Shown piece after piece: positions 1 to 36,304 of a stretch of DNA of 36,304 nucleotides. Both the position numbers and the translations under genes were made by a program. The stretch lies in the IMG/VR virus record IMGVR_UViG_3300046009_000538, positions 1 to 36,304 of that record, one strand, 5' to 3'. A model generated the notes under the pieces. That model saw only the letters and a program-made list of their open reading frames with translations. It ran no database searches and was not told the DNA's origin. Position 1 is the first letter of the stretch, and each line of letters starts with the position of its first letter. Origin of the DNA: a virus.

Positions 1-19
1 TTATGCAAAAAACGCATAA
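1..19. repeat. Inverted repeat at the repeat boundary
   Basis: TTATGC and GCATAA form perfect 6-base arms around a 7-base loop (AAAAAAC). The structure sits at the outer edge of the terminal repeat and recurs at 36173-36191. It could be a terminase recognition or cutting element, or a simple hairpin. No T-run follows, so I do not call it a terminator. Confidence 0.5.
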
Positions 20-30
20 CCTTTGCACTA

Positions 31-42
31 AGGGTAAACCCT
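31..42. promoter_or_regulatory. Operator-like palindrome AGGGTAAACCCT
   Basis: The arms AGGGT and ACCCT flank two bases. The exact reverse complement lies at 35784-35795, on the -35 region of a predicted promoter. The copy in the right repeat is at 36203-36214, and looser AGGG-N5-CCCT versions are at 28394 and 34885. The recurrence in non-coding DNA next to promoters suggests a regulator binding site. This is inferred from sequence only. Confidence 0.4.
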
Positions 43-175
43 GAGCTGTATGGATAGACAGTAGTAGAAACCCTAGTGTGATGTATGGGGGGGAGGGGTA
101 GAGTGGTGTGTGTAGATATTGGTGTAGCCCCCTACCCTCAAAAAAAGTGAAATTGACCATTCCAGAAAGGACAAA

Positions 176-541
176 ATGGAAACGTTAAAAAGAGGCCGTG
201 GTAGACCTAAGGGGTCTGTGAAGATGACCATACAGAGGTTTGCTGATAACCCTCCTATGGTATTGCCTAAGACTGACCATCAGAGGCTCAAGGAGCTTAA
301 AGAACTGATGATTAGGTCTGGAGGTAAGGATGTTGCTCAGAAGGTGATAGAGATAGCTTTAAATGACGAGCATCCGCATCAACTAGTGGCTTTAAAGATG
401 TGTTTGGATAGGACTCTACCTGTGAGTATGTTTGAGAAGGATAAGAGTCAGAGGAGTGCTGTGACCATCAATATCACTGGTTTGGGTGAAGAGCCGACCA
501 TAATTGAACAACCAGAAGATGTAGAGGCAAAGTATGGCTGA
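176..541 (+). CDS. Putative terminase small subunit
   Basis: This 121-residue protein immediately precedes and overlaps (by 8 bases) the large terminase gene, the usual place for the small subunit that recognises phage DNA for packaging. The N-terminus is basic and AT-hook-like (RGRGRPKGS, residues 6-14). The middle segment (GGKDVAQKVIEIALND, about 49-64) resembles the DUF5681-type domain often found in phage small terminases. The start is supported by AGAAAGGA a few bases upstream. The role rests mostly on position and this weak resemblance. A DNA-binding accessory protein is the alternative. Confidence 0.65.
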   Translation: METLKRGRGRPKGSVKMTIQRFADNPPMVLPKTDHQRLKELKELMIRSGGKDVAQKVIEIALNDEHPHQLVALKMCLDRTLPVSMFEKDKSQRSAVTINITGLGEEPTIIEQPEDVEAKYG

Positions 542-1793
542 TTTGAATTTCTCTCTCTTACCTTGGCAACAGCAGGTCTTTGCTGACAAAACGAGGTTCA
601 AGGTTGTGGCTGCTGGTCGTAGGTGTGGTAAGTCTCGTATGGCGGCTGTAACACTGCTTATAGAGGGACTGAAGTGTCCTCAAGGCTCTGCTGTGTTGTA
701 TGTGAGTCCTACTATGGGTCAGTCTAGACAGATTATCTGGGACTTACTGTTAGACCTTGGTAGAGAGGTTATACAGAGTAGCCATGTGAATAACTTAGAT
801 ATCACTCTGATAAACGGAGCAAGAATCTATGTTCGTGGTGCTGACAGACCTGATACGCTTCGTGGTGTGTCTTTGACCTATGCTGTACTGGACGAGGTAG
901 CGGATATCAAACCAGAGGCTTGGGAGCAAGTTATTCGGGCTTCTTTATCTGACAAGCGAGGTAGAGCCTTGTTCATTGGGACACCCAAGGGAAGGAACTG
1001 GTTCTATGATACCTTTAAATTAGGTGAGAGTGAGGATGATCCTGATTGGAAGTCATGGCACTTCACCACTGCTGATAACCCTTTGATTGACCAAAAAGAG
1101 ATTGAATCTGCCAAGAAGACCCTGAGTACCTTTGCTTTTAAACAAGAGTACATGGCGAGCTTTACGAATGCTGGGTCAGATATCTTTAAGGAAGAGTGGA
1201 TCAAATATGGGGAAGAGCCTCAATATGGTTCTTACTTCGTAGCTGTGGACTTAGCGGGATTTGAGGAAGTTGCCAAACAAGCGGCTAATTCCAAGAAAAG
1301 GTTGGATGAGACTGCTATCTCTGTAGTGAAGGTTACTGATGATGGTAAGTGGTTTGTCGAGAAGATTGAGCATGGTAGGTGGGATATTCGTGAGACTGCA
1401 GCTAAGATTCTCTTGGCGATAAGAGATTACAGACCTTTAAGTGTTGGGATAGAGAGGGGGGCGTTAAAGAACGCTGTTTTGCCCTATTTAAGCGACCTTA
1501 TGAGGAAGAACAACACCTATGCCCATATCGTGGATTTGACTCATGGGAACAGAAAAAAGGCTGATAGGATCATTTGGGCATTGCAAGGAAGGTTTGAGCA
1601 TGGCAGAATTGTGTTAAATTCTGAGGGAGATTGGGATGAGTTTGTTGACCAGTTAATCCTGTTCCCTGCTCAAGGAGTCCATGACGACCTACCTGACTCT
1701 CTTAGTTACATTGACCAACTCGCTGTTACATCCTACATGGAAGAGGATAACAGTGATGATTGGCAACCTATAGATATTATTAGTGGGGTGTAA
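534..1793 (+). CDS. terL: Terminase large subunit (packaging ATPase/nuclease)
   Basis: This is the motor that pumps DNA into the procapsid at the portal and cuts the genome. The 419-residue protein has the two expected domains. The ATPase has a Walker A AAGRRCGKS (about 26-34), a Walker B YAVLDE (116-121) and a coupling motif FIGTP (148-152). The RNase H-fold nuclease starts at VAVDLAG (Asp239), with a later acidic site HDDLPDSL (383-390). The length is a little short of the commonest terminases but both domains are complete. The gene overlaps the small-subunit gene by 8 bases, so the pair is probably translationally coupled. Family assignment is firm; the packaging type (cos, pac or direct repeat) cannot be read from it. 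Confidence 0.95.
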   Translation: MADLNFSLLPWQQQVFADKTRFKVVAAGRRCGKSRMAAVTLLIEGLKCPQGSAVLYVSPTMGQSRQIIWDLLLDLGREVIQSSHVNNLDITLINGARIYVRGADRPDTLRGVSLTYAVLDEVADIKPEAWEQVIRASLSDKRGRALFIGTPKGRNWFYDTFKLGESEDDPDWKSWHFTTADNPLIDQKEIESAKKTLSTFAFKQEYMASFTNAGSDIFKEEWIKYGEEPQYGSYFVAVDLAGFEEVAKQAANSKKRLDETAISVVKVTDDGKWFVEKIEHGRWDIRETAAKILLAIRDYRPLSVGIERGALKNAVLPYLSDLMRKNNTYAHIVDLTHGNRKKADRIIWALQGRFEHGRIVLNSEGDWDEFVDQLILFPAQGVHDDLPDSLSYIDQLAVTSYMEEDNSDDWQPIDIISGV

Positions 1794-1796
1794 AAC

Positions 1797-2954
1797 ATGG
1801 CAGATGAAATTAGAGCAACGCCACGAAGCCCGTTATTTGGGTTGTTCTCAGACATTGTTAATGTACCACTTGATTACATGAGCAGCCCTCAAAGAACGCA
1901 ACAATTGCAGGGGTTGGCATCTTTAATCCGCAGTACTGGTGTGCCATCTACTTTGAAAAACCTTTCTTATGATCCATCTGGTCGTGGTCTATTTACTGGT
2001 GCTGGTGGTCTTGGTGGTACAACTCGCATGAGGCCAGAGGTGCTTGATGCGGCAATGACTGTTGCTCCTTTTATTGGCCCATCTACAAAAGCCGCTGAAA
2101 GAGTTGCTATGGGTGCGGGTAAGGCTGCTGAAAGTTATGCAAATATTGCTGTGCCAAAAATTCTAGAAAAAGGTGGTAAACCTGCTGAACTTCTAGTTGC
2201 TATGGCAGAAGGCTCAAAAAGCCACATATTCATTGGCCCTAAAGCAAAAATATGGAATTCAAAGTCAAACCAACTTGCCAAACAAATGGAAAAAGATGGT
2301 CTTTCTCCTCAAGAAATATGGTCAGAAACTGGCAATTGGAAAGCACCTGATGGCAATTGGAAACAAGAAATAACAGACAAAGTTGCTGAATTTAGAACAA
2401 ATTTTGATGCTTCCATAGCTTCTAAAGCTAATCAATATAAAGGTGGTTTAGAAGGTGAATTAGGTGGAATGTATAGAAATCCAGAACTTTACTTAGCTTA
2501 TCCTGAGTTACTGTCAAACACTAGATTAACTGTTACAAAATTGCCAGATTGGTTGCCTGAATCTGCTAATACTGCTCAATATCAAAGAACTTATGGTGGA
2601 AAAAACAGAGTTGAAATGCGTAACAAAACAGAAGAAGGCGCTTTAAATTCAACTACACATGAACTTCAACACGCTGTACAAAACCTAGAGGGATGGCAAT
2701 CTGGTGGTACAGAAACAATGTTTAGAGATTTGCCAAATATGAGTGCTTTTGAACAATACAGAAGAATGGCAAGTGAAGCGGAAGCAAGAGCTGCTGCATC
2801 AAGAAGAACTTTAACACCAGAACAAAGACGAGCAATGTTCCCTGAAGAATCTTATGATATACCTCTTGGACAACTTAATTTTGGTCGTTCTACACCAGCT
2901 AACCCAATCTATTTAGACCCCTTTGGCAATACAATTGCTAACACTATAAGGTAA
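1797..2954 (+). CDS. Zincin-like metallopeptidase/polyvalent-type phage protein
   Basis: This 385-residue protein sits between terminase and portal. The C-terminal half has HELQH (288-292) followed by SEAEAR (about 326-331), an arrangement that fits an HExxH zinc metallopeptidase with a downstream Glu ligand. Before it, SHIFIGPKA (142-150) and EIWSETGNWKAPDGNWKQEI (173-192) resemble segments that accompany this zincin in large phage polyvalent and MuF-type proteins. The N-terminal 140 residues are low-complexity and alanine/glycine-rich, as in virion-associated proteins. The coding sequence is more AT-rich after about 2150, hinting at a transferred C-terminal module. It may be injected with the DNA or act in head maturation. 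The motif is visible; the function is inferred. Confidence 0.7.
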   Translation: MADEIRATPRSPLFGLFSDIVNVPLDYMSSPQRTQQLQGLASLIRSTGVPSTLKNLSYDPSGRGLFTGAGGLGGTTRMRPEVLDAAMTVAPFIGPSTKAAERVAMGAGKAAESYANIAVPKILEKGGKPAELLVAMAEGSKSHIFIGPKAKIWNSKSNQLAKQMEKDGLSPQEIWSETGNWKAPDGNWKQEITDKVAEFRTNFDASIASKANQYKGGLEGELGGMYRNPELYLAYPELLSNTRLTVTKLPDWLPESANTAQYQRTYGGKNRVEMRNKTEEGALNSTTHELQHAVQNLEGWQSGGTETMFRDLPNMSAFEQYRRMASEAEARAAASRRTLTPEQRRAMFPEESYDIPLGQLNFGRSTPANPIYLDPFGNTIANTIR

Positions 2955-2958
2955 TATC

Positions 2959-4977
2959 ATGGAACAAAACGAGTTTTACCAGCCAACAGAGAACGACAAA
3001 GAGTTAACTCGATTCGTTATTGACCACTGTGATCGCTGGAGAGACTATCGCAACACCAATTTCCTTGATAGTTACCTTGAATACGAGCGTATTTTCCGTG
3101 GAGAGTGGGCAGCAGAGGATAAAACTAGGGATTCTGAGCGTTCTAGAATCGTTACTCCCGCTACCCAACAAGCCGTAGAGACTCGCCATGCCGAGATTAT
3201 GGAAGCAATCTTTGGTCAAGGTGAGTACTTTGACATTGAAGATGACCTAAAAGACATAGATGGCAATCCATTAGACGTTGAAGTGCTTAAAGCTCAACTG
3301 ATGGAAGACTTCAAACAAGACAAAATCCGTAAATCTATCGACCAAATTGAGTTGATGGCAGAAATCTACGGCACTGGCATTGGTGAGATTGTTGTCAAAA
3401 CAGAAAAAATCTTTGAACCTGCGACTCAGCCGATTCCTGGTCAATCAATGCAAGCCGCTATCGGTGTTGTAGAAAAGAATCGTATTGCAGTCAAGATTGT
3501 TCCTGTAAATCCTAAGAACTTCTTGTTCGACCCTAATGGAACAAGCGTAGATGACTGTATGGGTGTTGCCATTGAGAAGTATGTTGGCATCCACAAGATC
3601 GTTGAAGGCATCGAAAAAGGCATCTATCGCAAGGTTGACATCACAACAACCTATGAAGATACAGATTTAGAGCCTACTCAAGAGTTAAGCCAGTATCGTG
3701 ATGAAAAAGTGTTACTTTTGACGTACTATGGCTTAGTTCCTAGAGAATATCTAACAAACAAAGATGATGAAGTTGCTGTGTTGTTTCCTGATGACTCAGT
3801 AGCAGAAGATTACACAGACATGGTTGAGGCAATTGTGGTGATTGCTAATGACGGGATGCTTCTCAAAGCAGAAGAAAACCCATACATGATGAAAGATCGC
3901 CCTGTCATTTCCTATCAAGACGATACAGTTCCTAATCGACTGTTAGGTAGGGGTACTGTAGAGAAGTCCTACAATATGCAGAAGGCTATTGATGCTCAAG
4001 TGCGTTCACATTTGGACTCTCTAGCATTGACTACATCTCCCATGATGGGTATGGATGCTTCTCGCCTACCAAGAGGTGCTAAGTTTGAGGTAAAGCCAGG
4101 CAAAGCCTTCATGGTCAATGGTAATCCTTCTGAGATTCTCTATCCATTCAAGTTTGGTGAGACAAGTCTGAATAACCTGAATACTGCCAAAGAGTTTGAG
4201 CGTATGCTCCTTCAGGCTACTGGTACTTTAGACTCTCAAGGCATGGTTTCTCAAGGTAATCGTGATGGCGCTGGCATGAGCATGGCAGTTGCTACGATTA
4301 TCAAGAAGTACAAGCGTACCTTGGTAAACTTCCAAGAAGACTTCTTGATTCCGTTTATCCAGAAGGCAGCATTCCGCTATATGCAGTTTGATCCTGAGAG
4401 ATATCCTAGTGTGGACATGAGGTTTATTCCTACTGCTACGCTTGGAATCATTGCTCGTGAGTACGAACAACAACAGTTCATTGGTTTATTGCAAACTCTT
4501 GGCCCGAATACACCTGTTCTGCCGTTAATATTGAAGGGTATCTTGAACAACTCTAGTTTGACTAACAGATTTGAGTTGATGAGTGCTTTGGATCAGATGA
4601 GTCAACCTGACCCACAAGCCCAAGAGATGCAACAAGTTCAACAGCAGTTGGCTCTACAAGCGGCACAGGCTCAGATTGCTGTCAATACGACACAAGCAGA
4701 GCAGAATCGTGCGGAGGCCGCTAAGTTGATGACTGAGGCTCAATTGATGCCACAAGAAGTACAGGCTAAAGTGATTGCTTCTACTACCAAGAATCTTCCT
4801 ACAGGGAATGAATCTAATGAGTTTGATAAACGAGTGAGAATTGCTGAGTTGATGCTCAAAGAAGCTGATATAAAGAACAAGAGTAAAATCGTTGAACTTC
4901 AAATGGCTGACAAACAAAAGAATTTACAGCAAGTTGAAAACGACTTTCTTGACCAATTATCTGGAGCTTTGAAATGA
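2959..4977 (+). CDS. Portal (head-tail connector) protein
   Basis: This 672-residue protein forms the dodecameric ring through which DNA enters and leaves the head. It is recognised by its length, position after terminase and podovirus portal-type features. These include an N-terminal region with WRDYRNTNFLDSYLEYERIF (27-46), repeated mixed alpha/beta segments, and a long Gln/Ala-rich helical C-terminus (roughly 550-640) that fits the helical barrel of large portals. The last codon and stop overlap the next start as ATGA (4974-4977). No frame disruption is visible. I am confident of the role, less so of the exact portal family. Confidence 0.88.
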   Translation: MEQNEFYQPTENDKELTRFVIDHCDRWRDYRNTNFLDSYLEYERIFRGEWAAEDKTRDSERSRIVTPATQQAVETRHAEIMEAIFGQGEYFDIEDDLKDIDGNPLDVEVLKAQLMEDFKQDKIRKSIDQIELMAEIYGTGIGEIVVKTEKIFEPATQPIPGQSMQAAIGVVEKNRIAVKIVPVNPKNFLFDPNGTSVDDCMGVAIEKYVGIHKIVEGIEKGIYRKVDITTTYEDTDLEPTQELSQYRDEKVLLLTYYGLVPREYLTNKDDEVAVLFPDDSVAEDYTDMVEAIVVIANDGMLLKAEENPYMMKDRPVISYQDDTVPNRLLGRGTVEKSYNMQKAIDAQVRSHLDSLALTTSPMMGMDASRLPRGAKFEVKPGKAFMVNGNPSEILYPFKFGETSLNNLNTAKEFERMLLQATGTLDSQGMVSQGNRDGAGMSMAVATIIKKYKRTLVNFQEDFLIPFIQKAAFRYMQFDPERYPSVDMRFIPTATLGIIAREYEQQQFIGLLQTLGPNTPVLPLILKGILNNSSLTNRFELMSALDQMSQPDPQAQEMQQVQQQLALQAAQAQIAVNTTQAEQNRAEAAKLMTEAQLMPQEVQAKVIASTTKNLPTGNESNEFDKRVRIAELMLKEADIKNKSKIVELQMADKQKNLQQVENDFLDQLSGALK

Positions 4978-7900
4978 TTAACATTGATGCACTGAATGAC
5001 GAAGAAAAACTGGCAGCTCTGGAGTCAATTCACAAATCCATTGCAGAAAGCAAAGAGATTCAGCGAAAGAAGATCACTACAAATGTAGAAATGATTGTTA
5101 AGGCTCTCAAGAAGATTGAGGCTGACCTTAAACAAAGATATGACGAAACAGGACAGTTAATTGCCAACCTAAAGAGTGGTGAAGATGGGCGTGATGGTAA
5201 GGATGGCAAAGACGGAAAGAATGGTAAAGATGGCAGAGATGGCCCAATGGGGCCGAGAGGCTACGATGGAGTGCCTGGTCGCAATGGTCTAGACGGAACA
5301 GATGGCGTATCTGTTACTGATGCTCACATCGACTTTGATGGCAGTCTGATCATCTCTCTATCTTCTGGTCGAGTAATTAATGTTGGTGAAGTAGTTTCGG
5401 CAGATATTGCCGAAAAGATCAAAGTTATCACCAATGGTGGTGGAACAAGTCAGAGTGTATTGGATGCTATTGCTTCTTTACAGGCTCAGATAGATGCAAT
5501 TGCCAGTGGTTTGGAATATCAAGGCACATGGAATGCTTCTACCAATGTACCAACATTAGCCTCTAGTGTCGGAACAAATGGATATTACTATGTAGTCTCA
5601 ACCGCAGGTTCTACCAATTTGAATGGTATTACTGATTGGCAAATAGGCGATTGGGCGGTATTTAACGGTTCTGTTTGGCAGAAGATTGACCAGAGTAACT
5701 TGGTGACTTCTGTTGCGGGTCGTACTGGTGCTATTGTTTTAACGACTGCTGATATTGGTGGTTTGGGTACGATTGCAACTCAAGCGGCAAACAACGTATC
5801 TATCACTGGTGGCAGTATCACTGGTATCACTGATTTGGCTATTGCTGATGGTGGTACTGGTGCATCTACTGCTAATGCGGCATTCAATGCTTTAGCGCCT
5901 AGCCAAACGGGTAATAGCGGTAAGTACCTAACAACTGATGGTACAGATACATCTTGGGCAACAAACCCATTGGGTACGGTAACTAGCGTTAGCGGTACAG
6001 GAACTGTTAACGGGTTAACTTTAACTGGAACTGTAACGACATCAGGAAGTTTGACACTTGGTGGGACATTGAGTGGCATCGCAAATTCTGCTCTGACTAA
6101 TTCCTCAATTACGATCAATGGTTCAGCAACCAGTTTGGGTGGCTCAATCAATGTTGGCACAGTAACAAGTGTGGCAGCTACTGTTCCTTCGTTCTTGTCT
6201 ATTGGTGGATCACCCGTAACAAGCAGTGGTACTTTGGCTATTACTCTGTCAGGAACTGCGTTACCTACTACTTCTGGCGGTACAGGTTTAACATCTTTTA
6301 CTGCTAATGGCGTGGTTTATGCTTCATCTACAAGTGCATTGGCTACTGGTTCAGCATTAACATTTGATGGAAGCAAACTTGTTAACACTGGCTATAACAT
6401 TAGTGCTTATCAAGTTTCAACTGGTGCAGTCAGTACATTTGAATCAGTAGGTGGTGGATATTTAACCTACGATGGTGCTGGTGGTGCAAGTGTTTACTCT
6501 AGATCAAATGCTACTACAGAAAATGCTTTAACTTTCCGAGCTTCTGGCTTTTCGTTCCGCATTGGTGGGACTCAGGTTGCTTCTCTAAGCTCATCAAACT
6601 TTAGTTTATACAACAGTCAACTTTTGTTTAATGGTGCAACCTCTGGTTATACGGGGTTTGCTGCTCCAGCAGTATCAAACTTTACTGTTTATACCCTCCC
6701 ATCTTCTGATGGAACAAATGGTCAATCCTTGACAACAAATGGTAGCGGTACTTTGTCATGGGTAAGTGGCACAGGCGGTACTGTTACTTCTGTAGGCGGT
6801 ACAGGAACAGTAAGTGGCTTAACCCTGACAGGAACAGTCACTTCCTCTGGTAACTTAACCTTGGGTGGTGCGCTTGATTTATCTGCTTATAACGGAGCAG
6901 GTGCTTTCACTACTCTATCGGCTTCTAGCACAGTAACCCTCTCTGGAGGTACTGCTAACGGAGTAGCGTTTTTAAACGGCTCTAAGGTTGTTACAAGCGG
7001 TTCTGCGCTAGTGTTTGATGGGACGAATTTGTCGGTTGGTGGTAGCAACAGCCAACAGCGTTTGAATGTAGTTGTCCCCGTATTCACCACGAATGCGTCA
7101 GGCGGTATGCGTATCGGTGACAGCGGAAACAACTATTACGTTGACCAGTTGGTCACCACAGACGGAAGTGCAAACCCGTTTTGGGATGTGAAGTTTGCTA
7201 CGCACACTCTTTCGCGTTATGCATATGGTGGCGGCAACAACTTCTGGGCATGGTACGCCAACAACTCCGAACAAATGCGCCTAACCAGCACAGGTCTGGG
7301 TATTGGGACGAGTTCGCCTAATGGAAGGCTAGAAGTAGTAGGAAGCACTGGCGCAAGTTTTAATGGTTGGTTTAGAACTGGTGATGCAACTGCCGCAAAC
7401 AACGCTGGTGGTGGCTTTTACAACACATCAAGCGCAACTGCCGCATCCCGCAAAGCAGTATTGGCATTAGATGCTGATGGTGCAAATCTTGGCGGTGGTG
7501 ATTATTTCACTATTGAGAAATCAGGAAATAGTGGTGTTGCGGATATTTTGCAATATTCAAATGCCGCAATTCGATTTGGCACTAACTTTACAAATCGTGC
7601 CACCTTTGACATGACACTCGATGCCTCAGGCAATCTAGGCTTGGGAGTTACTCCGAGTGCTTGGGATACAAACGTTTATAAGGCTTTGCAAGTTGGTACA
7701 GGACTAGGTAGCGCCTCTGTAATTGGAAGAACTGATGGTATAAATGGTGGCGGTTTGACACTTAATGCTTATTACAGTGCTACAGGCTATAAATATATTG
7801 GTTCAAGTTTTGCAAGTTTGTATCTCCAAAATAATGGTCAGCATCAGTTCTACACAGCCGCATCAGGCACAGCAGGAAACGCCATTACCTTTACTCAGGC

Positions 7901-8834
7901 AATGACTCTGGATGCTAGTGGGAATTTGTCTTTAGGCAACACTTCTGGTTCTTATCGTTTAGGTATAACTGGAACAGCAACATCTGTTTTAAACATTGAA
8001 TCAACTCAATCTGAATCGTACATTCGGTTTCAAGACACAAACACAAATTCTGACGCAAATGCTCCACGAATCGGAACTATTGGTGATGGTAACTTTGCAA
8101 TTAGAACAGGTGGCTCAGAACGTGCCCGTATAGACTCAAGCGGTAACGTAGGTATTGGTACAACTTCACCAGCTCATCTTTTAGATGTAACTGGGGTTGC
8201 CAATATAACGCAACTTTTAATTCGCAATGGTGGTACGCCAACAGTACCAGGAAATACCACGCCAACATTTTCTAGCCCGTCATCTGGTACGCTTGTACTC
8301 AGCAACAATGGTAGTGAATCTTTGCGTATAGACTCAAGCGGTCACTTGCTGGTGGCGACTACGAATACTGGAGTAGGTGTTGGCAATACCAATTCTGGTT
8401 TTAACGTAGAGCCAAACGGCACAACTTTAATTAGCCGAGATAACAACATCGCTTTGTATGTCAACACAAACGGTGACAGGACTTTGATTAGTTGCCGCAG
8501 AAGCGGAACTGAAGTTGGTTCAATTTCTGTCACAACTACTGCAACTGCTTTCAACACTTCCTCTGACCAACGCTTAAAAGAAAACATTGTTGACGCTGAC
8601 TCAGCATCAAGTTTGATTGACTCTTTGAAGGTTCGTCAGTTTGATTGGAAGTCTGATAGTTCACACCAACGCTATGGTTTTGTTGCTCAAGAATTAGTAA
8701 CTATTGCACCAGAGGCTGTCTATCAGCCAAATGACACAGATGAAATGATGGCTGTTGACTACTCCAAACTTGTACCAATGTTGGTCAAGGAAATTCAATC
8801 ACTTCGTAAACGCCTAGCAGACGCTGGCATCTAA
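4974..8834 (+). CDS. Long tail fibre with collagen-like stem and S74 chaperone domain
   Basis: This 1286-residue fibre starts with a charged helical segment (about 8-65). A collagen-like run of G-X-Y triplets follows (69-111, for example GRDGKDGKDGKNGKDGRDG). A common fibre module YQGTWNAST begins near residue 185. Duplicated beta-rich units follow, with TVTSV-GTGTV repeats coded near 5974-6067 and 6775-6873. Late repeats of the form SGNxGIGT come next. The C-terminus is an intramolecular chaperone (peptidase S74): SSDQRLKENI (1196-1205) carries the expected Ser-Lys pair, after which the chaperone normally cuts itself off once the trimer is folded. The final residues form a short coiled coil. 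It most likely binds the host receptor. Its place directly behind portal, ahead of capsid, is unusual. Confidence 0.9.
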   Translation: MINIDALNDEEKLAALESIHKSIAESKEIQRKKITTNVEMIVKALKKIEADLKQRYDETGQLIANLKSGEDGRDGKDGKDGKNGKDGRDGPMGPRGYDGVPGRNGLDGTDGVSVTDAHIDFDGSLIISLSSGRVINVGEVVSADIAEKIKVITNGGGTSQSVLDAIASLQAQIDAIASGLEYQGTWNASTNVPTLASSVGTNGYYYVVSTAGSTNLNGITDWQIGDWAVFNGSVWQKIDQSNLVTSVAGRTGAIVLTTADIGGLGTIATQAANNVSITGGSITGITDLAIADGGTGASTANAAFNALAPSQTGNSGKYLTTDGTDTSWATNPLGTVTSVSGTGTVNGLTLTGTVTTSGSLTLGGTLSGIANSALTNSSITINGSATSLGGSINVGTVTSVAATVPSFLSIGGSPVTSSGTLAITLSGTALPTTSGGTGLTSFTANGVVYASSTSALATGSALTFDGSKLVNTGYNISAYQVSTGAVSTFESVGGGYLTYDGAGGASVYSRSNATTENALTFRASGFSFRIGGTQVASLSSSNFSLYNSQLLFNGATSGYTGFAAPAVSNFTVYTLPSSDGTNGQSLTTNGSGTLSWVSGTGGTVTSVGGTGTVSGLTLTGTVTSSGNLTLGGALDLSAYNGAGAFTTLSASSTVTLSGGTANGVAFLNGSKVVTSGSALVFDGTNLSVGGSNSQQRLNVVVPVFTTNASGGMRIGDSGNNYYVDQLVTTDGSANPFWDVKFATHTLSRYAYGGGNNFWAWYANNSEQMRLTSTGLGIGTSSPNGRLEVVGSTGASFNGWFRTGDATAANNAGGGFYNTSSATAASRKAVLALDADGANLGGGDYFTIEKSGNSGVADILQYSNAAIRFGTNFTNRATFDMTLDASGNLGLGVTPSAWDTNVYKALQVGTGLGSASVIGRTDGINGGGLTLNAYYSATGYKYIGSSFASLYLQNNGQHQFYTAASGTAGNAITFTQAMTLDASGNLSLGNTSGSYRLGITGTATSVLNIESTQSESYIRFQDTNTNSDANAPRIGTIGDGNFAIRTGGSERARIDSSGNVGIGTTSPAHLLDVTGVANITQLLIRNGGTPTVPGNTTPTFSSPSSGTLVLSNNGSESLRIDSSGHLLVATTNTGVGVGNTNSGFNVEPNGTTLISRDNNIALYVNTNGDRTLISCRRSGTEVGSISVTTTATAFNTSSDQRLKENIVDADSASSLIDSLKVRQFDWKSDSSHQRYGFVAQELVTIAPEAVYQPNDTDEMMAVDYSKLVPMLVKEIQSLRKRLADAGI

Positions 8835-8851
8835 CCTTAAAGGAAACTAAC

Positions 8852-9154
8852 ATGGCTATTTCTTATAACTGGTCTATCGTCCAAATGGATCGCTTAACCT
8901 CTGATGGTTTTGTCGTTACAGTTCATTACAATGTTTCGGCAACAGATGGTGATTATTCAGCATCTACTTATGGCACTTGTGGCTATACCCAAGAGAGCGA
9001 AACCTTTGTTCCTTATGACGACTTAACTCAAGAAATGGTCGTTGGTTGGGTTCAAACATCTTTGGGTAAAGATACTGTAGAAGCCTCTTTGCAAAGCCAA
9101 ATTGATGCACAGAAGAACCCTGTTCAACAGTCTGGTCTGCCTTGGAGCGCATAA
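8852..9154 (+). CDS. Conserved hypothetical next to tail fibre
   Basis: This 100-residue protein starts behind a clear AAGGA site, 17 bases after the fibre gene. It looks like an anti-parallel beta protein (VVTVHYNVSATDG, then YGTCGYTQES) with a polar C-terminus. Similar short proteins, of the kind filed as DUF7936-like, occur near fibre genes in aquatic phages, which may point to a fibre-associated or assembly role. That link is from memory. No catalytic motif is visible. Confidence 0.7.
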   Translation: MAISYNWSIVQMDRLTSDGFVVTVHYNVSATDGDYSASTYGTCGYTQESETFVPYDDLTQEMVVGWVQTSLGKDTVEASLQSQIDAQKNPVQQSGLPWSA

Positions 9155-9159
9155 GCATT

Positions 9160-9261
9160 ATGGGTTTTGAAGAAATTAAACTTGTTTTAATGTCTAGCAT
9201 TGCTGTAATCAGCGCTTTAATGTTTGGCATATTGATTGGGTTTGGTTTAAAAAAACCATAA
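9160..9261 (+). CDS. Small single-span membrane protein
   Basis: This 33-residue ORF lies between two accepted genes. After a short polar start (MGFEEIK), residues 8-29 form one hydrophobic segment, and the tail KKP is basic. No good ribosome binding site is seen, but translation could be coupled to the upstream gene, which ends 5 bases earlier. It may be a real micro-protein or chance. The function is unknown. Confidence 0.45.
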   Translation: MGFEEIKLVLMSSIAVISALMFGILIGFGLKKP

Positions 9262-9272
9262 GTTAACAGGAA

Positions 9273-9294
9273 GCCACTACCTGAACTTAGTGGC
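9273..9294 (+). other. Hairpin in intergenic gap
   Basis: GCCACTA and TAGTGGC form 7-base perfect arms around an 8-base loop. No U-run follows, so it is more likely an mRNA processing or stabilising hairpin than an intrinsic terminator. It lies 17 bases before the next start codon. Confidence 0.45.
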
Positions 9295-9310
9295 ACATTA
9301 AAGGAAAATC

Positions 9311-9529
9311 ATGGCAAACACGAAAACGCCTGTGACTATCGATGGAATTGAATATCAATTTGAGCAAATGACACAAGAGCAACAAACTCTGGTCAACCAT
9401 GTGGCAGATTTAGACCGAAAACTAGGGTCTGCTAGGTTTTCTATTGACCAATTGCAGGTAGGTAGGGATGCCTTCTTTAAGATGCTTAAAGAATCCCTAG
9501 AAGTAGTTACTGATGTAGAGCCAAAATGA
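9311..9529 (+). CDS. Small DUF6447-like protein
   Basis: This 72-residue protein has a short beta opening (VTIDGIEYQFEQMT) followed by a long helix that may form a coiled coil (about 20-62). This pattern, with an initial VTIDG-Y phrase and then a helix rich in Q, D and L, resembles the DUF6447 family of phage small proteins of unknown role. The ribosome site AAAGGAA precedes the start, and the stop overlaps the next start (ATGA). Confidence 0.65.
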   Translation: MANTKTPVTIDGIEYQFEQMTQEQQTLVNHVADLDRKLGSARFSIDQLQVGRDAFFKMLKESLEVVTDVEPK

Positions 9530-9948
9530 GTCCAGAAGAATTAAAAAAACAAAAGCGTCAACAGTACGCTAAAACTTATTATGAAAATAATAAAGAAATT
9601 TGCAAAGAAAGAACCAAGAATCATCCTTCTTGTAAATTAGCAAGAGAAAAATATAGAAACAAGCCTGAAACAAAGGCAAGAATTAGAAATCGCAAACTTC
9701 TAATAGAGTATGGAATCACAAATGATGATTATGAAGAAATGCTTCAAAACCAACAATTTTGTTGTGCTGGGTGTAACACTCATCAAAATGACTTAAACAA
9801 AAAGTTGAATGTAGATCATGATCATATGACAGGTGCTGTTCGTGGTTTGCTTTGTGGAAATTGCAACAGGGCTTTAGGATTAGTTAAAGATAATATGGAA
9901 ACATTGCTTAGACTACATCAGTATTTGGAGAAATCTTATGTCCCTTGA
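9526..9948 (+). CDS. Recombination endonuclease VII-like HNH nuclease
   Basis: This 140-residue protein has a lysine-rich N-terminus and a His-Me finger core of the endonuclease VII type. A zinc knuckle (C80-x2-C83) is followed by DHDHMTG (97-103), VRGLLC-x2-C (105-113) and the helix NRALGLVKDN. T4 endonuclease VII resolves branched DNA before packaging, while many stand-alone relatives are homing-type nucleases. The gene sits alone among structural genes and is clearly more AT-rich than its neighbours, which favours a mobile origin. It overlaps the preceding gene by 4 bases. Confidence 0.85.
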   Translation: MSPEELKKQKRQQYAKTYYENNKEICKERTKNHPSCKLAREKYRNKPETKARIRNRKLLIEYGITNDDYEEMLQNQQFCCAGCNTHQNDLNKKLNVDHDHMTGAVRGLLCGNCNRALGLVKDNMETLLRLHQYLEKSYVP

Positions 9949-10183
9949 TCCAAGTCTGCAAAAATACTATGAGGACAGATTTGATCTGTTTTCTAAACAG
10001 GGGTGGATAGATTTAATGCAAGATGTAGACAAAATGCTTGAATCTATGAATAATGTCTCTACCATTTCTGACGAAAAAAGTCTACAATTTCGCAAAGGTG
10101 AGATTTCTATGCTAGTTTGGCTACAAACCCTGAAATGGGTTAGTGAAAGAGCATACGAGGACTTAAATGAGAAGAATGTTTGA
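9938..10183 (+). CDS. Hypothetical helical protein
   Basis: This 81-residue, mostly alpha-helical, charged protein overlaps the endonuclease gene by 11 bases and the zinc-ribbon gene by 17. GGAGAAA lies before its start. Regular helices are suggested by WIDLMQDVDKMLESMNN and EISMLVWLQTLKWV. I do not recognise the family. Context places it among small head-assembly accessory genes ahead of the scaffold. Confidence 0.7.
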   Translation: MSLDPSLQKYYEDRFDLFSKQGWIDLMQDVDKMLESMNNVSTISDEKSLQFRKGEISMLVWLQTLKWVSERAYEDLNEKNV

Positions 10184-10394
10184 TTTTGCTTGCGAATGCG
10201 GGCAGCGCACTGAGGCTCTGGTGATTTATGAGGTCTCCAGTATTCAGTGTGGATGCGGTGGGGTAGCCCATCGTATAGTAAGCGCACCCAACTTTAACTT
10301 AGAAGGTTGGTCTGGTCACTTCCCGTCCTCTTATGGGCGGTTTGAGGCTAAACACATTGATAAGTTGAAGGCAGAGCGCAAAGCCAACTCATAA
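10167..10394 (+). CDS. FmdB-like zinc-ribbon protein
   Basis: This 75-residue protein carries two Cys pairs, CEC near residue 9 and CGC near 28, within FACECG...IQCGCGG. This is the FmdB-type zinc ribbon seen in small phage proteins just ahead of scaffold and capsid genes. The later segment APNFNLEGWSGHFPSSYGRF is typical of the phage version. A GAGGA site supports the start at 10167, inside the end of the upstream gene. It probably binds zinc; the partner is unknown. Confidence 0.75.
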   Translation: MRRMFDFACECGQRTEALVIYEVSSIQCGCGGVAHRIVSAPNFNLEGWSGHFPSSYGRFEAKHIDKLKAERKANS

Positions 10395-10444
10395 GCGTAA
10401 AGCCGAGTTGATTATCCTACAACCATTTTGGCAGGAACAAAAAT

Positions 10445-11173
10445 ATGCTGATTGATGATGAAAAAGAGCCGCTAGGCGAACTCGAAGTAGAAGAGTCTAA
10501 AACTGAACTTCCTGAGAAATACAGGGCAAAAAGTCTAGAAGAGATAGTACGGATGCACCAAGAGGCTGAAAAGCTCATTGGTAAGCAAGCCCAAGAGGTT
10601 GGCGAAGTCCGTAAATTGGCTGATGAGTTGCTCAAGCAGAACCTCGGATCAAAACAACAGCAAGTTGAGGAAGAACCTGAAGTTGACTTTTTTGAGAACC
10701 CTCAGAAAGCAGTTCAGAATACGATTGATAGACATCCTGATGTACTTGCGGCTAGACAAGCTGGTCAAGAGTTCAAAAGGATGCAGATTCAGCAGAAGTT
10801 AGCGCAGGATCACCCTGATTACTCCCAAGTAGTCAATGATTCCGAGTTCCAAAATTGGGTGAAATCTTCACCTGTACGTTTGGGGCTTTATGCAAAGGCT
10901 GATGGTGACTTTGACTATGATTCGGCTAATGAATTGTTGTCTACCTTCAAACAATTGCGTGGTATTAAAGCTAAAGAGTCTGAACAAGCGGGTAACGCAC
11001 AGAGGACAAAGAGCATGAAAGCCGCACAAGTTGATGTAGGTGGCTCTGGAGAGAGTTCAAAGAGAGTCTATCGAAGGAGTGACCTCATTCGTCTCAAGAT
11101 GACTGACCCACAGAGATATGAAACATTGAGTGATGAAATCATGCAAGCATATTCTGAAGGTCGTGTTCGATAA
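10445..11173 (+). CDS. Putative capsid scaffolding protein
   Basis: This 242-residue, highly charged, mostly helical protein lies directly before the capsid gene, the normal scaffold position. The N-terminus is acidic (DDEKEPLGELEVEESK), the middle is Gln/Glu-rich and could form a coiled coil, and the C-terminus is basic (SSKRVYRRSDLIRLK), as expected of a scaffold helix that docks on coat protein. No enzymatic motif is present. The assignment rests on position and composition. Confidence 0.8.
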   Translation: MLIDDEKEPLGELEVEESKTELPEKYRAKSLEEIVRMHQEAEKLIGKQAQEVGEVRKLADELLKQNLGSKQQQVEEEPEVDFFENPQKAVQNTIDRHPDVLAARQAGQEFKRMQIQQKLAQDHPDYSQVVNDSEFQNWVKSSPVRLGLYAKADGDFDYDSANELLSTFKQLRGIKAKESEQAGNAQRTKSMKAAQVDVGGSGESSKRVYRRSDLIRLKMTDPQRYETLSDEIMQAYSEGRVR

Positions 11174-11194
11174 TTTAACTTAGGAAATTTAATC

Positions 11195-12169
11195 ATGGCT
11201 AATACCGCATTTTCCCCAACAAATAGTGTAACCACTACCTCCGCAGCCGCATTTATTCCAGAGATTTGGAGTGATGAAATTGTTGCCGCCTATAAAAAGA
11301 ACCTCGTTTTGGCCAATTTGGTCAAGAAGATGTCTTTCAAAGGCAAAAAGGGTGACACTGTTAACATTCCTAGCCCTGCTCGTGGTTCTGCTTCTGCAAA
11401 AGCCGCTACTGATGCAGTGACTTTGATCGCTAACAGCGAAACCAACATTCAAGTGTTGATCAACAACCACTATGAGTACTCACGCTTGATCGAAGACATC
11501 GTTGAAGTGCAAGCCCTGACATCACTGCGTTCTTTCTACACAGAAGACGCTGGTTATGCTTTGGCTCGTCGTATCGACACCGATCTGGTTCGTTTGGGTC
11601 GTGCTTTCAATGGCGCTACAGTTGGTACTGATGACTATGCTACTAGCAACACTACTACCAAAGCCTTTGTTGGCTCTGATGGTACTACTGCTTACAACAG
11701 CACATCTTCTAACGCTGCCGCTTTGACTGATGCCGCTATTCGTCGCACCATTCAGCGTTTGGACGACAACGACATTCCTATGGATGGTCGTTTCTTCCTG
11801 ATCCCACCTTCAAGCCGTAACACGCTGATGGGTTTGGCTCGTTACACTGAGCAAGCATTTGTCGGCAATGGCGATGCAATCCGCAATGGTGAAATTGGTC
11901 AGCTCTACGGCATGGCTGTTTTCGCTACCTCTAATGCTGATACTGGTGCTGGTAACTCTACCACTGATCGTATCTGCTTGATGGGTCATCGTGATGCGAT
12001 GGTGTTGGTTGAGCAGTTGGGCATCCGTTCACAGACTCAGTACAAACAAGAGTACCTTGGTACATTGTTTACTGCTGACACTCTGTATGGTGTTAAGGCT
12101 CTGCGTACTAGCGCAACAAGCTCTGCTTCTAACGCTTCAGCCGCCTTTGCTTTGGCAGTTCCAGCCTAA
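11195..12169 (+). CDS. Major capsid protein
   Basis: This 324-residue protein follows the scaffold and is the best capsid candidate. The N-terminal segment FIPEIWSDEIVAAYKKNLVL and the strand-rich phrase GKKGDTVNIPSPARG are typical of podovirus coat proteins with an HK97-type fold. The codon choice is visibly smoother and more GC-rich at third positions than in neighbours, as in highly expressed genes. A strong intrinsic terminator lies 12 bases after the stop. A TAGGAAA site precedes the start. No signal for N-terminal processing was recognised. Confidence 0.9.
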   Translation: MANTAFSPTNSVTTTSAAAFIPEIWSDEIVAAYKKNLVLANLVKKMSFKGKKGDTVNIPSPARGSASAKAATDAVTLIANSETNIQVLINNHYEYSRLIEDIVEVQALTSLRSFYTEDAGYALARRIDTDLVRLGRAFNGATVGTDDYATSNTTTKAFVGSDGTTAYNSTSSNAAALTDAAIRRTIQRLDDNDIPMDGRFFLIPPSSRNTLMGLARYTEQAFVGNGDAIRNGEIGQLYGMAVFATSNADTGAGNSTTDRICLMGHRDAMVLVEQLGIRSQTQYKQEYLGTLFTADTLYGVKALRTSATSSASNASAAFALAVPA

Positions 12170-12180
12170 TTGCAGTTGCG

Positions 12181-12211
12181 CCCCTCATCCTAGTGGTGGG
12201 GGGACTTTTTT
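12181..12211 (+). terminator. Intrinsic terminator after capsid gene
   Basis: CCCCTCATC pairs with GGTGGGGGG (9 pairs, two of them G-U) around a 5-base loop, and six T residues follow at 12206-12211. It lies right behind the capsid gene and would limit or tune transcription into downstream genes. Confidence 0.8.
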
Positions 12212-12232
12212 AACTTTATTAGGAGAATTATT

Positions 12233-12559
12233 ATGGCAGCAGCAACAGCAGTTACCTCCCGTAGGGGTAATGACCAGTTCCGTGGTCTTTTTACAGACAC
12301 TTGGGATGTTTCCTGTACTCTCGATAGCGCATCAGTAGATACCGTATCTACCGCTACAGACACAGTAACAGTTCCAGGCGTTGCACTAGGTGATATGGTT
12401 CTCGGTATGGCAGTTGGCGTATCTGAAGCAGGTTTGGTTCGTAGAGCCTATGTTTCAGCCGCTAACACAGTCACTATCGTTACTTACAATCCAACAGCAG
12501 CAGCTGTTAACTTAGCATCAACTACATTGCAACTTATCGTTGCTCGTGCAGTAGTTTAA
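12233..12559 (+). CDS. Small structural (head decoration-type) protein
   Basis: This 108-residue, beta-rich protein has strong TAGGAG initiation and lies between two intrinsic terminators directly behind the capsid gene. The sequence alternates small and branched residues (VSTATDTVTVPGVALGDMVL, then ANTVTIVTYNPTAAAVNL), typical of small phage virion proteins. Capsid decoration or cement is the likeliest role, given the position and its own transcriptional boundaries. The exact family is not recognised. Confidence 0.7.
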   Translation: MAAATAVTSRRGNDQFRGLFTDTWDVSCTLDSASVDTVSTATDTVTVPGVALGDMVLGMAVGVSEAGLVRRAYVSAANTVTIVTYNPTAAAVNLASTTLQLIVARAVV

Positions 12560-12560
12560 T

Positions 12561-12586
12561 AAAGGGGGGCTAATAACCCCCTTTTT
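12561..12586 (+). terminator. Intrinsic terminator after decoration-type gene
   Basis: AAAGGGGG and CCCCCTTT are perfect 8-base arms around an 8-base loop, extended by further T residues. It begins two bases after the stop codon of the 12233 gene. The A-tract on the left could allow some activity in the reverse direction too. Confidence 0.8.
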
Positions 12587-12598
12587 CAAAGGATTCTT

Positions 12599-12796
12599 AT
12601 GGCTACATTTCGTTGTTTAACAAGCGGTCAAACAGTAACATTTGTTCATCAGCACGATATTGACAGCATGAAAGGTCATGCAGGATATGTCAGAATTGAT
12701 GGAGAAGAAAAAGAGTCCTTTGAAAAACCAGTTGTTCTATCACCACCTACTCCTGTCAAGAAGCTAGGTAGACCAAAGAAAGTATCAAATGTCTGA
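12599..12796 (+). CDS. Small hypothetical protein
   Basis: This 65-residue protein with a good AAGGA site looks like a short beta hairpin (FRCLTSGQTVTFVHQHDI) followed by a tail with an AT-hook-like end (LGRPKKVSNV). Similar short proteins occur right after capsid genes in podoviruses. I can give no function. It overlaps the next gene by 8 bases. Confidence 0.7.
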   Translation: MATFRCLTSGQTVTFVHQHDIDSMKGHAGYVRIDGEEKESFEKPVVLSPPTPVKKLGRPKKVSNV

Positions 12797-12992
12797 TATT
12801 GATCCAAGAGATTTTGGCAAATTAGAAGCCCAAGTTGAAGCTTTGCAGACAGAGGTTCATGCTTTGCGTGAAGACATCAAAGCCCTGTTAGAGATGGCTA
12901 ACAAGTCTAAGGGCGGTATGTTTGTCGGGATGGCTATTGCATCTGTTGTTGGCGGTATTATTTCGTTTATTGCGACTAAGGTAATACGATGA
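12789..12992 (+). CDS. Small coiled-coil membrane protein
   Basis: This 67-residue protein has a heptad-like helix (LEAQVEALQTEVHALREDIK, about 12-31) and one transmembrane segment (about 43-63: MFVGMAIASVVGGIISFIA). This is the shape of small holin-like or spanin-like proteins, but it lies far from the lysis cassette, among head genes. The stop overlaps the next start (ATGA). A membrane location is well supported; the job is not. Confidence 0.7.
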   Translation: MSDIDPRDFGKLEAQVEALQTEVHALREDIKALLEMANKSKGGMFVGMAIASVVGGIISFIATKVIR

Positions 12993-13393
12993 GCTTACTA
13001 TCTGGTGCTATCTGTCCTATAGCAACTCAAGATATTCAGATCAATCTGAAGAACCGCAACAATGCGTTCAAGAAGTTTGGCTATGGCCCACCTAACCCAG
13101 AAGAACCTAATGAGTTGTTTTGGCTAAAGAAGGCCAAGATGTATAACGCACCTACTGAAAGCATTAAAACAATGCTCTGCGGTAATTGTGCGGCTTTTAT
13201 CCAGACTCCTAAGATGATGGAATGCATCATTGGTGGACTAGAGAAGGATGAAGGCGAAGATGAATTGTCTTATGACGAAGAGTTCATCAAAGCCGCTGAT
13301 CTCGGCTATTGTGACTTGTTTCAGTTCACTTGTGCTTCCGCCCGCACTTGTGATGCGTGGAAAGGTGGCGGCCCTATAACCAAGGAAAAATGA
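12989..13393 (+). CDS. Cysteine-rich, HiPIP-like metal-binding protein
   Basis: This 134-residue protein has an ordered set of cysteines in its C-terminal two-thirds: CGNC (64-67), C79, GYC (C108), C115 and C121, ending CDAWKGGGP. Spacing and flanking aromatics recall the high-potential iron-sulphur protein fold, in which four Cys hold a 4Fe-4S cluster. Similar phage proteins are common between capsid and tail genes and remain uncharacterised. Zinc binding is the alternative. It is coupled by ATGA overlaps on both sides. Confidence 0.7.
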   Translation: MSLLSGAICPIATQDIQINLKNRNNAFKKFGYGPPNPEEPNELFWLKKAKMYNAPTESIKTMLCGNCAAFIQTPKMMECIIGGLEKDEGEDELSYDEEFIKAADLGYCDLFQFTCASARTCDAWKGGGPITKEK

Positions 13394-13554
13394 TGTATAG
13401 CAAATCACCCAAAATGACCAGTTCTAAAGCCCCTAAGAAGGCCAAAGGTATGCCTGTAGCCATTATGGTTGCTGTTGGTAAGCCTAAGTCTATGCCTGTT
13501 CGTGGTAGCCGTACTGCCACCAATATGATGAAGAAATCAGGTCGTAGCAAATGA
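13390..13554 (+). CDS. Lysine-rich micro-protein
   Basis: I start this 54-residue protein at 13390, where the ATG overlaps the upstream stop and AAGGA lies just before it; an upstream in-frame ATG at 13357 is buried in the previous gene. It has 11 Lys and 3 Arg and no acidic residue. The pattern (MMYSKSPKMTSSKAPKKAK) is low-complexity. It is the first of four consecutive strongly basic small proteins and may bind DNA. The function is unknown. Confidence 0.65.
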   Translation: MMYSKSPKMTSSKAPKKAKGMPVAIMVAVGKPKSMPVRGSRTATNMMKKSGRSK

Positions 13555-13697
13555 AAAAGGCAGAGGCCAAAATCTCTAAGGTCATGCGAGAGTACAAGGC
13601 GGGAACGCTTAACTCTGGCAAAGGTGGCCCTATTGTTAAGAAGCCTAAACAGGCTATTGCCATTGCTTTATCTCAAGCTCGAAAGGTCAAGAAATGA
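13551..13697 (+). CDS. DUF6496-like basic micro-protein
   Basis: This 48-residue protein is linked by 4-base overlaps to both neighbours. The sequence matches what I know of DUF6496: KVMREYKAGTLNSGKGGPIV followed by KQAIAIALSQARK. It has 12 Lys, 2 Arg and 2 acidic residues. The family is widespread in phages and has no assigned function. Its charge suggests nucleic-acid contact. Confidence 0.75.
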   Translation: MKKAEAKISKVMREYKAGTLNSGKGGPIVKKPKQAIAIALSQARKVKK

Positions 13698-13840
13698 AAC
13701 AAGGTCTTTATTCCAATATTGCAAAAAAAAGAGAGCGCATCAAGGCTGGTTCTGGTGAAAAGATGCGTAAGGTTGGCTCTAAAGGCGCTCCTACTGAGGC
13801 GGCATTTAAGGCGGCAGCTAAGACTGCTAAAAAGAAATGA
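13694..13840 (+). CDS. Basic micro-protein (KGLYANI-type)
   Basis: This 48-residue protein overlaps both neighbouring genes by 4 bases. It starts MKQGLYSNIAKKRERIKAGS and continues GEKMRKVGSKGAP, a pattern shared by small phage proteins of unknown function (possibly DUF5872-like). It has 12 Lys, 3 Arg and 3 Glu, and an alanine/lysine helix at the C-terminus that resembles histone-like tails. Confidence 0.7.
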   Translation: MKQGLYSNIAKKRERIKAGSGEKMRKVGSKGAPTEAAFKAAAKTAKKK

Positions 13841-14127
13841 AATCTCCTGCTTGGCAAACTAAAGAAGGAAAAAACCCGAAAGGGGGCTTGAATGCCAAGG
13901 GTAGAGCATCTTATAATGCAGAAACTGGTGGCAATTTAAAAGCACCTGTAAAGTCGGGAGATAACCCTCGTAGGGCATCCTTTTTAGCACGAATGGGCAA
14001 TATGCCTGGCGCTGAGATGAAAGATGGAAAGCCTACCCGACTTCTTCTTTCTCTTAGAGCTTGGGGTGCATCGTCCAAGGAAGACGCTAGGGCAAAAGCC
14101 AAAGCTATCTCTAAGAGGAACAAATGA
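13837..14127 (+). CDS. DUF6321 domain protein
   Basis: This 96-residue protein closely fits the DUF6321 pattern: SPAWQTKEGKNPKGGLNAKG near the start, then SGDNPRRASFLARM and a basic C-terminus. It has about 22 basic and 7 acidic residues. The family is spread over phages and other aquatic viruses without known function. The position within a run of basic proteins between capsid and tail genes suggests a virion or DNA-packaging role. Overlaps of 4 bases tie it to both neighbours. Confidence 0.8.
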   Translation: MKSPAWQTKEGKNPKGGLNAKGRASYNAETGGNLKAPVKSGDNPRRASFLARMGNMPGAEMKDGKPTRLLLSLRAWGASSKEDARAKAKAISKRNK

Positions 14128-14462
14128 GACCATATTCTGTCGGTACTAATCTAACTGCTAATACGGCTACTACGCTGTTTACAGTACCGACTGGCTATTA
14201 TGCTTTGTGCGTCCTTCTTCACGCCTCAAACAATGGTTCATCAAATAAACACATTAGTTTTACTTGGCATGACTTTAGTGCAAATGTAAATATTCTAATT
14301 ACCAATGAGTACACACTAACATCTAAGTCAACTTATGCTGAGATTGATGTTAATCAATATATTGTGTTGGAAGAGGGTGATTACATATCTGCTCTTTCAG
14401 AAACTGGTTCTACTATTTCTGTCATTGCAACTTTTGAAATTGAAGGATCGCAACGAATATGA
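14124..14462 (+). CDS. Beta-rich hypothetical virion protein
   Basis: This 112-residue protein is made almost wholly of predicted beta strands (NTATTLFTVPTGYYALCVLL, then TYAEIDVNQYIVLEEGDYIS). That composition is typical of jelly-roll head or tail accessory proteins. It is coupled by ATGA overlaps to the DUF6321 gene and the tail adaptor gene. The family is not recognised. Confidence 0.7.
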   Translation: MRPYSVGTNLTANTATTLFTVPTGYYALCVLLHASNNGSSNKHISFTWHDFSANVNILITNEYTLTSKSTYAEIDVNQYIVLEEGDYISALSETGSTISVIATFEIEGSQRI

Positions 14463-15106
14463 CATTCCTACAACTGATTAACAATGTATTGATTCGCTTG
14501 CGTGAAGTCCAAGTTTCTACCAACAATGAGACTACCTATTCAACTCTGATTGGCTTGTTTGTCAACGATGCCAAGCGTCAGATTGAGGATTCTTTTAGTT
14601 GGAATGTCCTTGGTCAAACAGTTACATTGACCACATCATCAAGCGCCCATGTTTACTCAATGACGGGTGCTGGTCAGAAGTTCCAAGTGATGGATGCTTT
14701 AAATACCACATCAAATGTTGCATTGCAGAACATAACTTTTGTTGAGATGAACAGATATCAGAATCTTGTTCCTTCAATTACTGGAGTTCCACAGTACTAC
14801 GCTTTTGATGGTGTAGATGGTAATGGAGACACACAAGTAGTTCTCTATCCAAGACCTGATGGCGTTTATAGCATTCCATTCTCTCTGACAGTACCACAAG
14901 CACCACTGGCTGCTGATGGCACTTCAGTCTTAGTTCCTGATGTTCTTGTTGTGCAGAATGCTTATGCTAGAGCATTGGTTGAACGTGGTGAAGATGGTGG
15001 ATTAAACTCTTCTGAGGCTTATCAACTGTACAGGTCTATGTTGGCTGACCAAATTGCTTTAGAAGGCACTCGTTATCCTGAAAATCAGGAGTTTGTAGCA
15101 GTATGA
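14459..15106 (+). CDS. Head-tail adaptor / tail tubular protein A-like
   Basis: This 215-residue protein begins with a helical segment (FLQLINNVLIRLREVQVS) and FVNDAKRQIEDSFSWNVL, the pattern of the T7 gp11/P22 gp4-type adaptor that docks under the portal. The rest is mixed beta. It precedes the nozzle-like protein with a 4-base overlap, matching the tubular A-B gene order of podoviruses. The role is likely, based on pattern and order. Confidence 0.75.
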   Translation: MTFLQLINNVLIRLREVQVSTNNETTYSTLIGLFVNDAKRQIEDSFSWNVLGQTVTLTTSSSAHVYSMTGAGQKFQVMDALNTTSNVALQNITFVEMNRYQNLVPSITGVPQYYAFDGVDGNGDTQVVLYPRPDGVYSIPFSLTVPQAPLAADGTSVLVPDVLVVQNAYARALVERGEDGGLNSSEAYQLYRSMLADQIALEGTRYPENQEFVAV

Positions 15107-16662
15107 GCCAAGCACTCCAAACGCAAAGTATCTCAGCACCAGGCTTCTTTGGTCTGAATACACAAGACTCGCCATTAGATTTGGCGGCTGGTTTTGCATT
15201 GGTTGCTACTAACTGCGTGATTGACAGATATGGTCGTGTTGGCTCACGCAAAGGTTGGACAAGGGTTAACTCATCTTCTGGCAATCTAGGTGCTAATGCT
15301 CCCGCTGTGATACATGAGTTGGTTCAATCAGATGGCTCGTTGACTGTTCTGTTTGCTGGAAACAACAAGTTATTCAAGTTAGATAGCTCAAATGCTGTTG
15401 TTGAATTGACCTATGGGGGGGGTGGTACTGCTCCCACCATTACTGCTAGTAATTGGTCATGTGCTTCACTCAATGGGATTACTTATTTCTTCCAAGCTGG
15501 GCATGATCCATTGATCTTTGACCCTGCTGTTAGCACTACAACATTTCGCAGAGTTACTGAGAAAACAGGTTATGTAGGAACAGTTCCTTCTGGCAACATT
15601 GTCATTAGCGCCTATGGTCGTTTGTGGGTTGCAGATACAACTACTGATAACACCACTGTTTTCTTCTCTGATTTGTTAGCGGGTCATGTGTGGTCAACTG
15701 GTACTGCTGGCTCTTTAAACACCAATCTTGTGTGGCCTAATGGTGCAGACAATATTACTGGTTTGGCAGCGCACAACAACTTCTTGATTATCTTTGGTCA
15801 ACGTCAGATTCTTGTTTACCAAAACGCTACTTCTCCCGCAACGATTACCTTGGCTGACACTGTAGCAAGCATTGGATGTATTGCTAGGGACTCTATTCAG
15901 AGTACAGGTAAAGATATTTTGTTCTTATCCAACTCAGGAGTCAGGTCGTTTGCCAGAACAGTGATTGAGAAGTCTGTTCCGATTGGCGATTTGTCTAAGA
16001 ATGTTCGCAGTGATTTGATGACTAGTATTGGTGGTGAAACACTGACAAATATCAAATCTGTTTACTCAGAAACTGAAGCGTTCTACCTTCTGGTTTTACC
16101 TCTTGTTAAACAGGTTTATTGCTTTGATACTCGTGGTCAACTGCAAGACAACTCTTTTAGAGTGACTACTTGGGACTCAATAGAGCCTACTGCATTGTTG
16201 TCTCGCAGAAATGGTGACTTACTTCTTGGCAAGACTGGCTATATTGGTAAATACACTGGTTCATTGGACGACACTTCTACATATCGGTTTGAGTACTATA
16301 CAAACCATGCAGACCTTGGTAATGCCAACGTCACTTCTCTTTTGAAGAGAATCAAAGTTGTGGTGATTGGTGGCTCAAGCCAGTTCGTTACAATAAAATG
16401 GGGCTTTGACTTTAGCACCAACTATTTGTCTACCAATGTAAATATACCAACTCAAGGTATATCTCAATATGGCATTGCAGAGTATGGTGCAAACGCTACT
16501 GTTGTTGCTCAATATTCCAATGGTGTTGCCTTGCAAACATTGAGTGCTCCTGCCTCTGGTGGCGGTAAAATTGTCCAAACGGGTTATGAGTCAGATATCA
16601 ATGGTTCTGCGTTGTCAATACAGCGCATTGAAATCCAATCTAAAGATGGGAAAACAGTATGA
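15103..16662 (+). CDS. Tail nozzle / tail tubular protein B-like
   Basis: This 519-residue, beta-strand-rich protein follows the adaptor. The start GFFGLNTQDSPLDLAAGFAL and CVIDRYGRVGSRKGW are typical of phage stabilisation/nozzle proteins, which build a beta-propeller tube at the tip of short tails. Repeated propeller-like units (VLFAGNNKLFKLDSSN; LIIFGQRQILVYQN) support this. The gene overlaps both neighbours by 4 bases. The family call is fairly secure. Confidence 0.78.
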   Translation: MSQALQTQSISAPGFFGLNTQDSPLDLAAGFALVATNCVIDRYGRVGSRKGWTRVNSSSGNLGANAPAVIHELVQSDGSLTVLFAGNNKLFKLDSSNAVVELTYGGGGTAPTITASNWSCASLNGITYFFQAGHDPLIFDPAVSTTTFRRVTEKTGYVGTVPSGNIVISAYGRLWVADTTTDNTTVFFSDLLAGHVWSTGTAGSLNTNLVWPNGADNITGLAAHNNFLIIFGQRQILVYQNATSPATITLADTVASIGCIARDSIQSTGKDILFLSNSGVRSFARTVIEKSVPIGDLSKNVRSDLMTSIGGETLTNIKSVYSETEAFYLLVLPLVKQVYCFDTRGQLQDNSFRVTTWDSIEPTALLSRRNGDLLLGKTGYIGKYTGSLDDTSTYRFEYYTNHADLGNANVTSLLKRIKVVVIGGSSQFVTIKWGFDFSTNYLSTNVNIPTQGISQYGIAEYGANATVVAQYSNGVALQTLSAPASGGGKIVQTGYESDINGSALSIQRIEIQSKDGKTV

Positions 16663-17357
16663 GTAACTATACACAAAGCACTAATTTTGCAACCAAAGAT
16701 GCTCTTAGCTCTGGTGATCCTCTAAAGATTGTCAAGGGTACTGAGATCAACACTGAGTTTGTCAACATTGCTGTTGCTATTGCGACCAAGGCTGATTTAG
16801 CATCGCCTACATTTACTGGTACACCAGCAGCGCCTACAGCGTCTAGTGGAACAAACACTACTCAATTGGCGACTACTGCTTTTGTTACAGCGGCAGTAAC
16901 AGCTTCTTTGGCTGCTGTTTACCCTGTAGGTTCTATTTACATCAATGCGGGTGTTTCTACTAACCCCGCTACTTTGCTAGGCTTTGGTACTTGGACAGCA
17001 TTTGGTGCGGGTCGAGTCATGGTTGGCCTCAATGCAAGTGACGCATTGTTTGATACTTTGGAAGAAACTGGTGGTAGCAAAGACGCTATTGTCGTAACTC
17101 ACGCACACACAACTTCAACAACAGTTACTGACCCACAACACCAACACGCAGCATCTTCTGGAAATTTCCTTACAGAAACAGGCTCTGGCTCTTATGCCTA
17201 TGGTGGGGCTGGCGCTAACATAAGTGTCGTTACTAATACTGCAAACGCATCTACTGGAATTAGTGTTTCAACAACAATTAACACTAGTGGTGATCCTGGC
17301 ACTAACGCTAACCTTCAACCATACATTACTGTGGCGATGTGGAAGCGTACAGCATGA
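16659..17357 (+). CDS. Short tail fibre with collar domain and His motifs
   Basis: This 232-residue protein has an N-terminal adaptor-like part and a fibre repeat KADLASPTFTGTPAAPTA (44-61). A phage tail-collar domain follows (about 88-145: YPVGSIYINAGVSTNP, GFGTWTAFGAGRV). The C-terminal part has HAH (148-150) and HQH (161-163), the kind of His-X-His motif that holds iron in trimeric T4 gp12-type fibre tips. It is probably a second receptor-binding protein beside the S74 fibre. The stop overlaps the start of the cupin gene. Confidence 0.82.
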   Translation: MSNYTQSTNFATKDALSSGDPLKIVKGTEINTEFVNIAVAIATKADLASPTFTGTPAAPTASSGTNTTQLATTAFVTAAVTASLAAVYPVGSIYINAGVSTNPATLLGFGTWTAFGAGRVMVGLNASDALFDTLEETGGSKDAIVVTHAHTTSTTVTDPQHQHAASSGNFLTETGSGSYAYGGAGANISVVTNTANASTGISVSTTINTSGDPGTNANLQPYITVAMWKRTA

Positions 17358-17647
17358 TTACGCATCACTTCAGTGATGGTTTGTATGCCAAGGAAGCCTT
17401 ATTTGAGGCGGGTACAGCCATTCTGAAGCATACCCATGACTTTAGCCATTTGTCTATCTTAGCTAAAGGTAAGGTTGCGGTGATGAAGGGTGATGAGGTA
17501 GAAGTTATTGAAGCGCCAGCGTGTGTTGAGATTAAGGCTGGTTTAACACATGGTGTTAAGGCTTTGACAGATTGTGTTTGGTTTTGTATTCATGCCACTG
17601 ACGAGAAAGACCCGTCAAAAGTGGACAATATTTTGATTGGAGTTTGA
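17354..17647 (+). CDS. Cupin-like small protein
   Basis: I start this 97-residue protein at 17354, where ATGA overlaps the fibre stop, rather than at the upstream ATG inside the fibre gene. The first cupin-like motif is KHTHDFSHLSILAKGKV (H26, H28, H32), the second is EIKAGLTHGVKAL (H66), matching a single-domain cupin with histidine metal ligands. Similar proteins accompany fibre genes in aquatic podoviruses. No substrate can be inferred. Confidence 0.75.
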   Translation: MITHHFSDGLYAKEALFEAGTAILKHTHDFSHLSILAKGKVAVMKGDEVEVIEAPACVEIKAGLTHGVKALTDCVWFCIHATDEKDPSKVDNILIGV

Positions 17648-17648
17648 T

Positions 17649-18701
17649 ATGCCTATTTCAGCAGCCTTAATTGGTGGTGGCGCTTCTCTGTTGGGAGGCT
17701 TATTTGGTGGTCGTTCTGCTAGACGAGCCGCACAGACACAAGCAGATGCACAAAGAGAGGCGGCAAGATTAGCCGCTGAAGAAGCTAGATTTCGTCCTGT
17801 TGGTGTAACCACACGTTTTGGTTCATCTCAGTTTACGACTGATCCAACAACAGGTCGTGTAACAGGTGCTGGCTATACGCTAAGTCCTGAGATGAAGGCC
17901 ATGCAAGACCGCTTCTTGGGTCTAGCAGGTCAAGGTCTAACTCAAGCAGAGGGCGCTCAAGCACAGTTTGCTCCACTACAAGGTGCGGCACAAGGTTTGT
18001 TTGGTCTTGGTCAACAGTATCTTGCTCAGTCTCCTCAAGAGGCGGCACAGCAGTACATGGCTGGTCAACAGAATCTGTTAGCGCCTAGTCGTGAAAGACA
18101 GATGGCTCAACTACAAAACCAACTATTCCAAACAGGTCGTGGTGGTTTGGCAGTAGGAGCTACTGGTGCTAGACCAAGTGGTGCGGCAGGTCTTGGTGCG
18201 GCTAATCCTGAGATGGAAGCCTACTACAACGCTATTGCTCAACAAGATGCAGGTTTAGCGGCTCAAGCAATGCAAGCTGGACAACAGCAAGTTGCCTTTG
18301 GTGCGGGATTGTTTGGCACTGGTGGTAATTTGTTAAACCAAGGTTATCAAGGTCAAGCAGCGGCTCTTACGCCTTACCAAGCCTATTTGTCTGGTGCTAC
18401 TGGTATAGAGAATCTTGGACAACAGCCTTTGGAGATGGGTGCGGCTTTGGGTGGTCGTAATGCTAATCCAACAGGTGCTAATGCTTTGTTCCAAGGTGGA
18501 ATGGGTTCTGCTCAAACAATGTTTGGTGCTAATGCCTATAACCCGTTTGCCACAGCATTGATTGGTGCATCACAGAATCCTGCTCTTATGAGAGCGGCAG
18601 GTAATCGCGCACAAGCGGCATTCTCACAGACAGGAATGGGAGGTTCAGGGTTTGGAACTGGTTTTGCTTATGGCAATCAAGACTTTGGCGGCTACTTTTA
18701 A
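17649..18701 (+). CDS. Internal virion protein candidate 1
   Basis: I choose the start at 17649 (MPISAALIGGG), preceded by TTGGAG, giving 350 residues. The N-terminus is a glycine-rich hydrophobic segment (ALIGGGASLLGGLFGG, residues 6-21) that could insert in a membrane. It is followed by an Ala/Gln-rich helix (AAQTQADAQREAARLAAEEA) and Gly/Gln-rich repeats. Size, composition and order match the smallest of the three ejection proteins of podoviruses (compare T7 gp14). The role is inferred from these traits. Confidence 0.7.
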   Translation: MPISAALIGGGASLLGGLFGGRSARRAAQTQADAQREAARLAAEEARFRPVGVTTRFGSSQFTTDPTTGRVTGAGYTLSPEMKAMQDRFLGLAGQGLTQAEGAQAQFAPLQGAAQGLFGLGQQYLAQSPQEAAQQYMAGQQNLLAPSRERQMAQLQNQLFQTGRGGLAVGATGARPSGAAGLGAANPEMEAYYNAIAQQDAGLAAQAMQAGQQQVAFGAGLFGTGGNLLNQGYQGQAAALTPYQAYLSGATGIENLGQQPLEMGAALGGRNANPTGANALFQGGMGSAQTMFGANAYNPFATALIGASQNPALMRAAGNRAQAAFSQTGMGGSGFGTGFAYGNQDFGGYF

Positions 18702-18711
18702 GGAATAAATC

Positions 18712-19965
18712 ATGGCAGACATCGTTCCATCTTTATTTGGTTTAACACCCGAAATGTATCAGCAAAGCCAACAGGCTAGAGCTGATCAACAAGCACTTCA
18801 ATATGCACAACTAAGTCCCTTCCAACAGGCTAACTATGCCGTTGGTCGTGGCGCTAATATACTTGGTGGCGCTATTGGTCGTGGTTTAGGTGGTGAAGAC
18901 CCTGAACTAGCCCGTATTACCATGCGTCAACAGATTTCAGGACAGATTAACTATGCTGATCCTGCATCTATTGCTAAAGGTGTGGAGATGTTGCAACAGG
19001 CTGGTGATGGACAAGGCGCAATGATGCTTGCGGATGTCTATCGTAAGGCAGAGAGCGAAAGCGCATTGGCGGCACAGCGTAAAGCTGCGGCTAATCGTGA
19101 GCGTCAACAAGCAACGCCAGAAAAACTTTTGATTTCCGACAGAATTGCAGACTTGAACGCTCAATTAGATCTCTTAACTCAACAGCCACAATCCCCAGAT
19201 CGTGATGCACAAATAAACCTAACAACTAGAAGGCTTGAGGCTATTGAAAAACAAATTGAAAAACCTGAAAAACCTGAAAATAAAACTGAGATTCAAAGAT
19301 TACAAGAATATGCTGCAACATTGCCAGCAGGTTCTCCACTGTTAGCACAAGTACAAGCAGTTATTAAGGCTAAATCAGAACCAGCAGGTACTAAGATTAC
19401 CAATGTATTGCCTGGTCAACCAGTTCCTACAAAAGATTGGATGGACTTCACTCAAAAGGTTTTAAGTGGTGATCCAATAATGCAACGCACATCTACGATT
19501 ATTTCCGATGCTCCGAGTGCTATTGAGATTATTAGAAATTCAAAAGATAATGATTTTGCCGCTGCTTCTTTACCAACGTCAATAGCATTGTTGACTGGTC
19601 AAGGAAAGAATATGTCAAATGCTGACGTAGATCGGTTTGCCAGAACTGGTGGCCTTGATGATCGATTGGCACAAGATGCTGTTAAATTCTTTACTGGTCG
19701 TACTACACAGGTTAAAAAAGACCAAGCAGAGAGGTTTGCAGTTGCTCTTTATCGTGGCGCATTGATAGAACGCAAGAAAAAATTACAAACTTCTGCTGAA
19801 GAATTTGGTTATACAGAATCTCCAAATTACAAAACTGCATTAAGAAATATTGACGATCAACTTGCTCAATTTAAACTTGTTAAAAAAGGTGATACTACGC
19901 CAACATCAACAACTCAAAGTGATGATGCTCTGGTAAATAAGTATTTACCTAAGGAGAAAAAGTAA
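18712..19965 (+). CDS. Internal virion protein candidate 2
   Basis: This 417-residue protein sits second in the trio of putative ejection proteins. It is mostly helical, with Gln/Ala-rich stretches (YQQSQQARADQQALQYAQL near the start) and a glycine-rich hinge (GRGANILGGAIGRGLGG). A charged coiled-coil-like centre (roughly 115-205) follows. No enzymatic motif was found. The stop TAA overlaps the next start (TAATG). Confidence 0.68.
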   Translation: MADIVPSLFGLTPEMYQQSQQARADQQALQYAQLSPFQQANYAVGRGANILGGAIGRGLGGEDPELARITMRQQISGQINYADPASIAKGVEMLQQAGDGQGAMMLADVYRKAESESALAAQRKAAANRERQQATPEKLLISDRIADLNAQLDLLTQQPQSPDRDAQINLTTRRLEAIEKQIEKPEKPENKTEIQRLQEYAATLPAGSPLLAQVQAVIKAKSEPAGTKITNVLPGQPVPTKDWMDFTQKVLSGDPIMQRTSTIISDAPSAIEIIRNSKDNDFAAASLPTSIALLTGQGKNMSNADVDRFARTGGLDDRLAQDAVKFFTGRTTQVKKDQAERFAVALYRGALIERKKKLQTSAEEFGYTESPNYKTALRNIDDQLAQFKLVKKGDTTPTSTTQSDDALVNKYLPKEKK

Positions 19966-22715
19966 TGGCAACTTATGAACAAGTTATAGAAGCATTGCGT
20001 AGAGCAGATGCCGAAGGAAATGTTGAGGATGCTCAAAAACTAGCTGAAATAGCTACACGACTGCGACCACAAGGTGCTGGTGGTGGTAGGGGTCTTATGG
20101 GTGGCCCAACAGCTCAAGGCAGAGCTAGAGCCGCTATGGGTACAGGTGAGTTATTGATCGAAACTATAAAAAAAGGTGTAACTCAACCTTTTGCAAGAGC
20201 CACAGCAGGTTCTGCCATGCAACAAGGTACATTTGCTGGTGCATTTCCAACACAGCCAGAATTAGAAAGCATTACAACTGAGAGTGTCCAACGTGGAATG
20301 GGTGTTGACACAAACATTCGACCTACAACAACAGCTCAAAAATATGGTATGGCGGCTGTTGAAGGTTTTGTTGATCCTACCAACCTAATTGGTTTGCCAG
20401 TTACTACAGCAGGACGCTTGGCTCTTGGAGTTGGTTCTGCTATGGCAGGTGTCGGTGGTGAATTTGGTGGAGAAGTTGGTAAGCAAGTAGGTGGAGTGCC
20501 TGGTCAAGTAACAGGTGGTATTCTGTTTGCTTTGCTTTCAGGCGCTGGCGCTACCAAAGGTGTTGGTTTAATGGCTGAAGCCAAGAATAGAGTAAATCTA
20601 AAAGATTTTAATGTTGAAGATTTAGCTGGTGTAGAAGGAAACTCTAGGGCTAAAGATTTAATTGAAAAAGCATTGGCTGCTGATCCAAACCTTAAAAATC
20701 GTTTAGAAGACATCAAGAAAAAGATTGCTTTTGTTGGTGGTCAGCCTGATATTTTGGCTGTAGGTGGTGTTGAAAATAGAGTTTTTCGAGCAAGTTTAGA
20801 AAATTTAGCTAGTAAAGATCAAAAATTTGCTGGTGATTTAGATTCAATTTATAAAGATTTGCAAACTGCGGTTCGCGCTAAAGCTGCTGAGTTGTTTCCG
20901 CAACCTAGTATTGAGATGCCAAAAGCCTCAACGCAAATTGGTAAAGTTGAAATTGACTATACAAAAAGACTTCAAACCCTTGCTGACCAACAAGCAAAAC
21001 TTACACAGTCGCTTAATCTTGCAGGAAATATCTCTCCTGTTGATCTTGGAAAACCAATTCAAAATATTGTTTTGGCACAAGAAGCGGCTGCTCGAAATGC
21101 TTTATCCCCAGAGTATGAAAGTATAAAAAAGCAAGCCTCACAATTAGGCGCTCTTTTACCTGCTAATGAAACTCAAGCCTTATTAAACACGGCTAAAGAT
21201 TTGTTTATGCAAGACCCTTGGGGTCGTCAATCCGATCTATTAAAACTTGTCCAGAAGCAATCTGGTGAGTTTTCACGCATGAGAAAACAAGGACAAGTAG
21301 ATACAACTCTACCATCAGTTCCTGGTCAAGCGCCTCCAGTTGATTTAACTGTTGGTATGGACATAACAAGCCTTGACTCATTAAAGCGTAGGGTAGCTGC
21401 TGACATTCGTACTGTTAAAAATGATGCTACTAAAGATAAGTTGATCCTTTTGCAACAACGAGTTGATGAGGCTCTTAATAGAGTTCAAAATGCTAATGGC
21501 GACATCAATGTTAATTTCAGAGGTGAGAAAACAACATTTGGTAACGCTATGTCGCAACTTGATTTGGATTACTACAACAAAGTTGGTATTCCATTTAAGG
21601 ATGCTGATGCTATTCAAAAGATTGGCTCTCAAGAGTACGCAGAACGAATTGCACCTCAATTGGCAAGTAGTCCAACAGCAATGAGTCAGTTTTTAAAAGT
21701 TTCTGGTGATGAAGGTATGTCATTAGCTGAAAAAGCAGTGATGTCAAAGCTATACAACTCGTCTTTGGATAAAGATGGTTTTATTGATCCAGCCAAACTA
21801 AATGCTTTGCTTACAAAGACAAGCAACAATGGCGGTTATAGCGATATTCTTACGCAATTGCCAAATCTTAAAACAAGACTTGATGATGCAGTTAATAGGG
21901 CAAATGTTCTTTCTTCAGAAAGAGTTGCACTAGATGACTCAGCAAAAGCAGAAAGAATCAGAATTGGTGATTCATTCTTGGCAAACTATGAAACTGGTGG
22001 TGTCGATGCAATTACTAATCGTATGCTTGGCTCTACGGGAAAGGGTTATCAAGCTAAGTTCTTTAATGATTTAAAGAAATTATCTCCTGATGATCAAACT
22101 AACACTACTTTAGCTGTTCAAAACGCTTTAGTTACAAAGATGTTAGACAACAAAGACCCGTTTTCTTATTTGGAAAAGAATAAAGATACGTTTATTCGTT
22201 TGTTTGGTAAACAACATTACGATAATTTGGCCTCATTAGCTGATGTACAACGATTGGCAACAAAAGTAAATGTAGATCGTCTTCCTGTAGATCAAGCGGC
22301 TATTAAAGAAATGTCTGCTTTGCAACGTGCAATGGGAGGAGTTGATCCAAAACAAATCTCTGCTATTTTGGTAAATCAAATCTCTAGTGTGTTTAATAAA
22401 GGATTTAGGATTGCTGCTGCCATTGGTCAAGGAAATATTGATCAAGCAACAAAAGATGCTCACAGAAGGTTATTCATGGATAAAGGTGGTTTGGATGGTG
22501 TAATTAAGTCATCTACTCGTCTGATTAACAAAAAAGGTAAAGAAGTAGAGTTGGCAGATTTCATCAAGCCTAGTGATTTATCTAATTTGGCAAACTCATT
22601 TGGTATGTCTATATTGAGAACAGGCTATTTAGGTGGTCAAACCGCACTTTCACCAAGTGAAGTTATGTCACAAGAGCCTGAGTCTTTTTACGAATATACG
22701 CCAATGGGCAGGTAA
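19965..22715 (+). CDS. Large internal virion / DNA-ejection protein candidate
   Basis: At 916 residues this is the longest of the three presumed ejection proteins. The N-terminal 40 residues form a TPR-like helical pair (IEALRRADAEGNVEDAQKLA). Glycine-rich hydrophobic stretches (about 150-200, GVGSAMAGVGGEFGGEVG) could cross a membrane. The remaining two-thirds are long charged helices. I looked for a lytic transglycosylase or peptidase motif and saw none, unlike T7 gp16. Proteins of this shape are thought to form a conduit for DNA across the cell envelope. Confidence 0.7.
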   Translation: MATYEQVIEALRRADAEGNVEDAQKLAEIATRLRPQGAGGGRGLMGGPTAQGRARAAMGTGELLIETIKKGVTQPFARATAGSAMQQGTFAGAFPTQPELESITTESVQRGMGVDTNIRPTTTAQKYGMAAVEGFVDPTNLIGLPVTTAGRLALGVGSAMAGVGGEFGGEVGKQVGGVPGQVTGGILFALLSGAGATKGVGLMAEAKNRVNLKDFNVEDLAGVEGNSRAKDLIEKALAADPNLKNRLEDIKKKIAFVGGQPDILAVGGVENRVFRASLENLASKDQKFAGDLDSIYKDLQTAVRAKAAELFPQPSIEMPKASTQIGKVEIDYTKRLQTLADQQAKLTQSLNLAGNISPVDLGKPIQNIVLAQEAAARNALSPEYESIKKQASQLGALLPANETQALLNTAKDLFMQDPWGRQSDLLKLVQKQSGEFSRMRKQGQVDTTLPSVPGQAPPVDLTVGMDITSLDSLKRRVAADIRTVKNDATKDKLILLQQRVDEALNRVQNANGDINVNFRGEKTTFGNAMSQLDLDYYNKVGIPFKDADAIQKIGSQEYAERIAPQLASSPTAMSQFLKVSGDEGMSLAEKAVMSKLYNSSLDKDGFIDPAKLNALLTKTSNNGGYSDILTQLPNLKTRLDDAVNRANVLSSERVALDDSAKAERIRIGDSFLANYETGGVDAITNRMLGSTGKGYQAKFFNDLKKLSPDDQTNTTLAVQNALVTKMLDNKDPFSYLEKNKDTFIRLFGKQHYDNLASLADVQRLATKVNVDRLPVDQAAIKEMSALQRAMGGVDPKQISAILVNQISSVFNKGFRIAAAIGQGNIDQATKDAHRRLFMDKGGLDGVIKSSTRLINKKGKEVELADFIKPSDLSNLANSFGMSILRTGYLGGQTALSPSEVMSQEPESFYEYTPMGR

Positions 22716-22805
22716 ATGAAAGATTGGACTATAGCAATTGCCGTAGTCCTTCTTCTTTGTTTTGTAATTTTTTGTAGTTATATTGTTGTTTGGGCATTCC
22801 CGTGA
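22716..22805 (+). CDS. Micro-membrane protein
   Basis: This 29-residue ORF starts at the base after the upstream stop. After MKDWT, residues 6-28 are one continuous hydrophobic segment (IAIAVVLLLCFVIFCSYIVV). The stop overlaps a GTG start of the next small gene (GTGA), arguing that both are translated. It may be a holin-like or accessory lysis peptide. Confidence 0.5.
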   Translation: MKDWTIAIAVVLLLCFVIFCSYIVVWAFP

Positions 22806-22936
22806 TCGCCTTACTTTTGGCGGCAACCATAGAATACCGATGTATTAAATGGACTTGGACAGGCGATGTTTACAACCGAAGGGTTGTTTGCCTGAAGTGG
22901 GAGAGAAAGAATGATCGATCCGATAAGCGCACTTAA
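22802..22936 (+). CDS. Small conserved phage protein, GTG start
   Basis: This 44-residue protein starts at a GTG that overlaps the previous stop. It is short-hydrophobic at first (IALLLAATIEYRCIKW), then WTWTGDVYNRRVVCLKW, a pattern I have seen in small proteins of aquatic podoviruses near internal virion and lysis genes. It overlaps the start of the next gene by 26 bases. The function is unknown. Confidence 0.6.
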   Translation: MIALLLAATIEYRCIKWTWTGDVYNRRVVCLKWERKNDRSDKRT

Positions 22937-23405
22937 TGGCCTACAAAGCGCCATTTCGATGGTTAAGAAGGCTAGTAAGGTAGCCACAGAATTAGGTTCT
23001 CTTGCCCCAATGATTGGCAAGATGTTTGATGCAAAGAGCCAGGCAACGAAGGCTATGCTTCAAGCAAAGAGGGAGAAGAAAGGCTCGAACATGGGTGCTG
23101 CTCTACAGATTGAGATGGCACTAGAGCAAGCCAGAGCCTTTGAGGAAGAGTTAAAGATGTTGTTCATGCAGACAGGAAAGATTGATGTCTGGAACAAGAT
23201 CAAAGCCCGTCAAGCAGAGATGGACTTGGAGGATGCCAAAGAGATTAGTGCCTTAAAGAAAGCTGAGAAGGAAGCCAAGGCCAAAGACGCTGAGATGCAA
23301 GAGATAGCCATGATTATTGGTGGTATTGCTTTTGTTCTACTTCTTGTCTTTATTGGTATAAATGAGTTGATGAGCTTATGTCCAAAGGGCGGTTGTGGTA
23401 GATGA
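22911..23405 (+). CDS. Coiled-coil protein with C-terminal membrane segment
   Basis: This 164-residue protein is helical and charged through most of its length (about 20-130), with KKAEKEAKAKDAEMQEIAM before one transmembrane segment (about 134-152: IIGGIAFVLLLVFIGI) and a short Cys-containing tail (CPKGGCGR). AGAAAGA lies before the start. It follows the internal virion genes, so it could be a small virion core protein or part of the lysis group. The family is not identified. Confidence 0.7.
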   Translation: MIDPISALNGLQSAISMVKKASKVATELGSLAPMIGKMFDAKSQATKAMLQAKREKKGSNMGAALQIEMALEQARAFEEELKMLFMQTGKIDVWNKIKARQAEMDLEDAKEISALKKAEKEAKAKDAEMQEIAMIIGGIAFVLLLVFIGINELMSLCPKGGCGR

Positions 23406-23551
23406 ACGAGTACCAGAAGCAATTCGACTTGTTTTGCAGGGTGTTCTGCTATGGGTGTATTGCTTGGTGGTTTTTAGGATTCTTGAGGTTCTTGCCTGAT
23501 GACTTGTCTAACAAGATTGTTAACCTTTTACTTGGAAAGATTGGGTTATGA
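23402..23551 (+). CDS. Small membrane-associated protein
   Basis: This 49-residue ORF is framed by ATGA overlaps at both ends. The N-terminus is polar (MNEYQKQFDLFCR). Residues 14-30 are aromatic and hydrophobic (VFCYGCIAWWFLGFLRF), which suits a membrane or interface helix. A similar small protein order occurs in other podoviral lysis regions. No function is assigned. Confidence 0.55.
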   Translation: MNEYQKQFDLFCRVFCYGCIAWWFLGFLRFLPDDLSNKIVNLLLGKIGL

Positions 23552-23718
23552 AAATTACCACTTATCAAGAGAACGCTAAGATGCTATGGGAGGCTCATAG
23601 AGTGATCCACCAACAGAATATGCAAAGGTTGGCAGAGCTGAATCGTCAATGCCAAGAGCAACAAAAAGCCAAAGAGATCAAGACTCAATGGGTTAAGGCC
23701 GTGGATGTGATGGCATGA
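23548..23718 (+). CDS. Small helical protein
   Basis: This 56-residue ORF is coupled by ATGA overlaps on both sides. It is a single amphipathic, Gln/Lys-rich helix (MLWEAHRVIHQQNMQRLAEL; CQEQQKAKEIKTQWVKAV). It could oligomerise as a coiled coil. I do not recognise the family. The neighbourhood suggests a lysis accessory. Confidence 0.55.
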   Translation: MKITTYQENAKMLWEAHRVIHQQNMQRLAELNRQCQEQQKAKEIKTQWVKAVDVMA

Positions 23719-23921
23719 GATATATCTTTTTGATATCACTATTGTTCTTAACTGGATGTGAAGACCGCTACAGGTACTTCTGCCAAAACCCTGAGAACTT
23801 TGTCCATCCTAGTTGCCAAAAGCCCAAGTGCTTGTTTACCCAGACTTGCCCTGAGTATTTAGTAGCCCCTATTCTTGAAAAAAAGGTTAACGATGTCCAA
23901 GAACCAAAGACCAACAATTGA
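23715..23921 (+). CDS. Small lipoprotein
   Basis: This 68-residue protein has a lipoprotein signal peptide: MRYIFLISLLFLTGC ends in a lipobox with C15 as the lipid-modified residue. The mature part is Cys-rich (C23, C34, C39, C45) with CEDRYRYFC and TCPEYLVAP, a pattern common in small phage lipoproteins near spanins. It should sit at the outer membrane. It may aid lysis or block superinfection; neither is shown by the sequence. Confidence 0.75.
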   Translation: MRYIFLISLLFLTGCEDRYRYFCQNPENFVHPSCQKPKCLFTQTCPEYLVAPILEKKVNDVQEPKTNN

Positions 23922-24387
23922 AGAAGTAGAAACCTATGTATGGGGATTTGTGGTCGTTATGGTCACATTGATTCTTTGCTTTATTGTTATTGCTTTGCTC
24001 TACTCTGTCACTTTTGTGACTCAGCCTATCAAGAGTATGGCCCCGATAGATATGGCCTACACCAAGATGCTCAACGACATTGTTCTGTTGATTGTGGGTG
24101 GTATCGGTGGAGTTATCGGTAAGAAGGGTGTAGGAACGGCTTTAAACGCCATCCAAGGCACTCCTAGTCCTACCCCTAGCCCTACACCGCCTCCAACACC
24201 CGTATCGCCTCCTGTGGCTTCTAATACTTGGACATCAACAGGATCAGCACCTAACTGGTTGAACTTTAAGAATCCTGATTTAGATGAGTCTTGGACACCT
24301 CCTCCTCCCCCGACTACTCCTCCTGATTTGCTAGAAGCAGACCATGAGCGTGAGCAGTTGGCTATGGCTCGTAAAGAGGTGGGCTAA
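23893..24387 (+). CDS. Holin candidate (two-span membrane protein)
   Basis: I prefer the ATG at 23893 (164 residues) over an upstream TTG at 23875. A polar N-terminus leads to two hydrophobic segments (VWGFVVVMVTLILCFIVIAL and IVLLIVGGIGGVIG). A proline/threonine-rich tail (PSPTPSPTPPPTPVSPP) follows, then a charged C-terminus. Two membrane spans next to spanins and endolysin make it the best holin candidate, though it is longer than most holins because of the tail. It overlaps the lipoprotein gene by 29 bases and touches the spanin gene. Confidence 0.6.
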   Translation: MSKNQRPTIEEVETYVWGFVVVMVTLILCFIVIALLYSVTFVTQPIKSMAPIDMAYTKMLNDIVLLIVGGIGGVIGKKGVGTALNAIQGTPSPTPSPTPPPTPVSPPVASNTWTSTGSAPNWLNFKNPDLDESWTPPPPPTTPPDLLEADHEREQLAMARKEVG

Positions 24388-24884
24388 TGTTTGGCATACC
24401 ATTACCTTGGGTTCTGGTGGTTCTTTGTATAACCTTGTTTGGAACTTACAGAGGTGGATACCACTTTGGTTGGTCAGACAGAGACAAAGAGATGCAGATT
24501 GAGATTGCTCGCAAGAATGAGGAATCTCGTCAAACTGAACAGAAACTTAACGAACAATTAAACGCTACTGCTGGTAAACTTTTGGAGGTTAACGATGTTG
24601 TCAACAAAAAACAAAGTGCTTTGGATGCTGCCATTCGTGCTGGTAGGGTGCGGCTCAACACCACAAGTTGTATACACCCCACCAAAGATTCCCCCGTTGC
24701 CACCACAGATACAAAAGCAACCAGTGAACCTGACAGACAGGCTGACACAGCTTCTGATGCCGACAGAGCAACCCTCCAAGCCATCGCAGAAATAGTGGCT
24801 CAAGGTGATCGGAATACTGCTGCACTCAATGCGTGTGTGGATTCGTACAATCAGATGAGAGATTTGCTAAATGGTAACAAGTGA
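24387..24884 (+). CDS. Inner-membrane spanin (Rz-like)
   Basis: This 165-residue protein has an N-terminal membrane anchor (about 4-21, IPLPWVLVVLCITLFG) followed by a long charged coiled-coil (about 34-80: DKEMQIEIARKNEESRQTEQ). That is the layout of an i-spanin, which joins the outer-membrane partner to fuse the two membranes in the last lysis step. A second reading frame inside it codes the partner. The gene overlaps the endolysin start by 14 bases. Confidence 0.82.
   Translation: MFGIPLPWVLVVLCITLFGTYRGGYHFGWSDRDKEMQIEIARKNEESRQTEQKLNEQLNATAGKLLEVNDVVNKKQSALDAAIRAGRVRLNTTSCIHPTKDSPVATTDTKATSEPDRQADTASDADRATLQAIAEIVAQGDRNTAALNACVDSYNQMRDLLNGNK
24595..24795 (+). CDS. Outer-membrane spanin lipoprotein (Rz1-like), nested
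   Basis: This 66-residue protein lies entirely within the i-spanin gene in the +1 frame. It has a basic N-region, a hydrophobic core and a lipobox (LWMLPFVLVGC, C19), then a proline-rich mature part (YTPPKIPPLPPQIQKQP), all traits of Rz1 o-spanins. The nested arrangement copies lambda Rz/Rz1. I count it as real, not as a shadow, because signal peptide and proline region are both in the right order. Confidence 0.85.
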   Translation: MLSTKNKVLWMLPFVLVGCGSTPQVVYTPPKIPPLPPQIQKQPVNLTDRLTQLLMPTEQPSKPSQK

Positions 24885-25464
24885 ACAACTTAAACAGCTT
24901 CATATCGGCCCTGAGTGGTTAGATGGTTTAAATGCCACTTTTGAGCGTTTTGACATTATGAATCCCCTTAGAAAAGCGGCTTTCATTGGTCAATGTGGGC
25001 ATGAATGTGGGAACTTCAAAATACTTGAAGAAAATTTGATGTATAGGGCAGAGGCTTTACAGAAGTTATGGCCTAGAAGGTTTGATGCCGCCAAAGCACA
25101 GATGTGCGCTCGCAATCCTAAGTTGATTGCCAATACTGTTTACTCTAGTCGAATGGGAAACAGGGATGAGGCTTCTGGTGATGGGTATCGGTTTAGAGGT
25201 CGTGGGTGTATTCAATTGACAGGACACGCCAATTATTACCATGCTGGTCAGGCTTTAGGGGTGGATTTTGTGATGAATCCTGATCTTGTGGCAACCCCAA
25301 TGTATGCCGCACTAACTGCAGGATGGTTCTGGGACACCCATAAGCTAAACCAATACGCTGATACCAAAGACTACAAGACCATGACCAAAAAGATCAATGG
25401 TGGATTTATTGGTTTGGCAGACAGAGAAAAGCACATTGCCCATGCTCTCTCTGTCCTTGGTTAA
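24871..25464 (+). CDS. Endolysin, glycoside hydrolase family 19
   Basis: This 197-residue single-domain enzyme has the GH19 chitinase-like lysozyme fold. FIGQCGHECGNF (38-49) includes the catalytic Glu45 and EEN follows (53-55), then NTVYSSRMGN and YRFRGRGCIQLTGHANY (about 107-123), the substrate-groove motif. It cleaves peptidoglycan glycan chains. No signal peptide or cell-wall binding domain is seen, so it needs a holin. The stop overlaps the stop of the convergent leftward gene (25461-25464). Confidence 0.92.
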   Translation: MVTSEQLKQLHIGPEWLDGLNATFERFDIMNPLRKAAFIGQCGHECGNFKILEENLMYRAEALQKLWPRRFDAAKAQMCARNPKLIANTVYSSRMGNRDEASGDGYRFRGRGCIQLTGHANYYHAGQALGVDFVMNPDLVATPMYAALTAGWFWDTHKLNQYADTKDYKTMTKKINGGFIGLADREKHIAHALSVLG

Positions 25465-25712
25465 GTTTTCATGTTCCTTACATAAGCAGCAAAGCTAGAT
25501 GCTGTGTCGCCAAATGACTTCATTAAGCTGAACTCATTGGCTACCTCATCTAGGGTCTTGTTGCGTACAGGACAGTTTCTTCCTTGTGTACAGTCATAAG
25601 TGCAACAATCCATACCACTAGATTTGTTTGCTCTTAATATCTGCTTTCCAAGGTTACTGTTTTGTTCAACCATGTTAAAGGCTTCATCTTCCTCTTTAGT
25701 CCATTCAGTCAT
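25461..25712 (-). CDS. Small Cys-rich protein
   Basis: The ATG at 25712, preceded by CAGGAGAAGGT, gives 83 residues; a farther in-frame ATG at 25748 lacks such a site. The N-terminus is acidic (MTEWTKEEDEAFNM). The middle CCTYDCTQGRNCPVR is a compact Cys motif that may bind zinc. It ends the leftward operon, its stop overlapping the endolysin stop, so there is no room for a terminator here. The family is unknown. Confidence 0.7.
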   Translation of the reverse strand: MTEWTKEEDEAFNMVEQNSNLGKQILRANKSSGMDCCTYDCTQGRNCPVRNKTLDEVANEFSLMKSFGDTASSFAAYVRNMKT

Positions 25713-25867
25713 ACCTTCTCCTGTAAAGATATTGGGATGTAAATACAAGCCTTGTCTTTTGAGTTCTTAGTCCTGACTTGCAATGTAGAGAATACTCTTC
25801 TCTTACAGTTAAGACACTTGGCATCAGGCTCTTTTGGCTTGCAACCAATTTGGTTTAACACGTTCAT
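25709..25867 (-). CDS. Small protein with Cys pair
   Basis: The start at 25867 is set by the strong site AAGGAGGGTGAG immediately before it and by overlap with the upstream stop, giving 52 residues. CLNCKR suggests half of a zinc ribbon; another Cys precedes it (IGCKPKEPDAKC). The stop overlaps the next start by 4 bases. The function is not known. Confidence 0.6.
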   Translation of the reverse strand: MNVLNQIGCKPKEPDAKCLNCKRRVFSTLQVRTKNSKDKACIYIPISLQEKV

Positions 25868-26043
25868 CTCACCCTCCTTAGAGGAACTTCTTTCTTTTCT
25901 GGAGGAGGTGGTGTCATGTGTTCTGAAGGTGGAGTCCATCCATGTTTTCTCCATAGTGCTTGGACATCAGACCCTGATTCCCACTTGAAATCCTTGGTTG
26001 GAACAGAGGGATAACTGATCTTTGAATGTGGAGGAAGAGTCAT
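25864..26043 (-). CDS. Small hypothetical protein
   Basis: This 59-residue ORF is joined to both neighbours by 4-base ATGA overlaps. It is Pro- and Trp-rich: YPSVPTKDFKWESGSDVQAL, then WRKHGWTPPSE and a basic tail (EKKEVPLRRVR). The SGSDVQALWRKHGWTPP phrase appears in small phage proteins I associate with Burkholderiales phages. No function is known. Confidence 0.65.
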   Translation of the reverse strand: MTLPPHSKISYPSVPTKDFKWESGSDVQALWRKHGWTPPSEHMTPPPPEKKEVPLRRVR

Positions 26044-26372
26044 TTTGTCACCTTCATAATTCTTTGTTTTCTACCTGAACGACCATTGCGTGTACCAATA
26101 ATCTCAATAAATCCCTTGTCTAACAAAGCACGATAACGAGCTGTTATGGAGGAATATGGGTATTGGGGATACATCTCTAGCACCTGATCTGAAATACACC
26201 CCTCTGGGAAGCTCTTAATGGCCTCATAGACGAGTTGTTCTATCTTGGTGGTGTCAATGGCTTGGGATGCCTCATGGCTCGTTACAGGGTCTTCTTTGCG
26301 TACCAACTTAAATGCTGGTGTACCAAAGAATCTGTCCATTGACTGCTTCATGTTGTTAAAAATATCATTCAT
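26040..26372 (-). CDS. Winged-helix DNA-binding protein
   Basis: This protein has about 110 residues; a second start three bases upstream (26375) is possible, but 26372 fits the AGGAG spacing better. The segment DPVTSHEASQAI is typical of phage regulators, followed by a winged-helix pattern: CISDQVLEMYPQYPYSSITA (helix-turn-helix) and RYRALLDKGFIEIIGTRNGR (wing). It could regulate the leftward recombination operon or help replication. Domain class is likely; target unknown. Confidence 0.75.
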   Translation of the reverse strand: MNDIFNNMKQSMDRFFGTPAFKLVRKEDPVTSHEASQAIDTTKIEQLVYEAIKSFPEGCISDQVLEMYPQYPYSSITARYRALLDKGFIEIIGTRNGRSGRKQRIMKVTK

Positions 26373-26476
26373 CATTGACTCCTATTAGGTGAGGCTACTC
26401 GCTGCGTCTGTGCGTAATCAGAGGCTTTTGATCGCAACTGGCACAGCATCCGCTTTCGCCTCGTAAACTTACTCAA
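26372..26476 (-). CDS. Possible basic peptide, TTG start
   Basis: This 34-residue ORF fills the gap between the DUF736-like gene and the winged-helix gene. Its TTG overlaps the upstream stop (TTGA) and its TGA overlaps the downstream ATG (ATGA). An internal ATG lies at 26449. It is strongly basic (FTRRKRMLCQLRSKASDYAQ). The paired overlaps argue for translation; the rare start and small size argue against it. Confidence 0.4.
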   Translation of the reverse strand: MSKFTRRKRMLCQLRSKASDYAQTQRVASPNRSQ

Positions 26477-26712
26477 AAGGGCAGGTCTTCGTCTGCAAAA
26501 CTAGCCTTCTTAGGGGCTTGTTTAGGCTGATAATCTTCTTTGGGTGATACTGCTAAACCCATGAACTTGCCTGATTTACCTTCTTTGATCCAAGCAGATA
26601 GCCAGTAGTCCTGACCATTTACTGTGATATTTCCTTTATATGTAGGCGACCTTTCGTTTTCAATTTTGTCATTGCGAAAAAGTACACCACTATTATCTTT
26701 ACGATTTTCCAT
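26473..26712 (-). CDS. DUF736-like protein with SSB-type acidic tail
   Basis: This 79-residue protein has a beta-rich core (SGVLFRNDK, YKGNITVNGQDYWLSAWIKE, GKFMGLAVSPK) of the DUF736-like small-OB type. It ends in FADEDLPF, which looks like the acidic DDDIPF tail with which bacterial single-strand binding proteins recruit repair and replication partners. The next genes upstream include a single-strand annealing protein. I infer a minimal phage ssDNA-binding protein; sequence identity to classic SSB is not evident. Confidence 0.65.
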   Translation of the reverse strand: MENRKDNSGVLFRNDKIENERSPTYKGNITVNGQDYWLSAWIKEGKSGKFMGLAVSPKEDYQPKQAPKKASFADEDLPF

Positions 26713-27205
26713 TTAACACTCCTTTGTATGCTGAAAATTCTTGATGCAACTTGTTTGTTGCTTCTACTGCTACTAACTCTGCTAACTCTTTGTCTTCAAA
26801 ATATCCAAAACTATGACTCTTTGAATTGACTCTTAACTGTACTAACCATTTTTTATCTCTTTTATGCCATCTAACTCCTTTTGTTCCACTCTTATTGTCT
26901 GCACGAACTTTTTGATTCATAGCGTTTTGAGACTTTGTAGTTGGCCTTAAATTCTCAATCTTGTTGTTAATTTTATTGCCATCAATATGGTCAACAAACT
27001 CTGGCAAATAGCCGTGGTGATACAAAAATATAACTCTATGTGTTTTATAAAACTTCCCATAAACGTATGTTTTATGATATCCAGTTGATGGATCAAATGA
27101 TCCTGCTGGACTACCAACTTTTACACGATTGGCTGCTTTAAATTTCCAATATAAGATTCCATCTTTGTAATCAAAACATTCTTGAGCTTCTTTTTGTGTA
27201 AGCAT
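26699..27205 (-). CDS. HNH homing-type endonuclease with AP2 domain
   Basis: This 168-residue protein has an HNH_3-type nuclease core, VDHIDGNKINNKIENLRP (71-88), and a C-terminal AP2 DNA-binding domain (about 105-155: SGTKGVRWHKRDKKW, YFEDKELAELVAVEA). Proteins of this layout are free-standing homing endonucleases that spread by cutting phage DNA. It separates the annealing protein from the SSB-like gene and overlaps the latter by 14 bases, so that gene's ribosome site is retained inside it. The sequence is more AT-rich than its neighbours. Confidence 0.88.
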   Translation of the reverse strand: MLTQKEAQECFDYKDGILYWKFKAANRVKVGSPAGSFDPSTGYHKTYVYGKFYKTHRVIFLYHHGYLPEFVDHIDGNKINNKIENLRPTTKSQNAMNQKVRADNKSGTKGVRWHKRDKKWLVQLRVNSKSHSFGYFEDKELAELVAVEATNKLHQEFSAYKGVLNGKS

Positions 27206-27814
27206 TTATAACTCCTTAGCCTTTTTCAAAGCGGAACGCACTTTACTGGGAAGGAGTGTCCACAGGGCAATCTTTTGTTGATCGTCTAGGTTCTCTCCCT
27301 CTAACTTAACCCAAGCTGCCTTGGGATCACCTTGCTCACAAGTGGCAATCAGATCGACTGCCATTTCTTGTAAGTACTGTAATTCCTCTGGAGGAATATT
27401 GTCTTGTGCACCCTGAGTAGGTGTGATAACCACTGATTTACCCTCTTCAGGTAGGTCTTCACCAGCATAAATATACAGTCCCAAGCCATGCAGACTCAGA
27501 GCCTTGGTCATACAGCGCATGATGGCTGTGTTCACTGCAAAAGCATCAGGATTAGGAATGGCTTTGTTGCGGTAGTCCATCACAGGAAGCTGACAGGTCA
27601 TTGGTTTACCAAACATGGTGGCAGTAACAAACACCATTGCCGTACCATTGATATCCATGAAACACTTGTCTCCAAACATCTCTACCTTGTAGGAAGCAGT
27701 AGGATCGGCTTTGAGAGCCTCTGCCCATGCCCAAGCCCATGATAGGTAAGTCAGGTTGTTTTTCTTCTCTGTATGAGAATTAACATCTTTTTTAAGTAAC
27801 GCTTCTATTGACAT
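27206..27814 (-). CDS. Single-strand annealing protein (DUF1071/Sak-type)
   Basis: This 202-residue protein starts with KDVNSHTEKKNNLTYLSWAW (9-28), the hallmark of DUF1071. These proteins are counted among phage single-strand annealing recombinases of the Sak group. A mid-segment VNTAIMRCMTKALSLHGLGL (94-113) matches the conserved helix before LYIYAGEDLP. The C-terminus is helical and acidic-basic. It would promote annealing of phage DNA ends with the SSB-like protein, RusA and Ref-like nucleases. AAAGGAG precedes the start. Confidence 0.8.
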   Translation of the reverse strand: MSIEALLKKDVNSHTEKKNNLTYLSWAWAWAEALKADPTASYKVEMFGDKCFMDINGTAMVFVTATMFGKPMTCQLPVMDYRNKAIPNPDAFAVNTAIMRCMTKALSLHGLGLYIYAGEDLPEEGKSVVITPTQGAQDNIPPEELQYLQEMAVDLIATCEQGDPKAAWVKLEGENLDDQQKIALWTLLPSKVRSALKKAKEL

Positions 27815-27836
27815 ATTAACTCCTTTAAGTATTCAA

Positions 27837-28022
27837 TTAAATACAATAAGTATCTAATTCGTTTTCAATTATTTGCTTTTGTTGGTCAAGGTCTAAATCC
27901 TTGAACTCAATAAAGTCTGCTTCTTGGCAGCAAACTATTCTGTTTCCCTTGATTGTCAGGCAATAAGGACAGTATTTGATGTCAGAAAACTCTTCCAAAT
28001 AGGTCTGAAATAGTGTTTTCAT
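27837..28022 (-). CDS. Small Cys-containing protein
   Basis: This 61-residue protein overlaps the upstream gene by 4 bases. CPYC (18-21) and the later VCCQ may hold a zinc ion; the C-terminal part is an acidic helix (EFKDLDLDQQKQIIENELD). The family is unknown. It lies second in the leftward operon. Confidence 0.6.
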   Translation of the reverse strand: MKTLFQTYLEEFSDIKYCPYCLTIKGNRIVCCQEADFIEFKDLDLDQQKQIIENELDTYCI

Positions 28023-28219
28023 GTGAGCCTATCGAAAGCCATTTCCCAGAGAACATCACCTGCAAGATCGGTGAGCTTGTTTAACTCATCGTCTGTCAAT
28101 GGTGTTCCATCTTCGTAGCATCCACTTGAGAAGTAGGCATCAGAGAAATCTGGATAATCTCTGCTGTCTACTCCATCTACTTCTAGGTCTATAACCTTTT
28201 TTCCATTAAGAATCGGCAT
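28019..28219 (-). CDS. Small acidic hypothetical protein
   Basis: I begin this at 28219, where AGGAGTGAAT precedes the ATG, giving 66 residues; a farther ATG at 28273 has no comparable site. It is very acidic (DLEVDGVDSRDYPDFSDAYF; DDELNKLTDLAGD). It is the first gene of the leftward operon, close behind the predicted promoter at 28390-28417, so it is probably an early product. Acidic small early proteins can be DNA mimics, but nothing specific shows that here. Confidence 0.65.
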   Translation of the reverse strand: MPILNGKKVIDLEVDGVDSRDYPDFSDAYFSSGCYEDGTPLTDDELNKLTDLAGDVLWEMAFDRLT

Positions 28220-28389
28220 ATTCACTCCTATTTGTTTATCAAAAATGTCCGTTTTTGCAATTCGTCCCTGCATGATCTCCCGTGGATCTAGTTGGTCACA
28301 AGTTTCGATGGCATTGCAACTTTTTTACACGATGGACTTCGCATGAACACTGACCAACACCTTTAATGTGCCACAGGTTTTACAACTAT

Positions 28390-28417
28390 TTAATAGGGGT
28401 TTTCCCTAGTTACGCAA
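28390..28417 (-). promoter_or_regulatory. Predicted leftward promoter
   Basis: On the minus strand TTGCGT (28417-28412) and TATTAA (28395-28390) stand 16 bases apart. Both are weak matches to sigma-70 consensus. The palindrome at 28394-28408 lies across the spacer and -10 element, where a bound protein would block transcription. It would drive the genes from 28219 leftwards. Confidence 0.35.
28394..28408. promoter_or_regulatory. Operator-like palindrome TAGGG-N5-CCCTA
   Basis: Perfect 5-base arms flank GTTTT. The same arms and spacing occur at 34885-34899 (spacer ACAAA), and related AGGGT-N2-ACCCT sites lie at 31-42 and 35784-35795. All are in non-coding DNA. A phage regulator, perhaps one of the winged-helix proteins, may bind them. 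Confidence 0.45.
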
Positions 28418-28489
28418 AGTTTTTTCTATGCTAATCTGAAAAGACTTGTCCTATTAGTAAATAGCCCTTCTACCTACTTCCTTCTTCTT

Positions 28490-28669
28490 ATGCACGTTGA
28501 AATACTTGAACAAAGATGCGCTGAAGCCTTGCTTGGGTACTCTCAAACAATGGCAGATGCTTACACAACCGAACCAGAGGACTTAGATGCTTCTATGACC
28601 GCCTTGCTTGCTAGAACGCTAGAACTCCATCTAAACCGCAAAATCAATTTGGAGAACCTTTTCAAATGA
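28490..28669 (+). CDS. Small hypothetical protein, first of rightward operon
   Basis: This 59-residue ORF ends with a 4-base overlap with the winged-helix gene, which supports it. It is acidic and helical (EILEQRCAEALLGYSQTMAD; EPEDLDASMTALLARTLELH). No clear ribosome site precedes the ATG at 28490, so a leaderless or later start (ATG at 28550) is possible. The family is not recognised. Confidence 0.55.
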   Translation: MHVEILEQRCAEALLGYSQTMADAYTTEPEDLDASMTALLARTLELHLNRKINLENLFK

Positions 28670-29031
28670 CTCAAGCCATGATCATTAAAGCTCTGCAAAA
28701 TGGGCCACTTACTTCACAAGAGGTCTGTGATTTAACAGGAATGCCTAAATCATCTGTATTGTCAACAGCTAAGAAGTTGAGATACAAAGGTGAGCTAACG
28801 ACAGAAGAGGTTAAGGTTGGTCGCTATAGAGTTGCCAGGTACACCCTTGCTGACCACTTGATTGAGAGCAAGCCAAAAGATGAAGCCCGCTGCTTGCTAA
28901 ATCCTTTTGACATCAGAAATGCCAAAGGTATCTTTAGTAAATCAGAATATGCGGTTATGAATGCACAAGCTAAACGATTGCTTGGTAGACCAAAACCTGC
29001 GAAAGAAATCACAAATAATCAATTTATTTGA
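28666..29031 (+). CDS. Winged-helix transcription regulator
   Basis: This 121-residue protein has an N-terminal winged helix: MIIKALQNGPLTSQEVCDLT, then GMPKSSVLSTAKKLRYKGEL as recognition helix, then VKVGRYRVARYTL as wing. The C-terminus is a charged linker with SKSEYAVMNAQAKRL. It sits at the head of the early operon, next to a divergent control region, and is the natural candidate to act on the shared palindromes. Target inferred. Confidence 0.72.
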   Translation: MTQAMIIKALQNGPLTSQEVCDLTGMPKSSVLSTAKKLRYKGELTTEEVKVGRYRVARYTLADHLIESKPKDEARCLLNPFDIRNAKGIFSKSEYAVMNAQAKRLLGRPKPAKEITNNQFI

Positions 29032-29060
29032 TTTACAAAGTAGAATTCTTTTGATATTAT
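29032..29060 (+). promoter_or_regulatory. Strong sigma-70-like promoter
   Basis: TTTACA (29032-29037) and TATTAT (29055-29060) are each one base from consensus and are exactly 17 bases apart. The start point would be about 29067. It overlaps the stop of the winged-helix gene and serves the replication gene at 29158. It implies use of host RNA polymerase. Confidence 0.65.
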
Positions 29061-29072
29061 GGAATCCAGCTA

Positions 29073-29093
29073 GGTCGGACTAATTACCCGACC
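29073..29093 (+). other. Hairpin in 5' leader of replication gene
   Basis: GGTCGG and CCGACC form perfect 6-base arms around a 9-base loop, just after the predicted transcription start. No T-run follows, so termination is unlikely. It may stabilise the mRNA or be an operator for a repressor. Confidence 0.5.
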
Positions 29094-29157
29094 GAAAAGA
29101 GTTATCCCTTCTCCTGCTGGCAATTCCTTCTAAGGGTGTTTTAAAAAAGCGGAAATC

Positions 29158-29994
29158 ATGCACTTTTACAAGTTTCACATTGGTGACTACATGAGTCACA
29201 CTCGCCATCTTTCTTTGTTAGAAGACTTGGCATACAGAAGACTTTTAGACTTCTATTTTCTCCATGAACAACCAATTAGGCACAGAGATGCTGCTAGACA
29301 CATTGGCATGAGAGATCACGAGGAGGATGTTTTAACAGTCCTTAATGAGTTCTTTTTGTCCACAGAAAATGGGTTTATCAATGTTCGTGCAGACAAAGAA
29401 ATAGCCGAATTTCGTAAGCATCAAGCCGTTTCTGCTTATGGTGCGTTTGTCAGGGATAACCCAACATTGAAGCATTTGGTCAATAAAGAGGACTTTGTGT
29501 TTCATTATTTGTCATTGTCCATTGATGTTTATATAGGTACATTGAGGGCTAATGATGTACCCATCGTGGACACATCATCGGGTGACGATGCACCATTAAC
29601 CAATAACCATAAACCAATAACCAATAACCAAGATAAGAAGGCACTCGGCAAACGCCTCGCCAATGATTTTTCTTTTCCATTGGAATGGGAGCAGTTTTGT
29701 AAAGAGACAAGGCCAGAGCTTCACCCCACCAGAACCTTTGATCAATTCAAAGATTATTGGATAGCCCAAGCTGGTCAGAAAGGTGTGAAGCTAGATTGGT
29801 TTGCTACATGGCGTAATTGGGTGAGAAGCACTCACGCACCTAAACCAAACCCTGCTGACAACATAAGGCTCACAGTTGCGTCATCAAATGAGCCTGACCC
29901 TCAACTTTTAAAGATTATGGCTGATGACAAAAAAGCAGTCCCACCTTCTTTGGAAGTGTTGGCTAAGATGGCTGAGTTAAGGAGAAAAGCATGA
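29158..29994 (+). CDS. Replication protein (DUF1376 plus DnaT-like C-terminus)
   Basis: This 278-residue protein starts with the DUF1376 (YdaU) pattern HFYKFHIGDYMSHTRHLSLL (2-21) and EDLAYRRLLDFYFLHEQPI. A polar linker follows. The C-terminal part has FPLEWEQFCKETRPELH, FKDYWIAQAGQKGVKLDWFA and TWRNWVR, which resemble the ssDNA-binding domain of DnaT-type primosome proteins. It probably helps load host helicase at the phage origin, since the phage has no polymerase. Direct repeats of ACCAATAACC (29597-29629) code NNHKPITNN and could be part of an origin. Confidence 0.75.
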   Translation: MHFYKFHIGDYMSHTRHLSLLEDLAYRRLLDFYFLHEQPIRHRDAARHIGMRDHEEDVLTVLNEFFLSTENGFINVRADKEIAEFRKHQAVSAYGAFVRDNPTLKHLVNKEDFVFHYLSLSIDVYIGTLRANDVPIVDTSSGDDAPLTNNHKPITNNQDKKALGKRLANDFSFPLEWEQFCKETRPELHPTRTFDQFKDYWIAQAGQKGVKLDWFATWRNWVRSTHAPKPNPADNIRLTVASSNEPDPQLLKIMADDKKAVPPSLEVLAKMAELRRKA

Positions 29995-31076
29995 CATACA
30001 GAAAATCAATCAAAGTTGAGCAAGATGCAATCACTGATGAAATTAGCAAAGCATTTGATTATCAGTTTAATGGAACAACAACTTTTGAGACTCCATTTTT
30101 GCCAGAATTACCAAAAGAATATGGTATCGGTTTGATTGTTGGCGCAAGTGGAAGTGGGAAGTCATCCTTGCTTCAAAGTTTTGGAAAAGAAGAGGAATTA
30201 TTTTGGGACGAAAGCAAAGCTATTTGTTCACATTTTGTTGATGCAACAGAAGCACAAGAAAAGTTAGGCGGTGTTGGCTTTAACTCAATTCCATCTTGGT
30301 TAAGACCATATCATGTTTTGTCAACGGGAGAGAGGTTTAGAGCTGATTTGGCAAGACGCTTAAAGACAAACTCAGTAATTGATGAATTTACATCCGTTGT
30401 TGACAGAAATGTTGCAAAGTCATGCGCTTATGCAATTAGACGATATGTTGACAAAAAAGACTTAAAAAACATAGTTTTTGCGTCATGCCATTACGACATT
30501 ATTGAATGGTTGCAACCAGATTGGGTTTTTGATACAACTACAAACCGACTTACTGTCGGAAGGGGGTCAGTTCGGCCAGAAATTGAATTGGAAGTATTAC
30601 CTTGTTCAATCCAAACTTGGAAAATGTTTTGCCACCATCACTATCTCTCAGGAAACATCAATAAAAGTTCACGATGTTGGTTCGCAATATGGGGAGGAAC
30701 GATTGTTGGATTTGCCGCAGTTATCACTCTTCCATGCGGAACATTAACTAACTCATGGAAGGGGCATAGAACAGTCATATTGCCTGATTACCAAGGTTTG
30801 GGGTTAGGAGTAAGGCTAAGTGATGCTATTGGCGAAATACACATCCAAAATGGGTTGCGTTATTTTTCCAAAACTGGACATATTCGATTAGGTGAATACA
30901 GAAATGCTTCTAAAAATTGGAGGCCAACAACTCATAACATGGAGGATAGATCAAGGCAATACGCTCGTTCTATTAAAAACAAGCCAAATACTTTTTATTC
31001 AAAAGAATTGATGGAAAAACACGCAAGCAGAATATGTTATTGCCATGAATATGTTGGTAAAAATGTCTCACTATGA
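29991..31076 (+). CDS. ABC-type ATPase fused to GNAT acyltransferase
   Basis: This 361-residue protein has two domains. The ATPase (about 40-195) has Walker A GASGSGKS (51-58), signature LSTGE (110-114), Walker B SVIDEF (128-133) and an H-loop His167 (FASCHYDI). The GNAT-like part (about 205-315) has HHHYLSGNINKSSRCW and an acyl-CoA loop ILPDYQGLGLG (263-273). The layout matches COG2401, ABC ATPase fused to acetyltransferase. Phage versions are uncharacterised, but GNAT-fold Mom of phage Mu modifies adenine in DNA, so base modification against restriction is possible. The gene is AT-rich and inserted after replication genes with a 4-base overlap. Confidence 0.85.
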   Translation: MTYRKSIKVEQDAITDEISKAFDYQFNGTTTFETPFLPELPKEYGIGLIVGASGSGKSSLLQSFGKEEELFWDESKAICSHFVDATEAQEKLGGVGFNSIPSWLRPYHVLSTGERFRADLARRLKTNSVIDEFTSVVDRNVAKSCAYAIRRYVDKKDLKNIVFASCHYDIIEWLQPDWVFDTTTNRLTVGRGSVRPEIELEVLPCSIQTWKMFCHHHYLSGNINKSSRCWFAIWGGTIVGFAAVITLPCGTLTNSWKGHRTVILPDYQGLGLGVRLSDAIGEIHIQNGLRYFSKTGHIRLGEYRNASKNWRPTTHNMEDRSRQYARSIKNKPNTFYSKELMEKHASRICYCHEYVGKNVSL

Positions 31077-31185
31077 CGCTATGAAACTATTGGACAAGGT
31101 GCGTGAGGGAGTGCCATATCCTCTCCATCTGATAAACAAAGCCTTAGAGCTTACTGGCGACTTATGTATTCCAGAAGAAACCTAG
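31063..31185 (+). CDS. Small hypothetical protein
   Basis: This 40-residue ORF overlaps the ABC-GNAT gene by 14 bases and the next gene by 22. The sequence MSHYDAMKLLDKVREGVPYP followed by LHLINKALELTGDL looks like a compact helical protein with a pattern I know from phages. No clear ribosome site. Probably real; the function is unknown. Confidence 0.55.
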   Translation: MSHYDAMKLLDKVREGVPYPLHLINKALELTGDLCIPEET

Positions 31186-31373
31186 AAAGCCCAAGCGATA
31201 GGGTAATCCTCGAGATGTCAGAGGCAAGGGAACTCTATCGCAATTGGGAGTCATCTAAGAATCGTGATCTCATTCGTGCCAGATTGGAGAGAGCCGAGCG
31301 AATCTATGGTGTTGGTGCTAGAGACAGAATCCGAGAATACATGAACAGAATGAGAGATGGGACATTGCTATGA
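31164..31373 (+). CDS. Small basic helical protein
   Basis: This 69-residue Arg-rich protein (RDLIRARLERAERIYGVGAR; MNRMRDGTLL) overlaps the RusA gene by 4 bases. It is likely all helix and could bind nucleic acid. A later in-frame ATG is at 31215, so the start is uncertain. The family is not recognised. Confidence 0.6.
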   Translation: MYSRRNLESPSDRVILEMSEARELYRNWESSKNRDLIRARLERAERIYGVGARDRIREYMNRMRDGTLL

Positions 31374-31798
31374 GCTTTATGGTCACTTTTAAAGTTGACG
31401 CTGACCCTGTTGGCAAACAAAGAGCAAGGTATGCCAAACGTGGAAATCACGTTATGGCTTACACCCCTGACAAAACAAGAAACTATGAGTCTTTAATAAA
31501 AGAAGCCGCAATAGAAGCAATGGGAAGTAGCGAACCCTTGGAAACCCCTGTAACGCTGTATTTGTACATCAGAGCGCCAATCCCTAAGTCTTTGCCTAAA
31601 AAGCGGATAGAAGCCTGTTTAAACGGCTTAGAAAAGCCAATTAAGAAGCCAGATGCATCCAATGTGCTTAAAAGTGTAGAAGACGCTATGAATGGAGTTG
31701 TTTACAAGGATGATTCGCAGATCGTGAATATCCATGTTTCCAAGGTTTATTCAAGTGTTTCAGGAGTAGATGTTTGCATAAAAGAATGCTTGGATTAG
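31370..31798 (+). CDS. rusA: RusA-type Holliday junction resolvase
   Basis: This 142-residue enzyme cuts four-way DNA junctions. The RusA fold is clear: KQRARYAKRG near the N-terminus, then KPDASNVLKSVEDAMNG (93-109) and KDDSQIVNIH (113-122), with the catalytic Asp residues at 95, 105 and 114/115. Along with annealing and Ref-like proteins it makes up the phage recombination set, here used to clear branched DNA before packaging. An alternative ATG lies 9 bases downstream of the chosen start. Confidence 0.92.
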   Translation: MSFMVTFKVDADPVGKQRARYAKRGNHVMAYTPDKTRNYESLIKEAAIEAMGSSEPLETPVTLYLYIRAPIPKSLPKKRIEACLNGLEKPIKKPDASNVLKSVEDAMNGVVYKDDSQIVNIHVSKVYSSVSGVDVCIKECLD

Positions 31799-31811
31799 GG
31801 TAAGTCCTAAT
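31794..31811. promoter_or_regulatory. Inverted repeat behind resolvase gene
   Basis: ATTAGG and CCTAAT are 6-base arms around GTAAGT, spanning the RusA stop. The core TAGGG-N4-TCCTA differs by one base from the AGGG/CCCT palindromes in the divergent regions. It could be a weak operator for the following genes. No T-run follows. Confidence 0.35.
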
Positions 31812-31862
31812 ACAAAACCTTGCAAAACAAGACTAACATTTAATTTTTAACAGGAGTGAATG

Positions 31863-32102
31863 ATGGAAAAAACTTGGGAATTTGATACAACAATCGGTCA
31901 AGGTAGCGAAGTAGTGACAGTTGTCTATGAATACGAAATAGACGAGGATAAATCCACATATAACGAATCAGTCAAAGAAGTTTGGTTCTCTGGGCGTGAT
32001 ATTGTGGGATGTATGTCACAAGAGGCTTGTGCTGAATTGGAAATGGAGGCGGCAATGCGCTTTCAGCATCACAAGCTGAACTACAAGATGGAGGATGTAT
32101 GA
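31863..32102 (+). CDS. Small acidic hypothetical protein
   Basis: This 79-residue protein follows a 64-base gap and an AGGAG site; ATG codons at 31860 and 31863 are both usable and the second has better spacing. It is acidic and mixed alpha/beta (EFDTTIGQGSEVVTVVYEYE; SQEACAELEMEAAMRF). The family is not known. It overlaps the next gene by 4 bases. Confidence 0.65.
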   Translation: MEKTWEFDTTIGQGSEVVTVVYEYEIDEDKSTYNESVKEVWFSGRDIVGCMSQEACAELEMEAAMRFQHHKLNYKMEDV

Positions 32103-32347
32103 CTAACGAAGACATTATTAAGTTGGCAATAGAACACACTATTCATGGCCTGAAGTTTAATGAAGAGGGTCTTATACGCTTTGCCAACCTTATTGCCTCT
32201 GCCGAACGTGATGAATGTGCAAAATTGGCTGATATGGCAGTTGATTTTTGGGTAAAAGGAGGTTTTCCAGAGTGTGCAGAGGTTAGAGAAGCAATGCACA
32301 TTGGAGAGGCTATAAGATCAAGAGAAAGCAATGCGGAAGCGAACTAA
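32099..32347 (+). CDS. Conserved small phage protein
   Basis: This 82-residue protein contains FANLIASAERDECAKLAD, a phrase I meet often in small phage and prophage proteins of proteobacteria, especially Burkholderiales. It is helical and mildly acidic. It overlaps the following gene by 17 bases. The function is unknown. Confidence 0.65.
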   Translation: MTNEDIIKLAIEHTIHGLKFNEEGLIRFANLIASAERDECAKLADMAVDFWVKGGFPECAEVREAMHIGEAIRSRESNAEAN

Positions 32348-32792
32348 ACGCAAAGTCTGGGCATTGATTGACCCACTTACTCACGCAATAGTAGGTGCGT
32401 CAATCACCCATAGAGACAAGCTAGACAAGCTGAGAATGCTCGAATACTCAGCACTAGAAGCAATGACCAAAGGACAAGGAACAGTAACCGATTGGCGCAC
32501 CCTTGTTGACGTTCTAAACCTAAGTGAAACGATGGCAAGGCACAACATTGGAAAAGATGAGGTCTTACCAGTTTGCCAAAAAGCACAAGATGCATTGCAT
32601 CAAGCGGCAGAACGCTACCAAAACACAATGAAAATGGGTTTATCAGGCGAAGGCATCAAAGCGGTGAGGGATTTAATCGAATATGCTGATTTACAACAAT
32701 CAAGCATTAGTCGATCTGAATTCGAGAGATATATTAAGAAAACCAAAGATTATATTAAATCAAATAATGATTTAGTCGTGGAGATAATATGA
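32331..32792 (+). CDS. Conserved Burkholderiales-phage hypothetical
   Basis: This 153-residue protein begins MRKRTKRKVWALIDPLTHAI and has DWRTLVDVLNLSETMARHNI, segments I recognise from prophages of Burkholderiales. It is mostly helical with a basic start. Usually these sit in early or regulatory regions; the role is unknown. It is a hint to the host. The gene overlaps the next by 4 bases. Confidence 0.72.
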   Translation: MRKRTKRKVWALIDPLTHAIVGASITHRDKLDKLRMLEYSALEAMTKGQGTVTDWRTLVDVLNLSETMARHNIGKDEVLPVCQKAQDALHQAAERYQNTMKMGLSGEGIKAVRDLIEYADLQQSSISRSEFERYIKKTKDYIKSNNDLVVEII

Positions 32793-33112
32793 ACGAACCA
32801 ACAAAAGCAATTCAATATTTAATAGATACTGCTCCACTATATGCCAAAGCCAAAGCTGACAGAATGTATTTAGAAGAGTTCAGGAAAAGCAGAAAAGCTC
32901 AGTTAATGAGTCAAGCGGGAACTGAGGTTTTAGGAAAACAAGAAACCTATGCCTATGCTCATGCTGATTACATTGAAATTTTAGAAGGCATCAGGCAAGC
33001 CGTGGAGAAGGAAGAGCGTTTTCGTTGGCTTATGACCTCGGCTCAAGCCCGCATTGAGTGCTGGCGCACCGAGCAATATAGTGCCAGAATGGAAATCAAG
33101 GCCACCACTTGA
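32789..33112 (+). CDS. Conserved phage hypothetical (helical)
   Basis: This 107-residue helical protein includes KADRMYLEEFRKSRKAQLMS and WLMTSAQARIECWRTEQ, which match a small family spread in proteobacterial phages near recombination nucleases. A coiled coil is likely. The Ref-like gene overlaps it by 4 bases and a functional link with that nuclease is plausible but unproven. Confidence 0.7.
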   Translation: MNEPTKAIQYLIDTAPLYAKAKADRMYLEEFRKSRKAQLMSQAGTEVLGKQETYAYAHADYIEILEGIRQAVEKEERFRWLMTSAQARIECWRTEQYSARMEIKATT

Positions 33113-33399
33113 ACAACAAACTGAACGCAAAGGAAAGACTACACCTTGCAAGGGTTAAAAACCTACCTTGCTCGGTATGCGAAGCACCACCACCGAGTGA
33201 GGCTCACCACTACAAACAAGGTCTGCAATACACTTGCATTGCTTTATGTGTTGATTGTCACAGAAACCCAGTAATGGGATGGCATGGTCAAAAGAGGGCT
33301 TGGGCTATTCAAAAGATGGATGAAATAGACGCATTGAATGAAACCATCCGCAGATTGTGTGAGGATATGCCTTCAAAAAGCGATAAAAGCCCCTTTTAA
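33109..33399 (+). CDS. Ref-like HNH recombination nuclease
   Basis: This 96-residue protein has a zinc/HNH core: LPCSVCEAPPPSEAHHYKQG (19-38), then CIALCVDCHRN (43-53) and GWHGQKRAW. This fits the phage P1 Ref group, RecA-dependent nucleases active in D-loops, though shorter. It ends the rightward early operon. Classic HNH structural His/Cys residues (C21, C24, H33, H34, C47, C50, H51, H59) are all present. Confidence 0.75.
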   Translation: MNNKLNAKERLHLARVKNLPCSVCEAPPPSEAHHYKQGLQYTCIALCVDCHRNPVMGWHGQKRAWAIQKMDEIDALNETIRRLCEDMPSKSDKSPF

Positions 33400-33549
33400 G
33401 ACGTTTTCTAGTGCTTGTGCATCCAACTATGCCAGACGTAAAAAAAGAGCTTATAGCCCTTATTTGATAGACAAAGAAAAACCCTCCGTAGAGGGCTTGA
33501 ATTTATCGTTTTGTAAGTATTCGCAGAATCAGGGCAATGCAAGCGTATA
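33400..33549. other. Convergent intergenic region
   Basis: Two operons meet here. I see one convincing element, the hairpin at 33482-33495. ORFs crossing it are continuations of other frames without ribosome sites. Confidence 0.6.
33470..33495 (-). terminator. Intrinsic terminator for leftward island
   Basis: CCCTC and GAGGG form perfect 5-base arms with a 4-base loop (33482-33495). On the minus strand the hairpin is followed by TTTTTCTTT, a good intrinsic terminator. It lies 55 bases past the stop of the 33550 gene. On the plus strand only CTTGAATTT follows, so it would be weak there. Confidence 0.65.
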
Positions 33550-33855
33550 TCATTTAGCCTCACTTTTTACTTTAAAAGTAGCAAAAAACCAGTTGCAATT
33601 TTGCTGACCATATTTTGCAGAATCATGGCGTAGGTGCATTGGTGGCTTGTCAGACCCTAGTGGGAAATAATAACTGTCAACATTTTCAAATCCCATTTTG
33701 TCCAATGTTTTGCACAATTCTCCAAATTTTCCCCTTGCTACAGCAACGCACAATTGACCAGAGCCGCCACTTTTACCAGTCTCACAATCAAGGGCTGTCA
33801 ATGCACCATAAACTTGGAATCTTTTAATTTCAGATAATTCGAAAAATGATTTCAT
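33550..33855 (-). CDS. Hypothetical protein of leftward island
   Basis: The start at 33855, behind GGGAGTCAAA and overlapping the upstream stop, gives 101 residues. The protein is mixed alpha/beta (FQVYGALTALDCETGKSGGS; VAVARGKFGELCKTLDKMGF) with a Tyr/Phe-rich end. I do not recognise the family. It is the last gene of a leftward group of small proteins. Confidence 0.65.
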   Translation of the reverse strand: MKSFFELSEIKRFQVYGALTALDCETGKSGGSGQLCVAVARGKFGELCKTLDKMGFENVDSYYFPLGSDKPPMHLRHDSAKYGQQNCNWFFATFKVKSEAK

Positions 33856-34022
33856 TTTGACTCCCATAATTTAATTGCATTTTGTTTGCATTGTTCAACT
33901 TGATCTACTGTTAAACCATAGGCTAATTGCTCTGCCAGATTAGAGGCTTGCTCTGCTTTTTGGTCATCAGGGGCAACTAAGGCCAACACCAGGCATTGTG
34001 TGAGTGCTTCAATTTGTGTCAT
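33852..34022 (-). CDS. Small hypothetical protein
   Basis: This 56-residue ORF fills what would otherwise be a gap. It overlaps both neighbours by 4 bases (ATGA). It is helical and acidic: MTQIEALTQCLVLALVAPDD followed by QKAEQASNLAEQLAYGLTVD. It resembles small helical accessory proteins but I know no family. Confidence 0.65.
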   Translation of the reverse strand: MTQIEALTQCLVLALVAPDDQKAEQASNLAEQLAYGLTVDQVEQCKQNAIKLWESK

Positions 34023-34282
34023 ATTTCGGCCCTAAATTCTGAAAGTGTTAAATTTTTAGCGTAATAGTTATCACCTGATTTTTTGAAACAAGCATAAATT
34101 GGATAACCCTCCGCATTGTCGCTAAGTGGCTCACCTACTAAAAACCCCCTAGAATTTTGTGCCCGTGGTGGCACTGATTCGAGCATATCCCAATACATTT
34201 GTTTTGTGGTTTCAATCCATTCTGAAGGGTTTGCTTCCATTGCATCCCAAAGTGGCTGCCATTCAAGTTTTTGATTGTTCAT
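34019..34282 (-). CDS. DUF1419-like small protein
   Basis: I start at 34282, behind AAGGTGATAAAA, for 87 residues; an upstream ATG at 34309 has no such site and overlaps the previous gene. The core QMYWDMLESVPPRAQNSRGF then GEPLSDNAEGYPIYACF resembles DUF1419, a family found on plasmids and phages without known function. It is in an island with an ArdC-type protein. Confidence 0.65.
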   Translation of the reverse strand: MNNQKLEWQPLWDAMEANPSEWIETTKQMYWDMLESVPPRAQNSRGFLVGEPLSDNAEGYPIYACFKKSGDNYYAKNLTLSEFRAEI

Positions 34283-34293
34283 TTTTATCACCT

Positions 34294-34554
34294 TTATGCT
34301 TGAATCCAAGGGCCACCCATATCTTCAAAACTTTTCCAGCTTGTCAGATAGAGTGAATTTGAATATGAAGGTTTTGTCAAACAAAAATTGACATATTTCA
34401 TTTCATTGCGTTTTTTAGCATTTTTCTCAATCAAAAACGCTTGATCAGGGGTTTCGCATTCAATAACTAATTTATTGATTTTTCCCTTTGCTTCGCCCCA
34501 TCCTGACATGAATTTGTCGGTCATTGTGACGTAATATTTGCGTGTTTTATTCAT
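34294..34554 (-). CDS. Conserved phage/plasmid hypothetical
   Basis: This 86-residue protein has the phrase VTMTDKFMSGWGEAKGKINK and then LVIECETPDQAFLIEKNAKK, which I associate with small proteins of plasmids and Pseudomonas/Burkholderiales phages. It is mixed alpha/beta. The start follows AAAGGTGTCAAC, typical for this island. Function unknown; the company it keeps on plasmids suggests an early or anti-defence role, which is only inference. Confidence 0.7.
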   Translation of the reverse strand: MNKTRKYYVTMTDKFMSGWGEAKGKINKLVIECETPDQAFLIEKNAKKRNEMKYVNFCLTKPSYSNSLYLTSWKSFEDMGGPWIQA

Positions 34555-34568
34555 GTTGACACCTTTAA

Positions 34569-34620
34569 ATTGAAAACCTTGGGAAATTCCAAGGCCATAA
34601 GCCCCTAAATTAAAGGCTTA
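34569..34620 (-). terminator. Tandem hairpins between island genes
   Basis: Two hairpins stand in tandem on the leftward transcript: TAAGCC/GGCTTA (34598-34620, 11-base loop) and CCTTGG/CCAAGG (34577-34594, 6-base loop). The latter is followed on the minus strand by TTTTC. They may form a partial terminator or an mRNA processing site between the genes at 34632 and 34554. Confidence 0.45.
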
Positions 34621-34631
34621 CAGTCTTAAAA

Positions 34632-34829
34632 TTAAGATAAAAGGGCTTTGCAAAGTAGATCAGCCTCATGTAAATCAATGGCTGACCGAAAAGCCTCTAA
34701 GTATTCGGCAAATTGAGGGTGATCTGGCTTCATGTTGACTCCGCCAGCTTTGCGAGTTGATTCGACAATGATTCCAGCACTGTTGGCCAGATATGCAGCG
34801 TAATTGCTTGAATTGTGTAAAGTTAACAT
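34632..34829 (-). CDS. Small hypothetical protein with two possible starts
   Basis: The full ORF has 65 residues. A second in-frame ATG at 34733 has a typical island ribosome site (GGAGTCAAC) and would give 33 residues (MKPDHPQFAEYLEAFRSAID and a helical end). The first start follows ATAGGCGTTCACA, similar to the ArdC-type gene's leader. Both forms may be made. The family is unknown. Confidence 0.55.
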   Translation of the reverse strand: MLTLHNSSNYAAYLANSAGIIVESTRKAGGVNMKPDHPQFAEYLEAFRSAIDLHEADLLCKALLS

Positions 34830-34859
34830 TGTGAACGCCTATAAGTTAAAAATTAGATT

Positions 34860-34880
34860 CTAGGGGAATGAAACCCCTAG
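34860..34880. repeat. Inverted repeat CTAGGGG / CCCCTAG
   Basis: Perfect 7-base arms flank AATGAAA, between two small leftward genes. On the minus strand AATCTAATTTTT follows, so a weak terminator is possible. The arms share the AGGG/CCCT core of the operator-like palindromes and the next one begins 5 bases away. Confidence 0.5.
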
Positions 34881-34884
34881 GCAA

Positions 34885-34899
34885 TAGGGACAAACCCTA
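34885..34899. promoter_or_regulatory. Operator-like palindrome TAGGG-N5-CCCTA
   Basis: The arms and spacing equal those at 28394-28408; the spacer here is ACAAA. It lies in the leader of the 34829 gene. Together with the repeat at 34860 it makes a pair of adjacent sites, which would suit cooperative binding. Confidence 0.45.
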
Positions 34900-34901
34900 G
34901 G

Positions 34902-35027
34902 TTATCGGTAAAAATATAATTGTGCGTTTTGTTCACAATCCCTAGGTGTTGCCCCCCAGTATTTGTGCCCAGTAGCATAACCCGTGATAAACCAAAAACC
35001 CGTGATTGTGCATAGTGTAGGTTTCAT
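34902..35027 (-). CDS. Small hypothetical protein
   Basis: This 41-residue ORF starts at 35027 behind AGGGGCTAAC, matching the island's ribosome-site style. The N-terminal half is hydrophobic and aromatic (TLCTITGFWFITGYATG), followed by HKYWGATPRDCEQNA. It could be membrane-associated. Function unknown. Confidence 0.55.
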   Translation of the reverse strand: MKPTLCTITGFWFITGYATGHKYWGATPRDCEQNAQLYFYR

Positions 35028-35036
35028 GTTAGCCCC

Positions 35037-35342
35037 TTATTGGATAGCATCAGTTTGCGAGATATGAAAAACAGTAGAACGCCTACAAAGCATGAAACTG
35101 TTTTCAGTGGTTTTGTCCTTTGCTGGAATCCATGTAACTACTTTAACGCCCTTTTCCCCTTTTCTTACTTGTCTATTAAGGGCTAACCATGCATTGTAAG
35201 TAAACACGTTTTCACGGGGAATAATGTCACTTGCTGGAATTCCCTTATCGGCAAACCCTTGCATAATTGCTTGATAGTTTGCGAGAGAATCCCCGTTTTT
35301 TGCCCGATTGAGGGATTCTAACGATTGTGTAATTTTATCCAT
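35037..35342 (-). CDS. ArdC N-terminal-domain antirestriction-type protein
   Basis: This 101-residue protein matches the N-terminal ssDNA-binding domain of ArdC: IIPRENVFTYNAWLALNRQV (40-59), RKGEKGVKVVTWIP (60-73) and STVFHISQTD (89-98). Plasmid ArdC, about 300 residues, protects incoming single-stranded DNA from restriction; its C-terminal metallopeptidase domain is absent here. The ORF ends cleanly, so this seems a stand-alone domain, not a recent truncation. It is probably made early after DNA entry. The leader AATAGGCGTACATC resembles that of the 34829 gene. Confidence 0.8.
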   Translation of the reverse strand: MDKITQSLESLNRAKNGDSLANYQAIMQGFADKGIPASDIIPRENVFTYNAWLALNRQVRKGEKGVKVVTWIPAKDKTTENSFMLCRRSTVFHISQTDAIQ

Positions 35343-35370
35343 GATGTACGCCTATTGAGTAAAGTTAAGT

Positions 35371-35466
35371 TTATTTGACCAAAACGTCGAAATAATCCAG
35401 TAAACCTATGCAAAGCACAAGGGCTATTGCAAGGGCCGCCGCATAATCTAAAAATTGATCGTTCAT
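35371..35466 (-). CDS. Micro-membrane protein
   Basis: This 31-residue ORF overlaps the upstream stop by 4 bases (ATGA). A polar start (MNDQFLDY) leads to one hydrophobic helix (AAALAIALVLCIGLL) and an acidic end. It would span the inner membrane once. The overlap favours translation; the function is unknown. Confidence 0.5.
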   Translation of the reverse strand: MNDQFLDYAAALAIALVLCIGLLDYFDVLVK

Positions 35467-35660
35467 GCTGTAACCCCTAAAATTGAGGGTTTATCGGTGC
35501 AAATACACGCAACACGCTGGAATTTTGGTGCATCGTCTAATGTGCAAACAATTAGATTGCGGCCCGTGTGTGTGTAGCTCTCAACACGCATAGATTGCCC
35601 GTGAACTTGGATAATTTGGCCTATTGTGTATTGGCCCTTTGGGATAAAAGCAAATTTCAT
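35463..35660 (-). CDS. Hypothetical protein, first of leftward island
   Basis: The ATG at 35660, behind AGGTGTTAAC, gives 65 residues; the upstream ATG at 35696 lacks a ribosome site. The protein is beta-rich and slightly basic (FAFIPKGQYTIGQIIQVHGQ; RVESYTHTGRNLIVCTLDDA), like a small SH3 or OB barrel. It heads the leftward operon next to its predicted promoter. Family unknown. Confidence 0.65.
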   Translation of the reverse strand: MKFAFIPKGQYTIGQIIQVHGQSMRVESYTHTGRNLIVCTLDDAPKFQRVACICTDKPSILGVTA

Positions 35661-35711
35661 GTTAACACCTATTTGAGTTGATAAAAGAGAGAGCAAAATC
35701 TTACCCTCTTA

Positions 35712-35739
35712 CATATATAGCGCGAAAGAATCGTGCCAA
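35712..35739 (-). promoter_or_regulatory. Predicted leftward promoter of small-gene island
   Basis: On the minus strand TTGGCA (35739-35734, one base from consensus) and TATATG (35717-35712) are 16 bases apart. The start point would be near 35705, about 45 bases before the first ATG of the island (35660). Confidence 0.45.
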
Positions 35740-35783
35740 TTGCTGTAACCCGTTGATTTATAAGACCCCTCCAAATCCCTAAT

Positions 35784-35795
35784 AGGGTTTACCCT
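35784..35795. promoter_or_regulatory. Operator-like palindrome AGGGTTTACCCT
   Basis: This is the exact reverse complement of 31-42. It covers the -35 element TTTACC of the rightward promoter. A protein bound here would block that promoter. Confidence 0.5.
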
Positions 35796-35819
35796 TGGAA
35801 CTATTGTGTGCAATAATTA
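35788..35819 (+). promoter_or_regulatory. Rightward promoter, extended -10
   Basis: TTTACC and AATAAT are 18 bases apart, with TGC just before the -10 element (extended -10 form). It lies upstream of the ATG at 35844. The operator-like palindrome covers its -35. Confidence 0.45.
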
Positions 35820-35843
35820 AATAAATCAATTTTTAGGCCGAAA

Positions 35844-36107
35844 ATGGGAAGACCCTCAAACCCTCAAACCCGATACTTCCAAAGAACATTGTCAGACCCT
35901 CAGAGAATGATCTTGTTGGCTGCTGGCAAGGGGAATTTGTGTCGGGGTTTTGAGAACGTCTTAGACCTATACAGTGAGGCTCACAATCAGGGATATCGAC
36001 CAGGCATGGAATTGAGTATTTTAAATATTAGGTCGGGAACAACTAACAGCCCCAACTTAGATGAATCACTAGTGGATAAGGTAAGGGAAGATAGAGGGAA
36101 CATATAA
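35844..36107 (+). CDS. Small hypothetical, possibly DNA-binding
   Basis: This 87-residue protein begins MGRPSNPQTRYFQRTLSDPQ, an AT-hook-like start, followed by a likely helical part (ILLAAGKGNLCRGFENVLDL; YSEAHNQGYRPGM). It has its own promoter with an overlying palindrome, so it could be autoregulated. Its position before the terminal repeat and small terminase gene would suit a packaging or early regulatory protein. Family not recognised. Confidence 0.65.
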   Translation: MGRPSNPQTRYFQRTLSDPQRMILLAAGKGNLCRGFENVLDLYSEAHNQGYRPGMELSILNIRSGTTNSPNLDESLVDKVREDRGNI

Positions 36108-36172
36108 GGGAACACAATGCTAAACAATAATTCAAGTACCCCGATAAGTGACCCGCCATGACTCTCTCAACT

Positions 36173-36297
36173 TTATGCAAAAAACGCATAACCTTTGCAC
36201 TAAGGGTAAACCCTGAGCTGTATGGATAGACAGTAGTAGAAACCCTAGTGTGATGTATGGGGGGGAGGGGTAGAGTGGTGTGTGTAGATATTGGTGT
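36173..36297. repeat. Terminal direct repeat, right copy
   Basis: Identical to 1-125. The region from 36108 to the repeat has no gene I can support. After the repeat come 7 bases (CCCTCTT) that differ from the continuation of the left copy (AGCCCCC), so either the contig end carries an error or the repeat ends here. Confidence 0.85.
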
Positions 36298-36304
36298 CCC
36301 TCTT

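Follow-up and report, generated by a model that had tools for sequence, protein, structure and literature searches.

Putative TAGGG-(A/T)4-5-CCCTA operators in a family of freshwater phages and in Burkholderiales promoters

The window analyzed here is the whole of record IMGVR_UViG_3300046009_000538, 36,304 bases from an uncultured virus, and all coordinates refer to it. It contains palindromes that we regard as putative operators of the form TAGGG-(A/T)4-5-CCCTA. We consider it moderately probable that these operators belong to a regulator encoded by the Burkholderiales host and that several unrelated freshwater phages have adopted them. The same N4/N5 code occupies the same promoter position in Burkholderiales chromosomes, which makes a host regulator the better candidate and suggests, at the level of sequence comparison, that the phages borrowed a bacterial control switch. 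We infer that one protein reads all of the sites, that it is host-encoded and that it represses.

Palindromic sites in the window and in related phages

Counting TAGGG-N5-CCCTA and AGGGT-N2-ACCCT together, with the overlap of the contig ends counted once, the window holds four strict sites (28394, 34885, 35784 and 36203), all in non-coding stretches. Across 300 dinucleotide shuffles of the whole genome the mean was 0.03 strict sites and the maximum 1; for the non-coding stretches the mean was 0.01. Finding four distinct sites where 0.03 are expected shows that the palindromes are real and did not arise by chance. A preliminary description of this DNA had placed the N5 form at 28394 and 34885 and the N2 form at 31, 35784 and 36203, in non-coding DNA or at gene ends. 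All of these sequences are present, with one correction to their number. Positions 1-125 of the window recur exactly at 36173-36297, followed by 7 divergent bases, and because the contig ends overlap by these 125 bases the sites at 31 and 36203 are a single site. The genome is probably circular or permuted, its assembly seam lying in non-coding DNA before the terminase genes. Two relaxed forms had also been proposed: that given as 31794 is a degenerate site at 31796, and that at 34860 is a different inverted repeat with longer arms, which we keep apart. The latter is likewise conserved in relatives, and its TAGAAT box belongs to a leftward small gene. The sites, to which no strand is assigned, are as follows.

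31-42: duplicate of the 36203 site through the terminal overlap
28394-28408: operator TAGGGGTTTTCCCTA, in the gap that separates the leftward recombination operon from the rightward early genes; same place in relatives
31796-31809: degenerate operator TAGGGTAAGTCCTA, overlapping the RusA-like gene's stop codon; gene 31860 begins 50 nt downstream
34860-34880: separate element, inverted repeat CTAGGGG-N7-CCCCTAG with a 7-nt spacer, directly before TAGAAT on the minus strand
34885-34899: operator TAGGGACAAACCCTA, preceding the island of small leftward genes; TATTGC follows the leftward CCC
35784-35795: operator AGGGTTTACCCT, ahead of gene 35844-36107, whose start codon follows at about 45-55 nt in relatives
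36203-36214: operator AGGGTAAACCCT, in the interval that leads from gene 35844 to the terminase genes

The leftward block of the genome combines a Sak annealing protein with SSB and a phrog_1123 winged-helix protein. The rightward block opens with the small protein at 28490, the winged-helix protein at 28666 and a DUF1376/primosomal protein, and runs on to a RusA-like resolvase and small genes. A small minus-strand gene island, including one ArdC-like fragment, is followed by gene 35844 and the terminase block. The genes that matter for the argument are listed below.

176-541, plus strand: gene that opens the terminase block, on the downstream side of the 36203 operator
26040-26375, minus strand: winged-helix protein, phrog_1123, an unconfirmed candidate regulator
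27206-27814, minus strand: Sak-type single-strand annealing protein (PF06378) of the leftward operon
28490-28669, plus strand: conserved small protein whose gene comes first on the right-hand side of the 28394 operator
28666-29031, plus strand: winged-helix protein, a disfavored candidate regulator
35844-36107, plus strand: small basic protein, predicted strand-helix-helix, with operators on both sides; the remaining phage-encoded candidate

Neither half of the window gave a megablast match to cultured phages, and tblastn with the 35844 and 176 proteins against cultured phages gave none. The only match from the cultured-phage searches was a distant 33-kb record, MW202710, which has the 28490 gene in common; it carries at most a half-degenerate site beside that gene and zero strict sites in the 29 kb examined.

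Relatives were taken from two IMG/VR scans, which yielded 160 related loci (1.8 Mb). AGGG-Nx-CCCT occurs in them 156 times at x=4 and 159 times at x=5, and 0-19 times at other spacings except for 65 occurrences at x=9. The A/T fraction of the spacer is 0.94, 0.88 and 0.60 for x=4, 5 and 9, respectively. The x=9 sequences were set aside, since they are a mixture of unrelated sequences with less A/T-rich spacers. The consensus in relatives is TAGGG(a)TAAACCCTA. Only 15 of the approximately 315 N4/N5 sites lie inside a recognized homologous gene, all within the 35844 homologue, so that coding sequence is avoided, and the same intergenic positions recur across the loci. The interval between 35844 and the terminase block holds 106 N4 sites, the divergent 28019/28490 gap 48, and the interval between the RusA gene and 31860 45; further recurrent positions lie after 33109 (26 sites) and before 35844. 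In the 28019/28490 gap, 43 of 78 distinct intergenic sequences have a strict site and most of the others a degenerate version. The position of the degenerate 31796 site is taken by a strict N5 site in 42 distinct relatives. The earlier proposal of a single operator family over several promoters agrees with the comparison: the family is kept in related phages and avoids coding DNA.

Relatives without a strict site retain TAGG-N6..8-CCTA, for example TAGGATAAACCCTA, TAGGTGTTTACACCTA and TAGGGTAAATACCTA. The TTTA and TAAA cores are interchangeable, with both orientations found before the same gene. These half-site variants, the tolerance of spacing and the unoriented cores fit a protein dimer on double-stranded DNA and not to a hairpin.

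Three further observations were made in these loci. A sequence beside the 28394 operator, TAATGTGCCACA at 28366-28378, is strictly conserved in relatives and lies in the presumed 5' leader of the leftward operon. Several loci (L009, L015, L075 and others) contain a dense array of CCCTTA/CCCTA half-sites plus a G run before gene 176; this stretch may serve in packaging or regulation. Two loci (L102 and L114) come from IMGVR_UViG_3300043446_000617, a contig of 68 kb in which two copies of the terminase are separated by 34 kb; it may be a head-to-tail dimer assembly.

Promoter geometry in the phages and in Burkholderiales chromosomes

Two of the sites had been described as sitting exactly on predicted promoter elements. 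For 28390-28417 this is well supported by comparison, and for 35788-35819 it is plausible only. The element at the former place is:

28390-28417, minus strand: predicted leftward promoter, -35 TTGCGT (28412-28417), operator in the spacer, -10 TATTAA (28390-28395)

The 28394 operator occupies the spacer of this promoter, directly upstream of the -10, and the -35 of a predicted rightward promoter adjoins its right-hand side. In many relatives the same gap holds a leftward TTGTCT-N17-TATAAA, again with the spacer filled by the operator. This predicted layout is naturally read as occlusion of the leftward promoter, and operators of the 28394 type probably act as repressor sites for the predicted promoters. 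The rule that CCC stands directly upstream of the -10 holds at 28390-28417 and, in relatives, at the 31796 place. At 36203 and 35784 in the window, no good -10 follows the site in this register. Relatives have TACAAT or TAGAAT about 7 bases past the operator at the 35784 place and no clear -35, so that the operator may activate there.

The same arrangement was sought in 300 Burkholderiales genomes, sampled with MAG G018 as the center of its order, with the reversed pattern as control. Tandem AGGGWWWWCCCT was found 8 times against 0 for the control (estimated chance about 0.03), and AGGGWWWWCCCTATAAT 9 times against 0. When the spacing of TAGGG-Nx-CCCTATAAT was varied from 3 to 7, the same genomes gave 7 matches at N4, 4 at N5, 1 at N7 and none at N3 or N6. 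Plain TAGGGTWWACCCTA occurred 15 times and its control 10 times; the sites emerged with the paired and -10-anchored patterns. The strict patterns matched in only about 9-10 of the 300 genomes. A class-wide control of 369 genomes, searched with free spacing, gave 10 matches, fewer than its control, with unrelated, chance-like spacers except in one genome (G112) that also sits in the Burkholderiales sample.

The host sites precede a family of RLTDxLER small proteins (L383, L386, L388, L390 and L403) and DUF3563 genes (L400 and L402), and lie beside phasin genes (PF09361; L404 and L405), although the L404 promoter is directed away from the phasin gene. Three of the RLTDxLER proteins end in SGSQW, and the members of this family that were scanned have no Pfam or NCBIfam match. 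Most host promoters consist of TTGC in the -35 region, the operator, and CCC followed directly by TATAAT, and the leftward promoter of the window has the same layout of TTGC, operator, CCC and -10. Half-sites, N4/N5 spacing, A/T core and the place of the operator between a TTGC-type -35 and the -10 are thus shared by the phage sites and the Burkholderiales AGGGWWWWCCCT promoters. The arrangement is not identical: host sites come in pairs mostly 24-25 bp apart before a consensus TATAAT, whereas phage sites are single or paired, mostly 50-51 bp apart, with a weaker -10 and more N5 spacers. A literature search for a AGGGWWWWCCCT-type operator in a regulatory context and for DUF3563 promoters in Burkholderia, which left most subscription journals outside its reach, returned nothing relevant; the operator and its Burkholderiales regulon therefore appear undescribed.

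We tentatively infer that the host of the phage is a Burkholderiales bacterium. A terminase relative of 83% identity lies in the betaproteobacterial MAG G018, where a phage contig can be contamination, and a more distant one (37%) on a Janthinobacterium contig. G018 itself has three tandem AGGGWWWWCCCT sites before an RLTDxLER small-protein gene (L390). The phage fragment in G018 (L359) is without AGGG operators and has TGTGGGCAATGTGGGTCA repeats before its 35844 homologue.

Candidate regulators and alternative readings

The operator scan also recovered unrelated freshwater phages with 5-11 sites each. Eleven sites lie in the 31 kb of G001, where the reversed pattern occurs once, and five in G002, where it does not occur; the corresponding counts for the records of L333 and L279 are 11 (in 31 kb) and 5. 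All-against-all comparison with the window family found a Gp88-like gene, a cytosine methylase and small accessory genes in common, and no shared regulator. In particular, these phages have no detectable homologues of 35844 or 28666 and no detectable phrog_1123 member. This bears on the three proteins that the preliminary description had named as possible regulators, at 26040, 28666 and 35844.

Of the phage-encoded proteins, 35844 remains the best rival. A phage autoregulator, most plausibly this protein with TAGGGTTTACCCTA as its operator sequence, could read all sites and set when early, recombination and packaging genes are expressed; the resemblance of the sites to Burkholderiales promoters would then be due to convergence or to capture in the opposite direction. 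The gene has operators on both sides and is present in 95 relative loci. Its product has confidently predicted helices (pLDDT) at 18-27 and 32-48 after an extended stretch, an outline compatible with a ribbon-helix-helix monomer, and proteins with a similar signature occur in L264, L293 and L295. Distant phages carry their own repeats directly upstream of the 35844 homologue (TGTGGGCAATGTGGGTCA in L359, TGTGGTCCATGTGGACCA in L157 and TTTGGTCATGG in L161), as expected of an autoregulator. However, Pfam, PHROG, PDB-sequence and fold searches returned no family and no structural match. The putative DNA-reading strand, TVQFRRKL, is identical in phages with TAGGG sites and in phages with TGTGGTCC repeats, and three strand types coexist with one operator; strand and operator do not change together among the homologues. 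Nor does an autoregulator explain the chromosomal promoters or the multi-site phages that lack 35844. We regard it as unlikely, if still deserving of attention.

The original proposal of a winged-helix regulator at 28666 or 26040 is improbable. Gene 28666, two genes down from the 28394 operator, encodes a product with weak MarR-like similarity, but relatives that share the operator differ strongly in the predicted recognition helix of this protein. Moreover, L293 retains the site at the 28019/28490 junction beside a 28490 homologue of 44% identity, with an unrelated 65-residue protein in place of 28666. The predicted recognition helix of 26040 is conserved, but phrog_1123 is absent from the unrelated multi-site phages searched.

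RNA hairpins or terminators are very improbable: loops of 4-5 nt would suit them and several sites follow gene ends, but there is no T-run after 28394, 34885, 35784 or 36203 as in an intrinsic terminator, the sites lie within promoter spacers upstream of the transcript, the fifth pair is mismatched in TAGGGGTTTTCACCTA and TAGGGTAAATACCTA and compensated only in TAGGTGTTTACACCTA while TAGG/CCTA is retained, and the loop is unoriented relative to the gene. A DNA operator is the better fit to the TAGG-N6..8-CCTA half-sites.

A probable host regulon taken up by phages

Under the host-regulator reading, the palindromes would be double-stranded DNA operators set into phage promoters, belonging to the regulon of a Burkholderiales transcription regulator and taken up by several unrelated freshwater phages. 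On the 28394 site, a dimer would lie over the leftward (Sak/SSB) promoter, covering its spacer and the upstream end of its -10, and just upstream of the -35 that serves the rightward early promoter; leftward transcription would thereby be blocked and rightward transcription possibly modulated. Through related sites, the same host signal would also reach gene 31860, the small-gene island, gene 35844 and the terminase block. The preliminary description had supposed one regulator for the recombination operon, the island and the last rightward gene.

Phage promoters under host regulators are known, as in LexA-controlled phage genes and in phage promoters with Fur or CRP boxes. As there, a host operator over early promoters would couple phage transcription to the state of the host; the difference is that here several unrelated phages have one operator in common and the regulator is putative. 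The switch regions of the early promoters of phage lambda, OR and OL, offer another parallel, with operators over divergent early promoters that are repeated elsewhere in the genome. In the present phages sites also precede terminase and accessory genes, and a phage repressor is only a candidate.

More tentatively, and with somewhat less confidence than in the host-regulator reading itself, we propose a novel Burkholderiales global regulator of phasin, DUF3563 and small-protein genes acting via AGGGWWWWCCCT. Unrelated freshwater phage lineages would have recruited its operator independently, placing it over early, recombination, accessory and packaging promoters and gating infection by host physiology.

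These phages are common in freshwater metagenomes, and our searches found no close cultured relative. A shared host-like operator offers a handle on their regulation, as it predicts which promoters answer one signal and points to Burkholderiales hosts. It also exposes a Burkholderiales regulon for which we found no publication in the literature searched. If a host regulator does control several unrelated phages, host physiology would set the timing of infection community-wide.
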